A stretch of DNA of 44,960 nt, taken from Actinomycetota bacterium. Lineage in GTDB: Bacteria; Actinomycetota; Acidimicrobiia; Acidimicrobiales; Ilumatobacteraceae. A program made the position numbers and the translations under genes. Where the stretch lies: positions 1 through 44,960 of the forward strand of contig JAFMFM010000001.1 of the NCBI GenBank assembly GCA_017856115.1, written 5' to 3'. Below, piece by piece: positions 1 through 44,960 of the stretch. Position 1 is the stretch's first letter. Every line of letters begins with the position of its first letter. Below the pieces are notes generated by a model. The model did not search any database and had not been told where the DNA came from. It saw only the letters and a list, made by a program, of their open reading frames with translations.

Positions 1-31
1 GTGATGGACGCACTTCGTGTCGAATTGTGCC

Positions 32-2308
32 TCAGTGGCGACGGTGCCTCGGCCACGGGCCAAGTTCGTTGATGGCAGCGACGGTGCCCGCGATCGACTC
101 GGGTGGAACGGGATGGCTGATGAGGTAGCCCTGTGCCTTGGCGCAACGCATCTCGCCGAGGGCCTGCAGTTGGGAAACGGTCTCCACACCCTCGGCGACC
201 ATGTCCAGACTCATCGATTCGCACATCGCGACGATGGTGCGAACGAGGGCGCGGGCGTCGGCATCGTCGGCAACGCCCTGGATGAACGTTCGATCGATCT
301 TGAGTCGCTGGATGGGGAACTTCTGGAGCAACGACAGGGATGAGTACCCCGTACCGAAGTCGTCGATTGCCACGCGCACGCCGAGCTCGCACAACCTGGT
401 GAGCGCAACCAGCGCCTGATCGGGCTGCGCGATCATCACGCCCTCGGTGACCTCCAACCAGAGTTGTTTGGCGGGAATGTGGGCACGTGTGAGCGCCTCA
501 CTCACCACGTTGACGAAGTTCGGGTCGCTCAACTGCCGGGGCGAAACGTTGACGGCCATCGTGGCGTCGCGAGCACAGATTCCACTGGCGATCCAGTCGC
601 TCAAGTGGGTGAGTGCTTCCAGCAGTGCCCATGAACCGATCGGCACGATGGTGCCCGTCTCCTCGGCGATGGGTATGAACTCGGCGGGGGAGATGGTGGA
701 CCCATCCTCGCGATCCCAGCGCATGAGTGCCTCGAAGCCGACCACTTCACCGAGGCCGACGTCGATGATCGGCTGGTGTACCAACCGCAATTCCCGTCGC
801 TCCAATGCGCGATACAGCGCGGTTTCCACGGCCAGTCGTTGCGTGACGCTTTCCAGCATCGACTCGTCGAAGATTGCCACGCAGTTTCGTCCCGATTCCT
901 TGGCGCGGTACATGGCGGTGTCGGCGTGACGAAGCAGGTCGTCGGCGGAGTTGGTCACCGACGGTCGATAGGTGGAAACTCCGATGCTCGCCGACACGAA
1001 GACGTCGCCCTGACGCAGGGACAGCGGCTCATGGAAGGATTCAAGAACGCGGTCGGCGAGCACCATGGATTCGTTGGGGCCCGCAGTCTGCGGGTCGAGC
1101 ACGACGAACTCGTCTCCTGCGATGCGTCCCACCACGCAGCGGGTCGGTAGCACCACCCGCAGGCGCTCCGCAACGGCGATCAGCACGTCGTCACCAGCCG
1201 CGTGTCCGAGGCTGTCGTTGATGTTCTTGAAGCGATCAACGTCGATGAAGAGAACCGTTGGCTCCCTGCCATCGCGCCATGCGGTCCGCAGAGCTGTGTC
1301 GACGTGCTGCAACATGAGGCTGCGGTTGGGCAGGCCCGTGAGGGCGTCGGTCTGGGCGCTCGTCACCAAACGCGCCTGGAGTTCCGCATTGGCCCGAACC
1401 GCAAGGACCACGCGCACGAGCACGACTGCCGAGAGCACCAGGACCGACACGGTGCGAACCACTCGATCGCGCGTGTCGACGGCATCGGTCAACGCAAAGA
1501 CGAAGATCGGTGCAACCAGACCGGAAATCACCACGACGAGGCGTCCGGCCATCGGACGCGATGCCCGGTAGGCCCCCTGAGCGGTGAGGAATCGGATCTC
1601 GGGGTGCAGCAGCGTTGCGGCCGCAGCGAAGAGCGCCAGGACGTAGGGCGCATTGAGTACCGACAGAGAAAGATCCGCGAGCCGCGCATCCGATAGCGCC
1701 CACAGCATGTCTCCCGTTAGTGAGGCGATCACGGCACACGATGCCAACCACACGACCGTGTTGTTCTCCGAGTCGCCGAGGAGCAGCGTTGCCAGGAGGA
1801 ACAGCACCACCGCCGACAGTGAGAACGTGATGCCGCGCAGTGTTACCACGGCAGGTTCGTCGGTGATCGTGTCGAAGAGCGGTCGAAGCACGGTGATCCA
1901 CAGCACGAGCCACGCACCGAGGGACAGGATGGATGCGTCGGCGAGCACCCCGATCGGCTCCCGACCGATGCGCCGTTGCACCACGAGCAGCAACCCGACG
2001 ATGAGCGTGGTCTGGACCACGAGGTACGAGAACTCACCGAGGAAGTGTTCGGTGACTCCTCGTTCGGCACCCGACAAGAGTTGTCCGGCCAGGATCGCAA
2101 CCGTGATGACGCCGAAACCGGCGAGGATGCGCCGATCGAGACGATGATGGCGAGCCGACAACATCGCCGCGCCGACGACGGCGAGTATGGCAATCGCGTA
2201 GAGGCCGTTACCGAAGGTGTCGGAGCGCACCGTGAGGTGCGCGATGGATGCTGCCAGTCCCATCCCGAGACCGCCCCAAGAACAACGTTCGAGCGTGCGT
2301 TCTGTCAC
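32..2308 (-). CDS. Membrane-anchored GGDEF-EAL cyclic-di-GMP protein
   Basis: A 758-residue protein starting at GTG 2308. Roughly the first 305 residues form many hydrophobic segments, so this is a multi-pass membrane sensor with no recognisable ligand domain. A diguanylate cyclase domain follows at about 315-480, with the signature in the variant form AGDEF at 397-401. An RxxD inhibitory site is not seen at the usual place upstream. The EAL phosphodiesterase domain (about 490-750) begins with EAL at 526-528 and keeps the later acidic motifs (EVTEG, DDFGTGYSS, KIDR, AEGVE), so hydrolysis of cyclic-di-GMP looks intact. AGDEF is sometimes active, so bifunctional or phosphodiesterase-dominant behaviour are both possible. 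It is transcribed alone, away from the next operon. Confidence 0.93.
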   Translation of the reverse strand: MTERTLERCSWGGLGMGLAASIAHLTVRSDTFGNGLYAIAILAVVGAAMLSARHHRLDRRILAGFGVITVAILAGQLLSGAERGVTEHFLGEFSYLVVQTTLIVGLLLVVQRRIGREPIGVLADASILSLGAWLVLWITVLRPLFDTITDEPAVVTLRGITFSLSAVVLFLLATLLLGDSENNTVVWLASCAVIASLTGDMLWALSDARLADLSLSVLNAPYVLALFAAAATLLHPEIRFLTAQGAYRASRPMAGRLVVVISGLVAPIFVFALTDAVDTRDRVVRTVSVLVLSAVVLVRVVLAVRANAELQARLVTSAQTDALTGLPNRSLMLQHVDTALRTAWRDGREPTVLFIDVDRFKNINDSLGHAAGDDVLIAVAERLRVVLPTRCVVGRIAGDEFVVLDPQTAGPNESMVLADRVLESFHEPLSLRQGDVFVSASIGVSTYRPSVTNSADDLLRHADTAMYRAKESGRNCVAIFDESMLESVTQRLAVETALYRALERRELRLVHQPIIDVGLGEVVGFEALMRWDREDGSTISPAEFIPIAEETGTIVPIGSWALLEALTHLSDWIASGICARDATMAVNVSPRQLSDPNFVNVVSEALTRAHIPAKQLWLEVTEGVMIAQPDQALVALTRLCELGVRVAIDDFGTGYSSLSLLQKFPIQRLKIDRTFIQGVADDADARALVRTIVAMCESMSLDMVAEGVETVSQLQALGEMRCAKAQGYLISHPVPPESIAGTVAAINELGPWPRHRRH

Positions 2309-2363
2309 GCGAACACCACCGAAACAACGGTAGTAAATCCCCCCGTCGATACTCGTGATTCGT

Positions 2364-2395
2364 TAGCGTGATAGTGGGCGGAGGTCAGTGACCTC
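2364..2395 (+). promoter_or_regulatory. Possible -10 box and 15-bp palindrome before the phoH operon
   Basis: A TAGCGT hexamer lies at 2364-2369, followed by a perfect 7+1+7 palindrome (GAGGTCA-G-TGACCTC, 2381-2395). The palindrome would fall just downstream of a start site set by that hexamer and about 30 nt before the ATG at 2426. This is a reasonable place for an operator or a short mRNA hairpin. The rest of the 117-nt divergent gap (2309-2425) shows nothing else except a GGAG ribosome-binding sequence near 2414. Confidence 0.35.
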
Positions 2396-2425
2396 GGGCG
2401 CGTAAGCGTCCAACGGAGACCCCTC

Positions 2426-3034
2426 ATGTTCATCACCCGACACACCCGCCTCGGTGACGTCGCCTTGCGCGATCGCTTGTGGGAGTTCTATCGGCGTGCC
2501 TACGCGAACAATCCGTTGTTGCCGTTCACCGAACTGGTGAATCGTTCCGAATTCGACGAGGCGTTGCTGCATTCCACCAACAGGGTGTGGGTGGTGTGGG
2601 AGAACGATCGCCCGACGGTGATGACCCTCATCGCCACCGACATCACGTCGACCCGGTGGTTGAATCCCGACTACTTTCGCAAACACCACCCCGAACGCAT
2701 GCGCAAGGGTCTGGTGCACTACGTGATGTGGGTGGTGGTCGATCCAGACGTGGAACTACGTGGAGCAAACATCGCCCTGGCCAAGGAGGCGTTGGCCGCA
2801 GAAGCGCGCGATGGTGCGCTCCTCGTGTTCGATCTGCCCGAGAGCAAACAACCGAGTGATGAAGGCGGTGCGGCAGAGTTGATGTTGCGAATGGGCCGAA
2901 TGGTCGGTGAGGTGCAGCTCGTTCCTCTTGCAGCACAACGGTTCTTCGCCCTCGATTTCGCGCGTCTCGACGCGGACGACACCAAGCCGCACGGGGATAA
3001 CATGAAGGAGGCAATGGGCACCCCCGCGACATGA
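2426..3034 (+). CDS. Hypothetical protein, possible GNAT-fold acyltransferase
   Basis: A 202-residue soluble protein that I do not recognise confidently. The layout resembles an acyl-CoA N-acyltransferase: a charged N-terminal helix region, a strand pair around residues 50-70 (VWVVWENDRP then a hydrophobic strand), a long strand at about 103-113 rich in V and W, then a helix with LAKEALAAEA and another hydrophobic strand. No clear acetyl-CoA P-loop is visible, so function is not assigned. A GGAG sequence lies about 9 nt before the ATG. Its TGA stop overlaps the next ATG (ATGA), so it is probably translationally coupled to phoH and is first gene of the phoH-ybeY-CBS operon. Confidence 0.8.
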   Translation: MFITRHTRLGDVALRDRLWEFYRRAYANNPLLPFTELVNRSEFDEALLHSTNRVWVVWENDRPTVMTLIATDITSTRWLNPDYFRKHHPERMRKGLVHYVMWVVVDPDVELRGANIALAKEALAAEARDGALLVFDLPESKQPSDEGGAAELMLRMGRMVGEVQLVPLAAQRFFALDFARLDADDTKPHGDNMKEAMGTPAT

Positions 3035-4020
3035 CCGTCGCCTCCACCATCACCACCGTGGTGATTCCCGGGGCCCATCTCATGGCTGCGCTTCTCGGGG
3101 AGCGCGACGAACTGTTGCGGCACGTGGAGCGCGAGTTTCCCCGAACGTCCATCAGCGTGCGCGGCAACGAAGTCAGTGCCTCGGGGGTCGACGCCGACAT
3201 GGTGGGGCGTCTCTTCGAGGAACTCGCCGAGTTACTGCAACGTGGCGAGACGCTCGATCTGGTCGTCCTGGGGCGGGTGATCGACATGGTGCGAGCGGAC
3301 GTGAGTCCCAGCAACGTGCTGACCGCCGACATCGTGCGGGTGGGGCAAAGTCGCCCAGTGCGGGCCAAGACCGCAGGTCAACGTCGTTACGTCGATGCGA
3401 TCGCCGAGCACGTCATCACATTCGCCCTCGGTCCGGCGGGAACCGGGAAGAGCTGGCTCGCGGTTGCCATGGCGGTCCAGGCCCTGCACTCCAAGGCAGT
3501 GCAGCGGATCATCCTCACCCGACCTGCGGTGGAAGCCGGGGAACGGCTGGGATTCCTGCCGGGGGATCTGATGGCCAAGATCGATCCGTATCTGCGGCCG
3601 CTCTATGACGCGCTCCACGACATGGTTGGGGCGGAACACGCCCAGAAGTACCTGGAGCGTGGTGTGGTGGAAGTGGCGCCGCTGGCGTTCATGCGTGGTC
3701 GGACGCTCAACAATTCCTTCATCATCCTGGACGAAGCCCAGAACACCACACCAGAACAGATGAAGATGTTTCTCACGCGCATCGGCTTCGGATCGAAGGT
3801 GGTGATCACCGGTGACACCACCCAGGTGGACGTTGCCGATGGTCGTAGCGGCCTTGCAGGCTTGGAGCGCGTCCTGACCGGAATCGATGGACTCACGTTC
3901 GTGCACCTCGAGTATTCCGATGTCGTTCGCCACAAGATCGTGGCGGACATCGTGGCGGCCTACGAGCGTTCCGGCGAGAAGGCGGCAGCCAGACTTCGCG
4001 GCGGTAAGCGCCGTGAGTAA
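3031..4020 (+). CDS. phoH: PhoH-like ATPase
   Basis: A 329-residue PhoH-family P-loop ATPase. An N-terminal KH-like region (about 1-105) precedes the ATPase core. Walker A is GPAGTGKS at 134-141 and Walker B is IILDEAQ at 231-237, followed by the family block ending VITGDTTQVD. Family members are cytoplasmic and are linked to RNA metabolism; the conserved position before ybeY supports a ribosome or RNA role, but the precise reaction is unknown. The ATG overlaps the stop of the upstream gene, and the end overlaps the GTG start of ybeY, giving a tightly coupled operon. Length and motifs are normal. Confidence 0.95.
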   Translation: MTVASTITTVVIPGAHLMAALLGERDELLRHVEREFPRTSISVRGNEVSASGVDADMVGRLFEELAELLQRGETLDLVVLGRVIDMVRADVSPSNVLTADIVRVGQSRPVRAKTAGQRRYVDAIAEHVITFALGPAGTGKSWLAVAMAVQALHSKAVQRIILTRPAVEAGERLGFLPGDLMAKIDPYLRPLYDALHDMVGAEHAQKYLERGVVEVAPLAFMRGRTLNNSFIILDEAQNTTPEQMKMFLTRIGFGSKVVITGDTTQVDVADGRSGLAGLERVLTGIDGLTFVHLEYSDVVRHKIVADIVAAYERSGEKAAARLRGGKRRE

Positions 4021-4597
4021 CCGACCGCGTTCGAACACGCCGCGTCGTGCGGGTGGTGACGGCAACGTCGAGGTGTTCGTGTCGGACGAACAGGCCGACG
4101 TCGAGGTCGACGCGCAACGTTGGCAGATGCTTGCGAGCAGTGTGTTGCAGGCCGAGGGCGTACGCGGACAAGCGGAGATGGCGTTGTTGTTCGTGTCGCG
4201 CGAGGTGATGCACGAGATGAATCGTGTGCACATGGGCGTCGATGCCCCGACCGACGTATTGGCGTTTCCCATCGATCTGGTCGACAACTCACGCGCCACC
4301 GGACCAACCGCACGATCCGCGACGCCGGTACTGGCACGCGTCGACACCGGCGACTTGCCGTTGCTGGTGGGCGATGTTGTAATCTGTCCACTCATCGCGC
4401 GTGAACAGGCTCCACTGCACGCAGGCACACTCGATGATGAGATGGCGTTGCTCATTACTCACGGCGTGTTGCACGTATTGGGCTACGACCACGACACGGA
4501 GGCGAACGCCGACAAGATGAGAACACGCGAGCGAGCGTTGCTCGAATCGGTGCATTGGAAGGGTGCGGCGCCGGCCGCGTTTTCGCAAGGGTATTAG
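4013..4597 (+). CDS. ybeY: YbeY endoribonuclease / rRNA maturation factor
   Basis: A 194-residue protein read from GTG 4013, which overlaps the phoH stop by 8 nt (GTGAGTAA). The in-frame codons upstream of it lie inside phoH. The metal-binding signature HGVLHVLGYDH near residues 155-165 matches the YbeY three-histidine zinc site. YbeY is a single-strand endoribonuclease needed for 16S rRNA 3' processing and ribosome quality control. An insertion between the N-terminal half and the H-motif makes it a little longer than the roughly 155-residue E. coli protein. The stop codon directly abuts the next ATG (TAGATG). Confidence 0.95.
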   Translation: MSNRPRSNTPRRAGGDGNVEVFVSDEQADVEVDAQRWQMLASSVLQAEGVRGQAEMALLFVSREVMHEMNRVHMGVDAPTDVLAFPIDLVDNSRATGPTARSATPVLARVDTGDLPLLVGDVVICPLIAREQAPLHAGTLDDEMALLITHGVLHVLGYDHDTEANADKMRTRERALLESVHWKGAAPAAFSQGY

Positions 4598-5911
4598 ATG
4601 TCGGGGATGGAAGTCGGTTCGTTGGTGACTGCGGCGGCGCTGACCTCGGGTGATGGTTGGGTGTTGCTGACGGTCGGGATCCTGCTCGTCATCCTCACGC
4701 TGTTGGCACTCGCCGAAATGTCTCTGTCGCGGATCACCAAGCAGAAAGCCGAGGCCCTCCTGGCCGACGGCCACAAGCGTGGGAACTTGCTCGTTCGACT
4801 GGCGAGCGACCCGACTCGTTGGGTGAACCCGCTGCTGTTGACCGTGAACATCCTGCAGACGCTGCAGGCCACGCTCACGGGTGTGGTGGCAAACCGCGTG
4901 TTCGGAGCACCGGGTGTGGCGATCGGCGTCGCCCTGAACGTCGTGGTGTTCTTCGTGTTGGCCGAAGCGGTGCCGAAGACGTATGCGGTGTTGTACTCGG
5001 TTCGTGGTGCCACGGCAACGGCGCCGCTGGTGTCGGCGTTGGCGGCATTCTGGCCGTTGCGGGTGGTGTCGAACCTCCTAATACAAGTGACCAACCTGTT
5101 CGTGAAGGGCAAGGCACCCGATGAGGGGCCATTCATCAGCGAGACGGAATTCCTCGGAATCGTCGAGGCGGCAGCGAAGGATTCGGTGATCGAAGCCGAG
5201 GAACAGGAACTCATCGAATCGGTGATCGAGTTCGGCGACACGAAGGTTCGTGAGATCATGAAACCCCGTCAGGACGCGATCACGGTCGGTGAAGCGGCCA
5301 CGGTGTCGGAAGCACTCTCGATCGCCCTGGAACATCAATTCAGTCGTATGCCCGTCATGCGAATCGATGACGACGACATCGACGACGTCGCAGGAACCGT
5401 CAACTCCAAGGACCTCATGCGTCTCGAGCGCGACGGTCGAGGGAACGAGTGGGTGAACGAGCACATGCGGGAAGCCCACGTCGTGCCGGAGGGAAAGCCG
5501 GTCGCCGAACTGATGCGAGAAATGCAACGGACACAGAATCACCTGGCGATCGTGGCCAACGAGTACGGCGGTTTCAGTGGCATCGTAACTCTGGAGGATT
5601 GCCTGGAAGAACTCGTGGGCGAGATCGTCGACGAGCACGACGACGTCGACGTGCGCTTTCGCACCCAGCCGCGCGGCGACGTACTGATCGAGGGTTCGGT
5701 CGGGCTCGACGACGTGAACGAACGGCTGGGAATCAACATCGACAATGCCGAGTACGACACCGTCGGTGGTTACGTCTTCGGCATGATCGGTAGGGTTCCG
5801 CGCATCGGTGACGGAGTCGACGCCGACGGCTATCGCCTGTGCGTGGAGGAGCTTGCCGGACGCCGCGTGACCGTGGTGCGATTCGTGCCCCGACCGGTTG
5901 CGACCGAGTAG
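4598..5911 (+). CDS. CNNM (DUF21) and CBS-domain transporter-like protein, CorC/HlyC family
   Basis: A 437-residue membrane protein. The DUF21/CNNM transmembrane region occupies about 1-190 with several hydrophobic helices. It is followed by a CBS pair (about 210-345; first repeat begins EIMKPRQD, second contains NEYGGFSGIVTLEDCLEELV) and a C-terminal CorC_HlyC domain (about 350-430). Relatives are involved in Mg2+/Co2+ efflux or homeostasis; the hemolysin name is historical. Translation starts immediately after the ybeY stop with no gap. The order phoH-ybeY-CBS protein is classical in actinobacteria, where era normally follows; here era is about 12 kb away. Confidence 0.93.
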   Translation: MSGMEVGSLVTAAALTSGDGWVLLTVGILLVILTLLALAEMSLSRITKQKAEALLADGHKRGNLLVRLASDPTRWVNPLLLTVNILQTLQATLTGVVANRVFGAPGVAIGVALNVVVFFVLAEAVPKTYAVLYSVRGATATAPLVSALAAFWPLRVVSNLLIQVTNLFVKGKAPDEGPFISETEFLGIVEAAAKDSVIEAEEQELIESVIEFGDTKVREIMKPRQDAITVGEAATVSEALSIALEHQFSRMPVMRIDDDDIDDVAGTVNSKDLMRLERDGRGNEWVNEHMREAHVVPEGKPVAELMREMQRTQNHLAIVANEYGGFSGIVTLEDCLEELVGEIVDEHDDVDVRFRTQPRGDVLIEGSVGLDDVNERLGINIDNAEYDTVGGYVFGMIGRVPRIGDGVDADGYRLCVEELAGRRVTVVRFVPRPVATE

Positions 5912-5933
5912 GAATCTCCCGCCTGCGAAAGGG

Positions 5934-5939
5934 TAGGGT
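5934..5939 (+). promoter_or_regulatory. -10 box of a predicted leaderless SDR transcript
   Basis: TAGGGT lies exactly 6 nt before the ATG at 5946, and there is no ribosome-binding sequence between them. This spacing puts the transcription start at or next to the start codon. Confidence 0.6.
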
Positions 5940-5945
5940 CGCGAC

Positions 5946-6695
5946 ATGGACGTTTCACTCGAAGGAAAAGTTGCACTGGTCACCGGTGCGTCACGAGGTA
6001 TCGGGAAGGCGATCGCCGCTCAGTTCGCTGCGGCTGGAGCAAAGGTGATGATCTCGTCGCGCAAAGAGGACGCGTTGCGCCAAGCCCGTTCCGACATGGG
6101 CGGCGACGTGGAGATCTTCGCCGCCAACGCCGGGGATGTGGAAGCGGGCAAGGCGTGCGTTGCCGCGACGATCGAACGCTTCGGTGGTCTCGACATCCTC
6201 GTGAACAACGCGGCCACGAATCCGTACATGGGTCCGACCTTGGAGGTGGACGAGTCCCGGTACGACAAGACCTTCCAGGTGAATCTGCGAGGACCGCTGT
6301 TCTGGTGCAAGGCGGCGTGGGAGGCACGATTCGCGTCGCATCCCGGCGTGATCATCAACATCGCATCGGTGGGTGGATTGCGAGCCGAGGGTTTCCTCGG
6401 CGTGTACAACCTGACGAAGGCGGCGCTCATCCACATGACGCGTCAGTTGGCGGGTGAACTCGGCCCCACGCGGGTGGTGGGCATCGCGCCGGGGCTCGTC
6501 AAGACGGACTTTGCATCGGTGCTGGTGGAGAACTTCGGCGAACGCCTGGCAGGTCAGTTGCCGACCAAACGGCTCGGCGAGCCGGACGACATCGCGAATC
6601 TGGCGTTGTTCCTGGCGTCCGACAAGGCCAGTTGGATCACGGGAGAGACCTACGTGATCGACGGTGGCGCGGGGGTGCGCTCGGGCGCCATATAG
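5946..6695 (+). CDS. SDR-family NAD(P)-dependent oxidoreductase
   Basis: A 249-residue classical short-chain dehydrogenase. The cofactor motif TGASRGIG is at about 14-21, the NNAA structural motif follows near residue 89, the catalytic Ser is in the segment IASVGG, and the YxxxK pair appears as YNLTK. The C-terminal IDGGAGVRSG ending is typical of the FabG-like/3-hydroxyacyl dehydrogenase branch. The substrate cannot be told from sequence; fatty acid or ring-compound oxidation are the usual options. The start is set by a TAGGGT box 6 nt upstream. Its last 46 nt are also coding on the opposite strand for the end of the MFS gene. Confidence 0.92.
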   Translation: MDVSLEGKVALVTGASRGIGKAIAAQFAAAGAKVMISSRKEDALRQARSDMGGDVEIFAANAGDVEAGKACVAATIERFGGLDILVNNAATNPYMGPTLEVDESRYDKTFQVNLRGPLFWCKAAWEARFASHPGVIINIASVGGLRAEGFLGVYNLTKAALIHMTRQLAGELGPTRVVGIAPGLVKTDFASVLVENFGERLAGQLPTKRLGEPDDIANLALFLASDKASWITGETYVIDGGAGVRSGAI

Positions 6696-7912
6696 GTGCG
6701 CGAATGGCGCAAGAGTCGCGGGGCTCCGACGAGTAGGACGGTGCCGAGCAGCGCCGCCGATGCAACGTACGTGGCGCGAAGTCCGAAGTAGAACGCAATT
6801 TGTCCGCCGATGATGGCGCCGAGCGCGGTGGTTCCCGTGCCGATGAACCGGTACACGCTGTTGACACGGCCGAAGAGTTCCTGGGGGATCAACCGTTGCC
6901 GGAGGCTGACCGTGATGACGTTCCACACGGTCCCGAAGACGGCCATCAGCGAACCTGCAATCACAACTGCCCAGACCCTCGGTAGCACCGCCGGGATGAT
7001 TTCCAGTGCCGCAAACATCGTGTACGACACGACCACGGCCACGGAAGGTCCGAGTCGGCGGGCGACACGCGAACCGACCAGGCCCCCGAGAATCGATCCA
7101 ATGGCCGCGGTGGCCAACAGCAAACCGAAGCCGCGCGGGCCGAGTCCGAGTTCGTCGCGTACGTATTTGGCGAGGACCGACTGGGCGAACATGTGGCACA
7201 TGTTCGCCGCGCCGAGCATGAGTGCGAGCGTTCGCAGCAACGGATGGTGCCAGAGCCAGCGGAACCCCGTCAGGAAACTCTCGCGGTAGCTCGTGGAGTC
7301 GGTGGAACCGGCGAACGGTCGCGCCACTCGAATCGACGCCAGGAGCAGGGCGGCGATGGCCAGCGCCACGGCTTGAATGCCGAACGGGGTTGCTGCAGCC
7401 ACGACGAAGAGCCATGCGCCGACCGGTAGCCCGACGAAGGAATTGGCTGCAACCTCGGCGGCATACAGGCGTCCGTTCGCTCGTTCCAGTTGATGGCCTT
7501 CGACGATTGCGGGGAGGAAGGCCTGCGCGGACATGTCGAAGAACACCTCGCAGATGGCAAGCAGCAGGGCAACGAGAAGGAGAATCCAGATGGTGATCAC
7601 CCCGGCGACGATCGAGACTGCGAGCAAGCCGAACAGGGCCGCGCGAACCATGTTGGCAAGCGTCATGATGCGCTTGCGATCGTGCCGGTCGATAAACACA
7701 CCGGCTGGGAGAGACAACACCAGCCACGGGAGCATGGCGGCGAAGCTGACCGCGCTGATCATTCGCGCGTCGTCGGTGAGGCTGAGCGCCAGGAGCGGAG
7801 CCGCCGCCGCAACCATGCCGTCCCCGAGGTTCGAGGTTGTCGACGCGGCGAATTGCCGCCAGAAGGCCGGAGGCAGACGATCGTTCGAATCGATTGAGCC
7901 GGGGCTGGTCAC
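6650..7912 (-). CDS. MFS transporter (EntS/MFS_3-like)
   Basis: A 420-residue integral membrane protein with about 12 hydrophobic segments. The MFS loop signature appears as GVFIDRHDRKR between helices 2 and 3, and the layout is like the EntS/MFS_3 drug or siderophore exporters. The start is GTG 7912, which overlaps the menE stop in a GTGA arrangement; the long in-frame extension to 9100 is ruled out because it runs antiparallel in phase through menE. Translational coupling to a menaquinone gene is unusual, and no link between substrate and quinone synthesis can be shown. The 3' end overlaps the SDR coding end by 46 nt. Confidence 0.9.
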   Translation of the reverse strand: MTSPGSIDSNDRLPPAFWRQFAASTTSNLGDGMVAAAAPLLALSLTDDARMISAVSFAAMLPWLVLSLPAGVFIDRHDRKRIMTLANMVRAALFGLLAVSIVAGVITIWILLLVALLLAICEVFFDMSAQAFLPAIVEGHQLERANGRLYAAEVAANSFVGLPVGAWLFVVAAATPFGIQAVALAIAALLLASIRVARPFAGSTDSTSYRESFLTGFRWLWHHPLLRTLALMLGAANMCHMFAQSVLAKYVRDELGLGPRGFGLLLATAAIGSILGGLVGSRVARRLGPSVAVVVSYTMFAALEIIPAVLPRVWAVVIAGSLMAVFGTVWNVITVSLRQRLIPQELFGRVNSVYRFIGTGTTALGAIIGGQIAFYFGLRATYVASAALLGTVLLVGAPRLLRHSRTYMAPERTPAPPSIT

Positions 7913-9066
7913 GGCAACTCCGATACCAGGGGTTTGCCGAGAGCGGATCGGGGAATCGCATCGACCACCTTGACGAGCCGCGGTGCACAATACGAGGGCA
8001 GCGTTTCCTTGATGTGTGCGCGAAGCGAGTCGATCGTGGGTGGCTGGCGCGAGGATGTCGGTCGTATCCACGCGCATACGAGGGTTCCCCATTCGGCGTC
8101 CGGCACGCCGCGAACCACCACGTCGTCGACAAGTGGATGTTCTCGTAGTCGTTGCTCCACGACGTGGGGCCACACCTTGTTGCCGCCGGTCACGATGAGA
8201 TCGTCGCTCCGGCCCTCGACACGAAGGAGTTGGTCCTCGAGGTCGCCTTCGCGGCGACGAGCGTCGGGGGATATGCCCGCAGTCTGGATTACCCCGACGT
8301 CCCCGGAGTCGAGCCAACCGTCGACGAGCGGGAGCGGCGCATGGCGATAGGTACGCGCCAAGGTGGGTGAGCGAAGCAGGATTCGACCGTTGTTGAGACG
8401 TACCTCGACCTTCGGAAGGCTCGCACCGTTGTAGACCACGCCGCCGAACGTCTCGGTCAGCCCGTAGGTGGAGACGGCATTCGCGGGAAGTGAATCGCTG
8501 CGGGCGGCACCGACGAGGACGTATTTCCAGTCGGTGAACGTGTGGCGAGTCAACAAGGTGGGCACCACAGAGGTATGGGTAGCTCCATCCTGCAACGCCA
8601 GGAGGAGTGTCCGTTCGTCGACGTGGTTGGCGAAGGAGATACGGGAGCCAAGTTGCATCGCGCGACTCAGCACCCCGAAGCCGCCGATGTGCGCGGCCGG
8701 TAGACACATCCACCAGTGATCGCCTGCTTCGAGCCCGAGACGCTCGGCAACCATCAGCGTGTGGGCAGTGGCGCTCCGATGGGTGTGGACCACACCCTTT
8801 GGTTTGCCCGTCGAGCCGCTCGTCGCGATGACCAGGGCGTCGTCGTGTTGTAGCGGCATCAGCGACCCATCGACGGATTCCAGCGTTTCGTGTCCGCGAT
8901 CGCTCACGAGTTCGTCGGCTCCGAGTGCGATTGCGAGCTTTCGTCGAATGGCCGGGTTCATCCGTTGATCCAACGGCAACACGGCATGACCGGCATTCCA
9001 CGCGTCGAGCACCGCGACTCGAAGTTCCGGTGAAGCGGGAATATCCAGTGCGATGAGTCGCGTCAC
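7909..9066 (-). CDS. menE: o-Succinylbenzoate-CoA ligase (MenE-like)
   Basis: A 385-residue acyl-adenylate-forming enzyme, shorter than most (about 450-500) mainly at the N terminus, as is common for actinobacterial MenE. The phosphate-binding loop ATSGSTGKPKG is at about 81-91; the TYGLTET block and a GWLDSGDVG adenylation motif follow; the C-terminal lysine region ends SALGKPLVSELP. MenE activates o-succinylbenzoate to its CoA ester for naphthoate ring closure. The neighbours menA, menH, menD, menF and menG support this over a generic acyl-CoA synthetase. The start is GTG 9066, 6 nt after a TAGCGT box. Confidence 0.9.
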   Translation of the reverse strand: MTRLIALDIPASPELRVAVLDAWNAGHAVLPLDQRMNPAIRRKLAIALGADELVSDRGHETLESVDGSLMPLQHDDALVIATSGSTGKPKGVVHTHRSATAHTLMVAERLGLEAGDHWWMCLPAAHIGGFGVLSRAMQLGSRISFANHVDERTLLLALQDGATHTSVVPTLLTRHTFTDWKYVLVGAARSDSLPANAVSTYGLTETFGGVVYNGASLPKVEVRLNNGRILLRSPTLARTYRHAPLPLVDGWLDSGDVGVIQTAGISPDARRREGDLEDQLLRVEGRSDDLIVTGGNKVWPHVVEQRLREHPLVDDVVVRGVPDAEWGTLVCAWIRPTSSRQPPTIDSLRAHIKETLPSYCAPRLVKVVDAIPRSALGKPLVSELP

Positions 9067-9072
9067 GGTGCC

Positions 9073-9078
9073 ACGCTA
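9073..9078 (-). promoter_or_regulatory. -10 box of leaderless menE
   Basis: On the minus strand TAGCGT is followed by 6 nt (ggcacc) and the GTG of menE. It shares the 45-nt divergent gap with the menA promoter. Confidence 0.55.
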
Positions 9079-9100
9079 CGACGACGGGTATCGGAAGCAC

Positions 9101-9106
9101 TATCGT
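9101..9106 (+). promoter_or_regulatory. -10 box of menA
   Basis: TATCGT lies 5 nt before GTG 9112 and 8 nt before the next in-frame GTG at 9115. The transcript is therefore leaderless or nearly so, whichever start is used. Confidence 0.5.
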
Positions 9107-9111
9107 GCCTC

Positions 9112-9996
9112 GTGGTGACGAGCGTAGGTACGTGGGTGGCAGGGGCTCGTCCCCGCACCTTGCCTGCGGCCATCGTGCCGGTGGTGATCGGGGCGGCGGC
9201 CGCTACGACCGTTGAATCGGTTGCCGCCGAACGGTACGTCGTGCACGGTGGCTTGGCGTTGGTGGTCAGTTTGGCCCTGCAAATCGCCGTCAACTACGCG
9301 AACGATTATTCCGATGGTGTTCGTGGAACCGACGACCGTCGCACGGGGCCGATGCGGTTGGTGGGTTCCGGTGCGGCGAGTCCGGCCACCGTGAAACGCG
9401 CCGCCCTTGTCTCATTCGGCGTGGCCGCGGTCGGCGGTGCGTCGCTTGCGGCATTGACCACCTGGTGGCTGATTCCCGTAGGTGCGGTCTCGATGCTCGC
9501 CGGCTGGACGTACACCGGCGGCCCCAAACCCTATGGATACCTCGGCCTCGGCGAACTGTTCGTGTTCGTCTTCTTCGGGCTCGTCGCCACGGCCGGTACC
9601 ACGTACGTCATCGCCGGGACCATCAACCGCTTGAGCATCGCTTCGGGATCGCTGGCGGGCGTACTTGCGGTGGCGCTGCTCGTCGTGAACAACCTGCGCG
9701 ATATCGACTCGGATCGCGCGAGCGGCAAACGAACGCTGGCCGTGCGAATCGGCGACTCCCGTACCCGCGATGTGTACGTTCTGATGTACCTGCTGGCCGC
9801 AGTCGCCGTTGGCGTGGCGGTGCTCGACGTCCGGTCGGCAGCAGTTGGCCTCGTGGGGGTGTTGTCGGCCCTCCCGGCGATTGCAACGGTTCGTTCGGCT
9901 CGTTCGGCGGGCGAACTCATCGCCGCACTCGCCATGACCGCGCGGGCGCAACTGGTGATCGGAGCGTTTTACTCGTTGGGGTTGTTGATCCAGTAG
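9112..9996 (+). CDS. menA: 1,4-dihydroxy-2-naphthoate polyprenyltransferase
   Basis: A 294-residue membrane prenyltransferase of the UbiA superfamily. It opens with ARPRTLPAAIVPVVIG, typical of MenA. The first aspartate-rich motif is NDYSDGVRGTDD (about 64-75) and the second is NNLRDIDSDRASGKRT (about 198-213), which bind the Mg-polyprenyl diphosphate. Eight or nine hydrophobic helices are visible. MenA attaches the polyprenyl tail to the naphthoate ring in the membrane, so it consumes product derived from the prenyl chain-elongating enzymes. Start is GTG 9112 (alternative GTG 9115). The end overlaps menH on the other strand by 28 nt. Confidence 0.94.
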   Translation: MVTSVGTWVAGARPRTLPAAIVPVVIGAAAATTVESVAAERYVVHGGLALVVSLALQIAVNYANDYSDGVRGTDDRRTGPMRLVGSGAASPATVKRAALVSFGVAAVGGASLAALTTWWLIPVGAVSMLAGWTYTGGPKPYGYLGLGELFVFVFFGLVATAGTTYVIAGTINRLSIASGSLAGVLAVALLVVNNLRDIDSDRASGKRTLAVRIGDSRTRDVYVLMYLLAAVAVGVAVLDVRSAAVGLVGVLSALPAIATVRSARSAGELIAALAMTARAQLVIGAFYSLGLLIQ

Positions 9997-10739
9997 GCGA
10001 TTTCACGCGCCACGACGCCGGGTTGCTCGAGGTGGACACCGTGTCCGGCTCCGTCGACGACATGGAGACGTCCGTGAGTGGCCACGGTTGCCATGCGACG
10101 GGCAAGCGCCACGTATTTGTCGTCGCGACTTCCCGCCAGCGCCAGAAGTGGCGTGTCGGTCGAGGCAAGTACGTCCCACATCGGCACGGTCGCCCCCTGT
10201 CCGCACATCCGCAAACTGGACGCGAGTCCCTCTGGAGTGTTCCGACGGCGATCCTCGGGGTCGGTGAGTTCGTTCGGTAGGTGGGCAAAGAGCGGCTGTG
10301 CGAGCCATTCTTGGATGAATGCGTCGGTGCCGACGTCGAGAATGTGGCGCGCAAGTTCCTCATCGGCGTGTTGGCGGGCGGCGCGCTCGCCGTCGTCGGT
10401 GATTCCGGCGGTGCCACTGATGAGTACCGCCGAGAGCATCTCGTCGGGCCGATGTCTCATGGCCTGAATGACCGATCGGGCTCCCAGTGAATAGCCCACG
10501 TAATGGGCGCGCTGCCCGGTGGCGAGGAGCAGCGCCGCGGTTTCAGCGAGGTCGACATGAACGTCGTGGGCTCTTCCATGACCGGGTAGATCCACCATCA
10601 CACAACGCAGGTTTGGCGATCGTTCGATGAGTAGCCGAGCCACAGGGAGCCATGACGTTCCTGTTTGCGTAAACCCATGGGCAAACACCACGGTGACCGA
10701 GCCGTCACCGAGCGTCTGGTGGGGAAGCACCGCGGTCAC
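9969..10739 (-). CDS. menH: MenH-like alpha/beta hydrolase (SHCHC synthase)
   Basis: A 256-residue alpha/beta hydrolase read from GTG 10739, which overlaps the upstream TGA stop (GTGA). The nucleophile elbow GYSLGAR places Ser84 in the MenH-type GYSxGxR motif. The early HGFTQTGTSW block is the oxyanion-hole region, an acidic residue follows in AGSRDDKY, and the catalytic His is in GAGHGVHLE. MenH eliminates pyruvate from the MenD product to give SHCHC. Family motif plus position between menA and menD make this the best assignment, though a generic hydrolase cannot be fully excluded. The 3' end overlaps menA convergently by 28 nt. Confidence 0.85.
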   Translation of the reverse strand: MTAVLPHQTLGDGSVTVVFAHGFTQTGTSWLPVARLLIERSPNLRCVMVDLPGHGRAHDVHVDLAETAALLLATGQRAHYVGYSLGARSVIQAMRHRPDEMLSAVLISGTAGITDDGERAARQHADEELARHILDVGTDAFIQEWLAQPLFAHLPNELTDPEDRRRNTPEGLASSLRMCGQGATVPMWDVLASTDTPLLALAGSRDDKYVALARRMATVATHGRLHVVDGAGHGVHLEQPGVVAREIAYWINNPNE

Positions 10740-11398
10740 CGTGTCAACATCCGCCTCATGATTCGGGCGAGCGTTGGCGCATCCTGCGCGCCCGGGACTG
10801 CGAGGGAGTCGTTGAGGACGAAGGTTGGAACCGCGGTGATGTCCCGTGCGGCGGCCCATTCAAGATCGCTGGTCACCTTCGCGGCGAGATCATCGTGCTC
10901 ACCGATGATGATGTCGTGCAACCGTCCGGCCTCAATGGCGAGTTCCGGAACACCGGAAACCACGCAGTCGATCAGCGTCGTCGGATCGGCGATGTCCTTG
11001 CCGTGCGTGAAGTACGCCGCCATGATCGCATCGTTCACGGCGACCTGACGGGCCGAGTACTCCATTCCCACCCACGCAAGCACGCGGTGTGCACGCAAGG
11101 TGTTGGCGCGTAAGGCGATATCCATGCGGAAGTCCAGCCCCTCGCTCGCGGCAGCCTCGGTGACGGTGGCGAGAATTCGTTCGGCACGCTCGGATCCACC
11201 GAACTTCTTGGCGTAGGCATCGCGTACCGGCGTGGGCGCACCGAGGGGTGCGGTGGGATCGAGCTGGAACGAGCGATGGGTCACCGAAATCTCGACCTCC
11301 GGGCCCTCCCGTTGGAGGAGGGCGAGGGCGGCTTCGAAACGTCGCTTCCCTATGTAACACCAGGGGCACACCACGTCGGAGACGATTTCCACCTGCAT
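10736..11398 (-). CDS. DsbA/FrnE-family thioredoxin-fold oxidoreductase
   Basis: A 220-residue protein from ATG 11398, preferred to the ATG at 11422 because a TATCGT box sits 7 nt upstream of it. The redox motif CPWC lies near residue 12 in VVCPWCYIGKRRFEAAL, and the cis-proline loop appears as ITAVPTFVLND, both typical of FrnE-like DsbA proteins. No signal peptide is seen, so it is probably cytoplasmic. FrnE relatives act in thiol redox stress, and related glutathione-transferase-like enzymes isomerise hydroxychromene carboxylates. It is translationally coupled to menH; the reason for the pairing is unknown. Confidence 0.88.
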   Translation of the reverse strand: MQVEIVSDVVCPWCYIGKRRFEAALALLQREGPEVEISVTHRSFQLDPTAPLGAPTPVRDAYAKKFGGSERAERILATVTEAAASEGLDFRMDIALRANTLRAHRVLAWVGMEYSARQVAVNDAIMAAYFTHGKDIADPTTLIDCVVSGVPELAIEAGRLHDIIIGEHDDLAAKVTSDLEWAAARDITAVPTFVLNDSLAVPGAQDAPTLARIMRRMLTR

Positions 11399-11405
11399 TG
11401 CTGCC

Positions 11406-11411
11406 ACGATA
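11406..11411 (-). promoter_or_regulatory. -10 box of the FrnE-like gene and menH
   Basis: On the minus strand TATCGT is followed by 7 nt and the ATG at 11398. The gap to the divergent menD start is only 18 nt, so the promoter of menD must lie within the FrnE-like coding region. Confidence 0.5.
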
Positions 11412-11416
11412 GAGGC

Positions 11417-13141
11417 ATGCAATCAGCCGACGTGACTGCCACGTTCTGCGCCACGCTGGTGGACGAGTGGTTCGAGGCCGGCGTGCGTTACGCCGTGGTC
11501 GCACCGGGGTCGCGTTCGACACCGATGGCACTGGCGATGGTGAATCATTCGCAGCTCAACGTCCAGGTGTTCCACGACGAACGGAGCGCCGCATTCGCCG
11601 CCCTCGGTATCGCCCGCGTGACCGGCGTTCCGACGTTGTTGTTGTGCACCTCCGGCACCGCAACGGCCAACTTCCACCCGGCGGTGATGGAGGCGTCGCA
11701 CGCGGAAGTTCCGCTGTTGGTGCTCACCGCCGATCGGCCCCCCGAACTGCAGGGTGTTGGTGCACCGCAAACCACCGATCAGCAACGTTTGTACGGCACG
11801 TCCTTGCGTCTGTTCATCGATGCGGGGATACCCGACGACGAGCGGAAGGTCGACTGGCGTGGGATTGCATCGCGCGTCCTTGTCGCGTCGGTCGGCGACC
11901 GACCGGGCCCAGTGCAGGTGAATCTGCCGTTTCGCGAGCCACTGCTGGGAACCGTCGATGAACTGCCGGCGCGCACCATGGTGTCGGCAGCGTCCCCGCA
12001 CGCCCGTACGGGCGCGTCGCGCCACGTTCTACCGGCGACTCGTTCGACGCCGGTGGGAACCGAAATACTCGCGAAATTGGCCAAGCGACTGAGTGGAAGA
12101 CGGGGCGTGATCATTGCCGGGGACCGTGCCGGTTCCCCGACCGCCATCTCCCGGCTCTCGACGACGTTGGGCTGGCCGGTGTTCGCCGATCCGCTGGGTG
12201 GCTGTCGCAACGAGAGCGAGTTGTCGATTCGTCATTCCGATGGCTGGCTACGTGACGATGCGCTGGCGAGCAAATTCACCCCGGATGTGGTCCTTCGTTT
12301 CGGTGCGCTGCCGGCCTCCAAGGTTGTGAACACCTGGCTGCGCGAGTGCGGTGCGGAGGTCGTGGCCGTCACCGAGTCTCCTTTCCTGATCGATCCGGAT
12401 CGTCGAGTTTCGATGCATGTGTTTACCGACACCGAAGCGCTGTGTCGGGATGTGGGTGCGATCGTCAACGCCGCAGACGGCGAGTGGACGCATTCGTGGG
12501 CACGGGCCGAGTCGAAGGCGCGCGCGGCGCTGGCCGCCGCCGTCGACGTCGAGGGTCGACTGAGCGAACCGTACGTTGCTCGCCTGGTGGTGGAGTCGAC
12601 GCCACGAGGGGGCAGTGTGGTGGTGTCGTCGTCGATGCCCATCCGCGATGTCGAGTGGTATGCGGGTGCCACCGACCATGTTCGAGTCGTGGCCAACCGG
12701 GGTGTCAACGGCATCGATGGCGTGGTGTCGACCGCCATCGGGGTTGCCATCGGACGCGGCGTTGCGACGACCCTGCTGATCGGCGACGTTGCATTCCTGC
12801 ACGACAGCAACGGGTTGCTGGGCCTGGCGCAACGAGGAGTGGATCTGCGAATCGTGGTGGTGGACAATCGTGGTGGTGGCATCTTTTCGTTCCTCGCACA
12901 GCGCGGAAGTATGGGGGAGGAGGAGTTCGAGCGGTTGTTCGGCACGCCGCACGAGGTGGACATCCAACGACTGGTGGCTGCGCACGGAATCCGATCATGT
13001 GAAGTTGCAACCGCCGCGGAGCTGCGAACCTCCCTGCTCGAACCCGGCCCGTCGGTCACGCTGGTGCGCACGAATCGCGCGGCCAACGTGCTCGAGCACG
13101 AGCGATTGAATCGGGCGATCATCGCCGCAGTGGCGGAGTAG
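11417..13141 (+). CDS. menD: SEPHCHC synthase (MenD)
   Basis: A 574-residue thiamine-diphosphate enzyme starting at ATG 11417 (MQSADVTATF); upstream in-frame codons lie antisense to the FrnE-like gene. The N-terminal region holds VVAPGSRSTPMALA and the family catalytic segment with FHDERSAAFAALGIAR; the C-terminal ThDP/Mg-binding region includes LLIGDVAFLHDSNGLL followed by VVVDNRGGGIFSF. MenD condenses 2-oxoglutarate with isochorismate, the first committed step to menaquinone. The length is normal. Its stop abuts the stop of menF on the opposite strand with no gap at all. Confidence 0.95.
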   Translation: MQSADVTATFCATLVDEWFEAGVRYAVVAPGSRSTPMALAMVNHSQLNVQVFHDERSAAFAALGIARVTGVPTLLLCTSGTATANFHPAVMEASHAEVPLLVLTADRPPELQGVGAPQTTDQQRLYGTSLRLFIDAGIPDDERKVDWRGIASRVLVASVGDRPGPVQVNLPFREPLLGTVDELPARTMVSAASPHARTGASRHVLPATRSTPVGTEILAKLAKRLSGRRGVIIAGDRAGSPTAISRLSTTLGWPVFADPLGGCRNESELSIRHSDGWLRDDALASKFTPDVVLRFGALPASKVVNTWLRECGAEVVAVTESPFLIDPDRRVSMHVFTDTEALCRDVGAIVNAADGEWTHSWARAESKARAALAAAVDVEGRLSEPYVARLVVESTPRGGSVVVSSSMPIRDVEWYAGATDHVRVVANRGVNGIDGVVSTAIGVAIGRGVATTLLIGDVAFLHDSNGLLGLAQRGVDLRIVVVDNRGGGIFSFLAQRGSMGEEEFERLFGTPHEVDIQRLVAAHGIRSCEVATAAELRTSLLEPGPSVTLVRTNRAANVLEHERLNRAIIAAVAE

Positions 13142-14353
13142 TTACGGTCGCACGATGGCAGCGAGCATGGCCTGAAACTTGGCTTGCGTTTCGGCGAGTT
13201 CCGCCGTCGGCTCGCTCTCGGCCACGATGCCGCCGCCGGCAAAGAGTCGTGCCGTTCGGCGATCCTCGCTCAATTCCGCGCATCGGATGGTGACCGCCCA
13301 GGTGCCGTTACCCGCGTGATCGCACCACCCAACGGCACCGCCGTATCGCCCTCGCCGCACGCCCTCGTGCTCTGCGATCACGCGCAACGCCTCGGCGCGT
13401 GGATGTCCTCCCAACGCCGGCGTGGGTGACAGGACGTTCACCAGGTCCAACACGTGCGGCCCGGGCGTGGACAAGGTTCCCTCCACCCGTGTGCCAAGAT
13501 GCTGCACGTTCGCCACCGCGACGACCTCGGGTTCGGGCTGCCAGTCGAGGTACGAGCACCACGGCAGCAACGTGTCGTGCACCATGTCGATGACCACCCG
13601 GTGCTCCACCTGGTTCTTCGGGCTCGCCCGCAATTCATCGGCGAGACGCGCATCCGTTACCGGATCGCCGGTGCGCGGGGTCGTGCCCGCGAGTGGATGG
13701 CTCGCAACGTGGTCACCGATTCGTTGGATGAGCAGTTCGGGGGAGGCCCCGATGAGGCCGTCGATGCTGTACCGGTAACTCGAACCGAACGACGTCTTGA
13801 GACGGCGGAGCAATGCATGTACGTCGATCGGGTGGGAACTCTCCACCACGATGTCGCGGGCAACGACCGCCTTCACGATCCGTCCGCTTCGAACGGCATC
13901 ACGCACGGCGGCAACCGCCGCCAAGTACTGCTCGATCGCCACGCCGGGGCGAATCGAGAAAGTGGCGCCTGATGCACTTGCGGGTTCGTCGCGTTCGAAC
14001 GTGCCGGGAATCTCTCGCTCGGCACCCTCGATGAACGTCACCCACGCCGTTGCATCGGCCCCTTTTCCGACGACGATGCGCGGCACGATGAGCTGATTTG
14101 ACTCCCCGGAGAACGAGTGCCAGCCGAGGGCGATGCCCGAACTACCGGCTTGATCGACCGTATCGTCGCTGGTGGCGCTGGACAGTGCGTCACGGATCTC
14201 GCTCGCCGTGCCACGCAGGGCCACGCCGCGTCCGGCGAACCCGACGCCATCACGTACGAAGAGGGTGCCGTCACCCGCCGCAACATCGTTCAGATCGCAG
14301 GGACCGTCGTGGAATTCTGCGAGCGGGCGCGTGATGAACCGCAACACGCTCAA
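13142..14353 (-). CDS. menF: Isochorismate synthase (MenF-like)
   Basis: A 403-residue chorismate-utilising enzyme. The C-terminal half carries the family blocks GASPELLIQR, HPLAGTTPRTGD, the NQVEHRVVIDMV motif, a GGHPRAEAL segment and a final GGGIVAESEP. The menaquinone context favours isochorismate synthase over anthranilate or aminodeoxychorismate synthase. The likely start is TTG 14353, overlapping the menG stop as TTGA; a GTG two codons downstream (14347) is the alternative. It converts chorismate to isochorismate for MenD, and it ends exactly where menD ends. Confidence 0.9.
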   Translation of the reverse strand: MSVLRFITRPLAEFHDGPCDLNDVAAGDGTLFVRDGVGFAGRGVALRGTASEIRDALSSATSDDTVDQAGSSGIALGWHSFSGESNQLIVPRIVVGKGADATAWVTFIEGAEREIPGTFERDEPASASGATFSIRPGVAIEQYLAAVAAVRDAVRSGRIVKAVVARDIVVESSHPIDVHALLRRLKTSFGSSYRYSIDGLIGASPELLIQRIGDHVASHPLAGTTPRTGDPVTDARLADELRASPKNQVEHRVVIDMVHDTLLPWCSYLDWQPEPEVVAVANVQHLGTRVEGTLSTPGPHVLDLVNVLSPTPALGGHPRAEALRVIAEHEGVRRGRYGGAVGWCDHAGNGTWAVTIRCAELSEDRRTARLFAGGGIVAESEPTAELAETQAKFQAMLAAIVRP

Positions 14354-15063
14354 CTCCGAGTAGCGGTAATCAGTTGCACCAATCCGCCCGACAGCTGTCG
14401 GTGCTTCACGTCGACGAATCCGGCCGCCTCGATCATCCTGCAGATGGCATCGGATGCAGGCAGATAGGAAACGCTGCGCGGAAGATAGCTGTATGCGGCG
14501 CGATCCGACAACAACGCACCGATCCGGGGCACGATCCTGCCGAAATACACGGCGTTACCGAAGCGGACCAGGGGATGTCTGGGAACCGATACGTCGAGGA
14601 GTGCGATCCTGCCCTGCGTACGGACCACTCGGGAGAGTTCCGTGAAGAATTTCGACAGGTCGACGAAATTCCGGAGTGCAAATCCACACGTCACGCCGTC
14701 CACGGTGCCATCGCGCACCGGCAGGGCCAGCGCATCGCCTTGGGTTCGCGGGGCGGCACTCGTGTCTGCGGCCAGCATGCCGAAGGAGAAATCGAACGAG
14801 AGGGGTTCGAGCCGTTGCCGTTGCAGTTCCCGGCACAAGTCACCGGTGCCACTAGCGAGATCGAGTACGAGGGAGCCCGGTGGCAGCCCGAGTGCCGCCA
14901 CGGTGCTGCGACGCCATCGCACGTCGAGACGAAAGGTCATGATCCTGTTGACGAGGTCGTATCGGGGCGCGATGGCATCGAACATCTGTCGTACTGCCGT
15001 GGCCTTACGCTCGCCGGTGGGGAGGGTGTCGGAGTCCCACGCGCTGCGAATGGGTTCACTCAC
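14350..15063 (-). CDS. menG: Demethylmenaquinone methyltransferase (MenG/UbiE)
   Basis: A 237-residue class I SAM methyltransferase. UbiE-family blocks are clear: FDAIAPRYDLVNRIMTF near 29-45, the SAM-binding VLDLASGTGDLCREL near 66-80, GDALALPVRDGTVDGVTCGF, and a later SYLPRSVSYLP segment. It performs the last step, C-methylation of demethylmenaquinone. The start is GTG 15063, 7 nt after a TAGCCT box. It is the first gene of a two-gene unit with menF through a 4-nt overlap. Confidence 0.93.
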   Translation of the reverse strand: MSEPIRSAWDSDTLPTGERKATAVRQMFDAIAPRYDLVNRIMTFRLDVRWRRSTVAALGLPPGSLVLDLASGTGDLCRELQRQRLEPLSFDFSFGMLAADTSAAPRTQGDALALPVRDGTVDGVTCGFALRNFVDLSKFFTELSRVVRTQGRIALLDVSVPRHPLVRFGNAVYFGRIVPRIGALLSDRAAYSYLPRSVSYLPASDAICRMIEAAGFVDVKHRQLSGGLVQLITATRS

Positions 15064-15070
15064 CCATGCA

Positions 15071-15076
15071 AGGCTA
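15071..15076 (-). promoter_or_regulatory. -10 box of leaderless menG
   Basis: On the minus strand TAGCCT, a 7-nt spacer (tgcatgg), then the GTG at 15063. No ribosome-binding sequence lies between. Confidence 0.55.
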
Positions 15077-15125
15077 CGGTGCCCTTGCTTCGTGATTTCC
15101 CCGTCGCGTGAGGCATGCTGGTCAC

Positions 15126-16346
15126 ATGATTGATTTCTCCTTCCCGCCCGAAGTTGAGGACGTGCGGTTGCGGGTCCGACGGTTCATGGACGACGTCGTT
15201 CGTCCGCGCTGGGAGGCGACCGAACAATCGGAACGCAAGCAGGTGGTGAAGACGATCGTCGAGCTGCGCGGTATCGCGCGCAACGACGAGAAATTGTGGT
15301 TGCCACACATGCCCGCCGAATGGGGCGGGATGGGACTGGGCCCAACTGCAATGGCTGCGGTGTCCGCGGAAGCGGCAAAAGTCTCGATTGGGCCGTTCGT
15401 GCTCAATGCGCAGGCACCCGATGAGGGAAACCAACACACGCTCCTGCATTGGGCCACCCCGGAGCAGAAGGAGAAGTATCTCCGCCCCCTGTGCGAGGGC
15501 ACCGCTCGATCCTGTTTTGCGATGACCGAACCCGAGGTGGCGGGAAGCGATCCCACCCTCATTCGAACGCACGCGTACGAGGACGGCGATGAGTGGGTCA
15601 TCAACGGACACAAGTGGTTCATCTCCGGTGCACGGGGTGCGCAGTTCGCACTGCTCGTCGCCCGTACGGAGGACGATCCGGACGTTCCGCAGGCTGCGAA
15701 TTCCTGCTTCATCGTCGACATACCGAGCGAGGGATTCAACATCGTTCGAGACGTGGAGACGATGTCCGGGGGGCACAACCACTGCGAGATCGAAATCAAG
15801 GATCTCCGGGTTCACAAATCCCAGATGCTCGGTGGTCGCGGCCAGGGTCACTTGTTGGGTCAGTATCGCCTGGGACCGGCGCGCTTGGCGCACTGCATGC
15901 GCTGGATTGGTCAGGCGGAGACCGCGCTCGACATGATGGTGGATCGGTCGTTGAACAGGTTCTCCCATGGGTCGCTGTTGGCCGAAAAGCAGGGCATCCA
16001 GTGGTTGATCGCCGACTCCGCGATGGAGCTGTACCAATGCAAGTTGATGGTGCTGCACGCGGCCTACAAAATCGAGAACGGCTTACCGTTCACCTCGGAA
16101 GTGTCGATGGCGAAACATTTCGTCGCCAACAGCCTGTGGCAGATCGTGGATCGGGCGATCCAAGTGCACGGGGCCTTGGGGTACTCCACCGACACGCCGC
16201 TCGCCCACATGCTGCAACAAGCGCGATGGAGCCGTTTCGCCGATGGCGCCGACGAAATCCACCAGATGCGAATTGCGCAACGCACCATTGCGGCGTACAA
16301 GGACCATGGCACCACCAAATCCGCAACCGGAGATCTACCGCTATGA
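15126..16346 (+). CDS. Acyl-CoA dehydrogenase
   Basis: A 406-residue flavoprotein from ATG 15126 (MIDFSFPPEVEDVR), the usual start of this family. The N-terminal domain is helical, the middle contains the FAD/substrate block CFAMTEPEVAGSDPT, and the C-terminal helical domain ends HGALGYSTDTPLAHM then ADGADEIHQMRIAQ. These features place it with the long-type CaiA/ACAD10-11-like dehydrogenases. It oxidises an acyl-CoA to the 2-enoyl-CoA; chain or ring substrate is not determinable. It precedes an F420-type oxidoreductase and a convergent MaoC hydratase, which suggests a small acyl-CoA or sterol-like degradation module. Confidence 0.93.
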   Translation: MIDFSFPPEVEDVRLRVRRFMDDVVRPRWEATEQSERKQVVKTIVELRGIARNDEKLWLPHMPAEWGGMGLGPTAMAAVSAEAAKVSIGPFVLNAQAPDEGNQHTLLHWATPEQKEKYLRPLCEGTARSCFAMTEPEVAGSDPTLIRTHAYEDGDEWVINGHKWFISGARGAQFALLVARTEDDPDVPQAANSCFIVDIPSEGFNIVRDVETMSGGHNHCEIEIKDLRVHKSQMLGGRGQGHLLGQYRLGPARLAHCMRWIGQAETALDMMVDRSLNRFSHGSLLAEKQGIQWLIADSAMELYQCKLMVLHAAYKIENGLPFTSEVSMAKHFVANSLWQIVDRAIQVHGALGYSTDTPLAHMLQQARWSRFADGADEIHQMRIAQRTIAAYKDHGTTKSATGDLPL

Positions 16347-16347
16347 C

Positions 16348-16355
16348 AGGAGGGG
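16348..16355 (+). promoter_or_regulatory. Strong ribosome-binding site
   Basis: AGGAGGGG lies 7 nt upstream of ATG 16363 and just after the acyl-CoA dehydrogenase stop. It fixes the start of the F420-type oxidoreductase and rejects the longer in-frame reading from 16243. Confidence 0.8.
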
Positions 16356-16362
16356 TATCGCT

Positions 16363-17322
16363 ATGAGCAAACTTCAGTTCGGAGTGTTCATGCCGCAGGG
16401 CTGGAAGATGGAGTTGCACTCCATTCCCGACGACCAGGCCAAGTGGGCCAAGGCGGTGGAGATTGCGGTGCGAGCCGAGCAACTCGGCTACGACTCGATC
16501 TGGGTGTACGACCACTTCCACAACGTTCCGAAGCCGGCACACGAAGCGGTGTTCGAATGCTGGACCACGATCGCGGCCATCAGCCAACGCACCTCGCGCA
16601 TACGCCTCGGCCAGATGGTGGGCTGCAACCTGTACCGCGAGCCGTCGCTACTGGCCAAGATCACCTCGACGATCGACGTCATCAGTGGCGGTCGCCTCGA
16701 TTGGGGTATCGGTGCCGGGTGGTACGAAAACGAGTGTCTCGGGTATGGATACGACTTTCCGTCGCCAAAGGAGCGCATCGCGATGTTGCGTGAGTGCGTC
16801 GAGATCGTGAAAATGATGTGGTCCGAACCCGAAACGAACTACGACGGCACGTACTACACACTGGTGCGGGGCAATTGCGATCCGAAACCGGTACAAAAGC
16901 CACGGCCGCCAATCTGGATTGGTGGAGGTGGCGAACAACTCACCTTGCGGGTGGTGGCACGGCACGCGGACTACGCGAATTTCGGGGGAACCGAGGAGGA
17001 TTTTCTGCGGAAAAAGAACATCCTCGCCGAACACTGCAAGGCGGTCGGTCGTGACATGGACGAGATTGGCCTCACGTGGTCACCCGAAGTGTTCATGCGT
17101 GAATCGGAACGCGAAGTCGAACAGGCGGGCTCACGAAGTTTGTGGGGTCACCCCCTCGAGCAGTGGAGGGCGACATCCCTGGTGGGAACACCCGAGCAGG
17201 TGAGCGAGAAGGTGGCGCGATACGTGAACATGGGCTGCGTCGGCTTCGTGCCGTGGTGCGCGGACTACCCCGACACGACGACGCTCGACCTCTTCGCCGG
17301 CGTGGCGAAGCAGTTTCGTTAG
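16363..17322 (+). CDS. LLM-class F420-dependent oxidoreductase
   Basis: A 319-residue luciferase-like TIM-barrel protein. It begins KLQFGVFMPQGW, contains YDSIWVYDHFHN, DVISGGRLDWGIGAGWYE, and RPPIWIGGGGEQLTLR, the pattern of the Rv1855c/TIGR03560-type F420-dependent subgroup. Such enzymes transfer hydride to or from coenzyme F420 on varied substrates; the substrate here is unknown. The start is set by the strong AGGAGGGG site. It likely shares a transcript with the acyl-CoA dehydrogenase (16-nt gap). Its TAG stop overlaps the stop of the MaoC gene on the other strand by 4 nt. Confidence 0.92.
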   Translation: MSKLQFGVFMPQGWKMELHSIPDDQAKWAKAVEIAVRAEQLGYDSIWVYDHFHNVPKPAHEAVFECWTTIAAISQRTSRIRLGQMVGCNLYREPSLLAKITSTIDVISGGRLDWGIGAGWYENECLGYGYDFPSPKERIAMLRECVEIVKMMWSEPETNYDGTYYTLVRGNCDPKPVQKPRPPIWIGGGGEQLTLRVVARHADYANFGGTEEDFLRKKNILAEHCKAVGRDMDEIGLTWSPEVFMRESEREVEQAGSRSLWGHPLEQWRATSLVGTPEQVSEKVARYVNMGCVGFVPWCADYPDTTTLDLFAGVAKQFR

Positions 17323-17780
17323 GCGAAGTACGTACGAAACACGAGTTCGGCAACGCAACTCGGTTTGCTGGCGCCCTCGATCTCGAAGGTCGCCTCGAGC
17401 GTCATCTGAACGCCTCCCGCAACGTCGTCGGCCGCGAGCAGTTTTGCGCCCACACGAAGGCGGGAGCCAACGGGCACCGGCGATGGGAAGCGGACCTTGT
17501 TCGTGCCGTAGTTGACACCCATGACGGCACCCTCCACGCCGTAGATCTGGGGAAGAAGCGAGGGGCCGAGTGACAACGTGAGGTAACCGTGCGCAATCGG
17601 TGCACCGAACGGACCCTGCTTGGCCTTCTCGACATCGATGTGGATCCACTGGTGATCACCGGTCGCATCGGCAAAGGTGTTCACCATCTCCTGAGTAACG
17701 GTGATGTAGTCGCTGTAGCCGAGGTGTTGCCCAACGTGGGCCTTGACGCCCTCGGCGCCCTTCATGATGGTTTTTGTCAT
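17319..17780 (-). CDS. MaoC-like (R)-specific enoyl-CoA hydratase
   Basis: A 153-residue hot-dog-fold protein. The R-hydratase motif is present as FADATGDHQWIHID followed by GPFGAPIAHGYLTLSL, with the catalytic Asp and His. The N-terminal half carries HLGYSDYITVTQEMV, typical of single-domain MaoC hydratases. It would hydrate the enoyl-CoA made by an acyl-CoA dehydrogenase such as the neighbour on the other strand. The minus-strand sequence TATCAC six nt before the ATG may be its -10 box. Ends convergently with a 4-nt overlap. Confidence 0.93.
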   Translation of the reverse strand: MTKTIMKGAEGVKAHVGQHLGYSDYITVTQEMVNTFADATGDHQWIHIDVEKAKQGPFGAPIAHGYLTLSLGPSLLPQIYGVEGAVMGVNYGTNKVRFPSPVPVGSRLRVGAKLLAADDVAGGVQMTLEATFEIEGASKPSCVAELVFRTYFA

Positions 17781-17783
17781 GTA

Positions 17784-18200
17784 CTAGTGATACCAGATTC
17801 GCTGGTGCTCCCTGCTCTGCGGGTGCAGCAGCAGGGCAAGTAGGGCGGCGTCGAACGCAAACGAGAGAAGACTGGCGCCGAACAATCGGTATCGCCATGG
17901 GGCGTTCAACTGGGTGTAGGCAACGAACGTAAGGACGAACGGGGATACGGACGCAGCGACCGCGATTCTCCAACCCACTCGACGTTCGTTCGCCATGAGG
18001 AAAGCACCTGCGCCATAGGCCGCAACCACGATCAGTCCGAGGAAGAAGCCGAGGGCGTATCGCTGGCGAAAGTAGTGGAGCACGTCGCCGCCATCGATCA
18101 ACTCGACGAGCGCGAAGAAGCCGTTGATGTAGAGCAACCAACTGGCGATCTGCAGCGTTTGTGGCTGCATACGATCGAACCACTTGCGGCGTTCCGGCAT
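17784..18200 (-). CDS. Small membrane protein of unknown function
   Basis: A 138-residue protein from ATG 18200 (MPERRKWFDRMQ). About four hydrophobic helices follow a basic N terminus: WLLYINGFFALVELI, LGFFLGLIVVAAYGAGAFL, a VAASVSPFVLTFVAY segment, and LFGASLLSFAFDAALLALLL. I do not recognise a family. The longer in-frame reading to 18887 is rejected because it lies antisense across era. It sits 3 nt upstream of the MaoC start in the same direction, so co-transcription is likely, and its start is 37 nt from divergent era. Confidence 0.75.
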   Translation of the reverse strand: MPERRKWFDRMQPQTLQIASWLLYINGFFALVELIDGGDVLHYFRQRYALGFFLGLIVVAAYGAGAFLMANERRVGWRIAVAASVSPFVLTFVAYTQLNAPWRYRLFGASLLSFAFDAALLALLLHPQSREHQRIWYH

Positions 18201-18237
18201 GGCAGAGAGTCTGGCAGATGGATAGCGTCGAACGCAG

Positions 18238-19077
18238 ATGCGCAGTGGGTTCGTGAGCCTGGTCGGCCGGCCCAACGTCGGAAAGTCGAGCATCCTGAAT
18301 GCGGCATGCGGTCGGAAGGTGTCGATTGTCTCCGACAAACCACAGACGACGCGTACCCGTGTGCGTGCGGTCGTGCACAGAAGCGACGCCCAGATCGTCT
18401 TCGTCGATACACCGGGCATCCACAAACCCGTGAGTGCCCTCGGAAAACGAGTCAACGCCACGGCATTGGATGCCAGTCGTGAAGTCGACGTGACGTGTCT
18501 GGTGATCGATGCCACCATGCCGTTCGGTCGTGGAGACCAGTTCGTCGCAGAGCGGATGAACCTCGCAACCGGTGCGATCATCGTCAACAAGATCGACCGC
18601 GCACCTCGATCGAAGGTGTTGAAGCAGCTGTCCGCGGTCGCCGCATTGGATGCGGCGGCATATTTTCCGCTCTCGGCAAAGACCGGCGAAGGGGTCGAGG
18701 TGTTCCTGGACTGGCTGGCAACCCGATTACCCGAGGGCGAACCGCTGTATCCATCCGATGTCGTTCGTGAAACCCCGGACACGCTGTGGGTCGCCGACTT
18801 GGTGCGCGAGGAACTCCTGTCACGGATGCGTGAGGAGTTGCCGTACTCCATTGCCACGCGCGTGACGGAATACGAGTGGCCCCGCATTCGTTGCGAGATC
18901 GTCGTGGAGCGCGATAGTCAAAAGGGTATGGTCATCGGGAAGGGTGGTCAGGTGTTGAAGGAAGTTGGCACGGCCGTGCGGCTGCAGCTTGCCAAGGGAG
19001 CACACATCGAACTCGTCGTGGTGGTCGACGAGGGTTGGCAGCAACGACTCGACAGGATCGAGCGACTCGGCTACTAG
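18238..19077 (+). CDS. era: GTPase Era
   Basis: A 279-residue GTPase with the full Era architecture. G1 is GRPNVGKS at about 10-17, G3 is DTPGIHKP, G4 is NKID and G5 is SAKTGEG. A C-terminal KH domain contains GMVIGKGGQVLKEVG with the GxxG loop. Era binds the 3' end of 16S rRNA and assists 30S maturation, working with YbeY. Start is ATG 18238, 9 nt after a TAGCGT box (18223-18228). In many actinobacteria era directly follows the CBS gene; here it is isolated. The stop is 2 nt from the convergent lipoprotein gene. Confidence 0.95.
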   Translation: MRSGFVSLVGRPNVGKSSILNAACGRKVSIVSDKPQTTRTRVRAVVHRSDAQIVFVDTPGIHKPVSALGKRVNATALDASREVDVTCLVIDATMPFGRGDQFVAERMNLATGAIIVNKIDRAPRSKVLKQLSAVAALDAAAYFPLSAKTGEGVEVFLDWLATRLPEGEPLYPSDVVRETPDTLWVADLVREELLSRMREELPYSIATRVTEYEWPRIRCEIVVERDSQKGMVIGKGGQVLKEVGTAVRLQLAKGAHIELVVVVDEGWQQRLDRIERLGY

Positions 19078-19079
19078 TC

Positions 19080-19712
19080 CTATTGATCCAGCGTTGAGAT
19101 GACGCTCAGGTAGTCGTCGTACGTCACGGGCGCGCCCGGTGCGGTGAGATCACCGCCGCCACGCGGCACCTGAATCTGCAGCCCATCCACTTCGAACAGC
19201 ACCTGCCCGATTCCGGGTCGACGCGTGAGCGTGAGGACGATCTGGGCAATGGCGAGTCGCTGGTCGAGTGGCTCGAGTTCGGAGAGGAACGGCGCGGTGG
19301 ACGCCACGCGAGCGACCCCACGACGAACGTCGATGGTGGCGGTCAACCCACGAGGTAGCGCCGAGCGCAGTCCGGCGGTTTGGGCGGTGGCGTCGAGTCC
19401 GGCGAACAACGTGTCCAGGACCTGTGTGGGAGTAGCCGGACTGACGATACGCCGCTCGGAGCGAACCACCCTGTTGGCGCTCACGAAGTAGAACTCGACG
19501 GCGTCGTACAGCACCTCCGTAACCGTGGTGGTGGGGGCATCCGATGTTGCTTCGACGGTCGTGGAGGTGGTGGTGGCGACGAGGACGGTGCTCGTGGTGG
19601 CCGAGAGCGCGTCGGGGACCTCATCGTCGGGAAGTGTCAGGAATCGACCCTCCTCGGGCACCCCGCATGCTGCAAGCGCCACCACGACGGCAAGGGTCAG
19701 CGCGCGCTTCAT
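19080..19712 (-). CDS. GerMN-domain lipoprotein
   Basis: A 210-residue secreted lipoprotein. The signal peptide ends in a lipobox-like LAAC at residues 13-16. A low-complexity Thr/Ser/Val-rich linker (about 35-65) leads to a GerMN-like domain (about 68-185) with YFVSANRVV and a VARVASTAPF strand. The ATG overlaps the stop of the histidine kinase (ATGA), so it is made with the sensor. A kinase followed by a GerMN lipoprotein recalls MtrB-LpqB of mycobacteria, where LpqB modulates the kinase. LpqB is much longer, so this would be a reduced version; that homology is inference. Confidence 0.85.
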   Translation of the reverse strand: MKRALTLAVVVALAACGVPEEGRFLTLPDDEVPDALSATTSTVLVATTTSTTVEATSDAPTTTVTEVLYDAVEFYFVSANRVVRSERRIVSPATPTQVLDTLFAGLDATAQTAGLRSALPRGLTATIDVRRGVARVASTAPFLSELEPLDQRLAIAQIVLTLTRRPGIGQVLFEVDGLQIQVPRGGGDLTAPGAPVTYDDYLSVISTLDQ

Positions 19713-21121
19713 GCCTCGGCATCCAATCGCGGAATGGTTACGACGAACCTGGCGCCTCCGCTGGGCGAGGTGTCGACGTATGCCCGACCACCGATGGCGC
19801 TGGCGTGTTCGGAGACGATCGCCAGTCCGAGACCACTTCCGACACTGTTTCGTGACGCGGTACCACGAGCAAAGCGCTCGAAGATTCGCAATCGTTCACT
19901 CACGCCGATTCCGGGCCCGTTGTCGTCGACGATGAGGAGCAGGTCGTGGTCGTCGTTGGTGCTGAGAAGGATCTCCGACGCGCCACCTGCGTGGTCCCGG
20001 GCGTTGTCGAGGAGGTTCACGAGGACGCGTTCGATGCGGCGTTTGTCGACGAGAACCAGGTCGTCACCCCCGAGATCCGATACGACGAGCACTCCTTCGT
20101 AGCCGTGCCGCGCAGCGATGCGCTCGACGAGCGACGTGAGGTGGAGCTCTTCGAGTTGATCCTGACCGGCTCGGGCATCGAGTCGACTCAACTCGAGCAA
20201 GTCGAGCACAGTACGGTCGAAGCGGCGAACCTGGGCGACGATGATCTCGAGGGCCTGACGATTGCGATCCGACAACTCGTCTGCTCGTCCCTGGAGCACG
20301 TCGACCGCCGCCCCCAGTGACGTGATTGGCGATCGAAGTTCGTGGCTGACGTCGCTGGCGAATCGTTCCTCGCGCTCGATTCGCTCCTGGACGGCGTCGG
20401 CCATTCCGTTGAAACTGGTCACGAGTCGCTGCAGGTCGGGATCGCGCTCGTCCTCGAGACGAGTTCCGAGGGCTCCCTCGGCGATGGTTTTGGCGGCGGC
20501 GGTGACACGGCGCAGGGGAAGAAGGACGTTGCCGCTCAGGAGGTAACCGATGAGGCCGGCAACGATGGTGATGCCGATGACCGCCGCAATGAGAGTGCTG
20601 CGGATGGTGCCCAGCGTGTCGGAGACGTCGTTGATCGGGAACACCTCGAAATACGTCGCATCGATCGCGGGTATCGCCACCGCCACGGCTTCGAAGGGCC
20701 GATCGTTGAAGTCCACTCGCTGCACGCCGCTCACGCCCCGAATCGCATTGCTGACGAACGACGCCGGAAGATTGGATTGGGTGAACCGCAACGGTGCTTG
20801 GGCGTAGAAGAGATCCTCGGTACCGAGATGCAGTACCGCGTACCCGCCGGTTTCCGTGCGCAGGTTGGTGACCACTTCTCCGGCGTCCGAGCGGGCGGTT
20901 CCCACCAGTGAGCGAACCAGCTGCGCATTGGCGATCGCCTGCGATTTGGCGGAGGACGTGGCTTTGTCGAGGAGGTAGTTGCGGGTCGCGGCGAACGTGA
21001 CCACGCTCAAGATGACCACGCCAATCAGTGTTGCAAGCGAGAAGTACACCACGATTCGCGCACGCAGACCGGGTCGTAGCGACCGCAGTTGCAACGGTGG
21101 GGCATGTTGCGTCTCGGTCAC
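19709..21121 (-). CDS. Sensor histidine kinase (MtrB-like)
   Basis: A 470-residue HAMP-HisKA-HATPase kinase, read from GTG 21121 (VTETQHAPPL); upstream in-frame starts up to 21226 exist but are less likely. Two membrane helices frame an extracytoplasmic sensor region, then a HAMP segment. The phospho-acceptor His is in DVSHELRSP. ATP-binding N, G1 and G2 boxes are seen as NLLDNARDHAGG, DNGPGIG and GSGLGLAIVSEHASAIGG. Partner: the divergent MtrA-like regulator at 21333. Overlap with the lipoprotein gene shows co-translation. Confidence 0.9.
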   Translation of the reverse strand: MTETQHAPPLQLRSLRPGLRARIVVYFSLATLIGVVILSVVTFAATRNYLLDKATSSAKSQAIANAQLVRSLVGTARSDAGEVVTNLRTETGGYAVLHLGTEDLFYAQAPLRFTQSNLPASFVSNAIRGVSGVQRVDFNDRPFEAVAVAIPAIDATYFEVFPINDVSDTLGTIRSTLIAAVIGITIVAGLIGYLLSGNVLLPLRRVTAAAKTIAEGALGTRLEDERDPDLQRLVTSFNGMADAVQERIEREERFASDVSHELRSPITSLGAAVDVLQGRADELSDRNRQALEIIVAQVRRFDRTVLDLLELSRLDARAGQDQLEELHLTSLVERIAARHGYEGVLVVSDLGGDDLVLVDKRRIERVLVNLLDNARDHAGGASEILLSTNDDHDLLLIVDDNGPGIGVSERLRIFERFARGTASRNSVGSGLGLAIVSEHASAIGGRAYVDTSPSGGARFVVTIPRLDAEA

Positions 21122-21186
21122 CCGTCCAGCATGGCGCAACTTCAGGAGGACGGGAGCGGTCGATGCTCGGCTGCTGGACACACCGT

Positions 21187-21208
21187 GCCGGCTCACCATT
21201 GAGCCGGC
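21187..21208. promoter_or_regulatory. Strong hairpin between sensor and regulator genes
   Basis: A perfect 9-bp inverted repeat, GCCGGCTCA and TGAGCCGGC, separated by the 4-nt loop CCAT. It lies in the 211-nt gap between the kinase and regulator genes, probably in the 5' leader of the kinase mRNA. Without a T-run it is not a classical terminator; a role in attenuation or RNA stability is possible. Confidence 0.5.
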
Positions 21209-21332
21209 GGGACCAAGGGGGAGCATGGCCCGCGCCGGCTCGTTCCCAGCGTGGGGCCCGGAGATGACGGCAACTTGGTGGATGTGTGCGTTTTCTGTAA
21301 CAAATCGAAAAACTTTGGCAGAATGCGTCCCG

Positions 21333-22022
21333 ATGGCGACGATCTTGCTGGTGGAGGATGATGCCGGAATTCGCGCCGCGTTGAGTTTGGCGCTGGAGGA
21401 CGAGGGCTACGAGATGCTGCAGGCACCCGACGGACGAACCGGCCTGGCGTTGGTCGCCGGTGAACATCCCGATCTCGTACTGCTCGACTTGCGGTTGCCC
21501 GACATCTCGGGTTTCGAAGTGTGCCGCGAGATTCGCGCCAAGAGCAATCTCCCCATCATCATGGTCACCGCCCAGACCGACACCCACGATCTCGTTGCTG
21601 GTCTCGAGGCCGGCGCCGATGACTACGTCACCAAGCCCGTGAACTCCAAGGAACTCGCGGCTCGAATTCGTGCCGCGCTTCGCCGAATCGTGCGCGAATC
21701 GACGGGGCGCACCCCGGATGTGACGCGATTCGGGGACATCGAACTTCGTCGCGATGCCGGCATCGTCTTGAAGGGTGGGATGGAGGTGGCACTAACGAAG
21801 ACGGAGTTGCGCTTGTTGATCGAGTTCGCCGACCATCCCAACAGCGTGCTGAGCAGGGATCAATTGCTCGAGCGGGTATGGGGTTACGAGTACCTCGGCG
21901 ACAGTCGCTTGGTGGATGCACACATTCGTCGGCTGCGGGTGAAGATCGAGGATTCACCGAACGAACCTCGGTTCATCACCACCGCTCGTGGCATGGGGTA
22001 CCGCTTCAAGACGGGCGACTAG
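21333..22022 (+). CDS. mtrA: OmpR-family response regulator (MtrA-like)
   Basis: A 229-residue two-domain regulator from ATG 21333 (MATILLVEDD). The receiver has the acidic pocket, the phospho-acceptor Asp in LLDLRLPD, a switch Thr in MVTAQ, and Lys in TKPV. The winged-helix DNA-binding domain ends VWGYEYLGDSRLVDAHIRRL, closely similar to actinobacterial MtrA. It probably controls cell-envelope and division genes. An AT-rich stretch at about 21290-21320 (including TGTAACAAATCG) is the likely promoter. Unlike in mycobacteria, regulator and kinase are divergent. Confidence 0.9.
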   Translation: MATILLVEDDAGIRAALSLALEDEGYEMLQAPDGRTGLALVAGEHPDLVLLDLRLPDISGFEVCREIRAKSNLPIIMVTAQTDTHDLVAGLEAGADDYVTKPVNSKELAARIRAALRRIVRESTGRTPDVTRFGDIELRRDAGIVLKGGMEVALTKTELRLLIEFADHPNSVLSRDQLLERVWGYEYLGDSRLVDAHIRRLRVKIEDSPNEPRFITTARGMGYRFKTGD

Positions 22023-22023
22023 C

Positions 22024-22054
22024 GACGTTCGGAAAGGGCGTTTCGTTGAACGTC
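22024..22054. terminator. Possible bidirectional hairpin after mtrA and dinG
   Basis: An inverted repeat GACGTTC ... GAACGTC, 7 bp each arm, spans the short convergent gap. A weaker inner GAAA/TTTC pairing lies between the arms. No T-run follows, so termination is only a guess. Confidence 0.35.
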
Positions 22055-23936
22055 ACGACGTGCGACGAACGAAGAAGTCGGCAACTCGTTCGAGCGAGTT
22101 CGTCTCGGGCATGTGCGACACGCCGTACAGCACGGCACCCTTGTATCTCTTGGTGGACAGACGCGGATCGAGTATCGCCACGACCCCGTGATCGGTGGCC
22201 GTGCGGATGAGCCGACCGGCGGCCTGTGCGAGTGACGCCGCTGCGATCGGCACATCTACGTGCATGAACGCCGCCGGACCCGCTTCGTCTCGACGCGCAT
22301 CGAGGAGCGGGTCCTTCATTGCAGGGAATGGAACCTTGTCGAGGATCACCATCCGTAGGGCGTCTCCCGGTACGTCAACGCCCTGAAAGAAGCCACGAGT
22401 CGCAAAGAGGCAGGAGGCATGGTCGTCGCGGAATGCGTCGAGGAGCGCCTTCTTGGGCATGTCGTCCTGGCGGTACAACCTGATTCCGGATCCGAGCTTC
22501 CCCTCGAGTGCGTCGGCAGTGTCGCGCAGCACGCTCCAACTGGTGAAGAGAACCAGTGCAGAACCGCCGGACAGGCTGATCAATTCACGAATGCGTTGCT
22601 GCAAACGTGCCGGTCGGGCAGGGTCGTTGGGTGGGGGCAGGTCGTCGGCGAGGTACAGCAGAGACTGTTGTGCGTAATCGAACGGGCTCGCAACACGCAG
22701 GATGTCGTCGTCATCCAACGACAATCCGAGTCGACGTGGTAGTCCGGGCGGAATGGTTGCGCTGGTGAGGATGGCGGTGGTTTCGTCCCACACGCGATCG
22801 AGCACGTGGTCGACCCGCTTGGGAGCGGCCGTCAAACGTGCGGCACCGCGCACGTCGAGGACGAACAGCACCATGTTGCTGCCGCCGGAAAGCACCTTGG
22901 AGAGCGATTCCTGGAGGCGAGCGATCGTCGACGTTGCGCGGAGCAGTTCTGGGGTTTCGGTGGTCGTCGCTCGTAACTCGTCGAGGATCAGTCCGCACTG
23001 GCTTGCGGCATTGCCGATCACGCCGTGTATGTCCGATGGCAGTGGTTGAGGGAGGCGTTGTCCGGAATGGCGAGTCAACACTTCGTCCAACTCCTTGCCG
23101 GTTTTGGCCAGTGCGTTCGGGAGTTTCTGGCGTGACAACGCCTGACGCGCCGATTCGGCGGCGGTTGCAATCATTCGACCGGTGAGCGAAACGGACGCCG
23201 TCTCGCTGATGACGTCCTCGAGTTCGTGGACTTCGTCGAACACCACGACGTCGTGCGGCGGGAGGAACTCCCGTTCTTGTTCGAGATCCAGACCGTACAG
23301 CGTGAAGTTCACCACGATGACGTTGGCATTCTTGGCTCGTTCCCGCGCGCGCTCGGTGAAGCAGGTCTCGCCGAACGCGCACTTGGCGGCACCGGGACAC
23401 TCGTCGGATCCGAGACTCACCTTGCGCCATGCCGAGTCACCGACCGGAAACGGCACGTCGGAGAGTTCGCCCGATTCGGTGCGGTCGGACCACTCGACGA
23501 GCTGGTGTACTTCGCGCGCGACATCCCGCGGCACGTCACCGAGCGGCAGTTGGTCATGGCCCGTGGCGATCTCCGACACGCGCTGTCGACACAGGTAGTT
23601 GTTGCGACCCTTGAGGATCGCCCAGGAGAACGACAGATCAGGGTCATCGTCGCACACGGATTGCAGGAGCGGCAGATCGACACTGGCAAGTTGATCCTGC
23701 AGGGCCTTGGTGTAGGTCGCGATGACGGCGGTCCGCCCGGCGGCCAGAATGGGAACCAGGTAGCCGAGCGTCTTGCCGGTCCCGGTGCCGGCTTGCACCA
23801 CGAGGGTGCGGCCCGAGTCGATCGCGTCGGCGACGTGGCGAACCATGTCCGCCTGGCCAGCGCGCTGTTCGGCGTGCTGCAACCGGGCGATGACCGTGTC
23901 GAGCAGGGAGAGCGCCGACGATGCCGCCGGCGTCAT
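22053..23936 (-). CDS. DinG/XPD-like ATP-dependent DNA helicase
   Basis: A 627-residue superfamily 2 helicase from ATG 23936 (MTPAASSALS). Walker A is QAGTGTGKT near residue 46. The 4Fe-4S cluster region shows CRQRVSE, then CPGAAKCAFGETC, with four suitable cysteines. The DEAH box appears as DEVH in VVFDEVHELED, and motif VI-like sequence is GRLIR near the end. The closest type is the DinG-like helicase of actinobacteria, which unwinds damage-related DNA or R-loop structures. It is 13 nt downstream of uppS in the same direction. Confidence 0.92.
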   Translation of the reverse strand: MTPAASSALSLLDTVIARLQHAEQRAGQADMVRHVADAIDSGRTLVVQAGTGTGKTLGYLVPILAAGRTAVIATYTKALQDQLASVDLPLLQSVCDDDPDLSFSWAILKGRNNYLCRQRVSEIATGHDQLPLGDVPRDVAREVHQLVEWSDRTESGELSDVPFPVGDSAWRKVSLGSDECPGAAKCAFGETCFTERARERAKNANVIVVNFTLYGLDLEQEREFLPPHDVVVFDEVHELEDVISETASVSLTGRMIATAAESARQALSRQKLPNALAKTGKELDEVLTRHSGQRLPQPLPSDIHGVIGNAASQCGLILDELRATTTETPELLRATSTIARLQESLSKVLSGGSNMVLFVLDVRGAARLTAAPKRVDHVLDRVWDETTAILTSATIPPGLPRRLGLSLDDDDILRVASPFDYAQQSLLYLADDLPPPNDPARPARLQQRIRELISLSGGSALVLFTSWSVLRDTADALEGKLGSGIRLYRQDDMPKKALLDAFRDDHASCLFATRGFFQGVDVPGDALRMVILDKVPFPAMKDPLLDARRDEAGPAAFMHVDVPIAAASLAQAAGRLIRTATDHGVVAILDPRLSTKRYKGAVLYGVSHMPETNSLERVADFFVRRTS

Positions 23937-23949
23937 TGCGTGGGTGCGG

Positions 23950-24654
23950 TCATGTGGTGGCACCGTGATCGGGTTGGGCCGTCTTTGCCACCAACGCGAG
24001 CGCCTCATCGAGTTGAGTTGCGCCGAAGTCCGGCCACGAACAATCGGTGAAGTACACGCGTGCATTCGCCGCCTGCCACAGGAGGAAGTTGGAGACGCGA
24101 GATTCACCCGAGGTGCGAACCAGCACGTCGACGGGCGGAAGCGCGGGGTCGTACATCTCGGTGGTGACCGAGTCGACGTCGAGTGGATGCGCTCGTCGAG
24201 CGGCCCGTGCAATCTCTGCGCGACTGCCGTAGTCGAACGCCACCGTCAGTACCATGCCGGTGTTGCCTTTGGTGTCCTCGATGGCCTGAAGGATTGCTCG
24301 TTGCACCGACTTCGGGGTTCGAGACCCCGGCTCATCGAAGGGCCGTCCAATCCAGTTGACGCGCACGTTGTTGGCGTTGAGTTCCTCGATTCGTCCGAAG
24401 AGTTTGCGGTGCAATCCGAGGATGTGGCGCACCTCGGATGGGGGTCGCACCCAGTTCTCCGTACTGAAACCGAATACGGTGAGCCATCCGATGTTGCGTC
24501 GTGCCGCGGTTCGTACCACGTCGGCGAGGGCCTCTTCTCCTGCCGTGTGTCCCGCGGTGCGGGGAAGCCCACGGCGTTTGGCCCAGCGACCGTTCCCGTC
24601 CATGATGCAGGCGACGTGGAGGCGGTGGGGCGTCGACGAGGCCGGAGAGTTCAT
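23950..24654 (-). CDS. uppS: Polyprenyl diphosphate synthase, catalytic subunit (UppS-like) lacking the RxG tail
   Basis: A 234-residue cis-prenyltransferase from ATG 24654. Canonical catalytic blocks are intact: CIMDGNGRWAKRRGL with catalytic Asp19, FGFSTENW, and RTSGESRVSNFLLWQ carrying Arg180, Glu184, Arg186 and Ser188. It elongates prenyl diphosphates with IPP to make the cell-wall lipid carrier. Two residues normal for bacterial homodimers are missing. The Glu of the usual AYAEL segment is Arg199 (AANARV), and the C terminus ends in a short tail without RRFGG, i.e. no RxG motif. Those features are found in the divergent partner at 24697. No frameshift restores RxG in other frames. Confidence 0.93.
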   Translation of the reverse strand: MNSPASSTPHRLHVACIMDGNGRWAKRRGLPRTAGHTAGEEALADVVRTAARRNIGWLTVFGFSTENWVRPPSEVRHILGLHRKLFGRIEELNANNVRVNWIGRPFDEPGSRTPKSVQRAILQAIEDTKGNTGMVLTVAFDYGSRAEIARAARRAHPLDVDSVTTEMYDPALPPVDVLVRTSGESRVSNFLLWQAANARVYFTDCSWPDFGATQLDEALALVAKTAQPDHGATT

Positions 24655-24696
24655 GGTGTGCCGTACGAAACTAGTTCCTAGTGCGAGGATGTAACG

Positions 24697-25272
24697 GTGG
24701 TCGCCGCTGCATCGTTGTCCCATCTCCTGTTGTGCGCCGGGTCGGTCGGCGAGTGGGCGGACACCTCGCCCGAGCAATGGCGGGCACGAATTGATCTGGT
24801 GGCGCGGGTCGCGCAGGCGGGCGGCGCCGAATGGGCAACGATCATCCCGACGCACGGTGGTGCCGACGGCGAAATCGAATCGATTCGGCATGTCTTGCAG
24901 ACGTCGTGCGGAGGGGTTCGGTACGCGAATCGGGTCGTGGTGCTGAGCGAGGCTGGCGTGACGATCATCGTGGACCCGCTCGCCGACGGGAAGCAACGAA
25001 TCGTCGATGCCGCAGCGCGCGTTGCCTCGTCGAGCGGGATAACCGAGGATCGTCTCTCGGCTGCAATCACCGCACCCGCCCCGAACGAACCGGATCTGGT
25101 GATCGTCCTGGGCGATGCCACCACGATGCCCGGATCATTGGTGTGGGAGTTGGCGTATGCGGAGCTCGTCTTCCTGGATGCTCCCTGGACGGCGCTCGAC
25201 GCCGAGCATCTCGAGATGGCGATCGACGACTTCACGCGTCGCGACCGCCGATTCGGTGGCGTGGATTCCTGA
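24697..25272 (+). CDS. Degenerate cis-prenyltransferase-like protein, candidate NgBR/Nus1-type partner subunit
   Basis: A 191-residue protein from GTG 24697 with a GAGGAT ribosome-binding sequence about 8 nt upstream. Similarity to UppS is clearest at the C terminus: PDLVIVLGD, then LVWELAYAELVFLDAPW, and a final RRDRRFGGVD. Aligned with E. coli UppS, the catalytic Asp26 position falls in CAGSVGEW (Asp lost), Arg194 becomes Val137, Glu198 Ala141, Arg200 Thr143 and Ser202 Pro145. Glu213 is kept as Glu156 and the RxG motif as R185-F-G187. It cannot catalyse alone but keeps what a partner subunit supplies in trans. It is divergent from uppS by 42 nt and shares one base with the recO start (TGATG). 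Confidence 0.82.
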   Translation: MVAAASLSHLLLCAGSVGEWADTSPEQWRARIDLVARVAQAGGAEWATIIPTHGGADGEIESIRHVLQTSCGGVRYANRVVVLSEAGVTIIVDPLADGKQRIVDAAARVASSSGITEDRLSAAITAPAPNEPDLVIVLGDATTMPGSLVWELAYAELVFLDAPWTALDAEHLEMAIDDFTRRDRRFGGVDS

Positions 25273-26000
25273 TGCCGCTGTACCGCGACGTCGGCGTGGT
25301 CCTTCGCACGCACAAACTCGGGGAGTCCGACCGAATCGTCACCCTGATCACCCAGGACTCGGGCAAGGTCCGGGCCGTCGCGAAGGGTATTCGCAAGACC
25401 ACGTCGAAATTCGGCTCGCGTTTGGAGCCGATGAGTCACGTTCAGGTACAGCTGTATCGCGGTCGCGAACTGGACATCGTGAACCAGGTGGAACTCGTGG
25501 AGGTGACGACGGCGACCCGTCGCAACCTGGAGGCCACCACCGACGGCCTCGCCATGTGCGAGGTGGTGGAGCAGCTCGCACATGAACGCTCGCCGAGTCC
25601 GCACCTGTACCGGATGCTGGTGGGGGCGCTTCGACAATTGAACTCCGAGTACTCCGCGCTCCTCCTGCCAGCATTGCAGTTGCGCCTGCTCCAGGAAGAG
25701 GGTGTCGGACCGTGCGTCGACCGGTGCATCGTCTGTTCCGGCACCGAAGACCTCGTGGCGATCGACGTGCAAGGTGGCGGAGTGCAATGTCGCCATCATC
25801 GACGCGGTACGGCGATCTCGCCACGCGCCCTCGCAATCCTGCAGGAGGTACTGGACGGTCGAATCACTTCGGTCGTTCGCAATAACGACCTGCCCAACGA
25901 CACGGTGCGGGAAGTGGTGTCGTACGGACGAAGCGCAATGGAGCACCACTTGGAGCGTCGGATTCGGTCGTCGTCGTTGTTCGAGGCGCCGCGACCGTAG
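25272..26000 (+). CDS. recO: DNA repair protein RecO
   Basis: A 242-residue protein starting at ATG 25272, overlapping the preceding stop by one base. The N-terminal OB fold begins LYRDVGVVLRTHKLGESDRI and includes KGIRKTTSKFGSRLEP. The zinc region follows in the middle, CVDRCIVCSG with a later C in VQCRHH. RecO mediates RecA loading with RecR in recombination repair. Its position in the classical era-recO-uppS-glyS neighbourhood is preserved, but the order of strands is altered. The long in-frame upstream reading from 24831 overlaps the preceding gene out of phase and is rejected. Confidence 0.94.
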   Translation: MPLYRDVGVVLRTHKLGESDRIVTLITQDSGKVRAVAKGIRKTTSKFGSRLEPMSHVQVQLYRGRELDIVNQVELVEVTTATRRNLEATTDGLAMCEVVEQLAHERSPSPHLYRMLVGALRQLNSEYSALLLPALQLRLLQEEGVGPCVDRCIVCSGTEDLVAIDVQGGGVQCRHHRRGTAISPRALAILQEVLDGRITSVVRNNDLPNDTVREVVSYGRSAMEHHLERRIRSSSLFEAPRP

Positions 26001-26028
26001 TCGCGACACGTGCGGGTAGTACGACTAC

Positions 26029-26034
26029 TAGCCT
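26029..26034 (+). promoter_or_regulatory. -10 box of leaderless glyS
   Basis: TAGCCT followed by 7 nt (gaaccga) and GTG 26042. It lies in the 41-nt gap after recO, which holds nothing else recognisable. Confidence 0.6.
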
Positions 26035-26041
26035 GAACCGA

Positions 26042-27349
26042 GTGCCGGCCAAGGAACTCGAGGACATAGTCAACCTGGCAAAGCGCCGGGGATTCGCGTT
26101 TCCGAGTGCCGAGATCTATGGCGGGTTCCGGTCGTCGTATGACTACGGTCCGCTCGGTGCACTCATGTTGCGAAACGTGAAGGACGCATGGATTCGCTCG
26201 ATGGTGCAGTCGCGCAGCGACGTGGTGTTGATCGACGCCGCAATCCTGAATCCGCCGCAAACCTTCGAAGCCAGCGGCCATCTGGCCAATTTCAGCGATC
26301 CACTGGTGGACTGCACCGTCTGCAAGCGGCGATTCCGGCAGGACCAACTCGAGTCACGCGACTGTCCGCAGAAGATGAAGGGGTGCACCTTCACCGAGGC
26401 CCGTGCCTTCAACCTGATGTTCAAGACGCATGCGGGGCCCATCGAGGGTGCCGGTGCGGAGGTGTATCTGCGACCGGAGACTGCGCAGGGCATGTTCGTG
26501 AACTTCGCCAACGTGCTCTCCACGAGTCGTAAGAAGCCACCATTCGGAATCGCGCAAGTAGGCAAGAGTTTTCGCAACGAGATAACTCCCGGGAACTTCA
26601 TCTTCCGAACTCGCGAGTTCGAACAGATGGAACTCGAATTCTTCGTGCCCCCCGCCGAGAGCGCGAAGTGGTACGACTACTGGAAGAACGAACGTCTGGA
26701 GTGGTACGTGGCGCACGGAATTCCCCGTGGGATGTTGCGCCTGCGCGAACACGACAAGGACGAACTCTCGCACTACTCCGCGGGCACGTGCGACATCGAG
26801 TTCATGTTCCCGTGGGGATGGGGTGAACTCGAAGGAATCGCACAACGTACCGACTACGACCTCACGCAGCACGCGAAGCATTCCGGGCAGCGACTCGACT
26901 TCTTCGACCCGACGACCAACGAACGATACGTGCCGTACGTCGTCGAGCCGGCGGCCGGCGTCAATCGAACGATGGCCGCATTCCTCCTGGCCGCCTACGA
27001 CGAGGACGTCGTGAACGACGAGCCGCGTACGGTCCTGCGTCTCCACCCGCGAATCGCGCCGTACCAGGTGGCGGTGCTTCCGCTGTCCAAGAAGGACACG
27101 CTCTCGCCCGTGGCCGAGCGGGTCCACGGCATGCTGTCGGGCAGGTACATGTGCGACTACGACGAAACACAGGCAATCGGTCGTCGTTACCGGCGTCAGG
27201 ACGAAGTGGGTACGCCGTGCTGTGTGACGGTGGATTTCGACACGCTGAACGACGATGCGGTCACGGTGCGCGATCGCGACACCACCGAGCAGGTTCGTGT
27301 TCCGATCGCATCACTCGTTGCGCACCTCGGCGAGCGCTTCGGTTTCTGA
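26042..27349 (+). CDS. glyS: Glycyl-tRNA synthetase (class II, alpha2 type)
   Basis: A 435-residue class II aminoacyl-tRNA synthetase of the dimeric GlyRS type. Early sequence RRGFAFPSAEIYGGFRSSYD contains class II motif 1 context. A zinc-binding-like insertion has CTVCKRRF and later CPQKMKGC. Motif 2 lies in FRNEITPGNFIFRTREFEQM, and motif 3 in the VEPAAGVNRTMAAFL region. A C-terminal anticodon-binding domain begins near LHPRIAPYQVAVLPL. It charges tRNA-Gly. The start codon is GTG, leaderless. Length is normal for actinobacteria. Confidence 0.96.
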   Translation: MPAKELEDIVNLAKRRGFAFPSAEIYGGFRSSYDYGPLGALMLRNVKDAWIRSMVQSRSDVVLIDAAILNPPQTFEASGHLANFSDPLVDCTVCKRRFRQDQLESRDCPQKMKGCTFTEARAFNLMFKTHAGPIEGAGAEVYLRPETAQGMFVNFANVLSTSRKKPPFGIAQVGKSFRNEITPGNFIFRTREFEQMELEFFVPPAESAKWYDYWKNERLEWYVAHGIPRGMLRLREHDKDELSHYSAGTCDIEFMFPWGWGELEGIAQRTDYDLTQHAKHSGQRLDFFDPTTNERYVPYVVEPAAGVNRTMAAFLLAAYDEDVVNDEPRTVLRLHPRIAPYQVAVLPLSKKDTLSPVAERVHGMLSGRYMCDYDETQAIGRRYRRQDEVGTPCCVTVDFDTLNDDAVTVRDRDTTEQVRVPIASLVAHLGERFGF

Positions 27350-27354
27350 CCGCG

Positions 27355-28134
27355 GTGACGTACCTCGACGGCATCATCGCACACCATCGCCGGCGGGCCG
27401 CCAACGATGCGCGCGATCCCGACACCGTTCGTCGAAATCTGCCGAAGGGTCCCGCGCGCGGCTTCGTGCGTGCCTTGGTGACGGCCTCGCGCCTGGCGGT
27501 GATCGCCGAGATCAAGCGACGATCTCCGTCAAAGGGCGACATCAACATGGGGATCGAGCCCGGTCTCCTGGCTCGCGAGTACGAACGAGGTGGCGCCGAC
27601 TGTCTCTCGGTGCTCACCGATGCACCGCACTTTGCAGGGAGTGCGGCGGATCTGTCGTCAGCTCGGGCCGCGGTGTCGTTACCGGTGTTGCGCAAGGACT
27701 TCACCGTGTGCGATCTCGATGTGCTCGATGCACGAGTAATGGGCGCAGATGCGGTGCTGCTCATCGTCGCCGCGCTGAGCGACCGGGAACTGCAGCGACT
27801 GCATGCACTCGCGATGGAGGTTGGCATAGACGCCTTGGTCGAGGTCCACGACGAGGTCGAGCTCGAACGCGCAATGGCGATCGACGCCCGGTGTATAGGG
27901 GTGAATCAGCGAGACCTGCACACGTTCCACGTCGATCCGCAGCGTGCGGTACGACTGGCGAGGCGGATTCCGAGCGACGTGGTGAAGGTTGCCGAGTCGG
28001 GTATTGCCGGCGGGGATGATGCGCGTCGGTGTGCCGACGCCGGCTATCGAGCCGTGTTGGTGGGGGAGCATCTGGTTCGCTCCGAGAATCGTGCAAAGGC
28101 GCTCGAAGAACTTCGGGTGGTACTACCTTCGTAA
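27355..28134 (+). CDS. trpC: Indole-3-glycerol phosphate synthase
   Basis: A 259-residue TIM-barrel enzyme read from GTG 27355 (VTYLDGIIAHHRRRA), 5 nt after the glyS stop. Family blocks: VIAEIKRRSPSKGDI, LSVLTDAPHFAGSAADL, LPVLRKDFTV, and VAESGIAGGDDARRC. It closes the indole ring in tryptophan synthesis. It opens a trpC-trpF-trpB-trpA run and may be read through from glyS, since no TAnnnT box lies just before its start. Confidence 0.95.
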   Translation: MTYLDGIIAHHRRRAANDARDPDTVRRNLPKGPARGFVRALVTASRLAVIAEIKRRSPSKGDINMGIEPGLLAREYERGGADCLSVLTDAPHFAGSAADLSSARAAVSLPVLRKDFTVCDLDVLDARVMGADAVLLIVAALSDRELQRLHALAMEVGIDALVEVHDEVELERAMAIDARCIGVNQRDLHTFHVDPQRAVRLARRIPSDVVKVAESGIAGGDDARRCADAGYRAVLVGEHLVRSENRAKALEELRVVLPS

Positions 28135-28139
28135 ACATC

Positions 28140-28757
28140 ATGTTCGTGAAGATTTGCGGAATCACGAATGAGGAGGATGCGCTGCTCAGCGTTGCCATGG
28201 GCGCAACCGCCTTGGGATTCATCTTCGCGCCATCGAAGCGGCAGGTGACGCCGGGAAAAGTGGCCGACATCGTCAAGCGCCTGCCGCCCGGGGTGCACAC
28301 GGTGGGGGTGTTCCGCGATCATGATCCACGATCGGTGGTGCGAATCGTGCGCGAAGCCGGACTGCGCGGGGCCCAATTGCACGGGCGTGAGACGGCGTCG
28401 ATGGTGGATGAGATCACCGCCGACCTCGGCTGGGTGATGAAGGCCGTCGTGGCAGGAAGCCCGGATGCACAAACCTGTGATCGTTACCGAACCGACTTGG
28501 TGCTGTTCGATTCACCGTCACCGGGATCCGGTGAGACCTACGACTGGAGCCTCCTGGCATCGATTCCAAAGGGTGTGCGCTGCGTCATGTCGGGTGGTTT
28601 GACACCGGAGAACGTTTCCGATGCGATCGTGACCGTTCGTCCATATGGAGTCGATGTGTGCAGCGGAGTCGAGCGGGAGCCCGGTCGCAAGGATGCCACC
28701 AAGGTGCGGAGATTCGTGCAACGGTCGTTGTCGACGTTCGAGTCACTTGTACAGTGA
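28140..28757 (+). CDS. trpF: Phosphoribosylanthranilate isomerase
   Basis: A 205-residue TIM-barrel protein from ATG 28140, 5 nt after trpC. The N-terminal active-site motif is [12 protein letters not shown], with the catalytic Cys. [36 protein letters not shown] and the C-terminal [14 protein letters not shown] all match TrpF. It performs the step before TrpC; the gene order (trpC before trpF) differs from the reaction order. Its end contains the likely trpB promoter. Confidence 0.95.
28750..28755 (+). promoter_or_regulatory. Internal -10 box of leaderless trpB
   Basis: TACAGT overlaps the trpF stop and is 6 nt before GTG 28762. A TTGTCG hexamer 16 nt upstream could serve as -35. It would allow trpBA expression independent of trpCF. 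Confidence 0.5.
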
Positions 28758-28761
28758 TTCG

Positions 28762-29943
28762 GTGACTGCGCTCGCCGACCCAAGCGCCGAGGGAAGATTC
28801 GGCGAATTCGGCGGGCAGTTCGTGCCCGAAACCCTGGTGCCGGCGTGTCAGGAGTTGGAGCGGGCATTCCATGAAGCATGGAACGATCCGGACTTCCGCG
28901 ACGAGCTGGGTCGGCTGCAGCGGGAGTACGCGGGACGACCCTCGATCCTCACGGAATGCCACAACCTCGGCCGTCAACTCGGCATCCGTTTGATCCTGAA
29001 ACGTGAGGACCTCAACCACACCGGATCGCACAAGATCAACAACGTTCTGGGTCAAGCCCTGCTGGCCAAGCGGATGGGCAAGAAGCGTTTCATTGCCGAG
29101 ACAGGTGCCGGACAACACGGGGTGGCCTCGGCGACCGCTGCGGCGCTCCTCGGGCTGCAATGCAAGGTGTACATGGGGGCGGTGGACGTCGAACGGCAGG
29201 CACTGAACGTGTTTCGCATGCGGTTGCTCGGTGCCGAAGTGGAGGCTGCCCAGTCGGGTAGTCGCACGCTGAAGGATGCGGTGAACGAGGCAATGCGCGA
29301 CTGGGTGGCCAGCGTGGAGCATTCGTACTATTGCATCGGCTCCGTAATGGGTCCGCATCCGTACCCGTTCATGGTGCGGCAATTCCAAAGCGTCATCGGC
29401 GAAGAAGCACGGGTGCAGGTGCGCGAACTCACGGGCGCGGATCCCGACGTGGTGACGGCCTGCGTTGGTGGTGGATCCAATGCGATGGGTATCTTCAGCG
29501 GATTCGTCGATACGGGCGCGAGGTTGGTCGGTGTGGAGCCCGCCGGGGGTGCCGCGGTGGGACGGGGTGTCCCCGGGGTGGTGCACGGCATGAAGAGTTA
29601 TCTCATGCAGGACGAGGAGGGTCAGGTACAGGAAGCACATTCGATCTCGGCGGGTTTGGACTATCCGGGTGTCGGACCCGAACACTCGTACCTCGCTTCG
29701 ATCGGGCGAGCGGAATATCCGAGCGTGACCGACGAGGAGGTGATCGCGGGTTTCCAACTCATGTCGCGCACCGAGGGCATCATCCCCGCGCTCGAGTGCG
29801 CCCATGTCGTTGCCTGGATCTCGCGGGAAGCACCGAACATGCAAGGAGCCACGGTGCTCATGAACCTGTCGGGGCGCGGTGACAAGGACGTCGCACAGAT
29901 GATGCAGATTCTCGGGCCCACCTTGGGCGATGCGAACGTCTGA
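28762..29943 (+). CDS. trpB: Tryptophan synthase beta chain
   Basis: A 393-residue PLP enzyme from GTG 28762 ([20 protein letters not shown]). The PLP lysine lies in HTGSHKINN, the phosphate loop in [10 protein letters not shown], and [10 protein letters not shown] is the canonical substrate-carboxylate block. It joins indole and serine. The next gene trpA begins 24 nt downstream, as expected for the alpha2beta2 complex. Confidence 0.96.
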
Positions 29944-29967
29944 CCTCGGGGTAGCGGTGATCGGCGA

Positions 29968-30735
29968 ATGATCCCTCTCGAGGTGCACCTACGCACACGT
30001 CGCGATGGTGGCCGCAAGATCCTGGTGCCGTACATCACCGGTGGAGTGGAACATTGGCAGGACGCGGTACGTGCCGCCGTAGCAAACGGCGCGGACGCCG
30101 TCGAAATCGGAATTCCGTTCTCGGATCCCGTCATGGATGGTCCGGTGATTCAACGCGCATCCCGGGAGGCATTGCTACGTGGTGCAACGCTCCATCTGAT
30201 TCTCGATGGCGTTCGTTCGCTGGACGTCGGGGTTCCCTTGGTGGTGATGTGTTACTACAACACGGTGTTTCGCGCGGGGCACGAACGTTTCGCCCGGATG
30301 CTGACTTCCGCCGGGGTGTCGGGAGCCATCGTTCCCGATCTTCCGCTCGAGGAGTCCGCCGAATGGTGTGTGGCAGCCGACGCGGCGGATGTGGCCACGG
30401 TGATGTTGGCGGCACCGACTGCGCCGGATGATCGGCTACCACGAATCGCGGCGCGGTCGCGAGGTTTCGTCTATGCGGTGGGACTACTCGGCGTCACGGG
30501 TGAACGTGAAACGCTGTCCGCAAGCGCCACTGCCATTGCGGGCAGGGTAAAGAGGGTGACGGACTTGCCGGTGCTGGTTGGCGTGGGGATCTCCGATGCT
30601 CGGCAGGCCGGGCAGGCGTGTGCAGTTGCCGATGGCGTCATCCAGGGTGCCTCGGTGATGCGTCGGCTCCTCGATGAAGGAGTGGAATCCGTCGGGAACT
30701 ACGTGGCGCAGGTTCGCGAAGCGATCGACGAGTAG
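29968..30735 (+). CDS. trpA: Tryptophan synthase alpha chain
   Basis: A 255-residue TIM-barrel protein. The catalytic Glu lies in AVEIGIPFSDP and the catalytic Asp region is VPDLPLEES. It begins MIPLEVHLRTRRDGGRK and keeps the VYAVGLLGVTG block and the VGVGISDARQA phosphate loop. It cleaves indole-3-glycerol phosphate to indole. The TAG stop is also the first half of the -10 box of bcp. Confidence 0.95.
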   Translation: MIPLEVHLRTRRDGGRKILVPYITGGVEHWQDAVRAAVANGADAVEIGIPFSDPVMDGPVIQRASREALLRGATLHLILDGVRSLDVGVPLVVMCYYNTVFRAGHERFARMLTSAGVSGAIVPDLPLEESAEWCVAADAADVATVMLAAPTAPDDRLPRIAARSRGFVYAVGLLGVTGERETLSASATAIAGRVKRVTDLPVLVGVGISDARQAGQACAVADGVIQGASVMRRLLDEGVESVGNYVAQVREAIDE

Positions 30736-30738
30736 TTT
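30733..30738 (+). promoter_or_regulatory. -10 box of bcp embedding the trpA stop codon
   Basis: TAGTTT starts with the trpA TAG stop. A 6-nt spacer (cgttgc) leads to ATG 30745, so the transcript would be leaderless. Confidence 0.6.
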
Positions 30739-30744
30739 CGTTGC

Positions 30745-31197
30745 ATGTTGAAAACCGGAGACAAGGCGCCCGCCATCGCGCTGACGGATCAATTCGGCAG
30801 GAAACGAACGTTGAAGGAGTTCTCCAAGAAGAAGGTCCTGGTGTACTTCTACCCCAAGGCCGACACTCCGGGGTGCACGCAGCAGTCGTGTTTGCTCAGC
30901 GAGGTGAAGGGCCGCATTGGTCGGACGGCAATCATCGGCATCAGTCCCGATTCGCCGGCACGGCAGTTGAGGTTCGACGAGAAGTACTCACTCGGGTTTC
31001 CGTTGCTGGCCGACGAGGATCATCTCGTGGCCAAGGCCTACAAGGTATGGAAGAAGAAGTCGATGTACGGGCGCGAATACATGGGAATCGAACGCTCGGC
31101 CTTCCTCATCGACGGAACCGGCAAAATTCTTCATGCGTGGTACAAGATCTCACCGAAGGACACGCCCGCATTTCTCCTTCAAGCCCTGGGTAAGTGA
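30745..31197 (+). CDS. bcp: Thioredoxin-dependent peroxiredoxin (Bcp/PrxQ)
   Basis: A 150-residue atypical 2-Cys peroxiredoxin. The peroxidatic Cys44 and resolving Cys49 lie in TPGCTQQSC, five residues apart as in the Bcp/PrxQ group. KVLVYFYPKAD and SPDSPARQLRFDEKY are typical of the fold. It reduces hydroperoxides with thioredoxin in the cytoplasm. The stop overlaps the GTG of the next gene (GTGA). Confidence 0.95.
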   Translation: MLKTGDKAPAIALTDQFGRKRTLKEFSKKKVLVYFYPKADTPGCTQQSCLLSEVKGRIGRTAIIGISPDSPARQLRFDEKYSLGFPLLADEDHLVAKAYKVWKKKSMYGREYMGIERSAFLIDGTGKILHAWYKISPKDTPAFLLQALGK

Positions 31198-31625
31198 CCG
31201 GAATGTTCGCATTACCCGAGGCGGTTCTGCCACACCGATCACCGTTCCTCTTCGTCGATTCCATCGAGGCGCTGGAGATCGGAGTGAGCGCAACTGGCCG
31301 GTGGCGCCTCAATGGTGACGAGTGGTTCTTTGGTGGACACTTTCCTGGACGCCCAACGCTGCCGGGTGTGCTGATGTGCGAGGCCATCGCCCAGGTTGGT
31401 GCCTATGCCTTGTTGAGCGACCCTGCTCGAGCCGGCAAGTTGCCGCTCTTTGGCGGGTTGGACTCGGCGCGGTTCCGACGTCAGGTGGTGCCGGGGGACG
31501 AACTCGTGCTGACCGTGCAGTTGGGTCGGATGAGCGCACGAGCCGGGAAAGGGTCGGGGACCGCCCATGTCAACGGCGAGTTGGCGTGCGAGTGCGACCT
31601 GATGTTCGTGTTGGTCGACCGCTGA
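31194..31625 (+). CDS. fabZ: 3-hydroxyacyl-ACP dehydratase (FabZ-like)
   Basis: A 143-residue hot-dog-fold protein from GTG 31194. LPHRSPFLFVD near 12-22, the catalytic His49 in GGHFPGRPTLPGVL and Glu63 in CEAIAQ match FabZ. It dehydrates 3-hydroxyacyl-ACP in fatty acid elongation. It is coupled to bcp and lies convergent to the fab operon, not within it. A 16-bp sequence at its 3' end is repeated just downstream. Confidence 0.92.
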   Translation: MTGMFALPEAVLPHRSPFLFVDSIEALEIGVSATGRWRLNGDEWFFGGHFPGRPTLPGVLMCEAIAQVGAYALLSDPARAGKLPLFGGLDSARFRRQVVPGDELVLTVQLGRMSARAGKGSGTAHVNGELACECDLMFVLVDR

Positions 31626-31664
31626 CGCTGGTGACCAGAGACGCTGAGGACCGCTGACGCCGGT
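31617..31664. repeat. Short direct repeat at the end of fabZ
   Basis: gaccgctgacgctggt at 31617-31632 recurs with one mismatch (gaccgctgacgccggt) at 31649-31664, a 32-nt period. It spans the fabZ stop and most of the 59-nt convergent gap; the likely origin is a local tandem duplication. No clear terminator is present. Confidence 0.6.
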
Positions 31665-31684
31665 CTGCTATGGATGTTGGCCGA

Positions 31685-32869
31685 CTACTGCGCTGGCGCC
31701 AGGATGATCGAGCCGTTGTGGCCACCGAAGCCGAAGTTGTTGGAGATGGTTGGTCCCGGGGTCCAAGCACGAGGTGATCCCATGACGACGTCGCAGTGGA
31801 TGTCGTCGCCGAGTGCGGTGGTGTTGGCAGTCGGCGGAATGAGCGAGTGTTCGAACGAGAGGAGCACTGCGGCTGCCTCGAGTGCGCCGGCTGCGCCGAG
31901 TGGATGACCCGTAACGCCCTTGATGGAGGTCACCGGAGGTGTTGGTGCACCAAAGACGGCGGCCACGGCCTGGGATTCGGCGAGGTCGTTGAGTGGCGTC
32001 GACGTACCGTGTGCGTTCACTTGTTTGATGTCGCTCGGTGACAGGCCTGCGTCGTGGAGTGCTTGTTGCATGCAGGCGATCGCCCCGACACCACCCGGAG
32101 ATGGTGCGGTGATGTGGTGGGCGTCGGCATTGCTCGCAGCGCCGAGCACTTCTGCAAGGATGGTTGCCCCACGGGCAACGGCCAGGTCGTAACGCTCAAG
32201 TACGAATACGGCCGCGCCCTCGCCGAAGACGAAGCCATCCCGTGATGAATCGAATGGCTTGCTGGTGCCACTGCTGGAGAGTGCGGTCATGTTGGCGAAT
32301 CCGGCAACCGCGGTGATCGTGGCCGCCGATTCGGCGCCACCACTGACGACGGCGTCACAACGACCCCACGCCACCAACCGTGCCGCGTATCCGAGGGCGT
32401 GCGTGGCCGCCGCACAGGCGGTGCAAATGGTCTCGGCTGGACCTTGGAGGTGGTAGCGCATGGAGATTGCGGCACCGCACGCATTGGACATCATCATCGG
32501 AACGAGAAAGGGCGAGACCCGACGTTCGCCCTTCTCCACGCGGGTGATTACTTGTTCCTCGAGCGTCCGTAGGCCGCCGATACCGGTGCCGAAGATGCTG
32601 CCCATTCGTTCCGGTGCATAGGGCAGCGAGCCCGACTGGGTGATGGCTTCCTGGGCTGCGGCCAGTGCAAACTGCTCCACGCGATCGGCCCGACGAGCTT
32701 CCTTCGGGTTGGCGAAGTACGGGAGGGGATCCCATTCTGCGAGTTCGACGGTTTTGGCGTTGGTGATACCGGGTCCGAGCAGACCCTTCCAGAACGCGGC
32801 CTTTCCGACTCCGCAGGGGGCGACGACCCCGTAGCCCGTGATCGCTACACGATGACCCGCTCCCTGCAT
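31685..32869 (-). CDS. fabF: Beta-ketoacyl-ACP synthase II
   Basis: A 394-residue condensing enzyme. The nucleophile Cys152 lies in TACAAATHALGY; the two catalytic His are in NAHGTSTPLND and VTGHPLGAAG. N-terminal VAITGYGVVAPCG is standard. It elongates malonyl-ACP in type II fatty acid synthesis. It is the last gene of the fabD-fabH-fabG-acpP-fabF operon, 8 nt after acpP. Confidence 0.95.
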   Translation of the reverse strand: MQGAGHRVAITGYGVVAPCGVGKAAFWKGLLGPGITNAKTVELAEWDPLPYFANPKEARRADRVEQFALAAAQEAITQSGSLPYAPERMGSIFGTGIGGLRTLEEQVITRVEKGERRVSPFLVPMMMSNACGAAISMRYHLQGPAETICTACAAATHALGYAARLVAWGRCDAVVSGGAESAATITAVAGFANMTALSSSGTSKPFDSSRDGFVFGEGAAVFVLERYDLAVARGATILAEVLGAASNADAHHITAPSPGGVGAIACMQQALHDAGLSPSDIKQVNAHGTSTPLNDLAESQAVAAVFGAPTPPVTSIKGVTGHPLGAAGALEAAAVLLSFEHSLIPPTANTTALGDDIHCDVVMGSPRAWTPGPTISNNFGFGGHNGSIILAPAQ

Positions 32870-32877
32870 CGGGAGCG

Positions 32878-33117
32878 TTACTTGGTTTTGGCGACGATGA
32901 GGTCGAAGGCTTGTCCGACGGTGGTGATGCCCTCGAGTTCCTTCTCGGGTACCTCGACGCCGAATTCGCTCTCGAGCTCCATGACGAACTCGACGAGGTC
33001 GAGACTGTCGGCTTCCAGGTCCTCCTTGAAGCGGGCCTCGCGGGTGACTTTTGCGGCGTCAACCGACAACAGATTGACGGCACATTTGGTGAATCGGTCG
33101 AATAGTTCTTGGCTCAC
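32878..33117 (-). CDS. acpP: Acyl carrier protein
   Basis: A 79-residue acidic helical protein with the phosphopantetheine serine Ser38 in ADSLDLVEF. Start is GTG 33117, supported by an AGGAGG sequence 5 nt upstream. It carries the growing acyl chain for FabD, FabH, FabG, FabZ and FabF. It follows fabG by 24 nt. Confidence 0.96.
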   Translation of the reverse strand: MSQELFDRFTKCAVNLLSVDAAKVTREARFKEDLEADSLDLVEFVMELESEFGVEVPEKELEGITTVGQAFDLIVAKTK

Positions 33118-33141
33118 GTGGGCCTCCTCGTTTGCTTCAGC

Positions 33142-34771
<1,630 letters not shown>

Positions 34772-34772
<1 letters not shown>

Positions 34773-35947
34773 TAGTGGGTCCTCAACCATGCGATGGGCT
34801 CACGCATCGTGAGTCGTTCGCCCTCGTGGGCGATGAAGTTCTGCAGAATGCCGGCGAATGCCGAACGAACCTCGACGTCACCAACGTGACCGAGCAGCGT
34901 GCCCACCTCAATACGCGCACCGTCGGCGATGTCGGGGCGTCGCGCAAATACACCCGCGGCCGGACTCACCACGAGGCGTTCCACCACGAAGAGGTGCTCG
35001 CCGTCGTGGTCGGTGGATTTGGGCGGCGTGACTTGACTGACCCACTCCAGCAGGTTGTCGAGCTCGTCGGGTGTGGCAACACTGATGACCCGCGCACCAT
35101 CGAGTGTTCGCTTCACCATGCCGGAGAGCACCCCGCCCGGTCCGAGTTCTACATAGCCGGCGACCGACTGCTTCTGTAGTTCCAGCAGCACGTGCTTCCA
35201 CCGAACCGGTGAGCAGAGTTGTGCCGACAAGAGCGAAGCCCAGTCGTCGCCGCTTTGATGCAGGAGGGCGTCCACGTTCGACACGATGGGAACGTCGGCA
35301 TCGCGCGGCTTGGCTGCGGCGAGTGCGAGACGAAGCCGATCCCGCGCCGCGTTCATGAATGGTGTGTGGAATGCACCCGAAACGGGGAGGGACATGACCC
35401 TCTTTGCGCCGAGTTCCTTGGCGCGTTGCGAGGCCTTCTCGACGCCTCCCGGCGAACCCGCGATCACGACCTGACCCGGTGCATTGAAGTTGGCGACCCA
35501 CACGTTGTCGTCGGCACGACGACACGCCACTTCGACGAGGTCGTCGTCCAATCCGAGTACCGCGGACATCGTTCCCGGGGATGCCTGACCGGCGTCATGC
35601 ATGGCGTCGCCGCGCTCGATCACCAGGCGGACACCATCGTCGAACCCGAGGGCGCCGTTGGCCGTCAACGCCGTGTACTCGCCGAGACTGTGTCCGGCGC
35701 AGATGCTCGGCTCGACACCGAGACGTTCCACTGCATCCAACACCATGAGGCTGCTCACGAACGTGGTGAGTTGGGCATTGCGCGTGTCCTTCAATTCATC
35801 GGCGTCTGCATCGAGCAGGAGGCGGCCGACGTCGCGCCCTGCGATCTCGGACGCTTCGTCGACGAGTTCCCAACTGTCGTGATCACGCCACGGTCGCCCC
35901 ATGCCGGGCCGCTGCGATCCCTGACCGGGAAACAAAAACGCGAGCAA
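34772..35947 (-). CDS. fabD: Malonyl-CoA:ACP transacylase fused to a lipoyl/biotinyl-like domain
   Basis: A 391-residue protein. The likely start is TTG 35947 (LLAFLFPGQGSQ), directly behind the ribosome-binding sequence AGGGAGGT at 35951-35958; upstream in-frame sequence has no other good start. The FabD domain (about 1-300) has GQGSQ, nucleophile GHSLGEY and His in GAFHTPFM. About 74 extra C-terminal residues (318-391) resemble a biotinyl/lipoyl hammerhead: VVSPAAGVF, DGARIEVGTLL, then VRSAFAGIL and EGERLTMREPIAWL. The usual MKM lysine hairpin is replaced by a short GHVGD turn, so no cofactor can be attached. It opens the fab operon. Confidence 0.9.
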
Positions 35948-35994
35948 CGGACCTCCCTGTCTGACGCAAGCTTGTTGGTTAGAGGTTACGAGAG

Positions 35995-36004
35995 ATTGCG
36001 CAAT
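35995..36004. promoter_or_regulatory. Palindrome ATTGCGCAAT in the fab operon leader
   Basis: A perfect 10-bp palindrome in the 86-nt gap between fabD and the divergent tRNA-Leu. On the minus strand it is followed by TAACCT, a possible -10 box for fabD. It may be an operator for a fatty-acid regulator. The remainder of the gap shows nothing further. Confidence 0.3.
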
Positions 36005-36016
36005 CGGTCGCGCCAC

Positions 36017-36022
36017 TAGCCT
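36017..36022 (+). promoter_or_regulatory. -10 box of the tRNA-Leu gene
   Basis: TAGCCT, 11 nt before the first base of the mature tRNA. It is the same hexamer seen before glyS and menG. Confidence 0.45.
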
Positions 36023-36033
36023 TGAGCGTCGTT

Positions 36034-36119
36034 GCCCGAGTGGCGAAATGGCAGACGCGACGGACTCAAAATCCGTTGCCTGAAAGGGTGTGTGGGTTCG
36101 ACTCCCACCTCGGGCACCA
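36034..36119 (+). tRNA. tRNA-Leu (anticodon CAA)
   Basis: Acceptor arms GCCCGAG and CTCGGGC pair fully. The anticodon arm is ACGGA-CTCAAAA-TCCGT, giving anticodon CAA which reads UUG. The long variable arm and the GTGGG-TTCGACT-CCCAC T arm fit a class II tRNA. CCA is encoded (36117-36119). Confidence 0.96.
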
Positions 36120-36144
36120 TTGCGCTCGTAGGATGACGTACCCC

Positions 36145-36450
36145 ATGAGCGTGCAGTTACCGGCGGGTATCGAACAGCGGTTGGTGCGGCACCGGCTGGC
36201 TCGCTGCGCGGCCACCTTGCGGGAACTGAACGAGGATCTTCGGGTCACCCGTGAACAGGCCGAGGTCCTGGGTGATGAGGCCGCCGATGATGAGTTGCGG
36301 GCGATCGTGTCGGAAACCCCGAGCGCAGTTGCAGACCATCGGGATTCTCAGAAGCACTACGCGGCGATCCGGCGACACTTGGAGCATCTCGAGCGCTCCA
36401 TTGCATTGCTCGAGGCGGAGCAGAACGAACTCCTCGACCGACTCTCCTAG
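36145..36450 (+). CDS. Small coiled-coil protein of unknown function
   Basis: A 101-residue, charged, almost wholly helical protein (MSVQLPAGIEQRLVRHRLAR). Heptad-like leucine patterns at about 15-45 and 75-100 suggest coiled coils, with a shorter linker between. No signal peptide, membrane helix or known motif. ATG 36145 is preferred; ATG 36133 in the same frame is too close to the tRNA for a leader. It lies between tRNA-Leu and the antitermination-type regulator, and its TAG stop forms part of the next -10 box. Confidence 0.7.
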   Translation: MSVQLPAGIEQRLVRHRLARCAATLRELNEDLRVTREQAEVLGDEAADDELRAIVSETPSAVADHRDSQKHYAAIRRHLEHLERSIALLEAEQNELLDRLS

Positions 36451-36453
36451 GGT
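36448..36453 (+). promoter_or_regulatory. -10 box embedding the coiled-coil gene stop codon
   Basis: TAGGGT begins with the upstream TAG stop and is followed by 6 nt (ttgtgc) and GTG 36460. Confidence 0.6.
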
Positions 36454-36459
36454 TTGTGC

Positions 36460-37038
36460 GTGACCACCATCGTCATCGCCGAGGACGAAGCCATCATTCG
36501 TCTCGACCTGCGTGAATTGCTCGAAGAGGAGGGCTACGTGGTGGTCGGTGAGGCCGGCCGCGGAGATCAGGCCGTCGAGCTCGTTCGGCAATTGAAACCC
36601 GATCTCGTGATGTTGGACGTGAAGATGCCGGGAATGGACGGCATCGAAGCGGCGCGTCGAATCACCACCGAAGGTATCTGTGCCGTGTTGATGCTGACGG
36701 CCTTCAGTCAACGTGAAATCGTGGAGCAGGCGCGTGACGCCGGCGCGGTTGCCTACCTGGTGAAGCCGTTCCAGAAGTCGGATCTGGTTCCGGCAATAGA
36801 ACTTGCGATCGCCCGGTATGCCGAAACGCGGGCATTGGTGTCCGAGGTGGCGGAGTTGTCCGAGCGCCTCGAGGTTCGAAAACTCCTGGATCGCGCCAAG
36901 GGGCGTCTCATCGACGACCACGGCATGAAGGAGTCCGAGGCCTTTGCATTCATCCAGAAATCGGCGATGGCAAAACGGACCACGATGCGAGCAGTTGCGG
37001 ACGCGATTCTGAAGGGTGAGATCGTTCCATCTGCATGA
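36460..37038 (+). CDS. pdtaR: ANTAR-domain response regulator (PdtaR-like)
   Basis: A 192-residue regulator from GTG 36460 (VTTIVIAEDEAIIRLDLREL). The receiver has the acidic pocket, phospho-acceptor Asp in MLDVKMPGMDG, switch Thr in LTAF and Lys in VKPF. A helical linker leads to an ANTAR RNA-binding domain (about 130-185), with KLLDRAKGRLIDDHGMKESE. ANTAR proteins bind nascent RNA hairpins to prevent termination. The closest known type is PdtaR, also encoded near polA in mycobacteria; its kinase is not in this window. Confidence 0.92.
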   Translation: MTTIVIAEDEAIIRLDLRELLEEEGYVVVGEAGRGDQAVELVRQLKPDLVMLDVKMPGMDGIEAARRITTEGICAVLMLTAFSQREIVEQARDAGAVAYLVKPFQKSDLVPAIELAIARYAETRALVSEVAELSERLEVRKLLDRAKGRLIDDHGMKESEAFAFIQKSAMAKRTTMRAVADAILKGEIVPSA

Positions 37039-37071
37039 CGCCTCGCCCATGACAACGCCGGTCGACGCGCC

Positions 37072-39807
37072 ATGAAGGTGATGGCCCTCGACGGCAACTC
37101 CCTGGTGTACCGGGCGTTCTTCGCCCTGCCCGACACCATGGCAACGGCGAGCGGCGAGGTGACCAACGCCGTGTTCGGATTTTGCTCCATGTTTGCAATC
37201 CTGGTGAAGGACCACGAACCCGACGCCATCGTCGTGGTGTTCGACCGCAAGGAAAAGACGTTCCGCCACGAAGCGGCTCCCGAGTACAAGGCGCAACGAG
37301 AAAAGCAGCCGGACACGCTCTATCAGCAACTCGAGGTGGTGAAGAACGAACTGCTGCCAGCCGCCGGGGTGACCACGCTGGAGTGCGCAGGGTTCGAGGG
37401 TGACGACATCATCGCGACCATCGCCAACTCCATCGGCGCCGCTGACGAACTGATCATCGTCACGGGCGATCGTGACGCGTACCAGTTGGTGCGCGATCCG
37501 AACGTTCGGGTGTTGTACAACAAGCGCGGCGTTTCCGACTATGCGCTCTACGACGAAGCCGGTATCAAGGAGCGCACCGGTGTGTCACCGGCGCAATATG
37601 CCCAGTACGCGGCCCTTCGAGGGGATCCGAGCGACAACCTGGAGGGTGTCCCCGGGGTTGGTGAGAAGACCGCGGCGAAATTGATGAACCAGTACGGCTC
37701 GCTCGACTCGGTGTTCGACCATGCCGACGAGCAGACGCCGAAGTTGAAGGCATCGCTGAAGGATGCACGGGACCGGGTTCTACGCAACGCCGACCTGATG
37801 CGACTGCGCAGCGACGTGCCGATTGCGATCGATGCAAAGTCCTGGACACCCAAACCGCGCGTCGATGCACTGCGTTCGCTCTTTGCGCGACTGGAGTTCT
37901 CGTCGATGGCCACGCGATGGAAACCGTTGACGACCAGGTTCGGCGGCGACTCGATGTCCGCCGACTCGCTCGGCGGTGGCGCTGACACGTCAAGCGATGA
38001 GGAGGGCGCCAGTGAAGTGGTCGGCGCCGGTGACGTAGCCGTGACGGTGGAGCCCGCAACGCTCGACGACGCGATATCGATGCTCGAGCGGGACGCACCG
38101 CTCGGGCTTGCAGTCGTCTGGACGGGGGATCCCGGGCGCAGTGAGATTCGCGCGCTCGTTGCATGTGCCGATGCCGCCGCGGATGCGACGACGTACACCT
38201 GTCGGTCGATTGGCGGAGACCTCGTGGCAAACGCCCGACTGAAGGCGGCGCTGAGCCGTGCCACCAACGTGGTGATGCATGATGCGCGCAACGCGATGCG
38301 CGCGATGCTGGCCGTCGGAATCGACCTGCAGAATCTTTGCTACGACACCGCCATCGCGGCGTACCTCGCGGATTCGGGAGCCGGTGCGTACGACACCGCC
38401 ACGGTTGCGCAGCGGTGGCTGGCTCGTCGCGTGGCGGGGGATGGCACCACCGCGAACGGACAGTTCGACTTCGATGCTCCGACACAGGATGCAGGCGAAC
38501 ACGCTGCAGCCTGCGATGCGGTGGTCGCGTTGCTCGCCCGCCCCGTGCTCGAACGCGAACTCGACCGCCAAGGTGTCGCAGATTTGTACGTTGCAACCGA
38601 GCTCCCGCTCGTGCGTGTGTTGGCAAAGATGGAACACGCCGGCATTGCCGTGGATGCAGCTGCGTTGAAGGCCCTCGAAACTTCGCTCGGAGAACGAAGC
38701 GGTGCGCTCGTCGCCACGTTGCACACGCTGGCCGGCAAGGAGTTCAACGTGAATTCCACCAAGCAGTTGAAGGAGATCCTGTTCGAGGAGCGCGGACTGA
38801 CGGGTGGAAAGAAGACGAAGGCAACGAAGGGCTACAGCACGGACGCGGCGTCACTCGAGAAGATTCGAGACGAATGGCCGGATTTCATCGACGCATTGAT
38901 GGAGTACCGCGAAGTGGAGAAGCTGCGGGCCACCTACGCGCTCGGCTTGCTCCACAGCATCGGCTCGGACGGCCGAATACATGCCAGTTTCAATCAGACG
39001 GTGGCGCGCACGGGTCGGCTGTCGAGCGACCAGCCGAATCTCCACAACATCCCGATACGTAGCGAGTCGGGCAAGGTCTTCCGCGACGTGTTCGTACCGG
39101 CTGATCGACACGAGTTCTTGGTTGCCGACTACAACCAGATCGAACTTCGCTGCATCGCCCACCTCGCCCAGGATCCGGGGCTGCTCGGGGCATTCAACGA
39201 GGGGCTCGACATCCACCGCGCCACCGCAGCCCAGGTATTCGGTGTGCCGCTCGACGACGTGACGAGCGAGCAGCGGAGCAAGGCGAAGATGGTGTCATAC
39301 GGGCTCGCGTACGGCATGGAGGCCTACGGGCTCAGCCAACGCCTCGGCATCGACGTGGGGGAGGCAAAGGTGATCCTCGATGCATACTTCACGGCGTTTC
39401 CGCGGGTGAAGAAATACATGGACGACGCTGTAGCCCGCGCCACCAAGGATGGATACACCACCACGTTGTTCGGTCGGCGTCGTCGAATCGAGGGAATCCA
39501 CAGCCCGATTCGACAAGTGCAAGCTGCCGCCGCGCGAATGGCCATGAACGCGGGAATCCAGGGTCTCGCCGCCGACATCTTCAAGATCGCCCTCGTGGCG
39601 ATCGACCGCCGACTCGAAAAAGACGGGTTGGCCAGTCGTTTGGTGTTGCAGGTGCACGACGAGGTGATCGTGGAGGTCGCCCCGGGGGAGCACGATCGGG
39701 TGGAAGAGGTCGTATTGAATGCCATGCACGGCGCTGCGACGTTGGACGTGCCGCTGGTCGTGAATGCTGCGTGGGGTGCGAGTTGGGCGGCTGCGAAGGT
39801 AGCCTGA
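37072..39807 (+). CDS. polA: DNA polymerase I
   Basis: A 911-residue enzyme. Residues 1-290 are the 5'-3' exonuclease (FDRKEKTFRHE, GVPGVGEKTAAKL). An acidic/Gly-rich linker follows, then a degenerate 3'-5' exonuclease domain that lacks the DxE metal residues, so no proofreading is expected. Polymerase motif A is DYNQIELRCIAHLAQDPG, motif B KMVSYGLAYGMEAYG, and motif C VLQVHDEVIVEV. Tyr743 sits where E. coli has Phe762, as in mycobacteria. It processes Okazaki fragments and fills repair gaps, working with UvrAB nearby. Confidence 0.96.
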   Translation: MKVMALDGNSLVYRAFFALPDTMATASGEVTNAVFGFCSMFAILVKDHEPDAIVVVFDRKEKTFRHEAAPEYKAQREKQPDTLYQQLEVVKNELLPAAGVTTLECAGFEGDDIIATIANSIGAADELIIVTGDRDAYQLVRDPNVRVLYNKRGVSDYALYDEAGIKERTGVSPAQYAQYAALRGDPSDNLEGVPGVGEKTAAKLMNQYGSLDSVFDHADEQTPKLKASLKDARDRVLRNADLMRLRSDVPIAIDAKSWTPKPRVDALRSLFARLEFSSMATRWKPLTTRFGGDSMSADSLGGGADTSSDEEGASEVVGAGDVAVTVEPATLDDAISMLERDAPLGLAVVWTGDPGRSEIRALVACADAAADATTYTCRSIGGDLVANARLKAALSRATNVVMHDARNAMRAMLAVGIDLQNLCYDTAIAAYLADSGAGAYDTATVAQRWLARRVAGDGTTANGQFDFDAPTQDAGEHAAACDAVVALLARPVLERELDRQGVADLYVATELPLVRVLAKMEHAGIAVDAAALKALETSLGERSGALVATLHTLAGKEFNVNSTKQLKEILFEERGLTGGKKTKATKGYSTDAASLEKIRDEWPDFIDALMEYREVEKLRATYALGLLHSIGSDGRIHASFNQTVARTGRLSSDQPNLHNIPIRSESGKVFRDVFVPADRHEFLVADYNQIELRCIAHLAQDPGLLGAFNEGLDIHRATAAQVFGVPLDDVTSEQRSKAKMVSYGLAYGMEAYGLSQRLGIDVGEAKVILDAYFTAFPRVKKYMDDAVARATKDGYTTTLFGRRRRIEGIHSPIRQVQAAAARMAMNAGIQGLAADIFKIALVAIDRRLEKDGLASRLVLQVHDEVIVEVAPGEHDRVEEVVLNAMHGAATLDVPLVVNAAWGASWAAAKVA

Positions 39808-39812
39808 CCTTT

Positions 39813-39826
39813 CCGCCGTGAGGCGG
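39813..39826 (+). other. Small hairpin between polA and rpsA
   Basis: CCGCC-gtga-GGCGG forms a 5-bp GC stem with a 4-nt loop just after the polA stop. No T-run follows; it may mark the end of polA mRNA or lie in the rpsA leader. Confidence 0.3.
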
Positions 39827-39868
39827 TGAACGTCCCATTCCTACTCTTCCATCCACCGAAAGTTACCT

Positions 39869-41137
39869 GTGACCGATACAACGCTCAGCCCAGCCGCTTC
39901 AATGGGCACCTTCGACCAAAGCGGAAACTACATCCCTCGCAAGATCACCGAACGCGATGCGTCGTTCGCCGATGAGATCAACAACACCTTCGTGGAAATC
40001 AAGGAAGGCAAGCTCGTGACCGGAACCGTCGTGCGCATCGCGCGCGAGGAAGTGTTGCTGGAGATCGGCTACAAGACCGAGGGTGTCATCCTGGCGCGCG
40101 AACTCGCGATACGACAGGACGTCGATCCGCACACCGTGGTGAAGCTCGGAGAGAAAATCGAGGCCTTGGTGCTCACGTTGGAGGACAAGGAAGGTCGCTT
40201 GCTGCTTTCCAAGAAGCGCGCACAGTACGAGCGTGCATGGGGTGACGTGGAACGCATCAAGAACGAGGACGGCACCGTCGAGGGTCATGTCATCGAGGAA
40301 GTGAAGGGTGGCCTCATCGTCGACATCGGTCTGCGCGGCTTCCTTCCGGCCTCGCTGGTGGAATTGCGTCGCGTCAAGGACCTGGCGCCGTACGTGGGTC
40401 AGAAGATCCAAGCCAAGATCCTGGAACTCGACCGCCAGCGAAACAACGTCGTGTTGTCGCGTCGTGCGGTGCTCGAGGCGACCCAGCGTGAAAGCCGCGA
40501 CGGCTTCCTGGTGAACTTGAAGGTCGGCGAGACCCGCAAGGGTCGGGTGTCATCAATCGTGGCGTTCGGCGTGTTCGTCGATCTCGGTGGCATGGACGGC
40601 CTCATCCACGTGTCGGAGCTTTCCTGGAAGCACGTGGACAACCCGAACGACATCGTCAAGATTGGCGACGAGGTCGAGGTGAAGGTGTTGGAAATCGACG
40701 GCGATCGCGAGCGCATCAGCCTGTCGCTCAAGGCGACGCAGCAAGATCCGTGGCAGGCGTTCGCCCAGGGACACGCCGTGAATCAGTTGGTGTACGGACG
40801 CGTCACCAAGATCGTTCCGTTCGGCGCCTTCGTCCAGGTTGGCGACGGTATCGAAGGTTTGGTGCACATCTCCGAGATGTCGTCGCACCACGTCGAGGCT
40901 CCCGAGCAGGTGGTCACCCCCGGTGAAGAACTGTGGGTCAAGATCATCGATCTCGACCTGGCTCGTCGTCGCATCAGTCTGAGCATCAAGCAGGCTGCCG
41001 AAGGTGGAGAATTGGCCCCCGAATATCGCGACCAGTTCAAGGCCGACGAACAGGGCAACTGGGTCGGCACCGACGACGCCACCCGCGAGGCTGCCTGGGG
41101 TGACATGTTCCAGGCCGAGGGCCAACCGAACACGTAA
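39869..41137 (+). CDS. rpsA: Small ribosomal subunit protein S1
   Basis: A 422-residue protein with four S1 OB-fold repeats, at about 33-105, 118-185, 204-272 and 290-360 (the third has GVFVDLGGMDGLIHVSELSW, the fourth GAFVQVGDGIEGLVHISEMS). It binds mRNA leaders on the 30S subunit. The four-repeat form is normal for actinobacteria and shorter than the six-repeat E. coli protein. Start is GTG 39869. Confidence 0.95.
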   Translation: MTDTTLSPAASMGTFDQSGNYIPRKITERDASFADEINNTFVEIKEGKLVTGTVVRIAREEVLLEIGYKTEGVILARELAIRQDVDPHTVVKLGEKIEALVLTLEDKEGRLLLSKKRAQYERAWGDVERIKNEDGTVEGHVIEEVKGGLIVDIGLRGFLPASLVELRRVKDLAPYVGQKIQAKILELDRQRNNVVLSRRAVLEATQRESRDGFLVNLKVGETRKGRVSSIVAFGVFVDLGGMDGLIHVSELSWKHVDNPNDIVKIGDEVEVKVLEIDGDRERISLSLKATQQDPWQAFAQGHAVNQLVYGRVTKIVPFGAFVQVGDGIEGLVHISEMSSHHVEAPEQVVTPGEELWVKIIDLDLARRRISLSIKQAAEGGELAPEYRDQFKADEQGNWVGTDDATREAAWGDMFQAEGQPNT

Positions 41138-41161
41138 TTTGGTGCCCGGAATGGTGACGAG

Positions 41162-41800
41162 ATGATCCTCGTCGGGCTCACGGGCGGCATTGGTTCCGGG
41201 AAGTCGGTCGTGTCGGCGCAGCTGGCCGCCCACGGCGCCGTCATCATCGACGCGGACGTGATCGTGCGCGATCTACAACTGCCGGGTCAGCAGGTGTTCG
41301 CAGACATCGTGGCCCGCTTCGGTGACGTGGTGGTTGCGCCGAGTGGTCATCTCGACAGGGCCGCTCTTGCGGCAGTGGTGTTCGCGGATGCCCGAGCGTT
41401 GGCCGACTTGAACGCAATCGTGCATCCGGCGGTCGGTCGGGAGATGATGCGACGAATCGAGGCGCTGCGCAAGACCAAGAAGGTGGTCGTGCTGGACGTG
41501 CCGTTGTTGGTGGAGAATCCGCGGACCGGGTTGTGTGGCACGCTCGTGGTGGATCTGGATCCGGACATCGCCGTCGAGCGCCTGGTGGCCCAACGCGGCT
41601 TCACGGCCGACGAGGCTCGAGCCAGGATCGCTCGTCAGGCAACGCGCAGTGTCCGACGGTCGGTGGCCGACTGGATCATCGACAATTCTGGTTCGCGTCT
41701 GGATTTGGCTCGTCAGGTTTCGATGGCGTGGCGGTGGATGTGCTCCCTGCCACCTGCTGGCGCAGATGCCGGTCGGGTGAAGGGCACGGCGGACTCGTAG
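41162..41800 (+). CDS. coaE: Dephospho-CoA kinase
   Basis: A 212-residue P-loop kinase. The nucleotide loop GGIGSGKS is at residues 8-15, and IIDADVIVRDL is the substrate Asp region. A lid segment has RLVAQRGFTADEARARI, with VADWIIDNSGS near the end. It phosphorylates dephospho-CoA in the last step of CoA synthesis. Its TAG stop begins the -10 box of uvrB. Confidence 0.94.
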   Translation: MILVGLTGGIGSGKSVVSAQLAAHGAVIIDADVIVRDLQLPGQQVFADIVARFGDVVVAPSGHLDRAALAAVVFADARALADLNAIVHPAVGREMMRRIEALRKTKKVVVLDVPLLVENPRTGLCGTLVVDLDPDIAVERLVAQRGFTADEARARIARQATRSVRRSVADWIIDNSGSRLDLARQVSMAWRWMCSLPPAGADAGRVKGTADS

Positions 41801-41803
41801 GCT
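41798..41803 (+). promoter_or_regulatory. -10 box of uvrB embedding the coaE stop codon
   Basis: TAGGCT starts with the coaE TAG stop; a 6-nt spacer (cgccgc) leads to GTG 41810. Confidence 0.6.
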
Positions 41804-41809
41804 CGCCGC

Positions 41810-43855
41810 GTGGTCGATACGCGCGCCAAACATCAATTCCAGATGGTTTCGGAATACCAGCCTGCGGGTGATCAGCCGTACGCCATCGCCAAGTTGGCCG
41901 AGGGTGTCGAGCGCGGGGATCGATTCCAAACTCTGCTCGGAATCACCGGCTCGGGCAAGTCGGCCACCATCGCCTGGACCATCGAGCGAGTGCAGCGACC
42001 GACGTTGATCCTCGCGCCGAACAAGAGCCTTGCCGCACAACTCGCCCAGGAGATGCGTGAGTTCTTCCCGAACAATCGCGTCGAGTACTTCGTGAGCTAC
42101 TACGACTACTACCAACCGGAGGCGTACATACCGTCGAGCGACACCTTCATCGAGAAGGATTCGTCCATCAACGACGAAATCGATCGACTGCGACACTCCG
42201 CGACGGCAGCGTTGCTCACTCGACGTGACGTGATCGTGGTGGCGTCCGTGAGTTGCATCTACGGCATGGGGGACCCGGACGAGTACAAGGGCCATCTCCT
42301 CGAACTGCACCAAGGCGTCGACTACGACCAGCAGAGCATCCTGCGACGCCTCGTCGACCTGCAGTACGAACGCAACGACACCGCATTGGGACGTGGCAAC
42401 TTCCGTGTGCGGGGCGACACCATCGAACTGCATCCTGCGTACGAAGAGAGCGTGACGCGAATAGAGATGTTCGGTGACACCGTCGATCGCATCAGTGTCG
42501 TCGACCCGGTCACCGGAGAGACACTCTCGACTCCAACCGAGACGGTGGTATTCCCCGCCACGCACTATGTCGCGGGGGAGGATCGGATGCGCATGGCCAT
42601 CGGGAGGATCGAATCCGAGTTGGCGGATCGCCTCACCTGGTTCAACGAACGTGGGAAGTTGTTGGAGGCCCAGCGTCTTGGTATGCGGACCCGCTACGAC
42701 ATCGAGATGATGCAGGAAATGGGGTACTGCAATGGCATCGAGAACTACTCGATGCACATCGATGGTCGGTCACCCGGCGACCCGCCATTCACGCTGCTCG
42801 ATTATTTCCCCGACGATTTCCTCCTCGTGGTGGACGAAAGCCATGTGGCGGTTCCGCAACTGTACGGACAGTTCGCGGGTGATCGAGCGCGCAAGAACAC
42901 GTTGGTCGAACACGGGTTCCGTCTACCCAGCGCGTGCGAGAATCGACCTCTGCAATTCGAGGAAGCGCTCGAGCGGGTGAACCAATGCATCTTCATGTCG
43001 GCCACTCCCGCCAAGTTCGAAAGGGCCAATTCGGTGCAGATCGTCGAACAGGTGGTTCGTCCGACGGGTCTGATCGATCCCGAGGTCATCGTCAAACCCA
43101 CCAAGGGACAAATCGACGACATCATCGTGAACGTTGCACAGCGGGTGGAGAAGGGTGACCGTGTCCTCGTCACCACGTTGACCAAGAAGATGGCCGAGGA
43201 CCTCACGGAGTACCTTCTCGAACAGGGTCTGCGTGTGCGGTACCTCCACTCCAACATCGACACCATCGAGCGGATCGAGATCCTTCGCGCGCTGCGACTC
43301 GGAGAGTTCGACGTGTTGGTGGGTATCAACCTGCTGCGGGAGGGCCTGGACCTTCCGGAGGTTTCACTAGTGGCGATCCTCGATGCCGACAAAGAAGGGT
43401 TCCTGCGCAGCGAGACCTCCCTCATCCAGACCATCGGGCGAGCCGCGCGAAACGTGGACGGTCAGGTGATCATGTACGCCGACAACCGCACGGCTGCGAT
43501 GGAGTCGGCGATCTCGCTGACGAACGCCCGTCGCGAGAAGCAGCGTGCTTACAACGCCGAACACGGCATCGAGCCCAAGACCATCCGCAAGGCGGTGGGT
43601 GACATCCTCTCCATTTTGCGACCCGATGACACCGCCGCGTACCCGGGCAAGGGGCGACGCGCATCTCGCGAGCGTGACAAGGTCATCCGCGATTTACGGT
43701 CCCTCGGTTCAAGCGAATTGGAGCGCCTCATCCAGACCCTGGAGGAGGAGATGCACCAAGCGGCCGCCGACTTGCATTTCGAGCAAGCAGCACGACTGCG
43801 GGACGAGGTGCGCGAACTGCGCCGCGAGCTTCGCGACGTCGGACCGAAGAAATAG
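41810..43855 (+). CDS. uvrB: Excinuclease ABC subunit B
   Basis: A 681-residue nucleotide excision repair helicase-like protein. Walker A GITGSGKS is at 44-51. The DNA-binding beta hairpin region reads [19 protein letters not shown], the Walker B is VVDESHV, and motif VI lies in [15 protein letters not shown]-terminal UVR domain (about 635-670) binds UvrC. Start GTG 41810 is set by the leaderless box. Confidence 0.97.
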
Positions 43856-43858
43856 TCT
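43853..43858 (+). promoter_or_regulatory. -10 box of uvrA embedding the uvrB stop codon
   Basis: TAGTCT starts with the uvrB TAG stop; a 6-nt spacer (gtcgcc) leads to GTG 43865. Confidence 0.6.
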
Positions 43859-43864
43859 GTCGCC

Positions 43865-44960
43865 GTGCCCGATCGCATCGTCATCCGCGGTGCTCGCGAG
43901 CACAACCTGAAGAACATCAACGTCGAGCTGCCACGCGATCGACTCATCGTGCTGACCGGACTGTCTGGTAGTGGCAAGAGCAGCCTTGCGTTCGACACCA
44001 TCTACGCAGAGGGTCAGCGCCGTTACGTGGAGAGTCTGAGTGCGTACGCCCGACAGTTCCTCGGGCAGATGGACAAACCAGACGTCGACGTGATCGAAGG
44101 GCTGTCCCCGGCAATCTCCATCGATCAGAAATCGGCTTCGCGAAACCCGCGGTCCACGGTGGGAACCATCACCGAGGTGTACGACTACCTACGGTTGCTG
44201 TACGCGCGAATCGGCATCCAACATTGCGTGCACGACGGGCAACGACTCACCAAGCAAACGCCCGAACAGATCGTCGACCAGGTGATGGAGTTGAAGGACG
44301 GCACCAGATTCCAGGTGCTTGCCCCGGTAGTGCGCGGAAGGAAGGGGGAGTACGACTCCCTACTCACGGACTTTCTGGCACAGGGGTTCACCCGCGCCAG
44401 GGTCGACGGTTCCGTGGTCGACATTGCGGAGTTCCAGAAGTCGGGTACCAAGTTGGCACGCTACGAACAGCACACCATCGACATCGTCGTCGACAGACTC
44501 GTCCGCAAGGCAGGACTGGGTCGTCGGCTGACCGACAGCATGGAGACCGCGCTGCGATTGGCCAACGGTGTGGCGACGGTGGAGGTGATGGGCAAGGGGG
44601 ACGAGGTGAGTGACGTCATGAACTTCAGTCAGCAACTCGTGTGCCCGAAGTGCAGCACCTCGTACGACGAGCTCGCACCGCGGAACTTCTCGTTCAACAC
44701 CCCGTACGGTGCGTGCGACAAGTGCCTGGGACTCGGTACGACGTACGAGGTGGACGCCGACCTGGTGGTGCCCGATCCGGACCTGAGCATCTCCGAAGGT
44801 GCCATCGCTCCGTGGCGGAGCGCCCACACCATGTACTTCACCCGGATGCTCGAGTCGGTGGCCAGGGAGGAAGGGATCGACATCAAGCGGCCGTGGCACA
44901 AGCTGACGGCGAAGCAACACAAGATCATCATGCACGGACTCGGGGACAACGTGCTGGTGA
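43865..44960 (+). CDS. uvrA: Excinuclease ABC subunit A, 5' part
   Basis: The first 365 codons of UvrA; the gene continues past the window end with no stop. Starts at GTG 43865 ([20 protein letters not shown]). Walker A is GLSGSGKSS near 33-41, followed by [16 protein letters not shown]. The first zinc module has VCPKCSTSY and later [10 protein letters not shown]. The small CxxC module that often follows RIGIQHC is degenerate (CVHDG), similar to E. coli. It loads UvrB on damaged DNA. Confidence 0.96.

Follow-up and report, generated by a model that had tools for sequence, protein, structure and literature searches.

Two neighbouring, divergently oriented genes in the window, the whole analysed stretch of 44,960 nucleotides from an Actinomycetota bacterium of the family Ilumatobacteraceae, encode proteins related to UppS, an essential bacterial enzyme and a target for antibiotics (Table 1). 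One, here called CAT, is a UppS-like protein and putative catalytic subunit, and the other, here called PAR, is a degenerate UppS and putative partner subunit. A dinG-like helicase gene follows CAT on the same strand, and recO-like and glyS-like genes follow PAR; these three names were given by recognition of the sequence, in the case of dinG without a family search.

Table 1. Features of the CAT/PAR locus, in window positions; residues of E. coli UppS are given as equivalents.
Feature	Position	Strand	Basis
dinG-like helicase gene, after CAT on the same strand	22053..23936	-	named by recognition; beside CAT in relatives
CAT, putative catalytic subunit, UppS-like, 234 aa, without RxG and Glu213	23950..24654	-	PF01255, TIGR00055, predicted fold
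CAT Arg199 codon, corresponding in position to E. coli Glu213	24058..24060	-	alignment
CAT Asp19 codon (E. coli Asp26; D in 82/82 catalytic sequences)	24598..24600	-
Divergent intergenic region between the CAT and PAR start codons, 42 bp	24655..24696	.
PAR, putative partner subunit, degenerate UppS, 191 aa; Tyr154, Glu156 and C-terminal RRFG retained	24697..25272	+	PF01255, fold
PAR Glu156 codon (E. coli Glu213; E in 77/77 partners)	25162..25164	+
PAR Arg185-Phe186-Gly187 codons, RxG motif (R and G each in 76/77 partners)	25249..25257	+
recO-like gene, conserved neighbour	25272..26000	+	named by recognition; synteny
glyS-like gene, conserved neighbour	26042..27349	+	named by recognition; synteny

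The start of the dinG-like gene was taken as the ATG at 23936, which is 13 nt past the CAT stop codon (23936-23952), and the start of the recO-like gene overlaps the PAR stop codon (TGATG, positions 25270-25274). From these two junctions each subunit gene may head its own operon, and the short divergent region could serve both operons. A promoter scan of this 42-bp region gave no match to the sigma-70 consensus. Over 95 pairs, with start codons chosen by a script, the gap between CAT and PAR had a median of 73 bp.

CAT matched the PF01255 profile at 1.3e-62 (211.7 bits) over positions 1-209 of 219, the match ending before the RxG motif, and scored 197.3 bits against the uppS equivalog TIGR00055, above its curated cut-off of 109.55. 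An earlier note on this DNA, made from the sequence alone, had suggested a search of PAR against PF01255; the protein matched at 2.4e-12 (47.3 bits, profile positions 125-219), which like the CAT score passes the Pfam cut-off of 27 bits and identifies PAR as a degenerate UppS. Against TIGR00055 it scored 32.3 bits, below the same curated cut-off, and is not a uppS equivalog. The predicted single-chain model of CAT (pLDDT 90, pTM 0.87) aligned over 215 residues with S. pneumoniae UppS 5kh4 (VIA-align Z 29.3, rmsd 3.2), and structural alignment gave 40% identity to E. coli UppS. The corresponding model of PAR (pLDDT 91, pTM 0.88) matched the T. fusca cis-prenyltransferase 7cpn (Foldseek 2.2e-07) and E. 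coli UppS 2e9a (VIA-align Z 12.8, rmsd 3.4, 169 aligned), and the predicted fold is accordingly that of a cis-prenyltransferase across nearly the full length; in the tail, from about residue 181, the block means of pLDDT drop to 59 and 44. NgBR was not among the 50 matches listed in the fold comparison of PAR, which excludes nothing.

The central claim of the earlier note was that the active-site residues are divided between the two proteins, and the sequence of the window agrees with it in every residue named. Asp19, Arg180, Glu184, Arg186, Ser188 and Arg199 are all present in CAT, whose chain stops 24 residues past WPDF without a C-terminal RxG, and Val137, Thr143, Pro145, Glu156 and Arg185-Phe-Gly187 are found in PAR. 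Neither chain carries Asp26, Glu213 and a C-terminal RxG together, the combination that marks a homodimeric bacterial UppS (E. coli numbering is used from here on, with R194, E198, R200, S202, E213 and R242-F-G244 counted along the 1x08 alignment). The same residues were followed through aligned sequences of 34 intact UppS (of which 30 come from other families and 4 from Ilumatobacteraceae), 82 CAT and 77 PAR, which were drawn from loci L001-L122 with identical proteins counted once.

Asp26, Asn28, Arg30, His43, Ser71, Asn74, Arg77, Arg194, Glu198, Arg200 and Ser202 were invariant in both the intact UppS and CAT, the site formed by Arg194/Glu198/Arg200/Ser202 being kept in 82/82 CAT. Asp26, which every one of the 82 CAT sequences has, was replaced by Gly in 77/77 PAR; Arg194 was found in 0/77 PAR, Ser202 had become Pro in 76/77, and the alignment showed PAR to be missing about 60 residues that belong to the cavity helices. 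The reverse was seen for Tyr211 and Glu213, both invariant in intact UppS and present in 77/77 PAR: Tyr211 was replaced in at least 80/82 CAT (by Gly in 55) and Glu213 was absent from 77 of them. RxG was present in 34/34 intact UppS and 76/77 PAR and its Gly in 0/82 CAT, and a permissive pattern match to R.G within the C-terminal 25 residues succeeded in 1/100 CAT proteins. Some site residues persist on the other chain, namely Glu213 in 5/82 CAT, Arg200 in 32/77 PAR and Ser71 in 22/77 PAR, and the first two of these were counted against a heteromer. Intact UppS has 67 invariant columns; CAT kept 49 of them and PAR 16 (kept meaning in at least 90% of the sequences), and PAR retained 10/18 of the columns lost from CAT compared with 6/49 of those kept by CAT (Fisher p = 6e-4). 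CAT and PAR have each lost much of what the other kept, and given that this reciprocal pattern extends across 82 CAT and 77 PAR sequences, the pattern in the window is not a matter of chance.

Both genes are under purifying selection. Pairwise NG86 comparisons of hand-picked close relatives, some of the pairs sharing a sequence, gave a median dN/dS of 0.096 for CAT, where 20 of 25 pairs were usable, and of 0.129 for PAR, where 23 of the 24 computed were usable and the maximum was 0.278. The lack of catalytic residues and of the cavity helices would fit a PAR that is merely a decaying and functionless uppS pseudogene, but this reading was rejected on the median over these 23 pairs. The invariance of 15 columns over 74 PAR sequences at 41% mean column identity (Gly15, Trp20, Asp133, Pro145, Trp150, Glu151, Leu152, Tyr154, Glu156, Val158, Arg182, Arg184, Arg185, Phe186 and Gly187 in PAR numbering) and the near-universal presence of the gene likewise speak against decay, to which we give practically no credence.

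Among the findings that the earlier note had named as telling against it were a partner without a fold match to cis-prenyltransferases (see above), a second complete UppS elsewhere in the genome and an RxG-less UppS without a partner in related genomes, and the checks on these three points did not refute it. In the genome of the window (1.67 Mb, 77 contigs, 95% complete) PF01255 matched only at CAT and PAR, and no further UppS was found by the same search in three single-contig genomes of the family (G006, G134, G302). A survey of the order gave a PF01255 match in 191/198 genomes, typically one match near 1e-80 in other families; among the seven sampled members of the family of the window, six had two matches, the best with E-values of 1e-62 to 2e-67, and the seventh (G161) had one. 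Within the family 208/221 genomes had a match, and the 13 without were all below 90% completeness. A high-quality set was defined as the 79 family genomes with at least 90% completeness and at most 5% contamination. Two of these (G319, G400) keep one intact UppS. Among the remaining 77, both genes, and with them the two putative subunits of a DHDDS/NgBR-like arrangement, were present in 76 and an intact UppS in none, and neither a further PF01255 gene above the cut-off nor an RxG-less UppS lacking its partner was found in any of them. The pair was detected by Pfam alone in 75/77: in G236 Pfam sees only CAT, the PAR gene being present with a few undetermined bases, and in G161, where PAR lies at a contig start, no CAT was seen. 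G350 has its CAT broken into two pieces on separate contigs, and in G280 and G384 the two genes are on different contigs from each other. The CAT/PAR pair marks nearly the whole family Ilumatobacteraceae.

The limits of this distribution were examined with a profile made from the PAR alignment, searched against 296 genomes of the class with the matches ordered by E-value. Among the matches listed, PAR-type matches (at least 131 bits, starting at profile positions 4-12) came from 21 genomes, all within the 22 sampled family members, the only sampled member without one being G400; the matches that followed were ordinary UppS with at most 108 bits, the top ones starting from position 39 on. The same profile search had matched 20 genomes from other families at least twice each, and no similar split was found in them: 38/44 of their PF01255 matches were of full length (1-219) and the remaining 6/44 comprised 4 partial pieces and 2 marginal matches.

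A few genomes of the family depart from the common arrangement. G200 (77% complete, L127) has an intact CAT, and its PAR is seen in broken pieces only, close to the start of a contig, possibly owing to sequence error, to the contig end or to real decay. In G223 (L126) more than 2 kb separates CAT and PAR, compared with the usual gap of less than 170 bp, and a second CAT lies on another contig. An intact UppS and neither member of the pair is found in G401 and G308, both of which fall below the high-quality threshold. In G308 (L036/L120/L128) this sole PF01255 gene groups with those of G400/G401, the sampled genus-mates mostly having the split pair, and this genome, 72% complete, gave no match to recO; either replacement of the pair or mis-binning is possible.

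If the two proteins work together, their product could be something other than the lipid carrier, for instance a short-chain or modified cis-prenyl compound, the carrier then coming from an unrecognised enzyme. Product length is not readable from sequence, which leaves room for such a reading, but the 77 split high-quality genomes, the three single-contig ones included, hold no extra PF01255 gene above the cut-off. MraY-type genes (PF00953), whose products use the carrier, were present in 4/4 family genomes tested (that of the window and the three single-contig genomes), so a polyprenyl carrier is presumably needed. In addition, CAT groups with the syntenic UppS clade and apart from a clade of deep second copies (see below). 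We regard a different product as very unlikely.

DHDDS generally lacks RxG, and in the solved human DHDDS chain the segment FLLWQTSHSC places His and Cys at the Tyr211 and Glu213 positions, with no RxG in the fragment shown. The solved NgBR chain keeps a Glu at the Glu213 position, within LTEI, as the earlier note had said, and ends in RLGK. The note had also stated that the pseudo-subunit supplies RxG in both DHDDS/NgBR and Rer2/Nus1; this holds for NgBR but not for yeast Nus1, in which Asn replaces the Arg of the motif (PMC7573591). According to the same source, the RxG tail of NgBR helps form both DHDDS substrate sites and NgBR binds no substrate of its own (PMC7573591), and in the M. tuberculosis enzyme MtDPPS the RXG Arg292 from the counter-subunit is described as contacting the catalytic Asp76 and the substrate (PMC6450523). 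CAT and PAR resemble the human chains in their division of residues: the catalytic subunit has the Asp and the IPP site, lacks RxG and has lost the Glu of the Glu213 position (Cys in DHDDS), and the homologous subunit, probably non-catalytic to judge from its lost residues, keeps the Glu and a C-terminal RxG (RLG in NgBR). They differ in that the predicted CAT model lacks the long C-terminal domain of DHDDS, the PAR model lacks the N-terminal membrane segment of NgBR, and the pair is bacterial and encoded by divergent neighbours. The homodimeric E. coli UppS and MtDPPS (Rv2361c) belong to the same fold and family as CAT and PAR, but E. coli UppS carries on one chain the Asp26, Glu213 and RxG that CAT and PAR split over two proteins. 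Another prokaryotic two-subunit cis-prenyltransferase is the archaeal MM_0618/MM_1083 of M. mazei, mentioned as a heteromer likely serving a glycosyl carrier lipid (PMC8131916). A 2020 review assigns homodimeric cis-prenyltransferases to bacteria and plants, and names fungi, metazoa, plants and animals as typical for the heteromeric kind (PMC7839719), and in the accessible portions of the open-access literature no example of a bacterial heteromeric enzyme was found.

A further M. mazei enzyme, MM_0014, also lacks RxG like CAT but is an active homodimer, unlike the heteromer proposed for CAT/PAR, and the passages of that paper concerned with it describe no degenerate partner (PMC8131916). The loss of RxG alone is therefore no proof of a heteromer, and CAT might act by itself as an RxG-less homodimer, with PAR as an accessory or regulatory paralogue that does not complete the active site. 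The weakly active homodimers described for human DHDDS by itself (PMC7573591) would fit this, as would the substrate-site residues listed above, all of which are intact in CAT. Such an arrangement would however leave unexplained the invariance of RRFG, Tyr211 and Glu213 in PAR, the reciprocity of the losses and the co-occurrence of the genes in 76/77 genomes, and we consider it improbable. The weight of the argument for a heteromer is carried by the reciprocal pattern together with co-occurrence and synteny.

Homology, predicted fold, residue partition, co-occurrence, synteny and selection are shown by the analysis. The explanation that we consider best is that CAT and PAR are very probably the two subunits of an independently evolved, probably obligate heteromeric cis-prenyltransferase, which would supply cell-wall synthesis with its polyprenyl diphosphate carrier. 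CAT would bind the allylic substrate, Mg and IPP through Asp26, the equivalents of Arg77/His43, and Arg194/Glu198/Arg200/Ser202, and would hold the growing chain. PAR, with a UppS fold without the cavity helices, would associate one to one with CAT by packing where the second UppS chain normally sits, and its C-terminal RRFG tail, with Tyr211/Glu213, would reach over and close the CAT active site. The reading of CAT as the one active site and of PAR as its closing tail in trans follows the analogy with MtDPPS and DHDDS/NgBR, in which RxG acts in trans, and with the same division seen in the human chains. That Tyr211 and Glu213 would also act in trans is suggested by the way they travel with RxG.

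The gene order points to how the pair arose. In outgroup loci uppS precedes recO on the same strand in 29/30 cases (uppS> recO>), with a divergent dinG before UppS in 13, and the family member G319, which has an intact UppS, has the order dinG< UppS> recO> glyS>. The split genomes have dinG< CAT< PAR> recO> glyS>. By this comparison PAR occupies the ancestral uppS place before recO and CAT is the extra, inverted copy. PAR lay divergently beside CAT in 95/100 fetched CAT stretches (in one of them as broken pieces; a few genomes were fetched twice), and the five exceptions were two stretches at contig ends (L040, L105), one with an additional copy of CAT (L038), L039, a G200 stretch too short to include the PAR pieces more than 2 kb away, and G295, where PAR lies about 9 kb from CAT on the same contig. 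In G400 and G401 dinG and recO are side by side with neither CAT nor PAR between them, and the intact UppS is elsewhere.

In a protein tree a branch with 100/100 support set CAT (26 rows) apart from all other sequences, and another with 100/100 did so for PAR (24 rows), both on long stems, and the program warned of long branches meeting. A related tree did not support the deep second UppS copy found in other Acidimicrobiia as the source of CAT: CAT lay, on a long stem, with the clade of syntenic UppS (97/91), and the second copies formed a group of their own (100/100). The trees within Acidimicrobiia and the synteny suggest that the Ilumatobacteraceae pair arose separately from the eukaryotic heteromer. 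We propose that uppS was duplicated once, near the base of the family, as an inverted copy between dinG and uppS, and that through complementary losses the copy at the old place would have become PAR and the inverted copy CAT. A tree built quickly from the markers recO, dinG and glyS (83 rows) placed G319 with G400/G401 nested inside the split genomes, on starred branches, and such nesting would call for a second gain or a reversal; with a thinned marker set of 46 rows a single clade of split genomes was not rejected (AU p = 0.101). A single gain that followed the separation of the G319/G400/G401 genera, or a later replacement, is possible. This nesting, G308, G200, G161 and the MM_0014 homodimer were counted against the heteromer or its single origin. 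Taken as a whole, an apparently undescribed bacterial UppS heteromer that arose by independent inverted duplication and complementary loss, divides its work as DHDDS/NgBR do and is the only UppS of nearly all Ilumatobacteraceae appears likely to us.

If this is true, an essential lipid-carrier enzyme of a water-living actinobacterial family is shared by two genes, with the reaction centre on one and the closing tail on the other, in an arrangement known from humans and yeast and apparently undescribed in bacteria. The pair would be a genetically simple counterpart, without the membrane segment, of the disease-linked human DHDDS/NgBR, and G319 offers for comparison a relative with an intact gene still at the ancestral place. 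The cause of heteromery, the role of RxG and Glu213 in trans and heteromery as a determinant of product length would thereby become testable.

Two further observations concern genomes outside the family or named as such. Four genomes of only about 1.1 Mb from family f65, a different family within the class (G415, G420, G434, G437), have two full-length, deeply diverged UppS genes, at loci L248, L249, L253, L255, L257, L258, L259 and L261. The best 80 of 167 confirmed related stretches bore the titles Ilumatobacteraceae, Ilumatobacter or other Acidimicrobiia, and a PAR-type protein was also encoded on contigs of public MAGs (L155, L178 and L179) whose titles, for example Ferrithrix and Bifidobacterium breve, look like wrong names.
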